Assembly (NCBI GenBank): GCA_037176845.1
Contig: JAYKXP010000086.1
Span: 165,801-229,800 of the forward strand
Direction: 5' to 3'
Length of the DNA stretch: 64,000 nt
Source of the DNA: Paramarasmius palmivorus
Taxonomy: Eukaryota > Basidiomycota > Agaricomycetes > Agaricales > Marasmiaceae
The notes below the pieces were generated by a model. It searched no databases. It was not told where the DNA came from and saw only the letters and a list, made by a program, of their open reading frames with translations. Made by a program: the position numbers and the translations under genes. The first letter of the stretch is position 1. Every line of letters starts with the position of its first letter. Positions 1-64,000 of the stretch are shown one piece after another.

Positions 1-47
1 AAAGTTAGTGAGCTCGCATAGACCTAAGTGGAGACCAGTAGGAATAC

Positions 48-1199
48 CTATAACGAATCTTTTTCCAACAGGTTTGTTCCGCTTCGCTGGTAGCCTTCGA
101 GAAGCGTAATGGTCAGACGTCCTTGCTCTCCACATAGAGGAAATAGATGCAAAGCACGTTTTACATACGTCAGCCTCGTGGGGAAGGGACAGGAATGAAT
201 ATCTCCTTTTGGACGAAGGAGAACTGGCCCGAACAAAGCACCCCATCCAATCTATCCCATGCTGGACTGGAAAGGATCACATCGAGCTGAGGGAGTGGTG
301 CTGATGAGTCTACCTTGGAATCTGGGATATGGATGTTGGAGGATCCAAGGGAAGAAAGGTCCGCGAGATCATACTCATCTGCAAGAGAAATTAACAATTG
401 AATACAGCGAAAATGAAATAGGCTCACATCCAGATGCTTCTTCAAGATACATGAGTGGACTCGTGTCATCACTCGGAAAACTGAGGTACAGGGAAGTCAA
501 TGTATCGTTGAGTAGAAGGTATGTTGGTACCCTCTACTGAGGACCTGATGCACAATCGCAGCTGAAACACGGCAATATTGAGATGTAGGGTATGAAGGAG
601 TGGCGGAAGATAGAGATCTACATGCAGCTCGACGTTGGGATCATCCTGGAGGGCGTCACAGGTTATACATAGGATCTCCACCTGGATGAAAGAAGAAATG
701 AAGAGAAACAGATAGTTGAATGTCTCCGTTCGGAGGTCTAGTTGAACGATATTTGGGAAGTACAGTAACTTTGGTGAGTAAGGAGAGATGTTGAAAAGCC
801 CATGGCCAGTGCCAGACTCTTCACGTTCGTCCTCCCGCTTATTTGTTCGGTGATATGAATGGATACCCGTAATTGGCTGTCGAGCTCGGAAAGGTCATCA
901 TCATCATCATCATCTTCCTCGTTGGCAGGTTGCATGAAAATGGTGATATTATGGATGGAATGAAGAGGGTAATGAGCGAGGTAGCGGTAGAAGGGATCTG
1001 ATTCCTGAAGGTGAGTGGATTCGGACCTTTGCCCCCCTCCGCGAGATAGCGAGCAATATAGTTGACCATTACCGGGAAACGAGGCTACACGGATACAGGA
1101 GAGCATTGCCGTTGCTTTCACTGGCATGAACCCTAGAACCACGTCGATGAGCTCCATGGGAAGGGAGCACAGCGAAGATTTGGCCGGAGCTAGCGACAT
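48..1199 (-). pseudogene. Decayed F-box-like protein gene
   Basis: Three minus-strand blocks in different frames match, in order, the intact minus-strand gene at 13066-14447. Block 1 (about 1199-780) has the PLHSI(R/H)NITIF and SG/MGR(T/I)NV segments. Block 2 (about 681-470) has LPPLLHTLHLNI. Block 3 (472-48) has HIPDSKV, APLP(Q/K)L(D/E)VILS, FVQKEI and YQRSG. Frame changes separate the blocks. The stretch between the LHLNI motif and the later threonine-rich part has lost about 30 codons relative to the intact copy. The N-terminal segment after PMELIDVVLGF, where the F-box should lie, is also disturbed. I infer a dead paralogue of the 13-kb gene. What is seen is the homology and the breaks; the F-box label is inherited from the intact copy and is itself tentative. 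Confidence 0.75.
895..914. repeat. TCA/GAT trinucleotide microsatellite
   Basis: Six to seven tandem ATC/TCA units, read as a run of aspartates on the minus strand inside the decayed F-box-like gene. The intact paralogue has only a short acidic EDDND at this place, so the repeat expanded after the copies diverged. Confidence 0.9.
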
Positions 1200-1715
1200 A
1201 GAGGGCCTGGGGACGAGGTACAAAATATAAGGGTACGAAATATAAGGGTTCTCCATAAGATCAGGTGTGATGATTGCGTACGTTGACTACATTCAGGGGG
1301 GCGCTCCATGCTGAAATGATTTTTTCGTGTTGTCACCCTACATTTCAGGTATTTCAATGAATCACTCAGCATTACACGTATCTACTCGAGTATAAAGCCT
1401 CTAAGCCGACATTGCACTGTAACTAGAGGATCCAGTACTCAGCGGCAAATATTCCTAAAATAAAGTCGAAGGGGAGAGTCACCAGGCTCCGAAATCCAGG
1501 ACGCTTGTATAAATGAACCACTCTGCACCGCTTTGGCTCCATCACCAAATGGCGGCGTATCGCGGTCTACAATGAATACTGAGTCGCCTGCTTTGACAAG
1601 CGTGTATCAACGCGAGATTGTCGGTAGTGGACGGACATGAGAAGATGAACATATGGAGAATAAGGTCATTGGTAAGCAGTGCTTTTGAAAGGGCCGGTCT
1701 AATATTTGCACAATG

Positions 1716-1778
1716 TTACAGCTATTCTAATAATCGTAGGCCGCATCGAAAAAACAGCTGGCTTACCAAGCGCTCCAC
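1716..1778 (+). repeat. Left arm of 63-bp inverted repeat
   Basis: This stretch recurs in reverse complement at 2046-2108 with only a few mismatches. It starts TTACAGCTATTC and ends at an AGCGCTCCAC-like end. The TTACAG looks like a 3' splice site followed by an open frame reading AILIIVGRIEK, a short hydrophobic segment then charge. Both arms keep this reading, so they may be last-exon fragments of a membrane protein gene copied in opposite orientation. Confidence 0.8.
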
Positions 1779-1821
1779 CTTTGATGTCATTCCCTTACAA
1801 TGACACTCATAGTCACCCACA

Positions 1822-1851
1822 ACGCGAACAATACGCGAACAATACGCGAAC
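1822..1851. repeat. 11-bp minisatellite (ACGCGAACAAT)
   Basis: The unit ACGCGAACAAT occurs in about 2.7 consecutive copies directly downstream of the left inverted arm. It lies in the reading frame that continues from the arm and ends at a stop soon after. Confidence 0.85.
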
Positions 1852-2045
1852 ACGCTGCTGATTTCATAGCTCCACCACTGCTGTATACGTACAGAGTAAT
1901 AATTCTACTTTCTCAACTAAAAATTCACTATGCATCTCAGCCAACGTCGATCAAATCAGTACTTGCTTAGCACAAGTATAAGTGGTCAAAACTGTCGTCC
2001 CAACACGCAGAAAATTGGGGGAGGATACGTGAGAATGTGGAGTAG

Positions 2046-2108
2046 GTGGGGCGCTTGGTAAGCTAGCTTTTTTTTCGATGCGGCCTACAATTATTAGAAT
2101 AGCTGTAA
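2046..2108 (-). repeat. Right arm of 63-bp inverted repeat
   Basis: Reverse-complement partner of 1716-1778, with 267 bp between the arms. On the minus strand it opens a frame AILIIVGRIEKKASLPSAPP that runs on for about 40 codons, so the two arms share coding-like sequence and not only structure. Sequence on either side of the arms does not match. Confidence 0.8.
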
Positions 2109-2732
2109 TACAGTTAGATACTATTTGCCTCGTGGTCAGCACGCGATATTGATATTACTAGGACCAACAAGTCAGCCACCGCGGAAGTTATCCGCGTTTG
2201 ACGTTGACAGCGTGCACAAATATTTCGTTTGTCCGAGACCAACGTAACACCTCACTTCTTCTGAGATCATGTTCATCCAAAGAAGGCCAGTCAACATTAT
2301 GCTAATGTGAAGCTACCTCAAGGAACGTATATCAGATAGCCGATCGTTAGAAAGGCCGTATTCAAGCTGATCACATATATACATGCTACTAACTTCCTCA
2401 TGGCGATAACCACAGGTTGGGATCCTGTGATCTTCTATCGCGAGTACTGAGTGGTACAGTAACATAACTAAGAGGAAACACATCATCTCGGCAGTAAAAT
2501 ATGTCACTGACAATATATCTAAAAGTGAATAGTCAACAAGGGGCTGTGGAGGACACAATTCCGTAAACTATTTATGAGTTTTGCGACTGAGGGTCAAAGC
2601 TGAGACCAGAGAGTGAACCGCACTCAACGATAGTTCAAATAATACAGCCTAAGGACTCCGATCGTTAGTAGCGCTGGATCCCTCCAAGAGTCTACAGGCC
2701 GGCCAGACTGAGCTGATTCGGAGTATACAATA

Positions 2733-3420
2733 GTGCCGCTCAAACCTGGTATTCTGAACGTATTCTGGACGTATTTCGATTTGTATTCTGATGTGTATTT
2801 TAGATGTAGAATACAACCCAAATTTGTCAACGAAAATACGATCTTTGAGAATACAGGTTTTTATTACTTCCGATTTTGGAACGTATTTTCGATCCACATT
2901 TCGCTCGTCTTCTTTGGGTTATGTTTTAAACTCAGCGTGCCGGCTCGGCGAGACAGACCTTCCATGAGTTCCAAACGAAGCCTTTCTACTTGAAGACTGT
3001 GGATAGAGCGATAGATATCATGAAGTTCATGTAAATAACCTATCACTTTGACTTCTTGCACATAGTAGAAGGGAACACAGGGGACAACGGAACCTGAACT
3101 CGGGAGGCGCGCAAGTTTGACTGAGTGATTGCCGTGATTCCACCCAGCAAGCAAAGCAGGTGACCTCGGCGAATTGCGGCGGAGTTTGACCACGCCATGT
3201 TGCCGCAAGGCTGTTGAGCAAGGTTTCAGTGTATTTTGAGCGTATTCTGGCTGAATTCCAGGTAGGGGGGTCTCAAAGTTGAGATTCTCAAGCAATTTTA
3301 CTTCGTATTCTTGTTAACAACTTAGAGCTATTTCAGGGCCAAAAGGGCCCAAAATACAATCAAAATGATGTTCCAAAATACGTCTGAAAATCGCAGGTTT
3401 GAACAGTACTATTAAATGTG
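2733..3420. repeat. AT-rich block with recurring GTATT/AATAC words
   Basis: GTATTCTG, CGTATTT, AGAATAC and AAAATAC words recur at about 2749-2860 and 2882, and again at about 3230-3250, 3303, 3351 and 3376, in both orientations. The interior (about 2900-3220) is less AT-rich. On the minus strand two segments read the same short string PEY(A/V)QNT. The arrangement of similar subterminal words around a distinct core resembles a decayed non-autonomous transposon, but I could not define terminal repeats or a target duplication. No gene is supported between 2109 and 4250. Confidence 0.45.
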
Positions 3421-4257
3421 ATCGCATTGACGCAGAACTGGCGCCACCGATGCGAAGCTGCCGATATGAGGTTTCCCGGCCTTTTCCTTCCGGCCGTGCA
3501 TGCGGCTACTTATTTTGCTGTGTTGACTTGCTCTGCGGAGAACTGGAGATGGAGCTTTTCATAAGCGTTAGTATTGGGAAATTCCGAAAGGTGTCACACT
3601 TTTTCATTATACAGTATGTATTTTAAAAAATTTCGCTGCGCCAAAATGCCTCGATAAGCTGACATACAGTATGACACGTTTTTCCTTATTGAGGTTGTAT
3701 TGAGGCAATCTCTGGACCAAACGTTGCCGAAATCTAGTTTAAATCGGCAAAACAGCCGGCCTGCGGGCAAGTTCTGATTCATACGTAAATGCAGAAGTTT
3801 TATGCACCTTTGATCCCGAGCGAAGAGGCCTCAGTATACACCTAGATTTCATTACGCGGCCCTAACATTAGCGCGTAGCTATTTCTCCCACCTTACATCA
3901 GTAAGGTTACATCAAATGGCACTTTGGGACGGGAATCATGAATGGCATAACGGCTGCATTTTGTCCCAAATCTCGAGTGCGGCATCCTTGCCGGACCCCC
4001 GGTTCTCCCGCCAAAATGCCGCTATACAGTGGTAGGTCTCTCTGGCCACTCTGGGCCCGCTTTTGAAACAGCAAGCGACCCACCATCCACATCGATCCAC
4101 ATCGACCTGTCATGGTGATTCTCATGCGCGCTCACTCAACATCTACCTGATAAATATTTTGGCAAGCAACGCTCTCGGCACTGAAGCAAAAGGAGGCGAG
4201 CTACGTCATTTCCCTAACCGGCACTGTCATTCTCACCAAGTGTTCATATCAGAATCA

Positions 4258-4265
4258 TATAAAAG
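4258..4265 (+). promoter_or_regulatory. TATA box of small membrane protein gene
   Basis: TATAAAAG lies 59 bp upstream of the chosen ATG at 4324, a usual spacing for short fungal 5' leaders. Confidence 0.55.
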
Positions 4266-4323
4266 TGTTCATCAAAACTTGTCGATCTAAATACCCCCAT
4301 GACCTGACCTCCCACTTCCCCCA

Positions 4324-4857
4324 ATGTTCGCCGCTTCGAACCTCTAGTACGCACCTTACTCTCGACCCGCGGATCGGTACTCACACACTCGACCAGTCTC
4401 TACATCGTGGTCGCCCTCTTCTGCATTTCCGCGATTCTCATTATCTTTCGCATTCGAACTTGCAACAACCCCGCAACTAGAGCTCGTATAGCTCGGGGCG
4501 ACGGGATCGTATTCGCACAGGGTATCCCCCAGCTCGTTAGGCCTACGTGGAACGAATCATACATTGCACTGCCGATAGCCAAGAGATGGGAAGTCAAGGG
4601 AATGAGCGTGGTGAGCCGTTGCAACACCACTGGGAGCCTTACTAAGAGCTTACTCAGGTCTATTTTAGCCCTTGTCTCTTGTGAATCAAGCCGAGATCAA
4701 TCAGAAGGGGTCACAGGACGCGCCGCGATTACCCAAGCCCGGGGATGCTTTACAGCTGGCTGTTTTTGTTGCGATGCCATTCAGATCGCCTGGAAAGGAA
4801 GATTGTCATGAGATTCCGGTTGACCTTGGAGTAGTAGCATTGAGGCTTCAGGAGTAG
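4324..4857 (+). CDS. Small single-pass membrane protein, unknown function
   Basis: Three exons join in phase: 4324-4346, 4397-4610 and 4669-4857, with introns of 50 and 58 bp carrying GT-AG ends. The product is about 141 residues. After a very short N-terminus it has one hydrophobic helix (about residues 9-26, core VVALFCISAILIIF) followed at once by RIR, which predicts the N-terminus outside or in the lumen and a cytosolic tail. The tail holds a segment ending LPIAKRWEVKG and a C-terminal part with LQLAVFVAMPFRSP and DLGVVALRL. This layout (tiny first exon, one helix, hydrophilic tail with an AMP motif) recalls small tail-cytosolic proteins common in Agaricomycetes, but that is from memory. 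The ATG was chosen because the 23-nt first exon restores the phase and a TATA box lies just upstream. Function unknown. Confidence 0.7.
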
Positions 4858-6713
4858 GAATATGAGAATGAAGGAATCATACAAAGGAAAGGATACCCAA
4901 AACATGATCTCTTAGCTTCGCTCGTCGCAAGGTATGCATATAAATATACGAGGAAGATGCCAAGCTCTAATCTTGTTCTTCGTCAGATTCTGGGTCGTAA
5001 TGATTGCGATCGCGACTTTGTGAATTGCGACATATGAATGCAGAGCTGTTGATTTGCATACTACAGCATCAACGAACCCCCATGCCTCGTTCAAATTTGT
5101 AGATTTAGCTGGTAACCTCTGCCTGTATCTAAATATGCATCTAGATTCTACGTAAATGGGTGAGAAGTCTTGTAAAACATCGGCTACATAAAGTTACCGT
5201 CTGCGAACCTAGTATACCATTCCCCTAACGATCACGAGCGTTATTCATAACCTCAAATCTGAAATGGCGGTTAGAGCAAGGCCAAGAAACATGAACTGAT
5301 AACGCACTTCGGGCGCTGACGCTGAGTACGTATCAAAGGACCGCTCGACAGCTATGACCTTCTGCATCCCCCGTTCTACGAGCACCCTCCACCAAATTTG
5401 ATATACGGCATTGCATAACATCCAAGTGATCAAGCGTCTAACGTCACTGATTAATGAGGACTACACCGTACAGTGCTTATGCCAGATCATCCTCGAACGA
5501 TATTACGTAAATCACCAAAGTGATTCGATTAGTGCCTGACCAGGATGGAGGAAGAAGCATGGGAGAAAGGACTCGAGGAAGTAAGGCGGAGAGAAAAGAT
5601 TGTGAATCCAGGTGTGTACGTGTTGCGCCAGGTTTCACGAGGAGTAGATAGTTCCGTAGCATCAACAACCAGGACACCAATGGTTTGTGCAGTGTTCGCA
5701 GGGCATCAGTATGATGTATAGGATCCTATTCATGGAGAATGGAGGAGAGTGGTGGTAGGGCAAATGGGTGCCGCGGCAGGAGTTCTGGCTAATATCATCC
5801 CTGTGGCAGGGCCAACCAACAACGACGCCTTCAGCCGAGCAAAACAATGAGGGAGGAGGCAAACCGGCGGTCCTGGTGGATATGTGCATCCAAAGCTGTG
5901 GTGAGGCGATATGGACGCTGCGGTGGGGGATCGATTTGGAAGTGGTCTCGCATGCGGGTTTTATGGGCATGAGCTTCCGATAGAAAGCTGACGTGCTCTA
6001 AGACGAGATCTTGGTGGGCGTAGGAATACAACAAGGCCAACAACCGACTGCCATCTCCGCTCTTGCTCTACCCATTCGTTCCGACCTCCAATCGGTGGAG
6101 CACCCCGTGGTACCTCATGCAACATGTGGGATTTTCCACTGCGCAAAGCAGCTGTTCCGTTCCGACGAGATTTGGGAAATCGATAGAGATATTGTCCACA
6201 ACTGCATGTGCCGTGTTTCAGGCTGAACAAGTACGTATCGTAGGATATGTCGATGCCAGGTCATCACGAGGTTCGGATGTGAGTAAGGGCATAGCGACAA
6301 AGGATTAGGATGGACTTCGGAATTGCGCTTGTAGGAAGGAAACGTTGGTTGGTTGGTGCCATATGAATAGCATTGGGACTGTATCGAACACGAGATGACT
6401 GGAGCAACTATTTGACGCCTGCTTGACAAACACTGTTGTGATGTGATTCTTAGAGGGGTGGCATAAGTCAGAGCTCTATAACACGCACTTTATTTCTTTC
6501 ATAAGACACGATCGCTCCGTCGAGAATGTCCCAAGTCCCTAGAACGCAGAGAAAACCCGTTAGCATAAATGAACATGCATTGGACCAGAACTATTACTTT
6601 CAGGTTTGATGGTTGCGCAACTTTCGAGCTAAAACAGGCTCTTTCTAACCAGGTATCATTTCGATCCACATGAAAGGACAAGAAGGGGGGAAGGCTGGGG
6701 AAGGTCAAGGAAG
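4858..6713. other. No supported gene
   Basis: Open stretches exist on both strands, including a nearly continuous minus-strand reading from about 6429 to 5662 interrupted by a few stops. I found no consistent splice chain, domain or repeat. GGAAG-rich simple sequence occurs just before the TIR element (about 6680-6720). Confidence 0.4.
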
Positions 6714-6722
6714 GAAGGAAAC
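6714..6722. repeat. Left target-site duplication GAAGGAAAC
   Basis: Nine bases identical to 7788-7796, directly outside the left terminal inverted repeat. The local sequence is GGAAG-rich, so one base of the match may be chance. Confidence 0.75.
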
Positions 6723-7787
6723 TAGCCTGGCACCCAGGGCGGGGGGTTCGGTTAATTTCACAGTCCGACGCATGCCGGGACTTTGCCGCCTAGTGCAATG
6801 ACATCAACTCGCGTCGCGTTCTGTGTGTTGAATTTTCGTTTGGGTGCTGCGTGCATAAGTATGGCAGATTCTTAGGAAAGAAGTCCGCGAGGACGTTCCG
6901 ACTTGAACCCAGAGAATCTGGCCGCTGTACGTGAGCTCATTCGGCCTCGTTTTCCTCATATTCACGCTTACGCTCTGGAAGCTACTAGTATCTGCCAGGC
7001 AGCAGATGGTTTCCAAACCATTTCGGTTGCAAGACCACTTTCCTGACTAGATTCATGGCCCTTGTTCAGGATCTGGAGATGCTTCCCGATAACCCGAGAA
7101 TAGTTGTTCTCTCGATGAACTTTCAACAGACAGAAAAGGTTGCAACTTGGTTGCAACGCTCTTCATACGGGATACCCATCACATTCTTCATCCGATACTC
7201 GACGATATACGATGCTTTATGCTCTCCCCGACCCGTTAGAAGCCGCGCTAACGTTGCACTGTGCATGCGCGTACGGGTGACACTGTTCCCTTTTTCATCC
7301 CTCAACCCGAGACCAGTAATAGAGGGCGTAAGAGGACGTGACGGACGCGATGGTGTGGAGTAGTGATTTTGAAATCGACCCTTGTGTGGATAAAACGGGA
7401 GTCGGGAAAGATATACAGGATTTGGAGCGGGGAACGGAGCAGGATGTACAATGTAATGCTGGTAACGATGATGTGGAATGGGCATTATTATTTGTGCTCA
7501 TATCCTCATCCAATGGATCGTCGTCCGAGTCCATCATTTTGTTGGAATTCTGGCTTGGTGCGCACTGATATATAGCAAGGAAAACGCTACTCTTGTTGAG
7601 GTACGAAGACAAGTACACTGATAAGATCACAAAGTTTTTCTGTCGTAATCGACAACAAAGAGACCGTTTCCGGGCGGAGTTTGAATTTAACCGAGCACGA
7701 CGGTACCCCCCGCCCTGGGTACCAGGCTTTACTCGTCAGCACAGAACGACTTATCTTCTGTGCGAGTAAAGACGGCTTGCCAGGCTA
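6723..7787. mobile_element. Non-autonomous TIR DNA transposon (MITE-like)
   Basis: The ends are perfect 10-bp inverted repeats, TAGCCTGGCA at 6723-6732 and TGCCAGGCTA at 7778-7787. A second perfect inverted pair of 16 bp lies inside: ACCCAGGGCGGGGGGT at 6732-6747 and its complement at 7705-7720. It is followed by matching TCGGTTAA(A)TT sequence. The element is flanked on both sides by the same 9 bases, GAAGGAAAC (6714-6722 and 7788-7796), as expected for a target duplication of 8 or 9 bp. An 8-bp duplication would fit hAT- or KDZ-type transposases, but no transposase is encoded here, so the superfamily is unknown. The 1065-bp length is long for a classic MITE. Its interior shows no convincing gene. 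Confidence 0.8.
7727..7771. other. Hairpin inside right end of TIR element
   Basis: CTTTACTCG (7727-7735) pairs perfectly with CGAGTAAAG (7763-7771). Inside that, CACAGAA (7740-7746) pairs with TTCTGTG (7756-7762), leaving a 4-nt bulge and a 9-nt loop. The block sits between the outer 10-bp terminal repeat and the inner 16-bp repeat of the right end only; the left end has no equivalent. Confidence 0.8.
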
Positions 7788-7796
7788 GAAGGAAAC
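7788..7796. repeat. Right target-site duplication GAAGGAAAC
   Basis: Nine bases identical to 6714-6722, directly outside the right terminal inverted repeat. Confidence 0.75.
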
Positions 7797-8876
7797 AGTG
7801 GAATCCAAAGGAATCAGCTGACCGAACGTTTTAACGTTTAACCCTGACGTAATGGCCTTCTTGGATTTGAGCGGACGCTATGTAAATCAAGACAACGTGA
7901 CCCTCCGATTTTCGCTACCGATTGTGGTGAAAAAGAATACCGAAATTGTGTCCGGTTTATTTTCGAGTCGTATTACGGGTTGACCAGACCAGTATACAGG
8001 AATCCCATTGCGTTCAGAACCACTTTTGTACATCCGAAGTAAGTGGACTGTCTAAAGATGGATTCTACGCTGACCTTGGCACATCGTTGATGAATCAATG
8101 TCATCCTGAGTGGGCAACTCTATCGCCGTGCAGGCATCTCGGGCGCTCATTATATGCCATTCTATATCCAAATCAGTACGTGCTTTACCGCCCAGCACTA
8201 TTGTGGGTTCTTCGCGGCGTTTGGAGACGCTTGTTATTGAACGTTGCCGCGAGACAGTGAATACTACATTACTGTTTGATGGTATATTTATCAATTGGTC
8301 GAACTCACGAGTTATTTTCCATTTACGACCCATACGCCGTAGAGTTACCATATCTCGCTTTTCCTTCCCTACGTCCACCTTCAACGGATTCTCACAGTAC
8401 GCTATGAGGTACACTTGAACGATGAATCAGTTTTCCCGGAGCAATAGGCCCCTGGCTATTCTCATATTCAATGCAGAACCCATTCTTCACGATGTACGAT
8501 GTCATGTTGAACTGTGACATTGCCGAAGGATGCAGTAGTGCCTTTGAGAACGTGCGCTATACTCCTCTCACTGCTTCGGTTGGCTGGCGTACCATTCAAT
8601 TGTGTGGACTGGAATGTGTCAGTTCTTCATTCCAGGATCGACTTCGGTGCTCTCCTGTACCTGATAGTGAATTTGTGCCTACAAAAAGTATTGATTCATA
8701 ATATATATTCCTCGAGGCACCAAGAAAGAACAACAGTCCAACAAAATGATATGTTTCCACTATTTTTAGAACGACATATAGCGAACCCGGTACCTAAAGG
8801 TATCCCAAAACCCAGCAATAAACCAAATAATGTCCATCTGAAATATGATGTAGTCCCTAGGTTTGATACCCAAGCC
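7797..8876. other. No firmly supported gene; one coding-like minus frame
   Basis: A minus-strand frame at 8414-8052 (about 120 codons, with RRMGRKWKITREFDQLI and DLDIEWHIMS) looks protein-like in composition. I found no start, splice partner or family for it. The rest shows nothing. Confidence 0.35.
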
Positions 8877-9703
8877 TCAGGCTTTACAATACCCATCACT
8901 CTCAGTAATAAAGTTCACAGATCCATCTGGTTGAGTCTGTCCTCCGGTGTTGGTAGCCAATTCCGCGCCGTGACACGAAGCATACAAGGAACATGTCAAG
9001 AGTGGGCTACCATCTTTCCCATGCACGTCAAAATACGCTATAAGTATGTCGATCATGTCAGAAAAGGAGAAGAACGAGGAACCAACAAAACATATGAACG
9101 CACTGTTGACGAACGAACACTCCGGAACAGTGTCACACATTGCCTCGCAATCTGTCGTGTAAAAGTTTCCGTTAGATGGGTTCGAAGAAGGGAAAAAGTA
9201 TAACCTTGAATGGCATCAACCAAACCGAAAGTCAAATAGTCATCAGCCTGGATGGCCCCGGTAAGGTTAGTGAACGTCGGAGTGTACACCCCCGAAGGAG
9301 GAGGCGGGACTTGAGACGGCTGAGGAGTGGTATCTTGCGCTCTTCTAGTCGGCTTCAAGTATGTGAGGGGTACATTTGGGCAATGAAGCGACGCGGCATT
9401 GCTGTTGAGGGTCGTGCACAAGCTCTATGAAGTAAAAGAACGCGTATTAATATCGGTCATAGAAGGCGAAATGGAACGAGAACGCGTTACTTTGTCTTTA
9501 AGCCACGGTAGTCCAGGGGCAAGGTCCGGTGAATTTCCATAATACCAGCCTGGAATGAACGGTGCTGGCGACCCGTAATGGTTGGATTGGGTCAGAGCGA
9601 GCGCTGCACTACCAGTGTCTCGCCTGAGTTTTGGGAACCGAATGGAACCTGCGGACACAGAAGCGACAGCAAGAGCGGTAACGAAGGCAGAGAGGAGCTT
9701 CAT
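8877..9703 (-). CDS. Secreted protein of the fruit-body-specific type
   Basis: Four exons join in phase on the minus strand: 9703-9491, 9424-9205, 9151-9104 and 9037-8877, separated by 52-66 bp GT-AG introns; the product is about 213 residues. It starts with a clear signal peptide (MKLLSAFVTALAVASVSAG). A proline-rich middle (QPSQVPPPPSGVYTP) follows. The C-terminal cysteine-rich segment has DCEAMCDTVPEC, then HGKDGSPLLTC, then NTGGQTQPDGSVNFI and a final SDGYC. This C-terminal pattern matches, from memory, proteins annotated as fruit-body specific in Agaricomycetes. It is probably exported to the cell wall or medium; the biochemical role is unknown. The ATG at 9703 was chosen because it begins the signal peptide; an upstream in-frame Met at 9877 would bury it. 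No damage is visible. Confidence 0.8.
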
Positions 9704-10663
9704 GAAGGTAGAATGGGGAATATCTGCACGCAGACAAAGGTGTAGCTGAGGAGTGGAAGTATTTATCCTCCTGTACGCGACGTCAGGCAACATTCGATGA
9801 TGATCAAGGTCGAGGTACAAGAACACCGCGGCGGCCAGGAGTTGAGCAGTTAGGAACGACAATCTCGTTGAAATCATTGTAGCTGCCTACAACGTGTTGT
9901 TCGAGATCATGCGTGAGAATTGAATATCGAAGGTGTTCAAGGGAACACCTTCCTTTGTGAATAAACCATGTCCTTGAAGAAGTAATGACCGAGGATCCCC
10001 TTGATTCAGGAAGCAGCCGAGAGAAGCATATACCAAAATCCAATCAGATCGCATGCCGAGGGCTGACTTTTGTGCCGAGTTTGATGTTGCGTAACCGAGT
10101 TGGAGATAGGCGGCGCCAGAGTTGCCAGTGCGATGGGCTGCAAAATCTGTCGGGAATTCGAGCCCGATAACGTCGCCTGTTAGAAAGAAAAAGAGAAAAA
10201 AACTGTTGGCCGTGATTCTACTCGACGAGTGATGGTATATCGCGAAGCTGCTAGCAGACCTCAAGGAGATTATTGCGTATTCGAGACGAACCTGATGGCT
10301 ATGAGGCGTTGTCGAGAGTGTTGTGATGGTAAGAGGAGAGGCCTGTTCGGATTCTCCCGGACCAGAGCACTGACGCCTGGGCACGTGTTCCGCTCTTTCA
10401 CCGGAACTACCATGGCTCACTACAAAGAAATCCGAAGACCGTCACCTACTCGCTTAGCTTATCAGCTCAATGTCGCGCCCAAACGCCACTTGTCCTCATG
10501 CTATCTTCGATTCTCCAGCGCCCAAGTCTATTTCTTTGGAGCTTCGTTCATCATGTGTCCGATGACAACGGTATATTTCGGTCTGCCTTGCTACCCAAGA
10601 CAGCTTGATTAGAGACTATAAATCCGCTCATGAACTGTTCTCTCGGTTCGCAATTTCTTCGCG
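9704..10663. other. Intergenic, no supported gene
   Basis: This is the space between the divergent secreted protein and seven-helix genes. A minus-strand open frame (10420-9887) has a possible last exon of about 96 codons after a pyrimidine-rich acceptor. No upstream donor gives the right phase, so it is not called. Confidence 0.4.
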
Positions 10664-12057
10664 ATGGATGATGATACCTGCGTTGCGCGCGATACGGCAA
10701 GCCTCATTTCAATTTTTGTGGAAAGTATACTATATGGTACGCAGCCAGTCATCCTTTCTGCATATCTTCTCATTGGACCTTTAGGGATCTTTGCATCCTT
10801 GTCGTTAGCCACGGTTATGATTCTTTTCCATCGACGGAATCATCGCATCTCTCTCTCATCTGGTAGTAGGAGATCTCCTAGTGGTGTGTTGATCATTGCT
10901 GGTTTGATGTTTCTGGTGGGGACGATCGTGAGTCTCAGCCAATGTTACCCCATCTCTCTCACAGGTTCGTTGTTAGCATGTTGGTGCAAGTTTTCACCGT
11001 GTTCTGCATGGAATGGACCAGCCTGTTGCATTGTCGAATAACTCTCTTTACTCGCTCCGAGACGCTATCTTCATTCTCAAGGCTGTCGCGTACTTTTCTC
11101 AGACCATGCTAGGAGATGGATTTTGGGTGAGCGACGCATCACGTGCTGATCATGTGTACTGATTGACTTAAAACACGTAGCTTTATCGTTTGCATGTCGT
11201 CTGGAATGGAGATAAGCGTGTTACCTTCCCATTCGCCATATTACTGGCAAGCAATATAGGTCAGGGATACCAGCACATATTGAGTGATTAATCTCAAGTA
11301 CTACTAGCTACGGGAATAAAAACCGTTCAAGCCCTGACCCGAGCCTCTGAAGCTGATCCGTTCTTCACTGAAATTGCAAGATGGATAATTTCTTTTATCT
11401 CAATGACGCTAGCCACTAGTATCGGATGCACAGGTATGAATTAATCTCTACACTCCTTTCGTCATTTAACATGAACCCTTCAGCTATGATTGCAATACGT
11501 ATATGGCACATCCACCGGCGCACTTTTCGCTGCCCGTTCACGATGCGACTGACGGGTTCTTCAATTCTCCCTACCTTTGCTGTTGTTGTGATTGAATCAG
11601 GAGCGATATATTGCACAGCCCTGGTGGTATGTCTATCGATATTCCTTTGTGATAAGAATCGATATGTCCGCTATGACACACCGCACGACTTGGTATATCA
11701 TTTTCTTCCCAAAAGACACCTCAGGCGCTGATACTCTGCATTCACTTAGCTGACCCAAGTTATTGTGAGTGGCCATTATTTCTCAGCTTCCTCCTTCTTG
11801 ATCATACCTGTCTCTAGGGGATAACATTTTCCATGGTAATCGTTCGTGTTTCGTCGGCTTCCCATGAATCTCAGCCTCTCTCTCCATTGGACACTTCCGC
11901 GATATCATGGCAACATTCCTCGAGGCGGAGTTCGAGGCTTACTGTTCGTCAGAGGCTATCAGTGCCTTCGGAGGTTCACCTCACTCGCCGGGACGTTTAC
12001 CATGCAAAGGATTCGTGGTCCCCAACTGAGGAATCTTCGGTCTCAACGAGTGTTTGA
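10664..12057 (+). CDS. Seven-helix membrane protein, paralogue 1
   Basis: Seven exons join in phase: 10664-10927, 10977-11126, 11181-11259, 11308-11433, 11484-11626, 11750-11764 and 11818-12057. They give about 338 residues. The diagnostic order of this Agaricomycete family is visible: a first helix after ILYG, a helix with LASLSLATVMILF, the TMLGDGFWLYRLHVVWN segment, a long helix with SIGCT, the VIESGAIYCTALV helix, and a final helix GITFSMVIVRV before a hydrophilic serine-rich tail. Members are multi-pass proteins of unknown function. The 15-nt sixth exon is the weakest part of the model. Paralogues lie at 15932 and 53896 on the same strand; this one is the most divergent of the three. Confidence 0.75.
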
Positions 12058-12567
12058 GGTCGTTGGACTACCTGTTGAAGCGTTATAGATGGTTCAAGAA
12101 AGTTAAAGAATCCCGATGCTTCTCGTTTGGCTCATTCAGACCCTCAGGTGCGCCACTAGGCCGCTTCATTCGGCGATAGCGTACCACAGTGATCATGCAT
12201 GTGCGAGTGTACTTACAACCGAAACTCTTATATTCGGAAGATACGCTGGGAACATCACGGTTCAACGCTTTTAACGTGGATATGCGCCCGAAAGAATTGA
12301 AGCGCCAGAAGTGGGCGATTATATTCACTAGAGGTCTGCTCCAGAAGGCAACCGTATGGTTTTGTGTGTTATGTATCCTTGAATCCCTGGATGAGACAAC
12401 CGCAGTACAGAAAATTGCTGAAACGTCCTGAGACCAGTACAAATAATATTCGCTAATTTGTTCCGGCGTACATACTGGATTTCCGCAGGAGTCTCCGGGG
12501 TGGTGATTCTGGTCAGGTCGTTCGGTGTCCCAGCGATATGTATGCTTGTAGAGCCCAAGTCCGGCAT
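12058..12567. other. Intergenic, nothing recognised
   Basis: The spacer between the seven-helix gene and the tRNA shows only non-homologous open frames on both strands. Confidence 0.5.
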
Positions 12568-12668
12568 GGTAAGATGGCCGAGCGGTTAAGGCGTGTGACT
12601 CAAGCTTTGGTGAAAGCTTCCCTTCTCATGGGAGAAATCCCGCCTGGGTTCAAATCCCAGTCTTACCA
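12568..12668 (+). tRNA. tRNA-Leu (CAA) with 20-nt intron
   Basis: The acceptor arms GGTAAGA and TCTTACC pair, and the discriminator base is A. The D arm is GCC...GGC with a GAGCGGTTAA loop. The anticodon stem TGTGA pairs with TCATG using two G-U pairs. The loop CTCAAGC gives anticodon CAA at 12601-12603. The T arm CTGGG-TTCAAAT-CCCAG is canonical. A long variable arm (GGGA...TCCC) confirms a class II tRNA. The intron is 12605-12624, directly after the base 3' of the anticodon; its AAAGCTT can pair with the anticodon region, as is usual for nuclear tRNA introns. Pol III terminator T-run follows (ATTTTTT). It decodes UUG. Confidence 0.95.
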
Positions 12669-13065
12669 TATTTTTTGCTTTTTCACGTCAGATATCTGTC
12701 TTATATGTAACGTCTTTATTACCTCCTCAAGCTGAGTTCCTAGCTAAAGGCTCCAACTTGAAGTAACACACCACATCGTAAATGTATTGAGTACAGAATA
12801 TGCAGAATAAGGTGTTTAATGACGACTTGAGTGGACTTTACTCGGTTCAGATTGGTCCAGTCGAAGATATAAAACGAGGAAAAGCAGACATAAAATAATC
12901 CTGAGCCTTCAGTCGTGAAATCTCTGGCCGGAGCCTTTCTTTATATTACTCGATAATCTGAAATAGTGCTTGCCATCGTTGCTAGGAGCGCGACTCGTAA
13001 GGCTGACACAATGTCAAAGTAATATACACTAGATACATAAATTTGAAACTTACACACCAGAATGT
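12669..13065. other. Spacer, nothing recognised
   Basis: The T-run terminator of the tRNA is followed by sequence without coding or repeat signal, up to the 3' end of the minus-strand F-box-like gene. Confidence 0.5.
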
Positions 13066-14447
13066 CTATAGTGGATCCATCATCAGCAAGTTTACTCCAC
13101 TACGCTGATACCGATTAATTAGGCTCACACTCAGCCTTCCTTGCTCGTTACATCGATAAAAGAGATGTAACACTCTCTGGACGTACTCCAGTCTCTCCTG
13201 CACATCGCATCCATGAACCGGAACGTAAATCTCCTTTTGAACGCAAGAAAATTGCTCCGAAAAAAGCAGCTCGTCGAACGCGTGCCATTCCAAGGTCGAT
13301 GACACCAAGTTGTGTCGCCCAATGACTAGATTGAGCTTTCTCAACCGATTTGGAAACGGAAGAGATTTTAGGGTGTGTTTAAGCCTTGACAGGATTACTT
13401 CAAGCTTGGGAAGCGGTGCGGGGCTCACTTTTGAATCGGGTATATGAACGCCGAGTGTGTCAAGGTGTGTAAGGTGTGATAGGTCGTATACATATTCGTC
13501 TACAAGGCAGTTGAAAGTTCAACACTGACTGCAAATAGACAATGGAAACAGAACTCACATTCATCATCCCCGAGATAACTGAGCGGATCGACGTCGTCAC
13601 TTGGGAAGCTTATGTAGAGCGAAGTGAGATTACTGCTCAGCTGGAGGTATGTTGGGACCCTTTCTCCAGGACCTGTTGCACAATCGCAGTTTAGAATGGA
13701 AAGGTATCGGAGGTTTCCCAATGGTATTTGGCTACGAAGCCAGTCACAAATGGTATCCCACGCAAATCCGTGAAAGATTGAGATATTGAGATGTAGGGTG
13801 TGAAGGAGTGGTGGAAGAGTGATCTGATCCATTTCATTGTGTAAGTCATCCGAGTCGAGGAGGACCTCGCAGCTGATACCTAGAAACTCCAAGCGCGTAA
13901 ACGAGGAAATGAATGTGAACAATGAATTGAATGTTTCCATTCGGAAATCCAAATCAAGTCTGGTGATATGTGATTGTGGGAAGCAAGTTACGAGGAGATC
14001 ATGGTAATCTCGGTGATTAAGGAGAGGTGACGCAAAGTCCATCACTAGCGCCAGGGTGTTCACGTTAATCCTTCCCATGAATTGAGAGATGATGTTGTGA
14101 GTTGATTGGAGGTGATGACTGAGTGCGGAGATGTCATTGTCATCTTCTCCACCGGCGGGCTGTATGAAAATGGTGATGTTGCGAATGGAATGAAGAGGAT
14201 AAAGGGCGAGATTGGTGTAGAAGGGGTCTGGGTGTCGTAGCTGGCAAGACACGAGGCGAACCTTTGCCCCTTTGCTGAGGTAGCACGAGCATATCGCTGA
14301 CCATGATGAAGATACGAGGCTACAGGGATACAGAAGAGTGTTCCCGTCGTTTGCCTTTGCGTGATATCCCAGAATCATGTCAACGATCTCGAGGGGAATG
14401 CATTCTCTAGAGTTGGGTTGCTTTGGCTGATTCTGACTCTGCGACAT
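13066..14447 (-). CDS. F-box-like protein (intact paralogue)
   Basis: Two exons: 14447-13559 and 13499-13066, with a 59-bp intron (13500-13558) whose removal gives DDEYEYVYDLSHLTHL. The product is about 440 residues. The N-terminus has IPLEIVDMILGY followed by SLVSSSWSAICSCYLSKG, the usual shape of an F-box domain (SKP1-binding) in this fungal family. The rest contains repeated leucine-spaced segments (ITRLDLDF, FTRLEFLGI, LPPLLHTLHLNI, LRYLSIL, LTSLYISF), consistent with degenerate leucine-rich repeats that would select substrates for ubiquitination. The ATG before MSQSQ was preferred; an in-frame Met 26 codons upstream (14525) adds no domain. A dead sister copy lies at 48-1199 on the same strand. 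F-box assignment is by motif shape only. Confidence 0.7.
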
Positions 14448-15931
14448 AGTACTTTTTTGTAACTTGAAGTGGGTACATCGCTGGAGAAGTAATATATCAA
14501 AGCGCAGTCCGGAAAGGTCGGCCAAAAGTCAACGAAGACTACGTGGTGCGGGAGTATCGGCTGTATGCTGACTGTAACGACGTGAAGTTGTCAACTTTTA
14601 TCAGGATCTGACAAGGCAGGTTAACGTCAAACGCTGTACCTGGACATGCCGACGACCCCGACAGGGTCTAAGCAGTAAGTATCCCACAACGAGAGGACCA
14701 TAACGGCCATCTTACCCTTAACCTGCTATCGACCCTCTCGGCCAGCGCAAGGTTCACACTAGGCAGAAATGATTGCTGTCTGTGTTACCAGATTTGGCGC
14801 TCAAGTTTGACATCGCCACTTTTGAGTACTATCATTGGCTTCAGCCCCGGGCGCTACTTAGTTGACATTTGGGCGCTAGGATAATTCGGATAATCGGATA
14901 TTGATTACAGACGACCTTCTCGAGTCTGGGTGTCGACAACTAAGACGTGGGGCAGGTGTGGACCTGCCCAAAGTGCAAAATTTCTCTCTAATAGAGCAGT
15001 GGAGTAGAACCTCCTCCTTGCTCATGCTTTCGTTTGTGCGGTGCTGTTCATTCTCGTTTTCGATAGTAATGCTGTTTGCTTTCATCTACTACCAATGTGT
15101 CATTATCCATAGTTGCATATTATTCACATTGGTATGAACTGGTCCGAATATGTTTTGATAAATACTCACGAGGCTACGCCGGTTCACAACGCGCTCACTG
15201 GCAAGGAGTGTGGGCAACAAAGAACTCTATTTCTCTCCAGACGACCCTATGATTATTGATTTTGAAGAAATGATATTGGATATGCGGCTCTATTCCTGAT
15301 AGATCTCTGTGCTCATCTGGCGTACAATATAGGTGAGGGTTCTGCTCACTTCTTCATGGACGGCGCGGAACAACCTTGGGAATCTGAAAATAGCCGAGTT
15401 GAATTATCCAAGAGTTCACTGTCATTCCAATTGTAAAAAGGACATGCTTGACGGAGTTTTACTGCGCTTGAACGTCGGAGTTGATGAGGAACAAATTTAG
15501 TGCCATTTGGAGCTGATTTTGTAGTCACTTGGTAGTGAGCGCCAGCGATTGAAGGGTTTTAACGCTCGTTTTACCCAAGTCGCGTTGAACACATAGACTA
15601 ATTATTGTCATGCTATGATCAGCCTTTTGCTCTCACACTCGAGATCTTGGCATAGCATATACTATACAGTAAGTCGCTATGAATACACGGCTCAGATGCA
15701 ATTGATATAGCGGCCGCTGGGTCATGATTCTCCGGCTTGACAACGCAGTTTAGTTATTTTGCACAGGACGATGTTGACAAAGCTTTCAAATTGAAGCAAG
15801 CGGCTATGTTATCAGTGCTTCCCGCCGGGATAGTTCTTAACAACGGTGCCGCCGAGATATATCTGTGCTTCCCGAATCCCTTAAATGCTCGCTGAGAAAC
15901 CACGTACCGAATTCTAATCCAAGACCCTAGC
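14448..15931. other. Intergenic, no supported gene
   Basis: About 1.5 kb with short open frames only. GGGCGCTA occurs twice (about 14849 and 14871). I see no splice chain or repeat of known type. Confidence 0.4.
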
Positions 15932-17341
15932 ATGCTTTCCGTTGGTGAAGAAGTATTCCATATGGCGTTGGCTATTGTGAGTGCTCCAAATTCATTCACA
16001 ATTCTCTACGCTGATTAAAAGCTATCAAAAACGAGTGGGGCTCTGCGTTATACGGTGATGCCTTTTCTTCTTCGATTCGGATGTTTCTGAACTGTTGCTC
16101 AGGTGTCTATGCCGTGTTGTGCGGAACCTGCACATATATTCTAATGAAGCAGAAGCAGAACTTGTACAAGTTCAATCTATTTGCCAACACCCTCCTCTTC
16201 ATGCTCGTCACAGCATCCTTCGTTATCCATACAGTTGATGACGTATCCAACGTGATTAGGAAAAGGTACGAAAAATTCCTCGCTCAGCGCAATTAAAACC
16301 CTTGCCTTCATAGCCGTTCGAGTGATCGGGACAATAACTCGATGCAGCATGTATATATCCGGGATTTAACCGCATATAAACGAATCTCGATAGCCTGCAG
16401 GTGTGTATCTCTTTTCCGCGCTCATCAGCATGCCAACCTATGCACGAGCCAGTGCAATAGCCGATGCCCTTTTGGTAAATCAACAAAGCAAAACCCTTGG
16501 TGTCCTTCAATACCTAACACAAACACTTGCTAGCTGCTGCGCTGCTATACGGTCTGGAACCGACGATGGAGAGTTGTAATTATACCTCTGATATTACACA
16601 TTATTATGCATAGTAAGTCCACAACACTTTTCTTACCTCTGAGTTTATGTCATCCATACAGTCACAGCATTTGTAGCCAGCGGATTTGGAGTGAAAGCCA
16701 CTGTAATTGTGACTTCAATTTCTGCAGGACTCATAGCATTCAACACCATAGCCCTTTCGACCCTAATAGGTTTGTCGCCACACCACATTCGTCTAGAGAT
16801 TAACCGTTGATTGTACCTTCAGTCTACCAGATATTCCCCGTAGGACATCAAGTAGGACACTATATTGGTCCTCAGTCCCGTGGCTTATATTGCACCGTCA
16901 CTGCCGCAACGTAAGTCGCGTATACATCATGGATAATGTAGAATAACTTCTTCGTCAGGCTGGAATCCGGGATATTCTATGCGGTGTTCCTCATCATAAC
17001 TACGGCTCTCGAGATCAATCTTTTGCGTGATATGCCATTAAGTGATGGTCAATCTTTCACGTTAACTGGTTCGATGTTGGCACTCTCGGTTCTAGCTCGT
17101 GCTTGGCCCTTTGTCTCGGTAAGCTCCTTGCCTAGCCTTCACGGGTGAGGCCTTGACGCTGCATGTGAAGGGTACAACAACATCGATCATTATTGTTCGC
17201 GTGACCTTGGGCATCGCCTTGAACGATGTGGAGAGCGCTGTAACATCGCTTCGTGAGGCACAACCAGGCCAACCATCTGCTAGTACAAGTAGCTCGCAGG
17301 AACATACAATCATAGATTATGGACGCAGACTTGAAGGCTGA
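15932..17341 (+). CDS. Seven-helix membrane protein, paralogue 2
   Basis: The first exon starts at ATG 15932 (MLSVGEEVFHMALAI). A tiny second exon ends SALYG, then GVYAVLCGTCTYIL begins at 16102. Later exons carry DALL joined to LLRCYTVWNRRWRVVIIPLIL (intron 16473-16533), an ISAGLIAFN helix, the LESGIFYAVFLIITTAL helix, and a last exon with SIIIVRVTLGIALNDVESA and a serine-rich tail ending at 17341. These are the same landmarks as in the genes at 10664 and 53896. The closest relative is the 53-kb copy, which shares the IIIVRVTLGIALNDVES string exactly. No breaks are seen, but exon boundaries in the middle (16260-16470) are approximate. Multi-pass plasma-membrane-type protein; function unknown. 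Confidence 0.7.
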
Positions 17342-17700
17342 GGCCAGGCACCACTCGATGTTGATCATCGATTAGCACCTATTTATTAATCTTACTAGAA
17401 TTCCCTTCATGTCGATTCTAGGATTTACGAGACCTCGGAGAGCTTGAGCGGATGCCCAAGATACTCAAATAAGTCCAAGATTTGTTTTTATTCTTATTCC
17501 CTAGTAGATGCGCATTTGTGGCGCAGGCGACAATGGATTTGGCAGCGCAGAATCTTGGCGCGGAATCTCAGGTAGAGAGCGAAAGTCGTGGGAGAACACT
17601 CCCACATATGATGAGCAACCCTGGGAAAAGAACGCGGCGGAGTTTTTTTCGGTGACGTGAGACACTTGTTAGTTTCTTCCTTCTTGACGTCCTTCATACT

Positions 17701-18988
17701 ATGCCAAAACGAACCAGCCATCGCACCAACGTCAGTTCGAATAACGAAGACTTGTCTTCTTTATGGCAAAGATGCCATAAGATACCGAGTTGTGTTATAC
17801 AAGGCACTCGCATCAAGGACACCGAATAGTAAGTCATCCAACAGTGCATGTTGTATGTATCTGTGAATCATACATTTCAACAGTATTTTCATTTCTACAC
17901 CCGAGCTAAAGGAGAGGGCGGCAAAATCGAAACCTCGAATAACCCCTTTTGAAATGGCCCAGAGATCCACGCGGCTAATGGGTAAAGCACGTATAACGGA
18001 GTTGAGGAGGTCACCCGATAAACGAATTTTGGCCCAGGTGTATCTTTTTAAGCCCTGGAAGCAAATTTCGAGGTCCGTTCTCATGTAAGCCAATCCCTTT
18101 CACGTGTTCTTTCAACCTTTGCTAAGGCTAATTGTTCATACATCGACAGGACACGTCAAAAGCTTGTAGAAGCTCTGCCAAGCAGAGTTTTTTCACAACT
18201 CATATCTGAGTTTGAGTATGACGAGAACACGCTCGTGCATACAGCAGTAGCGAAATGTGTGGGCGAGCAGGAACTGTTCGCAGATCCGGACGATTCGTTC
18301 GTTATCGATTTGTTGCAAGACATATTAGGTACGTTCATCTAGGTCATCAGTTTCGCTCACTAAGCCATATTTCAGACGAGGGATACGTGCATCCGTTTTC
18401 GGACGACGACGATCAGCTTTGGATATCCGCCAATGGCTGGTACACACGATCGGAGATCGCACGAAACGATGGTTGCATAGAGTTCACGGTGAGGTCTGTT
18501 TAGATTCAGTAGGCTATCTCACTCACTGTACGCATGTCTCCATAGGATCTTGCTAATATTGTCTTTTATAACCCCGATAAAGACAAGCAAGTGTACTGCT
18601 TTGATTGCGAAAGGTGGCTGACGATACGTCACTACCCAAACCATATGGTTGTCCCAAGCAAGCAGCGTACAATCCAGCGGTCTGAAGTCCGCGCTATGGT
18701 CGAGGGTCCGGTTATACGTGGGATGGGCTGGAAAAGTGATTTCCTGCTCTCAATGGATTCCAGCTGGACTGGTTGTATACCGGAACGAAGTCATTCCGTG
18801 TGAAGATGTTGACGGAGTGGACGGAAGAGCAGAGAGAGCAGAATGAATGGCCTAGGAAGGCGATGTGGGTTGCGGGAAAGTTGGAGAACGACGAGAGGAT
18901 TCAACAGACGGCGCTCAGGGCTTGCTTTCTCACGATTAAGAATATCAAGGAAGTTTGGCAATGTCCAGAGTGTAAGACGGAGATCTGA
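17701..18988 (+). CDS. Unknown protein with two CxxC pairs
   Basis: Six exons keep phase throughout: 17701-17828, 17884-18084, 18150-18328, 18376-18488, 18546-18698 and 18764-18988. They give 332 residues. The protein starts with a basic segment (MPKRTSHR) and a helical, charged N-terminal half. Around residues 168-207 is an acidic stretch with DSFVIDLLQDI and FSDDDDQLW. A CFDC pair (residues 225-228) is followed by two histidines (236, 240), and a second pair, CPEC (325-328), lies at the extreme C-terminus. The two pairs, 97 residues apart, could form one zinc site or two half sites. I do not recognise the family. The last junction (donor at 18699) was chosen because it alone continues into the C-terminal reading; it is the least certain. 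Confidence 0.7.
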
Positions 18989-19543
18989 TTGGTGAGCGGA
19001 GAAGCACTTTGAGCTCATGTTCTTGTTTTCTTAGCTATCTGTCTTGTTATCGTTGCTATTGGCTCAGATACCTGTACTCTATCTATGTAATCTATCTATG
19101 TAATACATCGACGACACTCCGTCGTGTCATTCCATCTTTGGTCACTACACCAGACAGGTGATTCCCCTTTGGAGTGTCTTGGTATTCTGATTCCGATGTT
19201 AGTAAAAGTCGACGATAGTGCCTTTTTGCTCTAAGGTCGGACATATTATTTCCAATTACACCGTCTGATGGATTTCCCGGTTTGCCAGTTACTTGTCGCG
19301 ATATCGAGAAAGTTACGTGTAAAGTCACCATTCCCAACGAACAGACAACATAAAGTATCAATTGATTATCGAAGTCGTTACTGTCTATTTCCCTCTACCT
19401 CTGTGCTTGATATGCACCACCGATGAGCGGTCGACCCTCAGCATATGAAAGTTGTTACAAAAAAATTGCTACGAAAAAAAAAACATAATAAGCCACTATG
19501 ATTATTCTTGGTGAATTTAGGGGAGTGTACTCACAATGAACTT
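18989..19543. other. Spacer between convergent genes
   Basis: Contains a small duplicated phrase, ATCTATCTATGTAAT-like at about 19078-19102, and an A-run near 19460-19485. No gene is supported. Confidence 0.5.
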
Positions 19544-20074
19544 TCATCCTTGAAAGCTCAACCACCTTTGCATCACTTCATTTGTGCCTTGAAAGAACGC
19601 TTGCCTGATCTGAGCTTCGCGTTCCGGGGTCATATTCAAAAAATCGTCGATATTGTCCATATTGACCGAAGGGATTAGCTTATCCATTTCCTCTGTCAAA
19701 TAACAAGTCGCCATCAGCTTGCGCAACTATTAGCTAGTGGAGATAATAAATACCTATCACCCACTCAGGAGATGGCATCCCCGGTGACGTTTCCTTCTCT
19801 TTGCCTTTACCCTTCCCTTCAGCGGCCTGAACCTGTTCCACTGAACTCGACTCCGACTGCTGGTCCATTTGAGCATCATTCGTGGCTGGGGGGTCATCGT
19901 TCGATGGAGTATTTGCCACGTTCACAAAGTCTGCCTGCCTGATTGTCCGGGAGCGAGTGCGCCTAGCATTTGCGTTGTTGGTCAGCCCAAAGGACGGGGT
20001 CTATTGTCATTGGCTCACCTAGCTGGCCCATCCGCTGACTGGACGGCATTCCACTTTCTCTTTGGGTTAGACAT
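19544..20074 (-). CDS. Small basic-then-acidic protein, unknown function
   Basis: Three minus-strand exons, 20074-20019, 19962-19754 and 19692-19544, join in phase across introns of 56 and 61 bp; the product is 137 residues. The N-terminus is basic (MSNPKRKW, then RRTRSRTIRQ) and looks like a nuclear signal. The middle is low-complexity and rich in Gln, Ser and a GKGKGKEKE run. The C-terminus is predicted helical: EEMDKLIP, DNIDDFLNMTPEREAQIRQAF and EVMQRWLSF. There are no cysteines and no membrane segment. I do not recognise the family. The phase fit of both introns is the main support. Confidence 0.65.
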
Positions 20075-20567
20075 TGACGAGGGCTGAAGGAAAGAAGCGT
20101 GTTCAACCCTGGTTCGAAATCTGACATGACATAAAATCTCGGCGGGTCCGTCTTCTCGGCTTCAGATCCGGGCAAAGTTGTCCCAGAAAGCTTCCCAGTT
20201 GAGGAATTGAGTCTAGGGCATCCACAAGTTGCAAGCAATCATCTTATGCTCATTAAGAAAGGTTTAAGTTGTGCATCCCTTTGACATACCCTAGATTGGT
20301 AACTCCATCTACGCCGGAGTTCCGGAGACTCGCCGGGTGTGTCGTCATCCTGTTTGTGCCTGGCACAAGATTAGGGTTAGGATTCCGTTTTCTTTCTCTG
20401 CACGACAACTCCTGTTCAGTCGGCTAACCATTGTCGATACTTCCTTATCCTCGACACAAAATCCCACACAGATGCGGCACCCACTACTACCAAATGCCCC
20501 AGAGAGCATGATAGAAGGATGCACAACTCTAGCTCCTGATTTGTAACGCTGATTCTCTTCCGTTTTG

Positions 20568-20896
20568 ATGGACGGATGCAAGCCTTCCTCTCCGTCATTG
20601 AGCTTCAAATATGATCCTGAAGGTGTGTATTCGCTTCTCATGTAACTTTGAACCCCAGCTCACGTCCAGTAAGACTTGTTATCTCATCCATATCCACTTC
20701 TGCCTTGTCACCCGCACTGCTCCAACTCTCGCCGATTGCATACACCATACCATTCTACGCCCTTTCCCTCCTTCACCTTCGACGCACAAGATACGTCTAT
20801 TGCCAAGGCTATCTGGCCCTTCTACCACCCATCCAGAGTGCCAGGGCGAGGATATGGGGAACGTTGGGTGTGATAAGAGCAGAGACGGTGGTGTAA
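20568..20896 (+). CDS. Possible short two-exon gene
   Basis: ATG 20568 opens MDGCKPSSPSLSFKYDPE. A 47-bp GT-AG intron (20623-20669) joins it to RLVISSISTSALSPALLQ and a frame that ends at 20896, about 93 residues. The intron is plausible, but there is no family, signal or repeat behind it, and other frames here are equally open. Low confidence. Confidence 0.25.
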
Positions 20897-21967
20897 TAGG
20901 AAGATGGGAGACAAAGGGTACCCCGCGTGTCGGAAGATGTTCCCTTCACTTGATATGATTGCTCGCTTCCACTCCCGAGACGGTATCTCCTGGTAAACGA
21001 TGGTTAAGTGGCTAGGAAAGGGTATTCATAATCCGTTATCTCTCCTCGTTCAACGTTGGCTCGCATAGGAATACCTAGGTTATTACGCTTGAAGATGAAA
21101 CGAATTCTCCCTCTTACATTGCACAACAACCTCCTGCGACTCGTCTACACCCCCTTTGTCGATCCAGAGTTTAGCTACAACTGTCCCAACTTTTACATCT
21201 TCCCAGTGGGTTTCCTTTGTTCGTCGTGTGACGCTCCTCTAATGATTCACATAGGCGTTCGTTTCCAATCGCTGCGGGAACGGGAGAAAGGGAAATCGGT
21301 GTGGAATGGGAAGGCCTAAAGGGTTTTACTGGTACGTTTCGAGACCTTTTCCGTTCGTTGTGAGTTTTACTCATTCTATCATGTAGTTTCGTGCCTGGTT
21401 TCGTTAGGATCTACTGCGCCTTGATATAGAACTAGTTGGACGACTACACTTTAACTATCATAACACCCATGCACACCACGCACTCGTTTTTACTTCGTAC
21501 TCGTGGCAGCCTCGAAGGTGCATTTTGGGTGACATCGTGGTAGGCACTTGTAGTGTCCTCAACGGGATCGTTCCTGTTCCTGGGCCCGTATGACGCTGTT
21601 CTCGTTTTACTTTCGCATCGAAGGACATCCAACGGAGTATTGCTCGGTGTTTTTCGTTTGAAGTTTAGGATTGAAAGTACCCTTATTCGGGAGACGGTCA
21701 CCAAGTGGGTCAGAGCTAATCTGGTCAAGCGTACTAGGCTTTAGAACCAGCCCCTTTGGCATTTCAATCAGAAACGTTTCAACCGCTTCTTCGATCTGAT
21801 CCTCTTGGATGAATGGCTTCGAGGCCTGTTACGTATATGTAATCGTGCTTCCCTTCGCTTTACCGCTACCGATTGTTCCTCACCTACTTACTCGATGGTT
21901 TGAATAAAACAGTGAAACGCCATCCATCTCAAGCTATGTCCTCTGAACACGCGAAATTCTCTATGCA

Positions 21968-22564
21968 AACTCATCATCCAACCTCGGAGTTTATGCCCTA
22001 TTTTCAACTCTCAGTGCTCCGCAACTCAAGTCAGTGAAGTTTTTTGAAAGCTTTACACAATTCTTGAGGGTTTCACGGTGTGAAACGTCTTTGAACACGT
22101 TGGTTATCGAAAGGTTTCATATCCAAAATCCCCAATCATTCATGGACTTCTTCAAGACGATGTCTTGACTCCACATGTCCGTCGTCGTTTCGATGGCGAG
22201 ATCGGCTTTGAAGCAAAGCGGAACAGGTAGTTCCAGGACGTCTGACTCGGAGTATCTCTCTATCCTACTTCCTGCAAAACTAAAGCACTCTTCGAGTGGG
22301 AAGGGTGTTCTGTTGCTGTGCTTAAATCATCTCGAGTTCGCCGCCACGTTGGACAAGAGCGGGCAGGAATATCTCAACGGATTCTTGGAACCGTATTTTG
22401 GACAACCATGCTATTCTCAAACGTTGTACTTTGCTTCTTGTAAGCTTGTCCTCGCAGTATGCTCGTGGAATATGCTGGATTCGTGCTCTTCGACATCATG
22501 GGCGCGGAACAAAAACGCGTTTACTGCGATTAGGACTACCAAATGCCACCTCGACTGGTCTTGA
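21968..22564 (+). pseudogene. F-box/LRR protein relic (3' part)
   Basis: One frame reads NLGVYALFSTLSAPQLKSVKF, then FLRVSRCETSLNTLVIERF and PQSFMDFFKTMS. This is the leucine-spaced style of the C-terminal half of Agaricomycete F-box proteins. The frame meets a TGA at 22166 and then stays open for another 130 codons (LLLCLNHLEF, GQEYLNGFL). No intact 5' half with an F-box was found in 20900-21960. Interpreted as a truncated, stop-containing relic. Confidence 0.45.
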
Positions 22565-22893
22565 CATACATGCACGCACAGTCAGCCCGAGTCCGATAGC
22601 TTCACTTCTCAAACGCATTCAAGGGCTATAGACGAGTATTGACTACCTTATACTGGGTCAAACAATTTGCCTTCACTACTTGCTCTTAAACAAATATAAA
22701 CACTCGCAGCTACCCTGTGTATGGAGATGTATGAGCCCTCGCCTGCGTTGTGAGTCAGAGAGTTCATATTGTCTCGTCTCCATAGATTCCCGGGTGCGTC
22801 GGGATATCCCAAGCCTTTACTGACTCAGCGTTAATATAGAACGCTCTTTGCTGACGAAGATATGTCATTTCGATGACTGTCGCCAAATCAAGC

Positions 22894-22900
22894 TATAAAT
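22894..22900 (+). promoter_or_regulatory. TATA box of GST gene
   Basis: TATAAAT sits about 41-47 bp upstream of the ATG at 22941. Confidence 0.6.
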
Positions 22901-22940
22901 CTCGTGAAGAAATCACTATCACTCCATAAACGCTGCCATC

Positions 22941-23715
22941 ATGATCACTCTCTACGACTTGGGCCCCTCGCTTCTCGAAGATCAGACATTGGGTCTATCT
23001 ACGCCCTGCAGAAAAATAATGTACGCTTGTTGGTCGTTTGACATGCCATTTAGCTTATGTGTCTGGCAGTCTAATCCTCAGGTATAAAGACATCCCATAC
23101 GATCATCGATTCATCAGCCTTTCCGAAATAGAATCGACAGCCAAGTCAGTCGGTGCACCTCCGACAACTACTCGAGAGGATGGCGCGGAAAAATACACCG
23201 TACCGTTCTTATACGATTCCACTCATGGTCGCGCCGTCTCCGATTCCTATCTCATTGCTCAGTACCTCGACGAGGCCTACCCTGATACTCCGAAAGTGTT
23301 TCCCAAGGGCACAAAGGCCCTGCAATCCCTAGCCGTAGATGCCTTGGAAGCCAAGAGCACGTCATTAATCCCAGTCATCCGGCCGAAAATGTATCGCCAA
23401 ATGACTCCGAAGATGTTCGAGGAGCTGAACAAGCAGTATGGGCCTGCACCGGAACTGTCGACTGAAGAGCTGACAGCACAGTTGGCGAAAGCAAAGACGA
23501 TGTTTGATGAATTGAAGAAGTCGTTTGGGAACCAGGAAGAGTTATACGTGATGGGTGATCGACCGATATACGTTGACTTCAGTTTGGCTTCTCTCGTGTT
23601 GACGTTGAGAGTGTACTACGGGTCTCAGAGCAAAGAGTGGGGCGAGGCGAAGAATTGGGCGGCTGGAAGGATTGGAAACATATGCGAGGGAATTTTGGCA
23701 TTGATGAGGGTATGA
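22941..23715 (+). CDS. Glutathione S-transferase, fungal type
   Basis: Two exons, 22941-23020 and 23082-23715, with a 61-bp intron that splits the Met codon before YKDIPYDH; the product is 237 residues. The N-terminal thioredoxin-like half shows MITLYDLG, then YKDIPYDHRFISLSEIE, the glutathione-site signature YTVPFLYD...GRAVSDSYLIAQYLDEAYPD (VPFL with cis-Pro, and the SDS motif). The C-terminal half is all-helical with the GDRPIYVDFSLAS motif that caps the hydrophobic core. The organisation resembles the GSTFuA/Ure2p-like cytosolic classes expanded in wood- and litter-decay fungi, which handle aromatic and plant-derived compounds; the class is an inference. The residue that activates glutathione is not clear: LSTPCRK lies where Ser or Cys would act. 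Confidence 0.88.
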
Positions 23716-24700
23716 GGTGGCTGTCTTCAAACGGCTATGTACATTAGAAAAGCCACACAAGATTATTAGTGCCTATTGGAGTATTTGATGTTTATCACTC
23801 GTATCAGCGGATTTGCCTCACGTATGTTTCACAGAAATCAAGGGGCTGGTTGCGACTAACAGAGGCGTTCGCATTGCATATGCAACGGGTTGAATCCGAA
23901 GGATCATCAAGGCTTCTTGCATTCGGAAGTTTATCACTTCCTTCAATAAACATTACCGCTGATATATCACAAATGGGTTTATGCAACCAGAAAATCTGAA
24001 CAGTAATCACATGAGTAATCCACTCTTTGACGGAGCTGTGATTCGTGTGAATTGAAAAACTTCAATTTTGTCCGTGTCTGCGCTATGTATGTTGTTCCTG
24101 GTGAGTTTGACGAGTTGATATTAAACCTCTCATCTTACAGAAGCAATCACGCAGCCCTGGACTTACTGTTACATGCGATAGTATTAGATGATAGATCTCT
24201 CTGATACCTGGTTGCACTTTGGTTGCGTCGAGACTCGGGTTTTCTTCGGAATGTGGGGTCCTTCTCAAACACAACACACCGGAAGGACCAAAATTTCTGC
24301 TCAGCAGATATCCCTCAAACCCCCACTGAAAGGTGTTCTGAAATATCGAATGATAAGCCATATAAGGATAATCGCGTCATGTGATCGCCCGATATGGTTA
24401 ATCGGTAGCATTTCAGTACACATATCCGTCGAGCATATTTTTTGGTACTGTCGGTGTGCAAAGGACCGGGGAAATTTATTGTATTCATGGTGCGCCGCCG
24501 TTTCTATGGTCTACAAGAAGCGTTATGATTGCCCTTCCGATTGTTGTTGTCGTAAGGTACGCCCAAGTTATTGTTACTAGTTTCCTATTTAAACTATGAT
24601 TGTATCGCACTACCGAAACACAGTGAATTCAGTAAACTTTATCACCTCGTGAGTATTTCCTGTCAAAGGAGCCTCTGGGAATGCGCTAACCTTCCCTTAG
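23716..24700. other. Intergenic, no supported gene
   Basis: Short open frames on both strands only; nothing recognised between the GST and the F-box gene. Confidence 0.5.
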
Positions 24701-26068
24701 ATGGATCTTGAAGACATCCCCGTCATCTCCGGGTTTCCCATGACGGTTGACTCGTTGCGTAACTCGGTTCATCCAGTCTCTCGTTTGCCCTTCGAGCTTA
24801 TCCTGATGATATTTGACCATCTGTCACCCGCCGTTGGGCCCAAGACTCCGCCTTTCGCTGCATTTACGCTTATCCAAGTGTGTCGAAGGTGGCGTACTAT
24901 CGCTTTGAGCTATGAGCGCCTGTGGACACATATAGACCTTCTTTATCCCCGCAAAGCTCTCTTGGCGCTTCAACATTCAAAGTCTCTGAGGAGTAATGGC
25001 AGAGACCCTCCTCTACGCGTATATCTGGTGGCCACCCCCAATCATTTCCTCACAGACTCCCAAGATTTCGCTATCCAAGTTGTTCGAGCCGAAATCGATC
25101 GAGTTCGGAGTCTAATTCTTATCTCTACTCATCGATCGAGCAATGATACACTTCGCACGATTATACAAAGGCTCAATGTCTCCCCTTGTCACACTCCACT
25201 CCTTGATCACCTTGTCATCCACTTTTGCGGTCCTGCAGAAGTGTCAGGACTCTGCTCTCATTCCTGGCTAATGCCAAAAATTCAGTATGCTACTATCAGC
25301 GCCGACCTGTTCCATCCTCTTCATACTTCTCTGATATCGGGAAATTTGACAATGCTTTCAATGATCTCCATGTCACAACGACCGCATCCAGAATTATTCT
25401 GGGATCTCCTTCGGCACTGTAGTAATAGGCTGAAATTTTTGGTCCTCGACGAATCGGCCTTGCCTCTCCATCTTCCTCCAGCACAAGCTTCCAAAATCCA
25501 CCTTTCAGCATTGCACACTCTCAATTTCATCGGATCATTTCCCAGCGCCATGAAACTGAGGAAAACTGTCTTACTTCCCTCATCTACGCGGATCAAGACA
25601 CACTATTACCCTATATCGTTCTACAAAACTGAAGGCTCCAAGGCATGTTTATTACATGCGTTGCGCTATCATTGGTCAATTCTCAGGGTTAACGGATTTG
25701 CTATACGCGATGGTCCTACTGCATATTCGGTGTTACTTATTCCACTTTGCGACATTGCTTCTGCGAGCACCGACGTGCAGGAGTTGTTCCGCTGGGGCTC
25801 ATACATTGTTCTTGATACTCTGAGAAATAATCCAATTACAAAGGATGCACTCACTAGTATCGTCCGCACACTGCCCCTTCAAAACATCTCGTTTCTCTCC
25901 TTTGAGATAGCAGTCCTGGAAGCGAGCAAAATACTCTTTCGGACTCTCTGCGAAGTATTGGGAGGTTCAGGGTCAGCCGTCAGGACAATTCATGCGAGGG
26001 GAATGGTATCGAGCCTTGACCTACTGCTCTGGTTGAAGTCTCAGAGAGTCGCAGCTGGTCTTCCCTAG
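24701..26068 (+). CDS. F-box protein
   Basis: Single exon of 455 codons. Residues about 23-80 form a typical Agaricomycete F-box: VHPVSRLPFELILMIFDHL, then TLIQVCRRWRTIALSYERLW and THIDL. F-box proteins bridge SKP1-CUL1 ubiquitin ligases to substrates. The remainder has irregular leucine-rich segments (LIQRLNVSP-like, LDHLVIHF, LKFLVLDE, LSALHTLNF, ISFLSFEIAVL), the expected degenerate LRR-like substrate region. The ATG at 24701 is preceded by a 3' splice-like pyrimidine tract, so a 5' non-coding exon is possible. No stops or frameshifts. Unrelated in sequence to the F-box genes at 13 and 51 kb apart from the motif. Confidence 0.85.
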   Translation: MDLEDIPVISGFPMTVDSLRNSVHPVSRLPFELILMIFDHLSPAVGPKTPPFAAFTLIQVCRRWRTIALSYERLWTHIDLLYPRKALLALQHSKSLRSNGRDPPLRVYLVATPNHFLTDSQDFAIQVVRAEIDRVRSLILISTHRSSNDTLRTIIQRLNVSPCHTPLLDHLVIHFCGPAEVSGLCSHSWLMPKIQYATISADLFHPLHTSLISGNLTMLSMISMSQRPHPELFWDLLRHCSNRLKFLVLDESALPLHLPPAQASKIHLSALHTLNFIGSFPSAMKLRKTVLLPSSTRIKTHYYPISFYKTEGSKACLLHALRYHWSILRVNGFAIRDGPTAYSVLLIPLCDIASASTDVQELFRWGSYIVLDTLRNNPITKDALTSIVRTLPLQNISFLSFEIAVLEASKILFRTLCEVLGGSGSAVRTIHARGMVSSLDLLLWLKSQRVAAGLP

Positions 26069-26404
26069 GCTATCTTTGGTGCGATTTGGTGGCATGATAG
26101 AGCCATCTGGACCCTCGTCATTCATGCAAAATCTTGCGGAGGGCCTTTGGAGTACACTGTATGTACGCTATCGTCTAAAATGTGAGATTAGAGTGGTGGA
26201 GTTTGAGAGAGATCTTTCGCAGGATGTGAAACGGTATGTCGGCGAAAACCTGGTGAAGAACAGAGTCCATGGATACAGATGGAAGATACGAAACAATTTC
26301 CTGTTGTATGCGCTATGTATGTTCTTGCACTGATATACAGTCTAGACGAATTTGCGTTCGTTTTGTGATTTATTATGGTAAAATCAATGTAATATATAAG
26401 TAGA

Positions 26405-26577
26405 TTAGGGACAACAATATTTACATTGGTACACATTTCCAGTTGAACCTAAGTAGTTCGGACCCCAGACTTCTCCAGCATAGATATCTACCACCACCCA
26501 GTATGTGCTTCGCAGCGATCTCGTTATGGGCAAGTTACGGGTCACCTGGGGAATGACCCCCGTGAAACCCACTCTGA
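26405..26577 (-). CDS. Possible last exon of a small cysteine-rich protein
   Basis: After a good acceptor (CATTTCAG) the minus strand reads VGFTGVIPQVTRN, then STYWVVVDIYAGEVW, and ends YQCKYCCP. The cysteine-rich tail and aromatic content suggest a secreted protein, but no first exon or signal peptide was found upstream. It is convergent with the F-box gene. Confidence 0.25.
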
Positions 26578-26814
26578 AATGCGGGCGCGTTAGCGAGCAG
26601 AGGGCTAGACCCAGAGCTCGTAATTGGTCGAGGAATTGGCTGAAGTGTTGGCATGTAAAGGCGTAGCCAGCTAAGCTGTAACTTATTCGTCTTGGTTCGG
26701 TATATGCGCACTGCACTTCAGACACTCATTAAGCTGGTATTCATGATTAAAGGACCGAGGCCTAGCGAACTGCGTAGCCAGGACCGCTCTCCATTTGCCA
26801 AGTCGAAAAAGTGC

Positions 26815-26822
26815 ATATATAG
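26815..26822 (+). promoter_or_regulatory. TATA box of damaged secreted protein gene
   Basis: CATATATAGG motif about 75-80 bp upstream of the ATG at 26896, the same spacing as the TATA boxes of the two intact family members. Confidence 0.5.
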
Positions 26823-26895
26823 GGATGTTTTCGCATCGACAGTCCTTCAGTATTCAACAGCTTACTATTCTTCCTTAGCTCGCTCATCTCCAGCG

Positions 26896-27590
26896 ATGAT
26901 ATTCACGACCATCTTTCTTACTCTCGCCACAGTCGCTATCTGTGTCATTGGTGCTCCTACCGATACTCCGGACACCGATTTGAATGTTCTCAGCAGGGAC
27001 CGGGTCGGAGGACCTTCCGTATGGGTGTTTCACTTCGCGTACTTCCGTGTGTAGTCGGACCCACGGGTCTGCATTCGTCGGCAAGCCTTAACTTTGGGTC
27101 TAGACTGAACAGGATCCACTCTCACAAGGTGCGTTGGTACCTTGGACATTGCTTAAAGCTTCCTTCCCGATTGTGTTTTGAGAGACTAATTACCGGCTGA
27201 CATTCTTAGACATTTGCTATATTCCCCAGGCGACATGAGCTGGGGTAACCCCGACAACTTGGTAGACGAAGGATAGGTGTGACTGACTCTGCTGCTCTCA
27301 ATTGTGGTGTATTGCTGACCGAGTATTCCTACGAAACTCACCGGATTCCACTCATCGTTCTGTTCTGTCTTTCAGATATCTGCTATATCGGCAAGAAAAG
27401 GAAATGTCATGGTGACAAGAGCTGGGGTAACCCACAGAACATGGTTGATGAACTTGGGTAAGACCGCTCGTAGTTTATGATTTCGTACAATTCTGCTGGC
27501 CTGCGTGTCAGGAACCGATGGCGCTTCAACTATGGGAAAGCCAAGAACAACCCATGCGACAATCACTACACTTGCTACTGCGACAAGTAG
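26896..27590 (+). pseudogene. Third copy of small secreted repeat protein, damaged
   Basis: The gene begins with a signal peptide (MIFTTIFLTLATVAICVIG, then APTD) like the intact copies at 37025 and 38838. The following unit A is broken: only SLNFGS survives near 27090, in a frame that cannot be spliced cleanly to exon 1. The second exon is present twice. The first copy (about 27211-27275) has lost 16 bases and its donor reads GGATAGGT instead of GGGTAGGT. The second (about 27376-27463) is intact and reads ICYIGKKRKCHGDKSWGNPQNMVDE. The last exon (27514-27590) is intact: NRWRFNYG, then NPCDNHYTCYCDK. It is either a pseudogene or a gene making a shortened product by skipping. It also has extra cysteines (KCH, YCDK) that the other copies lack. 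Confidence 0.65.
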
Positions 27591-30500
27591 TTGCGCGAAG
27601 GGATGGGGTTTGATTTTGGACTCCTTGTTTATGATGAATTCGTGATGAAGATTCGTGTTTATGGTTCGGATGTGTTGGATGTCAGTCTGTGTGTCAATCC
27701 CGAGACAAGTGTTTTATCATCGTGGTATTTTTTACTCGATGACATCGGAGCTGTGAGCCTTTCAAGCAACACTAGACAGGAAATGAAGCATAATGATGGA
27801 AAGCCAGGTTTCAGAAGGAGAAATGACGCCCAGTAAGCGCCGAAACAAGTCACCTGAGTAGTCCATGAACCTGCGGAGTTTCAATTTTCACAATTCAACT
27901 TGCAAGCGCGACAGGATTTTTTTTCGCTCTTTGGACGACGATGGAATCGAGGTAAGTTGTCCTGCGTTAGCTTTTTGATTGTTATGCTCAACTACAATCC
28001 CAGGCTGACCGCTATAACTCTATCTTTATTGGGCTCCCTGTCCTCCATTGTCGATGGTTTTCGCCTGGTGAGATCCAATCAACTCCAATTTTATCCTTTT
28101 CCTCACTCACTTCTCAAGAATGGTTTTCCAAGGGCATTGGATTGTACGAAGAACAAGACTAGGCATTCCTCGTCATCATGATGCATATGACACACCCACT
28201 GGGAACTCCGTCAACAACCTACCCTTCTATATCGACATCCACGACCTGGCTCCATCCCTCTATCTTTCCCGGATCCCTTCACGCGGCTCTCTCCCTTGTA
28301 TGCGGACTTCTTCGCACGATATTCCAGCTGGGTATGGATATCGATGTCAGAGGGGCTCATTTGTAGCCGAGAACGAAAGAGAAGACAGAAGACCCATTTC
28401 ATCATTTTCGACCTCTCCCATCGGCTCCATAATCCAGAATTCCCTGCTCGTCCTCACCAACGGCTACCGACGTATGTCCACCTCTCATCAACCACCTCGA
28501 TAGCACGGCAGGAAGAGCAAGGTGCCCACCAGATCCTTACCCTTATCCGATGCCTTTCATTCCTCCTGAATGACACCCGCACGGCATCCATCCGTACCCA
28601 AGGGTCCTTGTCCATCCGCGTCGTTGCGTTGCTCTCACCAGGCGTATCGATACCACACTCACTCGTTACGCTTGCGTTGAACACTTGCTTGGCGCAGCTC
28701 GTTTACCGATTCTTCGGTGCTATGGCCGCATGGATGGGATAATCAAGGGAGAGAGAACGGGAAGAGCTAGCAGCGGCACATCCTTAGCATTATTGGTATC
28801 CGCCGCGTATGCTTCATCCTCTATGCCTTTCTATCCCACCATTACCAGTTGGTCAGAGTTCTCCGACGCCATTTGAACGACGGTAGCTGCTCATGCCTGT
28901 CACGCCGCTTACAACCCATTCGAGGAGCCGCATGTTCCTGCGTTTCTCTGATCTCTGCTCAGCATCATCCTCGATGTGCGAGAGGAATGGGCATGATTAG
29001 CCTTTTCCCCTGCACCGTACCTTTCTATTCCCCATCCATCATGCAATACCATTTCTTCCCGAGCAGTGTTGCTCCAAACACCTTCTCTCTGGGGCAAGCT
29101 CGCGTCACCCCCGCCGGGTATACACCTCGTTACCTTGTCGGACTGTAGGGGGTGCAGTAATTTGAACAACAGTAGGAATAAGGAAGACAAGAGCGAGATT
29201 TGGAGGTGTAGCTGCCACGTATCCGTCATCTTCTACCAGGTGTTCTAGACGTGCAGGCAGACGCCATACGATGCCACTTTTCTTGTTCCTCCGACGCACG
29301 TACCGCGTTCCTGTGTTCGAGCGCTCTTCTCGCCGAAGGATGGTCTCATAGTGTCTTCCTCCTTCAGTCTCTTAGGTGTCGATTGGGGTTGGAGCGGTGT
29401 CGGACGTGGTTGGGTTGGTCGGGTTTGGCGGTGATAAGAAGGTTGAAGGTTGGCACAGGCGAGCGCTAGAAGGAATCAGGTCCCACTCAACCCTTTCATT
29501 CTTCCCAAATCAATACGCTGCTCATCCAAATCCAGAGGTGGTCTTCTTGGCTTCAGGTATCGTGATATTGCGATTCTCTCCGTCTGGGAGATCAAGGAGT
29601 GCGGGGCTTGAGGAGCTCCACCACCTTCATACCTCGCGTTCTCTCTCCAGCAAAACGATATGAAGATATATTACTCGTACTGGCGGTCGCGGTTCGGGAA
29701 CACGATTGGTTTTTCATTTGGCCCCAGTTGTCCAGTCCTCGCCTAGCTTGTCGTAACCTCGTCGGGAGGATGATCTGGCTGTGTCGCCTTCCTCCTTGGT
29801 CTCCTGGAGTGTTGGTTTGGTATTGGTTCGGGTAGAAATGCGGTGTCCGTCGGAGGTGATGATGAGGCAGAGAAGGAGCGAGAACGAAGAGCAAGGTAGA
29901 CGACGAGATAGTCGCTTCCCCCACCATCTATCTTTGTCTATCGCCCCCGGGTACGCTTAACTAGAAACGGAGGAGGTTGAGACTCTAGGGAACGAGAGTA
30001 GTCGAGAACACCCGATAGATCGGTACTCGCTCAACCATCTCAACACTCGATCTCGCGTTCATATCACACAACTCATGTCTTTTCTTGCCTACCCACGAAT
30101 TCCGATTATGAACACCTCTACTTCGCCTTCCACTTGTACCAGAGGTTCATCGCGCCTTTCGTGTGTGAAATATAGCGGCAATGCGCATGAATCAGAGAGC
30201 CATCCGCACACTTGTCTGGAAAGTACTCGACGTTTCCATTTCCTTAATCCCCTGAGCTGAAGGAAGCTGTCGGATGTGTCAGGTTGGAAATGGTGGGATG
30301 CAGTTCCGACATAGCAGGCGTCACCGATATTTGAATGGTTCCAAAATAGGTATATCACCTCCGCGCTGTCTTCCTCTCCATGTTGCTTTTCTCGACCTAG
30401 CAACCTATTGACTCAGAAGTAACCGCAGAAACTCCTCTGGTTCATATCTTCAGCTAGAACCTTTGTCGATTTTCATTCCCTGTTGCTTTCAGGACAGCTA

Positions 30501-32329
30501 CCTCGAGGAAGAGATTGACGTGATCGTCCCCTTTATTGTATCCTCACTCCGCTCGCTTGAGCTACGTCGGACGGGTGTTACGCCAACAACAACGGATCCC
30601 GGTTTCGTCTGGTTTCATCACCTCAATTCTTGATGTAGCCGTATATATCCGTATACATTCGCTATCTCCATCTATCCTTTGACCGACTGTTACTCAGAAC
30701 ATCTCCCGCTGGTAATTGTATGAGGACTGCGAGAGAAGACGAAAGAAGAGGAAGTTTACGAGCTCCGCGCTCGCTGCCGGATGCCTGACAGCGTGAGAAT
30801 CATTGGGCAGAGGGTTCCAAGGGCAATCAGGCTCTTCTGGATGCTCAAACTCAAAGCAAATAAGCATGAAAGGCCATAAAGTACGTCCCCAGTGACATCT
30901 ATGGCTATTGTTGCGGTACTGAGCGCACTCTGAAGCTCAGCTCAGTTCCAAACATTGGCATTGAAGGTTCGCTGCGCCATTGATCTTCGTATTAAGTTCT
31001 GAGAATCCGAAGGGGTTGTATAGCCGTCCTGCGACGACTCGACAACTCGAAGGAATAATCACCAATCATACCACTATCGTCGTCAAGAGGGAATTGTACA
31101 TGTCATACGCTACTTTGCCCATATTCATCTCGGTGTCAACCCATATTCTGCTCAACTGCTCGTTATACTGCTTACGATGCGTTGACAGGGCATCCCGTAG
31201 TGGAGCGTACCGACAAGCAAGTTTGTTCTAGTGTCTGGGATCGAGCTTGACGCTGTACAAACGCTGTATCCTCTGGCTTCCTTTCTGATCGTGAGGCTGG
31301 CAATGACGGAGCTGGTAGATGAGGGTGTGTGGTCAGAAGACAAGGATGGGGAAGGAAGAGAGCTTGCTAAGCCCAAGGGAAAAACCCGCGTTCGGTATTC
31401 ATTTTGTGTATTGATCCTCGTGAGTCATTCTTTTCTTTGCTACGACCAGTATTGCAAACTAATCAAAGTGTCCTCAGTGATCAATACCAACCAAATGTAG
31501 CATTTGTCAGTTTAGTAGCGTGTCTACCGAGTGCGGAACGGCTTCCATGTCAGAGCTTCACGGATGTTCGGACCTTCCAAAAATGATGTGTTCCTGGCGG
31601 CAAAAATGGCTCACTGCTGACGTTCAATTCGGCATAGGCAATGGATCCGCTGGTGTTAACAGTGTAGCGCTACACAATACTCACGGTATGGAGGCTTCGA
31701 TAGAGTTTCGATGGAGATAACCTCAAGTCTGGGTTAGACACTTTCTATTCAAGCTTCACAAGAGACCCGGAATGTGCTTACTTTTGCCTTCTTTTTCAGC
31801 TGCTACTGATCACTATACCGGATTCTCACACCCACGGTGCTAGAGTTTCTCCCATTGTCGGATATCCAAAGGCGCGACATAGCCGATATAAGGTTTGTAC
31901 ACCGGTGCAAGTCATCGTTTACGCTTGGAGTGCTCTAGCTGCTGGTCTGTCTTGAAAAATGTGAGACTAATCTTGGATACATCTGGACAGTCTACCGAAC
32001 CACTGAACACGCTCAGTGAGTAGCATTCTTCTTCGTTCCTTATTACCCGTAGGTTGCATATATTGATACAGGATCTCTGTGCATCCAGGAACCAGTGCTT
32101 TCTCAGCTGAAAGGACGGGCTATCCCATAATCTACAAGTATCATTCTGTGATGATATGATGTGTCTAGTACGCTGCCATAAACGCCCCTCCTTCTAGAGG
32201 TGCCCTCATGGGAAATTGACGCGGCAGCTACACCGAATCCGTGGCTTTGACTCATCATGGACACGTCCACCCGAGAAAGAGACATCAAGTGTGTTCAGTC
32301 TCTCGCGACAGTCGGACGGAGGCGGTCGA
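27591..32329. other. Relic-rich region without intact genes
   Basis: Several coding-like scraps occur on the plus strand but no intact gene. Around 30064-30170 a frame reads SDYEHLYFAFHLYQRF. After a good acceptor at about 30493, a segment reads SYLEEEIDVIVPFIVSSLRSLELRRTG; both look like F-box/LRR debris. Around 31231-31370, LYPLASFLIVRL then a charged tail resembles the last helix of the seven-helix family. A proline-rich reading at about 28530-28575 ends in a stop. The region upstream of the laccase (31.5-32.3 kb) is open promoter space. Confidence 0.4.
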
Positions 32330-32337
32330 TATAAAAG
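32330..32337 (+). promoter_or_regulatory. TATA box of laccase gene
   Basis: TATAAAAG, 41-48 bp upstream of the ATG at 32378. No canonical metal-response or xenobiotic element was recognised with confidence by eye. Confidence 0.65.
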
Positions 32338-32377
32338 TTAGGTTCCTCGAGGCAATTCTGCTTCACTCGTCAAAGCC

Positions 32378-34886
32378 ATGGCCTGTTTTCAACCGATTCT
32401 CGGTCTCCTTGCTTTGCTCCCTGTTATTACAAACCATGCGTTCGCTGCGATAGGCCCTGTCGCAGACCTCGTCATCACTAACCAGGACGTATCTCCAGAT
32501 GGCTTTACTCGAGGCGCCGTCGTCGCGGGCGGAAATACCATTGGTCCTCTCATCGTTGGACAGAAGGTAAGTATGCTACCTTTAATTGCTCGAAACAGCC
32601 TTGACTGATTCTCAACAGGGAGATAACCTTAGGATCAACCTCATTAACAACTTGAACGACAACACAATGTTACAGTCCACCAGCATTGTAAGCATGGCCT
32701 TCTCAGTATCATTAGCTCCCGTTCCTAATTGTTTGACAGCACTGGCACGGTTTTTTCCAGAAGACGACTAACTGGGACGATGGTGTCGCCTTCGTCAACC
32801 AGTGTCCCATTGCTAAAGGGGATAGCTTCTTGTACGATTTCAATGTCCCTGATCAAGCGGGTACCTTTTGGTATCACTCGCATCTCTGTAAGTCTTGACT
32901 GAGCGCTTTTGTTCTAGATGTTGCTTTGTAACCTTTTCACCTGTCCAGCTACCCAATACTGCGATGGACTGCGGGGTCCGCTCGTTATATACGATCCAAA
33001 CGACCCACATAAGGATCTTTACGATGTCGATGACGGTGAGTGTATACTTCATGTTCGGGGTTCTTCGTAAAACTCATCATCTAACATAGAATCTACCGTA
33101 ATCACTCTTGCGGACTGGTACCACGCAAAGGCCAAAACGATAGTTTTCGGGTAGGTCCATAAAACCCTAAACGCAGAGCTATTGACCTATCGTTGTCCCA
33201 GCACCCCGGATTCTACGCTGATCAACGGTCTGGGTCGCTGGTCTCAAGGTAACGCGACTGAGCTTGCAGTGATTACTGTGACTCAGGGGAAGCGGTAAGC
33301 TTTATAGTCCTCATACCGCCAGCCTTCCCGCACTGACCGTTGAACTTTGTCAGATATCGTATGCGGCTAATCAATACGGCATGCGATCCTGCTTATACCT
33401 TTTCGATTGACAATCATACGATGTAGGCTGATTGACCCGTTAGAGAACCTTGTACTCATCATGTCGGCAGGACTATTATCGAGACCGAAACGGTGAACAA
33501 TGTACCCCTTGAAGTGGATTCATTGACAATATATGTTGGTGAGTACCATTATGTCTTTTCGTTACTGCACACGTCATCTAAGTTTCCGTTACAGCGCAAC
33601 GTTATTCCTTTGTGGTATGTCAACACCATACCCCTTACCATCATAAGAGTCCAATCACTTCTGTTATAGCTCAATGCGAACCAACCAATCGGAAACTATT
33701 GTGATTGCTACTTCCAAGTTCCTTTCATGTTCGTGCTCACCATCAAATCTACAGGGATCCGAGCAAACCCCAACGCGGGCACCATGGGATTCGCGAATGG
33801 CATCAACTCCGCTATTCTTAGATATGTAGGCGCTGAAGATGTTGAGCCCCCGACGCTCAGTATTACTAGTACTAAACCCTTGAATCAATCCGACCTAGTC
33901 GTGAGTGATATAATACCCGTTTGACGATCCCCTTGACTCCCATACTTATAGCCCCTTGATACGCCTGGCGTTCCCGGAGATCCAGTCGTAGGTGGCGTAG
34001 ATGTTGCTATGCATCTCGACTTCGCGTTTGTTAGTCCTTTCCCCACCTCGCCCGTCTTAGGACTATAGTGATTGTATTGACTGGCCTAAACAGACAAGTG
34101 CAGCGAAATTCACCGTCAACGGTGTCGAGTACATTCCGCCCACCGTCCCTGTCCTTCTCCAAATCCTCAGCGGTGCTCAAACTGCTGATTCGCTTTTACC
34201 GGCTGGATCTGTTATATCCTTGCCGCGCGATGCTACTGTAGAGCTATCTTTTACCGGAGGTCTGCTCGGACTCGATGTAAGTTTTCCATTCTAAAACATT
34301 CGTGTGGCTCCGACTTGAGTTCAATGTAGCATCCTATTCATTTGCACGGTGTGAGTACCGACCTATCAGTGTCATCTCTAGATTCTAACTTCCTTGTTGT
34401 TCAGCATACCTTTGACGTAGTACGTGCCGCTGGAGCAAGTGGATACAACTTTGTCAATCCAGTGAGCTTTCGATACCTTATTCTTCACTCTTCATTCTCA
34501 TTTCTAACCTCGTAACAAATCAAGATCCGCAGGGACGTCGTAAATGCTGGTGCTGCAAGCGACAACGTCACCATTCGTTTCAGGACGGATAATCCCGGAC
34601 CATGGATCATGCACTGTCACATCGATTGGCATTTGGAAAAGTGCGTCTTAGTTTTCGCCGCCATCTTTGAAGCACCTTAATTTGAGCTGACGGCAAGTGG
34701 CTTCGCTGTGGTATTTGCGGAACGTACCGATGAATGGAATTCGACTATTAATCCGACCGGTGCGTCTTTCATTCGTTTATCTCATTCTTCGTTGGTGTTA
34801 TTCGGATGCTGATTTAGTTTGGTGATATAGATCAATGGGATAACTTGTGTCCTATTTATAATGCCTTGGACGACGGGGATTTGTAG
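32378..34886 (+). CDS. Laccase (multicopper oxidase)
   Basis: Benzenediol:oxygen oxidoreductase, secreted; it oxidises phenols by one electron and reduces O2 to water. Eighteen exons (first 32378-32566, last ending at TAG 34886) with 17 short GT-AG introns all join in phase, giving about 520 residues. A signal peptide ([16 protein letters not shown]...AFA) precedes [10 protein letters not shown]. All four copper-ligand motifs are present and intact: HWHG, WYHSHLSTQYCDG, HPIHLHG and HCHIDWHLE. The residue ten positions after the type 1 copper cysteine is Phe (NGF), the axial position; Phe there is known from high-redox-potential laccases. ADWYH, QRYSFVLNANQP and NYWIRANP are also typical. The HCHIDWHLE exon ends at a split codon that gives Asn before GF. 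No defect was seen. Likely roles are lignin or phenol turnover, pigment or fruit-body development; the sequence does not decide. Confidence 0.95.
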
Positions 34887-36924
34887 GGATGTAGTTGGAA
34901 GTACCATAGAGTGACTTGGTCCTTCGTATATATACATATTGATTCGTTCTTTGTAGTGTCTATATCGTATTGCCAAGACTGGATTTGATTTTTCTGGATA
35001 TGCCCAATCTATTCACTAGGATTTGGCATACCATGTAATACCCACAGAGTAGCTGTGCCGCCAAAACTATTTCTGACAACCAAGGTTGATGAAGTGTGAA
35101 TACCCGGAATACGAAAGAAATATTATACCCTTGTCTTCGAAGTCAATACTCGGAAATGCTTGCAATTAATTTCGTTCAAGCCAAGATGGACCAGGGGAGT
35201 GGCCAAACTTGGAAATGTGTGAAGCGCTTGACTGTGAGAGCGGGACCATGGGTATGGGAGTTATTCCACATCTCATCATATACTTTGGGTTCGTGTTCTC
35301 ATTGTGAACCGCCAGTGGGAAGAATCTGAGGATGGGCGTTTTGATCAGAAGTAAGTTCGCGTTTACTTCCTATATGCTACGTTCTTGTCATCAATTGGTA
35401 ACGTTTAGGTGTCATTGTCAGATTAGGGTTATCCTCAAAGAATCGTTATAATTGTAAAATAGGAGGCCCGTCATCATCATATCACTATCGGTACCATGGC
35501 GCCTTTCTCAATCGCCATTGGGAAATGTGTATTGGTGCATCCTTGGAAAGGGAACAACACAAACTAGAATTGTTAAGGAGTCAAAGTAATAAGAGCCTCA
35601 GACTTGCCACTAAGAATCCCATCATCTGCTCGCAAAGTTATAAGGACCACTCCAGCTCTGGTATGCCTTAGAAGCATCTCTTGACCTCTTCAAAATTCTA
35701 ACCAGGGCCTGTCTACCACTTTCTGATTATCAATCTAATCCACTGCCCCTGGCCAGTGTCAGCTAACGAGGACAACCCGAGCGTTGGAAATTGAGCTGAC
35801 CCACAAGAATATTCCGAAGTTGATATCTCGATAGTAGGCCCACATACACTCGTCTCGAATCACTTAGCGCGCTGTCACGCTAATACCAGTCAAACTATGA
35901 CTCGGAATTGCGGTGAACTACAAGTAAACGCTTTAGAGCCTGATATATTCTGAGGGAGTGCATATCTTGGCCTGAACCCGTTCGAGAAGGCTGAGCTTCA
36001 CGAGTGTACTATTGATGGTGAGAAAGTGAAAGTGAGCCAAGCGTAAAAGCTTCCTTTGTACGTGGTCGCAAGTCGAACGTTGATGGGGGTACTGAATCGG
36101 AGTGAGCGTGAGAATACTTGCCTTCCATCGGCCCAGGCAAGATGCCGCCGGCTGTTTTTCTTCTCATTCATTCCATCATGTTCTTTCTCCGACTAAACGA
36201 CCTAAGCAAAGTCTTCGCAACTTCAGAAGATTAAAGGGCTATCTCGCTTCTTTTGTCCGGCAATTTTCTGGGGAGTACCTTGGGATTATATTGCCTTTCT
36301 GCATTTACCAGCGTCAGACAGAACTTTCGGAGGCACATAACACTTTTTGTCAGTCTTTGCATGAACCAACACGTCCAATGACTGTAGGCGACGAACGATA
36401 ACTTCATCCTCTCCAATACGATGCTACCTTGCCTCGTTTCTCGAACCTCTCAACCTCGACTGTATTCTCAATTGCACTCTTTTTTACGCAGGGCCTTTCG
36501 CCGATCGCTTGGGATTGCAACTCATGTTGTCGTGTACTGTCTTGGTGGTGAAATATGCTGGAAAGGTTGAATCTGCAACCTATCTCCGGTATGTGGGGCA
36601 GAGCATTGGAAGCTATTTTGGGCGATCTACATATTTTAGGCCGTTATGGAATGCATTGGAATTGGTGAGTTGACATGTCCGATTCGTTCGTCTTCCCGGC
36701 TGACATAGCCAGCAGGCGATGCGTCGGAGGACCAGATCTACTTACTACGTATCTGTATGCTTCTTCCTCACACCTTGCGAATAGCGATGTTCCTACCCAT
36801 ATGCATCCTCGTGTGGACGTCCCATCGTGCAAGCCTTTAACCTCACATACACGTGTTTATAGTCACCTGTGCTAGTACCCCGCACTACCACAAAGTGAGT
36901 CGGCGACAGCTAACTCGAGAGAAC
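34887..36924. other. Intergenic, no supported gene
   Basis: About 2 kb downstream of the laccase. A plus-strand frame near 36480-36660 (LRYVGQSIGSYFGRSTYFRP) looks protein-like and faintly resembles part of the relic at 22.3 kb, but has no context. No repeats seen. Confidence 0.35.
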
Positions 36925-37024
36925 TTATCAAGAGATTACATTTCACAAGCTGATCAATAATAAATAGGCATCACATCGTAAGTATTATGCAGCCCAGATC
37001 TGTTCCTCCTTGCCGACTTGCTGA

Positions 37025-37496
37025 TTACTTGTTGTAGTAGCAGATGTAGTGGTCACCGCAAGGGTTGTTCTTGGCAACACCGTAGTTGAATCGCCAGCGG
37101 TCACTGTGAATTTGCCAGTTAGTAATGTTTCGCCCAGGCGGATGACTTTCTTGCACTTACCCTTCGTCGACCATATCATCTGGGTTGCCCCAGCTCTCGT
37201 CACCATGACGTGAGCCACTCTTGGAGATGTAGCAAATGTCTGACAAAAGCAAGGTCAGTCTGAATGAACCGTGGCTCGGCATAAACACGTAAAGACTTAC
37301 AGTGTCCTGGACATGCGTTGGGGTGGCCATCTGTAGAGCCGAAGTTAAGCTTCCAGCGGTCACCTTGATCAACCACAAGGTCAGGGTTCCCGTAGGAGGT
37401 CTCGCGCTTGGTGATGACGTTGGTGTCGTCGGTAGGAGCACCAATGGCACCAATGGCAATGGTAGCCAAAGTGAGGAAGAGTGTTGTGAGTTGCAT
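37025..37496 (-). CDS. Small secreted two-repeat protein, copy A
   Basis: Three minus-strand exons: 37496-37301, 37239-37161 and 37103-37025, 117 residues. Residues 1-19 are a signal peptide, then a short acidic propeptide APTDDTNVIT ending in a KR dibasic (Kex2-type) site at 30-31. The mature part is two tandem copies of one unit. Unit 1 (35-72): YGNPDLVVDQGDRW, then LNFG and CPGHYICYISK. Unit 2 (82-117): WGNPDDMVDEGDRW, then FNYG and CGDHYICYYNK. Each unit has two cysteines spaced C-x5-C, four in total. It differs from copy B at only three residues (8, 25 and 93). I know no family with this repeat; a secreted effector, antimicrobial or cell-wall protein are all possible. It is transcribed away from copy B. 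Confidence 0.88.
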
Positions 37497-37580
37497 GATC
37501 GCAGAGAGGTTGAGAGAGCTGGTAGTACGAGGTAGTTGTCTGTGGGTACTGATGTTCTTGAGATTGAAGCTGAGCAAGCC

Positions 37581-37587
37581 TTTATAG
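37581..37587 (-). promoter_or_regulatory. TATA box of secreted protein copy A
   Basis: The minus strand reads CTATAAAGG, about 85-90 bp upstream of the ATG at 37496, mirroring the element of copy B. Confidence 0.65.
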
Positions 37588-37850
37588 CAATTTCGACTCG
37601 ATGAGCGGCACTTGCTATGCATCTCTCTTCCCCAAAGTAGTATTATTCGGAGTGCATGGTTTTGGCGACTCGGTTTCGCAACCTTCCAGCGTTTCAGCGC
37701 ACATGTCTGTGGTAAGAATCAGCTCCACTACCTGCGCTAGAATTTGCCTGCCAGATTCGCTTGTGGTGGCTTAGCTACTCGCATTATGCAAGCTCGTAGA
37801 GGAGATTTGTGCGAGTTTATAAGAGAAAATCGTTCACAGGACCTAAAATA

Positions 37851-38509
37851 CTCGCGACGACTACAGATCAGCGCGACCGGACTGTTGAGTCTTAGCTCAG
37901 TTATAGGGTCTGTAAAGGATCCAGAAACGAAAGGCTGGCACATAACCCTTTCAGAATAGTCCTGTCGACTTCGATTAATGCTGAATTTGACTATTTCCGG
38001 ACCATCCTTGACTCGGTGTCAGGTATTTAGGGTCAATGCTAGGAATTTGATTCTCCACAGTATATACTTAGGGACTCCGTCGGACAGCCCAATTTCAATT
38101 ATTAATGGAATGGGATGACTGAAACATTACGGGATCACAAGCGATGAACAACTCCACTGCTGCCGCTCATAGATGCCTATCAGGAATCTCAAACAAAGGC
38201 CTCAGCTTTATTTCAGATAGCCTACGTGATGATTGCTATGAACTATTGCACCGCTTCCACCTTTGGTGTTACCGAGCGCCGTATGCTAAGCATTAAGTCC
38301 TGTTTCTTGTTGGTAGGAGAGACGCAAGACAAGTAGAGCGTCTCACGCCTGCCGGAATACTCCACTAGTTCTACCGTGAAATGAAAGGCGACACGTTGTG
38401 GCCACGATTTACTCGAGTTGAATATCGCCCTACTAGTCAATATATTGGCGAAGTACAATGAAGAAAATGACAACTGATCGGTGGTCACATTGATTCTGTA
38501 GACTACTAC
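37851..38509. other. Unique centre between inverted arms
   Basis: This stretch separates the two divergent secreted protein genes and shares nothing obvious with either arm. No gene is supported. Because both promoters face into it, it may carry shared regulatory sites,  but none was recognised. Confidence 0.5.
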
Positions 38510-38747
38510 TCGTGCACACAGCTCTTCTATGAATTCGAACTTGCATAATGCGAGTAGCTAAGCCACTGCTTGAAGCGAATCAGGCAGGCAAATTCTAGCG
38601 CAGGTAGTGGAGCCGATTCTTACCACAGACACGAGCGCTGAAACGCTGGGAGGTTGCGAAACCGAGTCCCCAAAACCATGTACTCCGAATTAATACTACT
38701 TTGGGGAAGAGATGCATAGCAAGTGCCGCTCGTCGAGTCGAAATTGC

Positions 38748-38754
38748 TATAAAG
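38748..38754 (+). promoter_or_regulatory. TATA box of secreted protein copy B
   Basis: TATAAAG about 84-90 bp upstream of the ATG at 38838. Confidence 0.65.
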
Positions 38755-38837
38755 GCTTGCTCAGCTTCGATCTCAAGAACACCAGTACCCACAGACAACT
38801 ACCTCGTACTACCAGCTCTCGCAACTTCTCTACGATC

Positions 38838-39308
38838 ATGCAACTCACGACACTCTTCTTCACTTTGGCTACCATCGCCATTGGTGCCATCGGTGCTCCT
38901 ACCGACGACAGCAACGTCATCACCAAGCGCGAGACCTCCTACGGGAACCCTGACCTTGTGGTTGATCAAGGTGACCGCTGGAAGCTTAACTTTGGCTCTA
39001 CGGATGGCCACCCCAACGCATGTCCAGGACACTGTAAGTGTTTACGCATTTATGCCGAGCCATAGTTCATTCAGACCGACCTTGCTTTTGTTAGACATTT
39101 GCTACATCTCCAAGAGTGGCTCACGTCACGGTGACGAGAGCTGGGGCAACCCAGATGATATGGTCGACGAAGGGTAGGTGCAAGAAAGTCGTTCACTGGG
39201 CGAAACATTACTAACTGCCAAATTCATAGTAACCGCTGGCGATTCAACTACGGTGTTGCCAAGAACAACCCTTGCGGTGACCACTACATCTGCTACTACA
39301 ACAAGTAA
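38838..39308 (+). CDS. Small secreted two-repeat protein, copy B
   Basis: Three exons, 38838-39033, 39095-39173 and 39230-39308 (introns 61 and 56 bp), 117 residues. Signal peptide MQLTTLFFTLATIAIGAIG, propeptide to the KR site at 30-31, then two tandem units with (Y/W)GNPD, D(Q/E)G(D/N)RW, N(F/Y)G and HYICY landmarks; cysteines at 62, 68, 107 and 113. Unit 1 is four residues longer before its first cysteine. Intron 1 falls in the HY codon of unit 1 (phase 1) and intron 2 in the G of unit 2's VDEG (phase 2), so the repeat did not arise by duplication of one symmetric exon. No frame damage. Copy A lies head-to-head 1.3 kb away; the damaged third copy is at 26896. Confidence 0.88.
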
Positions 39309-39430
39309 TCAGCAAGTCGGCAAGGAGGAACAGATCTGGGCTGCATAATACTTACGATGTGATGCCTATTTATTATTGACCAGCTTGTGAAATGTAACCT
39401 CTTCATCAACACTCGCTCGAGCTAACGTAA

Positions 39431-42400
39431 CATGTTGAATAAGCGAAGACTGCCAGTGTGCTGCATGTTCAGCGATAGAGTGAAGCGATGAATTATCGCA
39501 AAGATTGACAACTGGGCATTCAGTAGGCCTAGAACATGTTTAGTAGATGTATGTGACGGCTAGAAACCTGGAAGCTTACCATGCCCGCTTCACTACCATA
39601 TTCACCCATTCCTTGCTCATTCCTCCTCAACTCTCCTCATCGATGTCGCAAGTCATTTACTCCTAGCAGTTCCATGGTTTATGTTTGATTAGTGGTCAGT
39701 CAATGTGGGACCTAGTATTTTGGAGTCAACGATTAAGTATGAAATATCTCGGAGCCATTACCGCCTCACCTCTACCGTCACGGTCTACGTGTACATAGGT
39801 CCCATAGGAAGCCCTGGGAAGGTAAATCCCTGACGCTGAACCAACTTCTCTCCTTTCAGGAGCCGCGGCTATTGGAGCTTGAGGACTGATATGCCAGTGG
39901 TTATGCAATAATACTACCAGAACGAGAATGATAGAACTTGCTGTGGAAGCGGCGTTCTCTAGTGTCGTAGGTGCCATACAGATCGGAACTGTGATGTAAG
40001 GCATGCAGTAGGCTCTCTGTGATTACTGTATGCAAGCACAGGAAACAATAAAATCTGCCATGGTAACCCACATACCAGTCCTTGTTCAACTTGAAGTCTG
40101 AGTAACCGCGTCACCTTGAATTCTCTTCACGATAGTAGCCGTTCCTTCTCTAATCTGACGATGAGGCTAGACACTGAGACTGAATCGTAAGTAGAAAGTG
40201 TTGGTTCGGAGGAGTGTGTGTAAGCTTGAATTCGAAACAGATCATGGTGGACCAAAACCAAAAGTGTCACGTGCGTGACAATACAAGGACCGACCATTCC
40301 GAGCAAGGCATTTGCCGAACTTGCTATACCTGGAACCGTCAACTTCCTTGCATTTCTCCACTTGCCACGACGAGCACAGTTCATATATAGTTGATCAGCC
40401 TAATCAGTTTCAAATATACACCTCCATTCTTTACATCTGAGTAGTCCTCTAGTTGTCCTTCCCTTACTATGCAAGGTGAATATTTTCAGCTATCTTCGTT
40501 TGTGTCTCGAATGATTAATCCAAACATCAGGGCTCCATGACTATACTATCCCTCACACGTTTGACTGTTGTTCGAGTCAATCGGTCTTGAAAAAAAAGGT
40601 CTTTCGCTTAAAGATGCCGCGAATAGTCCACAATTCAGAAAGTCGTTACCTCAAAGCCACGGGGGTCATTCGTGCGTGTAATACTATAGTGACTGTCGGT
40701 GAGATTTAGCTTCTTCATCTGCTACATTCGTTCTCGCATGGCTTTTGCACCCCGTGGTCACAAGTGTCCCATATGCCCTCTGCTAAAAGTGGGTATTTTG
40801 TTCCCATTTTAGACGCGTATAGCTATTCGTTCCTGATCGTGTATATTAGAACACGATCGAACAAAGCAAGAAAATCGTGATGGGGGATAGCGGAACAACT
40901 TCGCTGAAGTGCAAGGTAAGAATACTAATCTTCCTTTTCAATTGTACTTCCATATTATTCTCGTTGACGCCGGGAACTCCAGCGCCTTGCTGCTAAGACG
41001 GCACTGTCAAAATGCCATCGTCGATCGTTAGATCAGATACCCAAGTTGCTTCCGGCAGGGCCTCATCAATGAGGTATGTTTTGGTGGCTAGAGATTCTCG
41101 ACCTCAGCGCAGGGTACCGCTGAATGGTTAAAAGAGTGCGATAGTGCTCATGAGGCTTCATGTACATCAACGGGCCAGCCCAGGCCTTGAACGCCGCGAG
41201 GTGCGTTTCGACAATGCCTCGCTTTTCTCACTGTTGTTCAATTCTAAACCCTTCCGTGAACTTCGTACGCCCTGATATCAACTTCGGTTTGGGCAAAATT
41301 CTGATGGCCACGCACTCTGGGGGTATAATTATCGACATTCCGTCAGAATGACATGTTAATCATGATGCCGTAGGTTTTTTGACCTCTCTACGACCGCAAT
41401 ACGAGCCTGGGCTCTACTATGCATTCATTCGCTTGTTCACCACCTTCCATGCCATTCCATCCAATCTGCTTGCTCGTTTACTTTCAATGCACATCACAGT
41501 CTCGACCTTTTTCCCAACACACTGCCTGTACAAGCTTCTTTTCACCGCCTCCACCTCATGTCCTACCGCAAGCCATGCCGTCGGCTGAGCTTCTTTTCAT
41601 CATGATATGTCCAGATGTCAGATAAACATTGACTTGATTCTGAACCCCGCCCCGGATTGACAGTGCATTAATCCGTATTTGGCGTTACTTGTTGATGAGT
41701 TCGTTGGCATTGTTGGCGGATCAGACGAGTGTACAAACCAAGTCTTGTTCCGACACTGCATGAACATAGGCCCCGAGAATTCACTGGGCATAGGTTCTCG
41801 CACTCGGCCGGTTACAACTTATGGCAATGGCATGGTCTGAGGACACCGTCTACTCGCAGCATTCAACGGCTATATTCAGCGCTTGACTGGTACATAGGCT
41901 GTGCTTTGACTTTGACGGAATTGAATCCACAGTCCTATCCCGAGATTCGAATATTAAAATCGGGTCCGGTTATATCCTCCGTCAAAATTTGAAGGGTCCT
42001 TCCTCCGAGTCGGGAAACAATGAACGTTGAAAATGGTGCCTAGTCTTGTCCTAGGCACATATGATGGGCGCCTACTTACCGAAAATTATTCAAAGCTCAG
42101 ATCTGGACTGTTCTTGTTCGACATTTGGCAGGCGGCATGTTGAACAAATACCATTTCAGAGGTGTGTTGTTCATTATCAGTTATCTTGTGCTAAGATTGG
42201 ACGTGTACACAGTAATTCAATCGCACATCGCGCAGCTAATACCACCATTACCGAGCTGCCAGTACTCATGGCGTCTGTGGGATTCTGTACACGCCAAGGT
42301 TCACGCGTTCAGTCGGCTGGGATAGCTTGAACATGTATGTGTAAGTAAGGGTTAAAACTTTCAAAATGTCGCCGCTTACCTAGAGACAAGAGTCGAGTTT

Positions 42401-44301
42401 AGTCTTTACGCCACTTCCGGGGAGATTTAGTCTCCGAATCTGTACAACATGTCTGTCAGCGTCAAACATTAGCGCTTCAGCTGTTTGGGCCATGTAAATA
42501 CGATCCCATGCCTAGCGCTGTCGCTCGACCCTTCTCTTTCAACAGAATCTGTCCTTTGTCGTCGGACTAGCTTCTGTCGCGGGGATAATAATCACCGACT
42601 CCCGACGCATTAAACCCACTCCCGCCACGCTTTGACAGACGTGCGGGATTTCGGAGTGGATCAATTGACGGCGCTAAATTAAAGGTCTAGACCATTGCCT
42701 CGACCTCGTTTTGCGCAGTGCGAGCGTCTGTACATGTACACCTCACCTTGCTCGCTTGTGAATCACAAAGATACGAGAACGACCACTAACATTCTTCGCC
42801 GCTCGCCGTTCGGTATATATTACCGGTTTCGGTATGTTATTCAATACCGGAATTCCGTGCATCAAGGAAATGGAATTAAAGGCTTTTTGGGGTCACCATC
42901 GTGCATATGATGTTATCCTTTACTTATCCCGAATGCGAAAATGATAAATCAGCTGAGAGATAAGACCTTTTGTACTCGTGGAAGAGGTGAACAAACACCG
43001 TGTGGGCATGGGACAGTCGCCATTTCATATTGGGTGCCGTTCCCGAAACTCGATTTTTTTTGAAGGTTGGAATCCCCACAGCGTTTCCATAACGAGGGAT
43101 CGTAGGCGTTGTGGAGCAGGAACCAGGACACGAACAGAATACAGGAACGCGGATTCGAGTGGGGTCCGTGGATTCGGAATGGGAGATGAATGGGAAGTTT
43201 CTCGGTGCCTTAACATAAGGATTAAACGGGAAGGCCACATGTTTGGACTTGGCGTGATGTATGATGCCAGATGGCTATACCAATAGAGTTCGGGGTGAGG
43301 GTTCCGGAAGGCAAGACAGGCCAGATGACTGCTTTTGTCTTATGAGAGTTGTGAGTAAGAAGGTGTAAAAAGAAAACCGTAAACGAGAACAAGGACAAAA
43401 GCGTAGTGACTCGGTTGGGGATATAATTCATATGAAAGCGTTGAGATCAGCTCTTTGCCGCCGTTCGTGTGCCTTACAGAGAGTATTTGATTTTTGATCC
43501 GCTGGAACGGTGAATAATCTCCGTGCAACAAAATCTGTTTTTCATCGCTGAGTTTTTGCATGAACACAAGACTGGAGATTACGGAGAGGAAAACACTGGC
43601 GTGGCGTCATTCCAAGACTTGATTATGTTCCCGCAGAGTAAGAAACGACCCACGAAACATAGCCATAATAGAGTACGATTAAATGGCTGAATGACTGGTG
43701 ACTGGTGCTTCTTTGACTCGGCCGACATGCAAGGATTATTGATGGACAAGGACTGATCATGACGAGGCTATTGTCGTGAGACGAAAAGCGTTAATAGAGC
43801 TAGCTCATAGAACTTTCAAAACGCTGAGATATGCATTATGAATTTGAGGTACGAACAAGTATTGGCACAGTGATGGGATCGACGCGTTGGGTTCCTGGGC
43901 TGTGAGCACAGCTGGAGATTGCGGAACATGAAGAGTGTGGGGTGTAAGCACTATGCGAGTGATATGGTTTGGGATTTGCTGTGTTTAAGGTGAGTTCTGG
44001 AGATAAGCGGGCTAAGGAAGAGTAGGTTAAGCCTAGTACAAACTAGCATCGAACGAAACTTGATCAGAAGCAGTGACAGACGAAGAGCTGCAGAGACATG
44101 GTACTGATCCGTCAGAAAGGATTGATGTCCGTCTGACATATCTACCGCACATCCACCAGATGAAAGTTTGCAGAATCGGCATAGCGTCATAGTTGAGGCT
44201 TGAGCTCTGCCCAGAACAGATGTACCTGAGCGACATTCAATGGAGTATCATTCAGAACTCTTGACTTGAATAGTTCGACGTTCGAGAATATTGGGTAGAG
44301 G
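39431..44301. other. Long stretch without a supported gene
   Basis: Nearly 5 kb with only short open frames. A minus-strand frame at 40290-40127 starts MVGPCIVTHVTLLVLVHHD, and another at 40004-39726 has one hydrophobic stretch (SSIILVLVVLLHNHW). They could be exons of a small membrane protein, but I could not join them. At 42036-42058 an 8-bp perfect stem GTGCCTAG/CTAGGCAC closes a 7-nt loop. From about 43800 the plus strand becomes purine-rich. Confidence 0.35.
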
Positions 44302-45310
44302 TGTGTGATGAATGAATGGAACTTGAGCAAGCGTTTAGCCGAGACGCACAGGTGGAAGCAGGACAAGTACGCCTGTCATAATTCGGGACTTAGACGGATC
44401 ACAGTTATAAACTCGAATGAGGGATAGTACGAGTGAGTCACAGGCGACGCCTCATAGAGTCGTAAGATGGGAACGTTCAAAGGTTGGACTGAATTGCAAG
44501 TAAAGGAACAGTCTTCTGTGGGACTAAGAGGAACAGAAAGGATGGATTGCATAGAGAACAAAGTTTCTCGATGAATGGTCGTTTAACCGGGACGCAGTGT
44601 AGACCAGTCAACCTGTCATAGTTTAGGAAATAGACGGATCACTGGCAAGCACAGTGAAAACGGATAGTGCGAGTGAGTCACAGGCAAAGCCCTACTGAGA
44701 CGTAGGATGGGAATGTTCAAAGGCTTCATTGAATTGCAAGTAGAGGAACCATCTTCATTATTTGGGAGTCAATTCTATGCGTGGGACGGATAGGAACGAT
44801 TGAGCTGCGAGAACAAGGATAGTTCTTGGACGAATGTTTGTCAACACGGATTGAGTACATAGCCCTTGTCATAGCTCAGGAGATAAACGGACTTGCAAGC
44901 ACTCGAATGAGGGGAGTGAGTCACGGTACGGAGAGTAGTCCGCAAGTCTCCTGAATCGCGTAAATCGAAGGCTCAACTGTATTCAACCTTCATAACTTTG
45001 GTAGAGTGCCATACGTGAGTTTATGAGACGTGGGATTGAGAGTGATAAATTCAAGGAACAGAGAAAGCATCAACGCCAGAGATGAATGGTGATTTAACCG
45101 ATACGCACACGTCTACAGTGGTTGAGTGCACTTGTCACCGCCCAGTACATGAACGGATCACTGGAAGGCGTAGCGGCAGAGGGGTACCGAAGCTGATTTG
45201 AGGGACCGGGAAGGAGAGAAGTGTGTTGATGAGGAACGAACAGAATTTCGTGGGTAGGCAAGAAATGTCGAGGATTGTAGTTGACCTGTCGTTCAACAGA
45301 CCAAAGGTCG
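44302..45310. repeat. Degenerate tandem repeat, about 240-265 bp period, four units
   Basis: Units start near 44302, 44571, 44830 and 45079. Landmarks recur in the same order in each: ATGAATGG, TTTA(G/A)CCG..ACGCA, CTGTCATA, AGACGGATCAC, GAGTGAGTCACAGG, GATGGGAA(C/T)GTTCAAAGG, GAATTGCAAGTA and GAGAACAA. The CTGTCATA landmark lies at about 44372, 44612, 44866 and 45131. Units 1 and 2 are most alike; 3 and 4 are eroded. No long open frame is conserved between units, so it is not a coding repeat. Confidence 0.8.
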
Positions 45311-47268
45311 GTCATGCCACCTAGCAGAATGGACAGAAACTATAGATTGGCTTGAATCAAGGAACAGCGATAGACGGTAAACAATGACGATGTTTAGGTA
45401 TTAGGACTTGGAATGTGGAGGTACATTAGGAACGAACATACTTTAAATTGAGAGAGAAGTATGGTTTGTGAAAGAGTTCTTTGACGGTTCCGGGCGGTGA
45501 ATCAAGGAACGTTTGGGCTAATATTGGAGGTACGAGTTCAAAGTTGGAGGAACAGTGAGAACGAAGAGTGAGAGAGTTTTTTGACGGTTCCGAAACAAGG
45601 ACAAAGAAATCCTTAAACGTCCAAGCAGAATATCGTTAAGAACTAGTAAACATTGAATCAACTCAACGAGATCGGAGAAAGCACATAAACCACCACCAAC
45701 ACTACCGAGGCTTTCGAATCAGAAATCAGATTCGTCGTCGTCATAACGAGATCGGTGAAAGCAGATAAGGTAGGACAAAAAGACCGACTTGACACAGTAC
45801 TGTAAAAGAGCCGGGGCTGCGGTTGCGATTCAGGATTTGAGATGTTCCATCCCGCTCTAGAGCTCATGAGAACGGTGAGAGGCTGGGTAGAGGAAGGCAG
45901 CTACACAGGAAGAGAAAGGACCGTATTCCGGGATAGTGGCGTATCATATCACAAGTATCATTGATGTGAACATGAATATGCGTTCATAGGTTCTAGTTTT
46001 GAGGTCGAATTGCTAGTGAGAGTGATAAGGCGGGAGTAGAAGTACTTCTACTCTAGAGCGTGTCTCGAAGTCATAGGGTAGAGATAGGCTGGTGCAACGT
46101 TTTTAAGACGAGTTGAGGTCATAGGGATGGGGGTTCTAGTGAGATAGAAGAGAGAAGTAGCGGGATGATGTATGCTTGAGGTCATAGTTTTGATTCGTTA
46201 TCGACACGTTTAGCTCAGAACAGCAAGTAATTGATTTGATTTGAAAAAAGCTGTTGAGCGGTGGAATGTTTGAACACTGAGCGGTAAAACGAATGTACAT
46301 ATGTATACATGTACACCTCTCGGGGTAGACGTTCAAACGTCCATTCGAAACGCGGAGGCTGAAAGGCGGCGTATAGACGAGATACGAAGGAGTGATTGTG
46401 ATTGCTGAATATAGGGTTCGGTCGTGATAACGTCGGAGAAGAAGGAAGAATGACGCAGAAGGTAAAGCGAGGATGACGAAAGGGTTGTTCGGGGAGGTAG
46501 GCGAGCGTGAAAGCGAAGAGTGATAGTGAACTGCGAGCGTAGCGGGATAGCACGCTGGATAGCACGCAGAGTGACTGAGGATTAGGCATCGATTAGGAGT
46601 CGTAGATCACACTGCGGAGCACCGGTGGAGTAGTTGTGGGTGCCATAAAGGGGTCGGAGAGTCACGGGAGAAAGTAGTGAAGGGTTGGAATGAACTCGGA
46701 GATGAGTGCGAGCAGGCAGATACAAAGTTGGTAGGTATGACGCGTCGGTGTTTGTTGAAGAGCGAGGCATATAGAAGAAGGCGGAGAATCTAGAGAGAGG
46801 TTACGTTTGAGGAAAAGAAAAGAGAGTAAGATCGTGACACAGGAAGGATCGACAGTTTGCATGAAAGCGCGTAACGTCGGAGGAACGAACAATAAGATTT
46901 AATTAAAGAAATACGGATCCGTGAACGGAGTGTTTGTTTTTTCTTTGCAGTTTGCGAGACGCGAGGACCCTGCACAGAGCAGTGTTGATGATGGCGATCG
47001 TGATCCAAGCGGAGGAGAAGGAACGAACAGGGGATCGACGATTCGGACGAATGTGAGAGGCGCAGAAAAGCCTTTTTACCGGAAAGGTGACTTGATAGAT
47101 TGAAAAAAGAAGGGAGCGCCCACATGGCCATCAATCGTTCTAGAACAGTGAACCGAGATTGCGGTACGAGACAACAGATGCAAATAAGATTTGAATCTCC
47201 GCCAGGGACGAGAATACTCAGGAACGAGAATTGTATAACAGAGCACCCATCTTTTTTTCTTCGTACTT
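45311..47268 (+). promoter_or_regulatory. Purine-rich upstream region of the zinc-finger gene
   Basis: The plus strand is strongly GA-biased from about 43.8 to 47.1 kb. The minus strand therefore shows misleading Ser/Pro/Leu-rich open frames. Short repeats lie inside: TTTGACGGTTCCG at about 45480 and 45571, and CGAGATCGG(A/T)GAAAGCA at about 45667 and 45746. Long upstream regions or leaders are common for fungal regulators, so this may be promoter plus 5' leader; transcription start unknown. Confidence 0.4.
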
Positions 47269-49112
47269 ATGTCCCCTGAAAGGCGAGCATCAGGTACAAC
47301 TCCTCCTTCTCCCTCAAACGAAGACATGGCTACCGCTGCAGTTCTAACGCAGCAGCAGCAAGGTCCAGGAGTTAACAAACGTTACCGACCGACACCTGCA
47401 AAGACCTTTCAATGCAGGGGCTATGGCGAATGTCGAATGGTGTTTAGCAGGAGTGAGCATTTGGCTAGGCATATCAGGTACGCGCGCTCTCTTTTCTGTG
47501 CCTCTTCGACTCCACAATCGTCTTTCAACCATGCTGACTCATCACTCCTCGCAGAAAACACACCGGCGAACGTCCGTTTACATGCCATTGCGGAAAGCAA
47601 TTTTCTCGCCTCGACAACCTCCGTCAACATGCCCAGACCGTGCACTCTGATAAGCAAGATCAGAACGAGCGCATGATGCGTGACCTTACGTCGCTCCATG
47701 CTTCTATGGCTGCCGCAAACAAGGCCACTTCTCGCGGCGGTCGCCGTGCCGCTGGTACTGGTGCAGGCAATGGTACTGCCGGTATTGTCTCCGTTGCCGC
47801 CGCCGTTCCCCAGATAAAGGTCGAAGATGGCGGTAGACCCGGCACTTCCACCGGCTACGAAGGCGCCAACTGGCAGATCTCGCAGAACCCGGTCGACGAC
47901 AACAACTCCTTTCGTGACCAACACCATTCCTTTCGTGACCAGTCCTTTCGTGACAACCATTCCGTCTCCCCCGTCTCTCCCGCTTCACCCATCTCAAACG
48001 CCGCCGGTCCCAGCAGAGGATCCGGCGGCGGTTCCTTTCGGGCTAGCCAGCACCACTCCCCAACCGGACTCCAGCAACAGCAGTCACCACAGTCCTTTCT
48101 ACCCCCCTTCTCCTCCCACAACTACCCCGTCGCCTCCTCAGCAGCAGCAACAACAAGCTCACGTTTCTCATTCAACGTCCCACCCCCAAACTCATCTGTT
48201 AAAGGGTCAGAGAGCTCCTCCTCCCGCCCAACTACAGCTACCCATCAGGGGAACGGATCTGGCACTGTACTCCCGCCACTCTCTTCAGTCGTCCCCACTA
48301 GCATCCCCCCGCCACCACCATCCTCCTCATCTCGCCCAGGCTCATCTCACATACTCCCCCCGTCAGCAGGGCTTCTTTCCAATGCAACCACCTCTACCAC
48401 AGGTAGCTCCTTCCCCTACCCAAACTTTGGCTGGGCAAGACCAGGAACTGCACCATCCAGTCTCTCATTCCCAGGACCACCACCACCATCAGCAGCAGCA
48501 GCAGCCTCCGCAACAGCGTTCTCTTTCTCTTCCCCATACACATCTCAATTGGTTGGCAGAAGCTCAGCAGCAGCAAGCGTCGCAGCAGCAGCAGATGGAG
48601 CAGACAGTCCCTTCTCGTTCAACCTCCCACCCCCCACAACTACGACCTCAAGAAAGAGGAGTTTCTCCACAGCCAATGAAGACGACGATGGAGGAGAGAG
48701 TAGTCGACCGACAAGTAGACGACTCACGGTTATGGAGCTCTGTTCAAACGACCCAGCACCCTCATCTGATATCAGACCAACGACAACATCAACGATTACA
48801 CGAAGGGCTGCAGGCTTATCACTCTCACACTCCTACTCCTCCAACTCACAACTATTCTCACCAATTGAGACTCCAACAACAGGAACAATTGAGGAGAGTC
48901 GCGGGCTACCATCCCGCGTCTTTGAGCGTAGGGAGCGGGAGCGGTCACCCCAATCATACCACTTGGGCGTATCAGCAGCAGGCGCCAGGTCAAGATATGC
49001 AGCCCATGGCAGGAGTGTATCAGTCTCTTCATCCTCCTCAGCATCAGCAGCTTCCGATGGCTTACGCTCGCCAGTATCCTCTGCAGGCAGTCCCGTCGCA
49101 GTTTATCGCTGA
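47269..49112 (+). CDS. C2H2 zinc-finger transcription factor
   Basis: Two exons, 47269-47477 and 47555-49112, with a 77-bp intron inside the linker between the fingers; 588 residues. Finger 1 (49-72) is C-x5-C-x12-H-x3-H with [13 protein letters not shown]. The canonical linker HTGERPF leads to finger 2 (80-100), which is C-x1-C-x12-H-x4-H with [15 protein letters not shown]. Such paired fingers bind DNA in fungal regulators of the stress and development type. After a short helix ([16 protein letters not shown]), the rest is a low-complexity Ser/Pro/Gly/Ala tail, likely activating or regulatory. Late in it the short motif [10 protein letters not shown] stands out; I recall this motif in related basidiomycete regulators. 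The frame was set by continuity from the fingers; it ends at 49112 (SPVAVYR). A different frame is also open to 49191 but does not connect to the fingers. Confidence 0.88.
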
Positions 49113-50998
49113 GGATTTATTCGCAGGCGATTTCGATTTCTTGTTGAGTGGTCCAGTGAGACCGAGTCCAAGTGTTCCGGTTTGGGAGTAGGCGCAAAAA
49201 AGGGTATGGATTGTGTGTAAACGTATTTCGAGTTTCGTTTTTCTCTTTGGGATTTTGGGTACGATAGTAATCATCGGGTATTCGGTGTTCTTTCTCTTAA
49301 AACCATTGTTTCACCACGTTCACGTACAATATTTCTCCTTCATACCATGTCCTTGTGTTTCTTTTACTTATTCATTTAGTTTATCGTTTCGCAGAGTGTA
49401 TTTTTTTGGAGTAATGTTTCGTGTTCGTGTTCAAATGCAAGCTTGATTTTTTGTGTGTAATGACAGCAGCAGCAGCGGCGGTGAATAGGACCCGAGCGGT
49501 ACTCGCTCGTTCGCATGGCGTGATGTGATTGGCTGTGTAAAGGTAATCGGTAGATTGTCGGGACTTGTTCGGCGTCGGTGTTCGGGACTCGGGAGAAGCA
49601 AGGGTTCTAGAATACTGTTTGGTTCCGAACGTCCATGTCGTCTTCTAGCAAGTCGAGGTGAGTATTGAGTGGGTTCTACTGGGTTAAGCTGACTGACTCT
49701 CCGGCTGTCATTTGGGTTAGCTCCATGGCTGCTAGGTGTTCTCGGCGATTCTGATATCCGCACCTCTCGTTATTAGCGGTTGAGCTTGACCATGGTTATC
49801 GTTGGAGCAGGATTACTCCACTCAGTATAGTCGTTGATGTTGGCGGCTCGGATCCTCTTCCCTGCAATTTGGGAATACCTGCGTGGTCGGCTGTCTGGTT
49901 TTAGGGGTATCAATTCAAGCGGTTGTCCGAGTTCATCATGCTTGGAAACGTTGTACGTATCCCTCAGAGCACAAGCTGTACTGACGCCGTGGTTCAGTTT
50001 CGGTCTCAATGTTCAGGTCTTGAGGACGCCGACCAACGCATTCATCGAAAGATTCATCAAAGTTACCAGGATAACATTGATAACATTCAGGAAGGACTCG
50101 ATCGTAGAGGCGGCTGTCACGTCGTCGTCCTGGTGATTTAGGCTCTGTCATAGAACTTTCGTCACTGAAGATTCCGTTGACGAATCTCTGCCTTTAGGAA
50201 TGCACGATGGACTTACAGTACCCATATAGACGTTGAAACGTGTCTGCTTTCAAGACCTTTCAAGCAGAATACTCCACGATCGCGGTATGCTTACTCTTGA
50301 GGCCGTCGAGAAGTATGTTAATCATCTCTATAGTGACTTTATCCGCACTGTAGGGCAACGAAAGGCGTATCGTAGATATGTATATTGTAAGCACTTGGTA
50401 TAATCACTAACTTCAGGTTGTCGAACACATGAAGAGAAACAGCCATCGGGGATAGGCAAAGGGAAATGTCCATGTCTACTGCACCTTTTGAAGCACAACC
50501 GATGCAGTGCACCTATTCTTGCATCACTTGAGGTTCCCATTTTGGACTACGTGATCACAGATAATCATATAGTGCCAGCAGGCCTTGGTGCGCTGTTCCG
50601 GGGACTTTGGTTGACTGCTGTGGTTTCCGAGTCCGCAATGATTCGATGGAGGGATGTCCTTTCAAGAACCCTGCCAGTACAGATATTTATGGTCTACGTC
50701 GCGTACCAGTGCCAGATGCTGAAAGTGTTCCTCAAGGGACTCGGTGTCGACCGAAATCTGGGCATGTATGTACTATTATTATCACCTACGGCGTACGGGC
50801 ATGTCATACTGACACTCTCTGACAGGCCGACGGCGAAGTATCTGCACGTGCGGGAAACTTTATATTAAACTAAATGTCACTTTCTTCTCTCTGACCACCA
50901 CGTCGCCGCTTCTCCTACATTTACAGTATGTCCCGCCGAGTGGCTCATCTTTGTCTCCATTATCTAACTTTTGAAGGCTAGATACCCAACCATATCCT
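49113..50998. other. Intergenic with coding-like minus-strand fragments
   Basis: Minus-strand fragments between about 50145 and 49773 look protein-like: DDDVTAASTIESFLNVINVIL, then DELGQPLELIPLKP and a terminal MVKLNR. They could be exons of a small gene, but no donor/acceptor pair keeps phase. The 50.2-50.9 kb part shows nothing convincing. Confidence 0.35.
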
Positions 50999-52501
50999 AT
51001 GCAAGGGACTATTCCGCCCGAGATCCTCTCCAAAATCTTTACCCACGTCGATTTCAGTCGAAATACGAGTACGACCCACGGCGTCAAAATAAAGACTCGA
51101 CTTGCCCAGTATACCATTACCTGTGTAGGATTTCAGCTAGCGCTCGTGTGCCGCTACTGGCACGCTGTCTCACTCGCCACTCCCAGTCTCTGGGCATCCG
51201 TTGGTGTGATAATTTCGTGTGGGCCCTATCGTCAAGGATTCTTGGAAATGCTTTCCATGGTTCTTTCTCGTTCAGGTTCTGCGAAACTGTCCATCATCAT
51301 GGACGTCGACCGATCTTTACATCGGGTTGGCCTTTTTGATAGCAGGAATATTGTAGGAACGGTCACTGGAGCAGTTTTACCATCAGACAGCCGCAACGCG
51401 ATTCCGGCGTGTATACTCCGTCTTTTGTTCGAACAATCCGAACGAATCTCCCACCTAGTCTTCCGATACATCTCAGGTCTTGAGTTGGTGGAACCACATA
51501 TCCTGGTACCGCTTCTTTTACATTATTCCTCGCGGCTAAAGACAGTCACCAACCTCGCTTTGGACGGCTTGTCGAACAACACGTCCACGAGTCACGTCTT
51601 TAAGCAATTGCCGCAACTCTTGCAGCTTATTCCATCCATATCGAACCTCCAATTGCGCCTCTGCACACTTTCTCCTCGTGCATTCCAGGACCTTTCACTA
51701 TCGTCGGTGCATCTCACCCAGCTTTCGGTTCAAGATATCACCACAGAATCCATGTGGCATTTCTTACGGTACTTCACCAACCTTCGTTCCGCCACATTCA
51801 CCTTGGATTCCATACCGCCATCCGAGTTCCAAGCACATGCTGTACCCGAGGTGTGCTGCCAGTACCTACACAGTTTCACAGTCCTGTTTAGCGAAATTTA
51901 CCCCAACGATTCCATATCGCTTCAGCATTCGCCATTTATGAGTGCGATTTGTCTTCCTTCCCTCGAGAGCCTTACTCTCGGTACCGATTCCGGCGATACT
52001 TGGTCAAAGAACGATTGGCAGGCGATCAAGTTCTTTGAACCATTTATCGCTCGTTCTGCCAATGGCCTCCGGACTTTCAAGTTGGATAGCTTCCCCATCG
52101 ACTTTGAGGCGGCAACATCAGTCTTTGAAATGATGCCAAATTTACGGGAGTTGGTAGTAGTGGAGATGAGTTGGAGAGAAATGGAGAAACGATCTCAAGG
52201 CTCGCCGATACAGAATCCGGTAGTAAACAAGAATTTCATGTCGTGTTTGGTGGATCCAGACGTTCTTCCTCAGCTGGAGCATTTGCGTCTTTATGTGAAT
52301 TTTGGATGGGAGGGAACGGATCTGTTCGAGACAATGGTTGAAGCCCGGAAGTTCAAAAGCACCTACTTGCAGGTGCTCCGGCGGTCAGTAGATTTGGATT
52401 TGCCTCGATTGCAGAGGCTCATTGACAAGGGAATAGTTGTGAAGGTAGAGGAAGGAATTGAAGCTTATGGCAGAACAGGAACTCGTACAATAGTCAATTA
52501 G
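50999..52501 (+). CDS. F-box protein
   Basis: Single exon of 500 codons. The F-box is at the very N-terminus: IPPEILSKIFTHVDF, then an inserted stretch and FQLALVCRYWHAVSLATPSLW. The following region has leucine-spaced units typical of the LRR-like C-terminal half (FLEMLSMVL, LKTVTNLALDGL, ISNLQLRLCTL, LTQLSVQDI, LPSLESLTLG, LRELVVVEM, LPQLEHLRLYV). Predicted SCF ubiquitin-ligase adaptor with unknown substrate. The start at 50999 leaves only three residues before the F-box helix; an upstream exon ending near 50998 cannot be excluded. No frame damage. Confidence 0.85.
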   Translation: MQGTIPPEILSKIFTHVDFSRNTSTTHGVKIKTRLAQYTITCVGFQLALVCRYWHAVSLATPSLWASVGVIISCGPYRQGFLEMLSMVLSRSGSAKLSIIMDVDRSLHRVGLFDSRNIVGTVTGAVLPSDSRNAIPACILRLLFEQSERISHLVFRYISGLELVEPHILVPLLLHYSSRLKTVTNLALDGLSNNTSTSHVFKQLPQLLQLIPSISNLQLRLCTLSPRAFQDLSLSSVHLTQLSVQDITTESMWHFLRYFTNLRSATFTLDSIPPSEFQAHAVPEVCCQYLHSFTVLFSEIYPNDSISLQHSPFMSAICLPSLESLTLGTDSGDTWSKNDWQAIKFFEPFIARSANGLRTFKLDSFPIDFEAATSVFEMMPNLRELVVVEMSWREMEKRSQGSPIQNPVVNKNFMSCLVDPDVLPQLEHLRLYVNFGWEGTDLFETMVEARKFKSTYLQVLRRSVDLDLPRLQRLIDKGIVVKVEEGIEAYGRTGTRTIVN

Positions 52502-53895
52502 ATCCAAGTTTCGACTCTGTAACAACGAGATCAGGATGCATTAATTCCCTTCTGGTAAGGCCGACACAATCAGGCTAGTCCAATAATTGAAAATCAAGGT
52601 AGGACCGTGATGAAGTGTAGCAGAATTATGCACAAAGTTGTGAGGATCTGACCGGGCCGCGAGACGGAAACGGTAGATTCTCCTAAGTGCCGTAGGATGG
52701 CCGAGTACTGAGAGGTTGCTAGAACAGAATAGAGTTGATTCGACTGAAGTATAACTAGATACATATGTGCTTTTATACTGTATTTACTAGGAGTAAAGAA
52801 ATCAGGGATGAATATAGGAGAATAAATAAGGAGATGAGTCGGGAGGCGAGTCGGGGGAGTGTAGGTCTAGGCTAGTACGGACCGGATCATGACAAAAGTA
52901 GCAGTCCCGGGCGCTTAATAGGTTATATCATTCTGACGCTGGACATCTCTTTTCGAGAGATGTCGGAACTCTCTCTTCCTCTCTTCTAGACTGCCTCCCG
53001 TTTCCTGAATGTTCTGAAGCAGTACTTTAGGCTATTCGGGTATCATAGCTTAGGTTATATTGAGCTGTCTGTATCGGACAAGAATGTATCAGGACAGAAG
53101 ACCACGTGCAGGCCCGAGAAACCCGGTACCTCAGGTCAGCCTAAAGGATTGCGTCAATCATTCTCTCTTCTTGCCCTCACCACGTCCGAAGGAATTGTGA
53201 AGCGGAAGCTTGTGCTTACGCCTCTTCCCGAGCGGCTGTGAGTACTATAAACTAATCACCAAGTCAAATCTGATCTATTTCTTCTTTGCACTGCCTAGGT
53301 TTCAATTTTCGGTGTCGTTTGGATCTAGCCTGAGTGCGCTAGAAAGGTCCACACAATGATAGGTGGGTGCATTGGCGGTCATTCAACACTCGTGAAGTAC
53401 TAGTGTCATGTTCATGGTCTTACCGGTCCGGGACTCCTGTCAACATCTTCGGAAAATTCCTTTGTTCAGCGTTCAATGATACTCTACGAAGAATTTTCTA
53501 TATGCATTATTGGGCATCTCTCACTTGCTGTGTTCACATCATATTACCTTCTAAATGAATAGAAGACGAGCCGTCATCCGGAGAAGGTATCCACATACTA
53601 TCTCAGTACGATATATTCACTTCGATATGACATGTCACAATGAACTGATCAATGATATTGATATCATCAACAGCTCGCACGAACGTTGTAGCAGCCCTTC
53701 CCATTGGCTTGCATTTACTATCGCTGAACATTCTGCCTCTTCAACTTACTCTATCACAATGGAGGATCATAAATCTGTCAAGGAACTGGAAGGCGGGGAC
53801 ATTATTCCCTCGGTACCGAAGCTCGACCCCATAGTTCTTTTATACCTGCCCAGCTTCGCCTGTATCTCTCGTTAACACCAACTATCGGAATCAAG
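52502..53895. other. Intergenic, hairpin but no supported gene
   Basis: A 9-bp perfect hairpin GACATCTCT-TTTCG-AGAGATGTC lies at 52942-52964. A minus-strand scrap at about 53236-53160 reads KRRKHKLPLHNSFGRGEGKK after an acceptor-like site, with no partner exon. The 52.6-53.1 kb stretch could be an LTR-like remnant, but no duplicate copy or target duplication is visible. Confidence 0.35.
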
Positions 53896-55278
53896 ATGCT
53901 TGACCTTTCCTTGTACTACATTCTATTGACCGCGGTATGTCGCACTCTTCGAGCATCTCCATGTTCGTCCTGAATCCCCGAATACAGATGGACTTCCTGG
54001 TCTATGGTAAGCTTTGTATTCTCTGACGACGGGACGACGGGATGAATCTCGTCCTATGCAAGGTGTTTATCTCGCGCTGTTTGGCTTGTGTACCCATATT
54101 CTATTGAAGCGGAAAAAGGAGTCGTACAAATACCATCTTTTCGCAAACATTCTCCTCTTCGTCGTTGCAACGGCCTCCCTCATCTTGAACACTGTTGTGG
54201 ATATTTCGATGGCATGCTCCACGTACGTCTCCGAGTCGTGGTTCGAGATGAACACTGATGACGGGAAGATAGGTGTATGGTCTCTGTTTGGAATTCAGGA
54301 GCTCAACAGCAGCTACAAACCACAAGCGACGAACTTCGGATCGCCTCTAGGTTAGAAACATAGCTTGTACTCGTTGTTTCCGGTTTACTGAAAGTGACTA
54401 TTTCAGTGCAGTAGCTGACGCCATCCTTGCAAGTCCTGACAATCATGCTACTGGTTAGCTCTAGTCTAATCGTTCCTACGTAGTTATGGCGTTGTTACGC
54501 GGTCTGGGGTCAGCGCTGGAGAACCATAGTGATACCGCTTATCGTGTATCTTGGTGTGCACAGTACGTCTTCGATTGTTGTCGCTTATGCATGCTCATAT
54601 ACGCTTCACCTCCAGTTGCAGCTATGGTGCTTCTTTGCAGTCAGAATGCTGAAATCACCTTCATCACACCCTTGGTAGCTGCAGGTATCATTGCGGCAAA
54701 CGATCTCTTTCTTTCATCCTTCATTGGTACGTTGTTCAGTGACTGCCACTCATCAAGTCAACATCAATTAACGTTTGTTTCCAGCATTCCGTATATTCAT
54801 GATAAGCTGTCAAGTGGCTTCGTATGCCGGGAGTAGGTCTCGCAACATGTATAGGACAGTGATTGCAGCGACGTAGGATCATATCCATTCTCACTCTACT
54901 TTACTAATTCTGTGATTCAGACTTGAGTCCGGAATACTCTACTCAGTATTCCTCGTCGTGATTACTATCCTATTTGGCGATCAAGCCCGAAGGATCGATT
55001 CAATGTCAATGCAGGATATAGTCGCCGAGGCTTCGGCTGGGGATTTTTTTCTCCATGCGTGGCCATCTATTTCAGTAAGTCTACACTTATAGTCTCCATT
55101 GCGTGTACTGAAGACTTTTACCTAGGGAATATTGACAACGATCATTATTGTGAGGGTGACGCTGGGTATTGCATTGAACGATGTGGAGAGCGAGATGACA
55201 TCGATGCGCGCAGCGGAGCAGAAACATACTTCCGGTGCCGACAAAGGTTTCTCAATGGACTCTTCGTCAACATGTTGA
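53896..55278 (+). CDS. Seven-helix membrane protein, paralogue 3
   Basis: Exon 1 is MLDLSLYYILLTA, exon 2 MDFLVYG, and exon 3 starts at 54063 with VYLALFGLCTHILLKRKKES. Downstream landmarks match paralogue 2 in order: FANILLFVVATASLILNTVVDIS, VADAIL, WRCYAVWGQRWRTIVIPLIVYLG, LVAAGIIAANDLF, LESGILYSVFLVVITILFG, and the last exon with TIIIVRVTLGIALNDVES and a tail ending at 55278. No breaks; introns between about 54280 and 55080 are approximate. It is closer to the gene at 15932 than to the one at 10664. Multi-pass membrane protein of unknown function. Confidence 0.7.
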
Positions 55279-57310
55279 GAATTATGCACAAGAGCTGATC
55301 TTGGGCCGCGGCGTGTCCAAAAGTCGTCCTGTAATAATATAAAGACGGACAGAATGATCGTGCCTTGTAACTACCAACAATGTTTTACAATAAGCCCCAG
55401 TTTGAATTAGCTAGTAACCTTAGAAACTCTCACTACTGAGCGGAAAGACTAGTGAAACAATTTCAGGCCTTGACCGACTCAGAGGCAAAAGTATCTTGCG
55501 CCGATACTAGCCCGTCCAGTTAGACAGTGTTATCAGCAGCTAAACAACATTTTATTCCTTATCGCACGGCATTCATCCAACATTCATCCTACCATGAATC
55601 GAGCGATACATTAGTAACAGTTGTTATCGAATTGGACGGCAGCAGAATTCAGGAAGTCAGTAACGGGAGTGATGAGCAGATGTGAGTCACTATATCCTGG
55701 GCACTTTCGTGCATCGTTGTTGAGTTTTGAAGGGTAACGAGGTCGGAGATAATCGATAATGGCCCAGGAAGTGAAAGTCGCATCAATTGACAAACGCCCA
55801 TGTCTGACCCTAACCCATTCCGATTTATTTGGTCCAGACAAACAAACTTCTACCCTTCAGCAACCGCCAGCTCGTTGAAAATCGACATTTCTCAAAAGAA
55901 CATCCTCCCAAAGCCTTTACTAGCTGAATCCTACGGTCATGATATGTCACCATGGGAAATTCTGTAGAATATGGATGGTTGATAGCTTCTGGGCCTGATG
56001 CTTCCTCTGGTGAGTTGGGCGTTTTCTTTGCCTCGATTTCCCACTCATTTGTTTCCAAAAGCCTAGGAGGTCCCTACAGCATTTCTCCTTTGCTGTCACC
56101 AAATCCATCATTGAAAGTGATAACCCAGTAACTCCTCGCCGAAAGCCCTAGATTAGCCAACTCGCATTGGTCTCCGAAGACTGCATCGGATTTATTATCA
56201 CACTACTTCGTCTTAGGAAAGCACAAAAATAGCCATATCTTTCAAGCGCGGCCCCAGGATATGCTTTGAATGCTATTCCCGCCCATCAAGTCTCTGCACT
56301 CTCGTCACAACGTCGAACCGCTTCCATAGTCCATACCTACACTTGTCCCACCACGCACCCGTAACATTATCTGCCGCCTACCTCTCAGACAATGTAAAAG
56401 GAGACGAGGACGTTCGATTGGTAGCTTCAAATCCGCTCTTGGATAATCTGACGTTGCATGGTGACAGGCGTAGTCCACTATGTATTGGGCTGCCAGGCAA
56501 CAAGACGAGGAGGTGAACAGGATTCAAGAGACTAGGGATGGGAATGTGGTCTATAGGTGAGGATGGCACAGTACTTGTGAGGAGCGAGCTTTGTTGAGTG
56601 CTCAATCATAGCCATCCACATATCTCCACCTCTGGATATCACCTCTCCGGCGCACATTCATCCTTATTTCCTTCGCCACCGCTCACAATCATATCGAGCG
56701 CGAAATCATCGGGTCTCATCTCAGGCGTTGCTACATGTCTGCTCGTCGTTTTTTGGGACACGCGTCCCTGGCATCGTTGGCTCGAAGGCAGATATACGTA
56801 GGAGCGACGATGATAGAAGAATGTCGGTGCTGGCAAAGTACGGAGAATGGTTCTAGGTGAACCTCCCGGGCAAGGAGAGGCAACAAAAGAACGAATTCAT
56901 TGAGTTCTGGGCGTCTTGGAACATGATCTCCAGCTCATTATCCAATGGTGAATACTGTTTGTCCTTCAATCTTTCACCGAGCTCACTGTCACATTGAAGC
57001 TTTTGCCAACATCTATAACTCGTATACCTCGAGATCGAGTAATTTTTCTAGCTATCAAGGCACTGCGAAACATGACTGCTCGCTCTCTCGTGCGAGAGCC
57101 AGGATGAGAAGCTGTTTGCAATGGGAAGAGTGTATCAACCTGGAGGGGAGTTCACGCTTTCAAAGCGATGGACATCATGGTGCGTTATCTCTCACATACT
57201 CTGACAAACGTCAAACTCTGACCTTTGTGGTAGACTACAGGCTGCGGTTTATGGATATCGCTATCCTTTGTTACTGTATTAGTTGACGCCAGGGCCGGAT
57301 CGCTCGTTGC
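55279..57310. other. Intergenic, no supported gene
   Basis: Minus-strand frames at 56058-55825 (starts METNEWEIEAKK) and 55841-55611 could belong to one small gene joined by a 43-bp intron, but two frames are equally possible after the junction. The rest shows nothing. Confidence 0.35.
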
Positions 57311-57660
57311 TTGAACCTCCGGCCTCGAAGAAACAATACCTGGTCTTGTGGTTTTGTTCAAGTCATATATACCTCGCCAAACAATGCCACCTCCTCGACG
57401 TCCCAGGTACTCGAAGGTCATCGCACTAGTAACTCAGAAACCGAAAGCGTACACCGAGGAAGATCGATCGAGAGTGATGTACTTGCCGACGCTCGGACCC
57501 AGCGAACTGTTGTCTGTCTGGCATGCTCGAAGACGGTGCGTTCGCCGCCAGGAGTTGCCTCTACGCTTGGGAAATTGGAGGAACATAAAGAGTTGTGTTG
57601 GGAGGTTGAGGAAGCTTTGGCGTTCATGGCCCAGGGGAACCGTGATGTACGTGCGATTTC
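57080..57660 (+). repeat. Diverged direct duplication, first copy
   Basis: Matches 59800-60365 in order with an offset of about 2.71 kb. Shared phrases include CTTTCAAAG(C/G)GATTGACAT-like, TCTGACCTT, CCGGATCGCTC(G/A)TT, CTTGAACCTC and GGCCTCGAAGAAAC. The match is interrupted by small gaps. Confidence 0.7.
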
Positions 57661-57682
57661 ATTTCGTGATCAAGAGCATTGA
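57311..57682 (+). CDS. C2HC-like finger protein fragment
   Basis: An open frame of about 120 codons carries VVCLACSKTV, then LGKLEEHKELCWEV: C-x2-C, about 20 residues, H-x3-C. This resembles a finger that recurs in unknown Agaricomycete proteins (CxxCxKxI...WxxHxxxC), recalled from memory. There is no in-frame ATG, so the gene must start in an upstream exon I could not find, or be a fragment. After GNRD a good donor (GTACGTGCG) follows, so the reading beyond is probably intron. It lies inside the first copy of the 57/60-kb duplication; the second copy has lost the cysteine region. Confidence 0.4.
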   Translation: MNLRPRRNNTWSCGFVQVIYTSPNNATSSTSQVLEGHRTSNSETESVHRGRSIESDVLADARTQRTVVCLACSKTVRSPPGVASTLGKLEEHKELCWEVEEALAFMAQGNRDVRAISFRDQEH

Positions 57683-59799
57683 GCTGACTTTCCGCAAGAA
57701 CGTGATCCATCAGAATTGGGGCGTGAAGACCGAACGCAATGGACAGTCGGAATGTATCTTAACTTCGACACTTTAGCAGATATGTAACATATGATCATTA
57801 TATCGAAGCTCCTGACGCTATGCAGAATTGATGGACTGCTACGCATACCGACAAACGTCGGAATCTGGCACAGTGAAAGCGTAGGAGAAACAGACGATAT
57901 CATTGCTCTTTGACGTGGTATCGAAGTACATAAGGAGGGAGTTACTGTTCGTAAAGAAGCCTAGCGGACGTTGAACTAGCGCAATGGGCTTGAGACATAC
58001 CGCTTCGTCCGTTATCGAGAGTCAGGGAAACGTGAACATAGAGATGGCCTCTCTGTATGCGGCAGCCGTGTAGTATCCATATTGCATGGGAAAGGCCCTG
58101 CTGGGAACGGTGGAAGATCGCCTAGTGTCAATAACGATATATACGGGGCCTATTGGTATGCTCACCGTGAATATGAGCATAAATACTCGCCCTTACCATG
58201 CTGATATGGGCGACTGGAAAAGGGCGAATTTTATGGTCTTCGTAGGATGTGAAATGCCTGCCGGTTTACGTGACGGGGCGTTCGAGACCCTGGTTCGGAG
58301 GGGAGAGCCGAAAGGTCCGGTTTGGAGTGTTTTCATCCTTCTTTTCTCTCCTCCATACACCGGATCCCTGGTTTACTTAACCTAACCTATCTATACCTTT
58401 CATTCTACACCAACCGCCAGTATTACACTCGGCTCCTCCTGCAATAGATTTTCTGTGCTGGACGAACGACAGCATTCCGAGTAACAACCGCTTACTCCTC
58501 TTGCCATACTCGTACCAAAACGTTGGCTACGAGCACCCTCCTCGCATGACTATTTCCACCAAGGGTCACTCGACAACGAAGCACTCGTTGGTCCGAGTAC
58601 TTGCGATGAAGTGTGAGGTGCGCAAGTGCCTTTTAGCTGGTTCTTGTGATGGTACTGACATTGACTTATAGACGTTGGCTTACACCCCATCTCCGCCATC
58701 CTATCCAGTATCAACCGTCCTCAACCCAGACCGTTAACACGCTCCTCTATCCTGCGCCTGGAGCCGTCATTATGTGTGCTCCCCAGACACTCCCGTTCAT
58801 CGTCACGTGTACCACACTACCTGCTCGCCTTCCCTTCAGGCTGCCGCAATCATTTACTCCTGCTACACACCCACTCGGCCAAACCACCAGCGTGGATCCC
58901 CTCCAAAGCAATATGCCACTCATGCCAGACCTGTGTACTACGTCGGCTACATCTCCATACCAGGCCAAGACACGGTGACAGAAGGGCGTTTGCAGTTGGG
59001 AAAAGAGATGGGGAGCGAAGATACACCTCCTCGAGACTGAGATTCAACGCAAAGGTATGTCTTGTACCATGGCTGATGCTCTTTTCTAAACCCTGACATA
59101 CCTACCAGCAGACTGTATATGGGCCTTGGTCACAGGCGTCCGTCACATCATCCCTCAAGTCTCGAGATTAGCCTAGCGTTTCCGCCGGTTTTTCTGAATT
59201 CTACGCAAAGAATATGTTGGCATTGGGAATCTCAAATAATATGGATGGCTGGAAGTCTTTCGCCTTGAGGTTATGTTCGGTAAGTCGGATATCTTTGCTG
59301 ACTTCGAGTTCCTGCTCATTTATGTCTCAAAAACAACTAGCCGAGGAACTCAAATCGGATGGTTCGCATCGGCCTTTCAACTCCCCATTGCACTCTACCT
59401 CGTCGTACAATAGCACGATGATAGCCAACCCTTCTATGCCCGACTCTGGCACCACTTTCAGTCCAAGTTTCGTCCTTTCAACATCCACTCGGCACGACGT
59501 CTCAACTATTCCAGTGACAGGTCGTACTTGCACCTGTTCCACTACCGCGACGACTCCGAAAGTACCCAATGCCTCTCATCTGCAATCTTACACTCAGGAT
59601 TCATACCAGGAGGTCGAGGTCGAAGGAGTAGCACCGTAGGAGGGCTCTAACGAAGGAAACGGGTATATAGATGAGGATGGCATCGACCGAGCACAAGCGA
59701 GCCTTCGTACCGTCGACGCCCTCAGTGCTACCTAGCTGCTCTTCAATACCAAGTTGCGGTTTTGGATGGTGGAGTGCAAGGTGCTCGCCCAGTCGTGTC
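57683..59799. other. Region between duplication copies, no intact gene
   Basis: Several coding-like scraps on the plus strand: MTISTKGHSTTKHSLVRVL near 58540 with a plausible 56-bp intron to LAYTPSPPSYPVSTVLNPD, which then stops, and a frame at 58930-59040 with VYYVGYISIPGQDTV. These look like one or more decayed genes. No family is recognised. Confidence 0.35.
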
Positions 59800-60365
59800 G
59801 AGAGCAAGGACAGGACGAGAAACGTTGAGAGGAGAGCTCATGCCTTTCAAAGGGATTGACATCGTGGTGCGCTGTCTCGCATACCCGGCGACTGTCAAAG
59901 TTCTGACCTTATTACCTACTGTAGCCTGCGGTCTGTCATTTATGACCACTGTCGCTCCAGGTAGTATGGTCTAACATCGCTCCCCTTTGTATTTGTCGAT
60001 ACCTGGACCGGATCGCTCATTCCTTGAACCTCTGGCCTCGAAGAAACGCTATTTGGTACTTTTGGGTTCCTACAAGCCATACAAACCTCAACGGTATCCC
60101 ACGAACGGTGCGTACTCGACTCTGACGTCCGCAGTACTCGAACATTTACCACTCAGGAAGATCGTATAGTGCTCGAACGTGCTACGCTCGCCAAAGCTCC
60201 AACACCGAGAGTGGTAATGCGCTCAACTCCTTTGACGGTGATGGTTCCACCACCGCATATGGGCTATTCTCTTTGGATTTGGAAAATGGGAGCATAAGGA
60301 GTTGCGTAGAGTAGTCGAGGAAGGTTTTGGGCTCATGAAGTCTGAGCACCTTGATGTATGTCTCG
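59800..60365 (+). repeat. Diverged direct duplication, second copy
   Basis: Second copy of 57080-57660. It keeps the GGAAAAT..GGAG.ACATAAGGAGTTG-like and GAGGAAG..TTTGG segments, but the part encoding the CxxC pair in copy 1 is replaced by unrelated sequence (VMVPPPHMGYSLW reading). No open frame spans it. Confidence 0.65.
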
Positions 60366-60775
60366 TTTCTTTCTGTGAGATCGCTGTGCTGATTTTGAGT
60401 TACTAGGAATGTGGCGTATCAGACTTAGAGCATGTATAGCGAATGCAATAGATGCTCGGAATGTACCCCTTGCACTGGGGGCTATATATACAGTTCCCCT
60501 CGTCTTGCCGATTTTACAGTATCGTAATCTACAGTTACCGTATTCAGGTGTTCAGGTTGATGCATGTATCACAGTTTTTGGTTGGGCAGCTTTGCACCAG
60601 ACAACACGAGAAAATGATGCTGTCTCGTGTGGCTGGGTGTGTTCGAGTGAATGGAATAGAAATGTTTTCATGGAACTATTATGGAATTGGTATATACACG
60701 GCGATAGGTAATGTCTCGCGCGAGAGACTCGAAAAGTCTTGCGTGGCGACACGACGCAGCGAGGAGCTTTCCAGC

Positions 60776-61311
60776 TCACAGTGCTAGGAGTATCTGAAAT
60801 GAGACGATCACCCATCGAGTCGGCAAGAAAATGCATGTAACATACTGCTTCGCCCATTTTCCTATACAAGAGTCGGCCTTTCTGTAGCTGATCCTCGCAT
60901 AGCATCCATATTGCGAGAACCCCCAATCGATAGCGAAGACTGGCGGATGTATATGAGGATCTTTGAGGTATATACGTCCATTTCTAACAATGATATGAGG
61001 TCCTGAGAGTATGTCAAGACGAGCTCGTCGCTAAAAAATTTGAGAATATGCTTACCTCCATGGCCGCCTAAAATCGACATCGCGGGGCGAAATACAGCCA
61101 ACGCACCACTTCCCAAACTCACAACAGGTTCAGCAATATCTGGATGTTGTTTAGCAACCATTAAATCGACCGATAAACGAGGTCGACATACCTTCTCCTC
61201 GAGGGTCGAAGCTATGAAGCGACCGGCATCGCTGACCATACCAGGCCTATCCTTGAAACTCCCGGAGCTCATTTCTGGATGTATAAGTGTCCTTTTGAGG
61301 TCTATCCGCAT
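60776..61311 (-). CDS. Unknown two-exon protein
   Basis: Minus-strand exons 61311-61056 and 61002-60776 join across a 53-bp GT-AG intron (61003-61055). The reading continues from SILGGHG into PHIIVRNGRIYLKDPHIHPP and then FAIDWGFSQYGCYARISY. About 160 residues follow the first available Met; an earlier exon upstream is possible because the frame is closed just before it. No signal peptide or membrane helix except a hydrophobic end. The family is not recognised. The smooth phase across the intron and the protein-like composition on both sides are the support. Confidence 0.5.
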
Positions 61312-62124
61312 GTCTTAGTGTATTGAAATAGGGTCCAAATAGGAGGTAAGCCGGAGGTACATGTAGCATGGGCGATATGGCGGGATGTGTTCAAGGGTAT
61401 TGAAGACAAGCGGTGGGTGATCTACGGAGGTATTAGAGTGGGACTTGTGGAAGAAACCGATAGGTGAATACCTATCAGGACTACCATAGCTACTGGTGGA
61501 GCGGTGAAGCAAGCATATCACAGTTCACTGTATGGAGGGCATTAGAAGGCGAAGCGTAACGTGGAGATGGCTACGTACCAGTGGATTTGACTGCATCAAG
61601 ACCACCAATTATCATCGATCATCTCTGGCAGTTGAGGAGTGTTGAGGGCAGTCGGATGGTGTTTGGGAGATGCTCGACGGGATGGTAAGGGAGGAAACTG
61701 GCCGGGGTTCCCTTGTTGCGGCAGTTCGAATCAAAACTCGTAGTGAAGAGTTTCTGGAGTATCCGCTTTGTTAAGATGATGGACCTGCACTCTATTGCGT
61801 GAAGGATAGATGTGGGAGCTGTGGGGCAGACCATGTTGTAGAGGTGAATGTCGTGACTTTGTAGTGGTTGGAAAATGTGGTATGGCGAGATCTGTGGTTG
61901 TGGGCGTCAGGTATCGCAGGGGACGTATCCTGTGTGTGACTTACGGACAGAAAGGACACAGAGAACGGAGGAGGAAACAGAACAAATGGGAAGCAACGTT
62001 GGAAAGAAAAAGTCACGTGCTTTTGGCTTCGATGGAAATTGTGTCGTGATAAGCGCCGATAACGTTGCACCCAAACCATCGAAATCACTTAATGTTTTGC
62101 TCACCAATTATCTCTCAGCATCAG
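61312..62124. other. Intergenic, no supported gene
   Basis: A minus-strand frame at 61834-61619 (starts MVCPTAPTSILHAIECRS) is protein-like and might be an upstream exon of the 60776-61311 gene, but no junction keeps phase. Confidence 0.35.
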
Positions 62125-62701
62125 GCCACTCAGACTTATCAATGACTTTTCTGCGACACCACCGACGGTCAACCTTCAGAGTGTCAGCACGCCCCCCTCA
62201 ATTTCCATTAAATGGACAGGTAATTTTTATCGACATCCTCTCTTTCCTGCTGTTGAACGTTAAACTCGCAACACGTTCACTCAGATACCAGGGGAAAGCC
62301 GGGAAGGGGTTGGCTTAGAGAGCTCGCAAGACATTTTGGGGGAAAAGAAGGTCCTTTGCAAGGAAACGATTATCCTTGCGAAAAAATGGTACGTGGATTG
62401 GCGCTACTGTGTTTCCTGAACATTGATGATTACATCCCTGAGCCAACCTACAAAGAGATACGTCGAGGTTTTGCATGATCATACCAGACTTCTGCGCACT
62501 GTGATACCTTGTCAACTCTACCGACAACACTCTCGCCCACATCACTTTCTCCGCCTTCATGGTCCTCAGATGATAATCTACTATCCTCTCCTCCACTGCC
62601 ACCATCTCAGACTTGGTCTACATACTGCCGCAATTTATGTACCCGAAGGAACGTCCCATCAACATGCTATGAACAGGCTCAATAGGGACGGGTTGAGCTA
62701 A
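62125..62701 (+). CDS. Unknown protein, 5' end not found
   Basis: Three exons, 62125-62219, 62285-62388 and 62456-62701, keep phase across GT-AG introns of 65 and 67 bp. They read LRLINDFSATPPTVNLQSVS, then RGWLRELARHFGGKEGPLQG, NDYPCEKM and RYVEVLHDHTRLLRT, about 148 residues. The first exon follows an acceptor (CATCAG), so a 5' exon is missing from the model. The last exon is His-rich and less protein-like, and a shorter ending in another frame is possible. Family not recognised. Confidence 0.4.
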
Positions 62702-62989
62702 GGGCATTATGCGTGCGTTCGAGTGGCAGCACTATAAACGCACGATTCACCGGTGAGTGAAATTTGCCTTCTCGTGCGATTACATGTCTGATGATACCTA
62801 GGTTGATTGTGCTCTCTAGGGCGCACGATACCCATGAATTGACTGGATATTCAAGATGTGAATATCAATAGGATAGGGATATAGAAGCGATGTGCGAAGC
62901 AGAGTAAACGGTTGTAACGGCCAATTTACCTAACGTGAATCGGGTTGCACACAGCGTTGTACAAATATTACATGCAATTCAACATTTAC

Positions 62990-64000
62990 TCATCGGTCCG
63001 CTACTTGAGGGCGCACTATCTTCCAGGCTCCTGGGATCCACCCATCATCGAAACCGTAATACCCAGGTATCCATTCGATCAATTCCTTCGTAGATTCCTC
63101 ATCCCCATCTCTTACGGAGCTGTGATTCATCCTAATCTTCCCTCGACTAATGATCTTTATAGGCATCTCTGTCTCCGGATCCAAAGGTTCCACTGGGGGA
63201 ATGGGGTTCTGTTGCAGGCAATAAGCAAGAATGTAATACTCGAAACCTGACTTTACGCACCGTATCCAGTACCTCAACAATTTCCTCATAGACGTTTGAT
63301 CCACCAGCCATCAGAATGAAGATGGACATGTAGATATTATCGATCTCCCATTCCAAAGTAGACTGGCCATCGGTATTTGTCTTGGTGACCTTCCCGGCCA
63401 GTGCGGTGTCGTATAGCATGATATTGAAAAAGTCTTTGACAACCATGGGCTCTGCGCTGATTTCTCCAAGCCGAGATGCACCAGTTATTGCTTTCTGCAT
63501 GAACTCGGAGTCATGGCGGCCGTTTTTAGTCTGAAAATGCTGTCAGATAATAACAACCTGAATGTAAAGGCAGTTACCAGTGAAACACCAAAAATTTTCT
63601 GAGGAAAAGACCAATATCTCCCAGAGAATTTGTGATCAAAATAACGGATCCAACGTAGCACATATCTCAGCAAAAAAGCACCCTCTTTCTGCTGATATGA
63701 TGCTGAGGCAATAGCACTTCCGACCCAGCCAATAGCAAGTGCACTTGTGTCATAATCACTATATGACATCAGAATTAGAGGCCTTCTTGGGAGATTCCTG
63801 CATAGACCCGTCCTTGTCAAGGAAGGGGTAATTAGAGGATTGGTAGGGGAGACCATATGGTCGATAATCGACCCTAGGTGTTTCTAATCCCTATGTTATG
63901 GAACATGGAATCTTGATCGTTACACTTTGGATACTGGAGTTAAGTGGATCTCACCACACAGAGGCGTACTACGACGCCCTGGTGGATGGGGCTTACCGTG
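62990..64000 (-). CDS. Unknown protein, 5' end beyond window
   Basis: Minus-strand exons 64000-63955 (partial), 63883-63578, 63539-63261 and 63208-62990 join in phase (introns 71, 38 and 52 bp). The reading gives about 283 residues ending DGWIPGAWKIVRPQVADR. Notable segments: SDYDTSALAIGWVGSAIASAS, LRWIRYFDHKFSGRYW, KDFFNIMLYDTALAGKV, LEWEIDNIYMSIFILMAGG, and an acidic C-terminal part (DGDEESTKELIEW). The 38-bp intron is unusually short. No domain recognised. Composition suggests a soluble enzyme-like or weakly membrane-associated protein; that is a guess. Confidence 0.5.

Follow-up and report, generated by a model that had tools for sequence, protein, structure and literature searches.

Duplicated Paramarasmius palmivorus genes for a conserved, probably secreted protein family of two tandem units shared with other fungal genera

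Fungal small secreted proteins are in many cases lineage-specific and quick to change, and the name "effector" is often assigned to them by a predictor. Among the described groups are the IGYP proteins of Dikarya, which in M. brunnea are mostly 187 to 268 amino acids long and carry two motifs, IGY behind the signal peptide and QMxIP at the C terminus, as given in the accessible text of PMC4367982. The accessible part of PMC10143347 gives seven effectors of Rhizoctonia solani predicted without signal peptides, and according to the accessible part of PMC6767637, the putative effectors of Ceratobasidium theobromae were predicted with EffectorP 2.0. P. palmivorus itself is reported from cacao and palms in the accessible text of PMC8581569, where mitochondrial proteins place Moniliophthora with it.

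The window analyzed here, 64,000 nucleotides of a contig of P. palmivorus (Agaricales, Marasmiaceae), holds two intact genes for 117-residue precursors at 37025-39308, as the first-pass annotation of this DNA had claimed; the interval runs exactly from the stop codon of one gene (copy A) to that of the other (copy B). The features are as follows.

26896..27589, plus strand: broken relic of a third copy; an exon-2-like stretch occurs twice, interrupted by stops
36930..37796, minus strand: left arm of an inverted duplication, holding copy A plus some 300 bases 5' of its start codon
37025..37496, minus strand: copy A gene (exons 37301-37496, 37161-37239, and 37025-37103; spliced frame; 117-residue precursor)
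37028..37195, minus strand: copy A, unit 2 of the internal repeat, residues 81-117, interrupted by intron 2
37220..37397, minus strand: copy A, unit 1 of the internal repeat, residues 34-72, interrupted by intron 1
37404..37409, minus strand: copy A, Lys30-Arg31, predicted probable Kex2 site, at a position conserved in relatives
37580..37586, minus strand: copy A, TATAAAG, TATA-like by sequence, 84 bases 5' of the start codon
38536..39403, plus strand: right arm of the inverted duplication, holding copy B
38748..38754, plus strand: copy B, TATAAAG, TATA-like by sequence, 84 bases 5' of the start codon
38838..39308, plus strand: copy B gene (exons 38838-39033, 39095-39173, and 39230-39308; spliced frame; 117-residue precursor)
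38925..38930, plus strand: copy B, Lys30-Arg31, predicted probable Kex2 site, at a position conserved in relatives
38937..39114, plus strand: copy B, unit 1 of the internal repeat, residues 34-72, interrupted by intron 1
39139..39305, plus strand: copy B, unit 2 of the internal repeat, residues 81-117, interrupted by intron 2

In both genes, three exons measuring 196, 79, and 79 bases are separated by GT-AG introns 56 to 61 bases long. Of the 354 coding bases, 9 are different in the two copies, giving three residue changes (positions 8, 25, and 93), and the product of copy A is identical to the P. palmivorus protein VNI00_014796 (P0001). The precursor of copy A opens with a hydrophobic start, MQLTTLFLTLATIAIGAIGA, which reads as signal-like and agrees with the secreted precursor proposed before. 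A short pro-part follows, then Lys-Arg at residues 30 and 31 and a further 86 residues, for which the calculated mass is 9.76 kDa and the pI 5.1. In both window copies, KR lies just ahead of the mature part, and neither KR nor RR occurs between the units. For comparison across the family, we define as full relatives the 29 of 95 fetched proteins that match a strict pattern, also met by both window copies, of two units about 47 residues apart, each with G-x-P-x4-D/E-x-G ... N-(F/Y) ... C-x5-C-Y; the 66 other proteins are fragments, misannotated rows, or divergent. KR stands ahead of unit 1 in 27 of these 29 (4 residues before it in 26 and 5 in one) and is absent in two. From this precursor layout, secretion followed by a Kex2 cut is very probable.

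The mature part is a tandem duplication of one unit, as had been proposed. The units of P0001 start 47 residues apart and are identical at 21 of 37 aligned residues, and their local BLOSUM62 score of 124 lies far above those of 2000 shuffles (mean, 22.3; standard deviation, 4.7; maximum, 48). The units of the Rhizoctonia relative P0016 share 27 of 37 residues, and across P0003, P0016, P0018, P0019, and P0028 the 22 to 30 unit-unit identities give scores of 126 to 183, above every shuffle. The four cysteines are arranged as the first-pass annotation had them, C62-x5-C68 and C107-x5-C113, and each C-x5-C sits within an H-x3-C-x2-H-x2-C stretch, of which unit 2 of P. palmivorus lacks the first histidine. 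The claimed landmark HY(I/T)CY holds in one of its forms: HYICY occurs in both units of both intact copies, whereas HYTCY does not occur in them. It is found in the broken third copy, near 27570, and seems to have entered the earlier reading by mixing in that copy.

The spacing of the units is nearly fixed in the full relatives, at 47 residues in 27 and 48 in 2. Three protein searches, including one through a longer protein, showed neither a chain of three or more units nor a single-unit protein recognized as complete. Given this spacing and these searches, the two-unit pair seems to be obligate, as far as the sequences tell. That this is a real family of two-unit proteins as described here we regard as almost certain.

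Conservation is concentrated in the mature part. The mean identity between relatives is 81% in the mature part versus 40% in the presequence (463 of 561 row pairs of a 34-row alignment, A2), figures that are raised somewhat by a choice of rows that favors intact proteins. Within P. palmivorus, pooled Nei-Gojobori estimates from the 15 intact of 17 copies give a dN/dS of 0.042 for the mature part versus 0.226 for the presequence, drawn from 105 nonindependent pairs that include allelic ones and with a mature dS of 1.43, near saturation. In 41 aligned rows (A1), chosen independently of the two-unit pattern, 15 columns are invariant, among them G36, P38, D43, Q44, and G45 in unit 1 and G83, P85, D86, E91, G92, R94, R96, and N98 in unit 2. 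Q44 and E91 occupy equivalent places, and because glutamine in unit 1 and glutamate in unit 2 are constant in all 41 rows, the duplication of the unit predates the sampled family, and the halves keep distinct identities and are not interchangeable.

The strict pattern already requires two units that contain G, P, D-x-G or E-G, N, and C-x5-C. Beyond what it demands, S1, V8, Q11, G20, S21, G24, H25, N27, A28, P30, and G31 of unit 1 and D6, V9, R14, R16, and H32 of unit 2 are fixed in the 29 full relatives. The histidine four residues before the first cysteine is present in 29 of 29 in unit 1 and in 24 of 29 in unit 2, P. palmivorus being among the five that lack it; the histidine three residues after that cysteine is present in 28 of 29 and 29 of 29, respectively. 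All 10 relatives for which charge was computed have 6 to 8 Lys plus Arg against 7 to 14 Asp plus Glu and a pI of 4.7 to 6.6.

A single-sequence search returned 64 proteins at E values up to 1, and a search with a 34-row profile returned 95 at E values up to 10, the weakest of which carry no weight. From the 64 proteins we made the alignments A1 and A2, dropping fragments, intron read-throughs, and misannotated rows; a second structural model used a further alignment, A3 (39 rows). The named relatives fall in 13 genera, that of P. palmivorus included: Paramarasmius, Cylindrobasidium, Hymenopellis, Mucidula, Hohenbuehelia, Coprinopsis, Agaricus, Collybia, Crepidotus, Rhizoctonia, Ceratobasidium, Heterobasidion, and Exidia. 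We take all of them to be Agaricomycetes, of the Agaricales, Cantharellales, Russulales, and Auriculariales. Agaricus, Hymenopellis, Mucidula, and Exidia are decomposers, so that the named genera include pathogens as well as decomposers. No ascomycete- or bacterium-named row occurs among the protein matches, a good part of which are metagenome pieces; the word-based search matches contain no Moniliophthora row, and tblastn against plasmids gave no match.

The Rhizoctonia and Ceratobasidium proteins (such as BN14_11647 and RhiJN_20728), some of them labeled "effector," are homologous over both units and have the same KR site. Among the best 22 matches, they are 61 to 74% identical to the query, with 59 to 60% at the low end. 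Their unit 2 keeps GHPNAC, a stretch that is two residues shorter in P. palmivorus, Cylindrobasidium, Hymenopellis, and Mucidula. A tree built from a different choice of 34 rows than A2 places the Coprinopsis, Agaricus, Collybia, Heterobasidion, and Exidia rows among the Rhizoctonia and Ceratobasidium ones. We do not claim horizontal transfer, as the AU test rejects neither an Agaricales clade (P = 0.27) nor Rhizoctonia plus Ceratobasidium as one clade (P = 0.08, or 0.29 without one row).

The two genes are arranged head to head, each in an arm of about 870 bases that also takes in some 300 bases 5' of the start codon; the arms are 94.6% identical over 871 aligned bases. A fold-back join in the assembly was suspected, since the arms diverge about as much as likely haplotype pairs do (90.7 to 97.2%). 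However, homology between the arms ends at 36930/39403, and the center and right flank have no other match in the assembly, so a real inverted duplication appears more likely than an assembly artifact; the left flank has only short, weak assembly matches, at its outer edge. The genome contains at least 17 matches to exon 1 and 15 intact gene models; two copies are broken (L007 on C198 and L017 on C163). Four contig pairs are near-identical over about 6.8 to 7.0 kb (C56/C239, C27/C42, C103/C341, and C86:40-47 kb/C198; 90.7 to 97.2%) and are likely to represent two haplotypes. Once these are merged, about 11 distinct intact loci are left. Seven are on C86, the window's own contig (two in the window and five at 42 to 53 kb); C56 carries two, and C27 and C103 carry one apiece. 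Because an apparently allelic pair combines an intact C86 copy with a broken C198 one (cluster L037 at C86:40-50 kb versus L039 on C198), the number of working copies seems to vary between haplotypes.

Some of the annotated models deserve comment. VNI00_008184 (P0006, 133 amino acids; the C27 copy L033) seems to retain intron sequence, and the remodeled copy is 115 amino acids long. As similar annotation errors seem to affect many relatives in other genera, copy counts based on annotation are unreliable. The metagenome proteins P0055 to P0064 and P0075 to P0085 end, by eye from the protein sequence, in apparent intron read-through, which suggests that intron positions may differ between lineages.

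Elsewhere in the window, exon-like frames at 32342-34515 on the plus strand look like a laccase, with a visible HPIHLHG that we take to be the laccase copper-site motif; the four frames of this region gave no Pfam match at an E value of 0.01. An open frame at 23020-23712 matches glutathione S-transferase domains (GST_C_7; E = 5.6e-15), and F-box-like frames lie at 24701-26065 (E = 1.4e-8) and 50975-52498 (E = 8.2e-6), with a weak third at 13503-14528, below the cutoff. ARAGORN places a tRNA-Glu (CTC) at 12595-12667, and Rfam places a tRNA at 12568-12668.

The first-pass annotation knew no family with this unit, and no known family turned up here either. Scans of Pfam, NCBIfam, and PHROGs gave weak short matches only, none of them credible, and a PDB sequence search gave no match at E values up to 10, whether the query was one protein or the 34-row profile. 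The family is nonetheless not private to P. palmivorus, being shared by the 13 named genera. Weak matches to Pfam DHQS_C (25 of 34 members; best E, 0.0012) and to TIGR04425 (4 of 5 members; E values of 0.022 to 0.13) fall on the stretch RLNYGSTSGHPN. We regard 3-dehydroquinate synthase (DHQS_C, TIGR04425, and TIGR01357) as a chance hit, covering some 20 of the enzyme's roughly 340 residues, with bit scores of 11 to 14 against a TIGR04425 cutoff of 400. The short Vsr match (19 of 34 members; best E, 0.0069) is likewise taken as chance; for DHQS_C and Vsr, the profile cutoffs were seen for the first of the 34 members, and rejection for the other 33 is a matter of judgement. No description of the family was found in the open literature, from which most subscription journals and supplements are excluded. 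By these searches, it appears to be unnamed and new as a family.

AlphaFold predicted the window's own protein with a pLDDT of 47. In a second prediction, from A3, one of five models reached a pLDDT of 72, the others remaining at 41 to 49. The predicted strands of the pLDDT-72 model (35-36, 42-45, 49-53, and 69-73) recur at 82-85, 89-92, 96-102, and 114-120, so that in this one confident model both units would have the same strand pattern, near the unit period.

Our best explanation, advanced tentatively, is that these are secreted two-site binders of general fungal life whose partner is most likely a glycan. The signal peptide would export the precursor, and a cut after Lys30-Arg31, probably by Kex2, would release an acidic chain of about 86 to 88 residues. 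Its two units, each about 39 residues long and connected by a linker of 8, would fold into one beta-rich domain of approximate two-fold symmetry held by the four cysteines; we consider such a single pseudo-symmetric domain probable. The G-N-P-D, D-(Q/E)-G-(N/D)-R, and H-x3-C-x2-H-x2-C stretches could then furnish two matching putative sites for a single conserved partner, of which the likeliest kind is a glycan of the cell wall or the environment, encountered in ordinary fungal life and not one plant's target. Such a partner is favored over a changing host target because of the seemingly obligate pair, the conservation, the spread over pathogens and decomposers, and the purifying selection. 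Ligand binding of a general rather than host-specific kind is plausible, then, although we would stop short of calling it probable. Purifying selection between paralogues is not enough on its own to demonstrate a general role, and the multiplication of copies together with the broken alleles would also fit an effector or defense gene. Moreover, since unit 2 lacks the first histidine of its motif in P. palmivorus, the two putative sites would not be identical there.

The first-pass annotation had offered an effector, an antimicrobial, or a wall protein; the near-frozen sequence speaks against an arms-race effector and the acidic pI against a cationic antimicrobial. Overall, its observation is confirmed and its interpretation partly supported. 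A plant-directed effector, secreted into host tissue to alter defense and multiplied for that role, would suit a small, probably secreted, cysteine-containing multicopy protein, the "effector" names of relatives in R. solani and C. theobromae, and the occurrence of P. palmivorus on cacao and palms (accessible text of PMC8581569). We nevertheless consider it unlikely, if a serious contender: relatives occur in decomposers, and a fast or diversifying mature part, common but not obligatory in such effectors, contrasts with the very strong purifying selection found (dN/dS, 0.042). The C. theobromae name, moreover, fits the EffectorP 2.0-predicted list in the accessible part of PMC6767637, on which, from that name, the family's proteins would stand, and the seven R. 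solani effectors in the accessible part of PMC10143347 differ from the two-unit family, with its signal-like start, in being predicted to lack signal peptides. Defense or competition against bacteria, nematodes, insects, or rival fungi, in the manner of several fungal lectins and inhibitors, is also rather unlikely. The proteins are multicopy, compact, cysteine-containing, and patchily listed over many genera, and two-site sugar binders are known as fungal defense proteins. However, a near-frozen sequence is unusual for a weapon, and the net positive mature chain expected of cationic antimicrobial membrane peptides was seen in none of the 10 relatives computed.

The conserved histidines raise the thought that the H-x3-C-x2-H-x2-C of each unit holds zinc or copper, all the more as the pattern used for picking relatives demanded cysteines and not histidines. 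Cysteines of exported proteins usually form disulfides, however; 5 of 29 relatives, P. palmivorus included, have lost the first histidine of unit 2, and the Pfam scans gave no family match supporting a metal site, which makes a putative metal-binding protein improbable. A role as a structural component of the wall or the hyphal surface would account for copy number, wide spread, and high conservation at most positions, but seems very improbable: hydrophobins have eight cysteines against four here, the mature part read from the sequence has no long hydrophobic stretch, and no anchor signal was seen in it. Finally, two fused units of about 39 residues might have given a new beta fold for two-site metal or glycan capture, with an extracellular H-x3-C-x2-H-x2-C site in each unit, near-unchanged across several orders; this is quite unlikely.

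A multicopy family common to pathogens and decomposers, with a nearly frozen mature part, is well placed to have a general extracellular function. The "effector" labels in Rhizoctonia and Ceratobasidium call for care before they are taken as host-specific; those that can be traced appear to rest on EffectorP prediction, as far as the accessible text of the source goes (PMC6767637). The short two-unit chain also suits structure determination and could represent a new fold.

In kind, the family is ordinary, consisting of small secreted cysteine-containing proteins. It resembles the IGYP proteins in being small, secreted, fungal, and multicopy with mostly three-exon genes; in contrast to them, as the accessible text of PMC4367982 describes the group, the P. 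palmivorus copies differ in size and by eye lack a C-terminal QMxIP-type motif and hence the IGY-plus-QMxIP combination. Among the listed structure matches, none to a solved fold was convincing or pointed to a ligand; those to bacterial SH3b wall-binding domains (root mean square deviation, 4.6 to 6.3; 5 to 9% identity) are within the range of common arrangements. The crystallin profile is absent from the 14 Pfam families matched by any of 34 members at E values up to 10, a search in which the HMMER filters may drop weak matches, and crystallins are not among the listed structure matches. As to the two Greek-key motifs of crystallins, what was observed is eight strands at the unit period in the single pLDDT-72 model. 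In plan, the family recalls the beta-gamma crystallin domain, which consists of two homologous units of about 40 residues: here, too, two homologous units of that size are joined, each with four strands in the predicted model.
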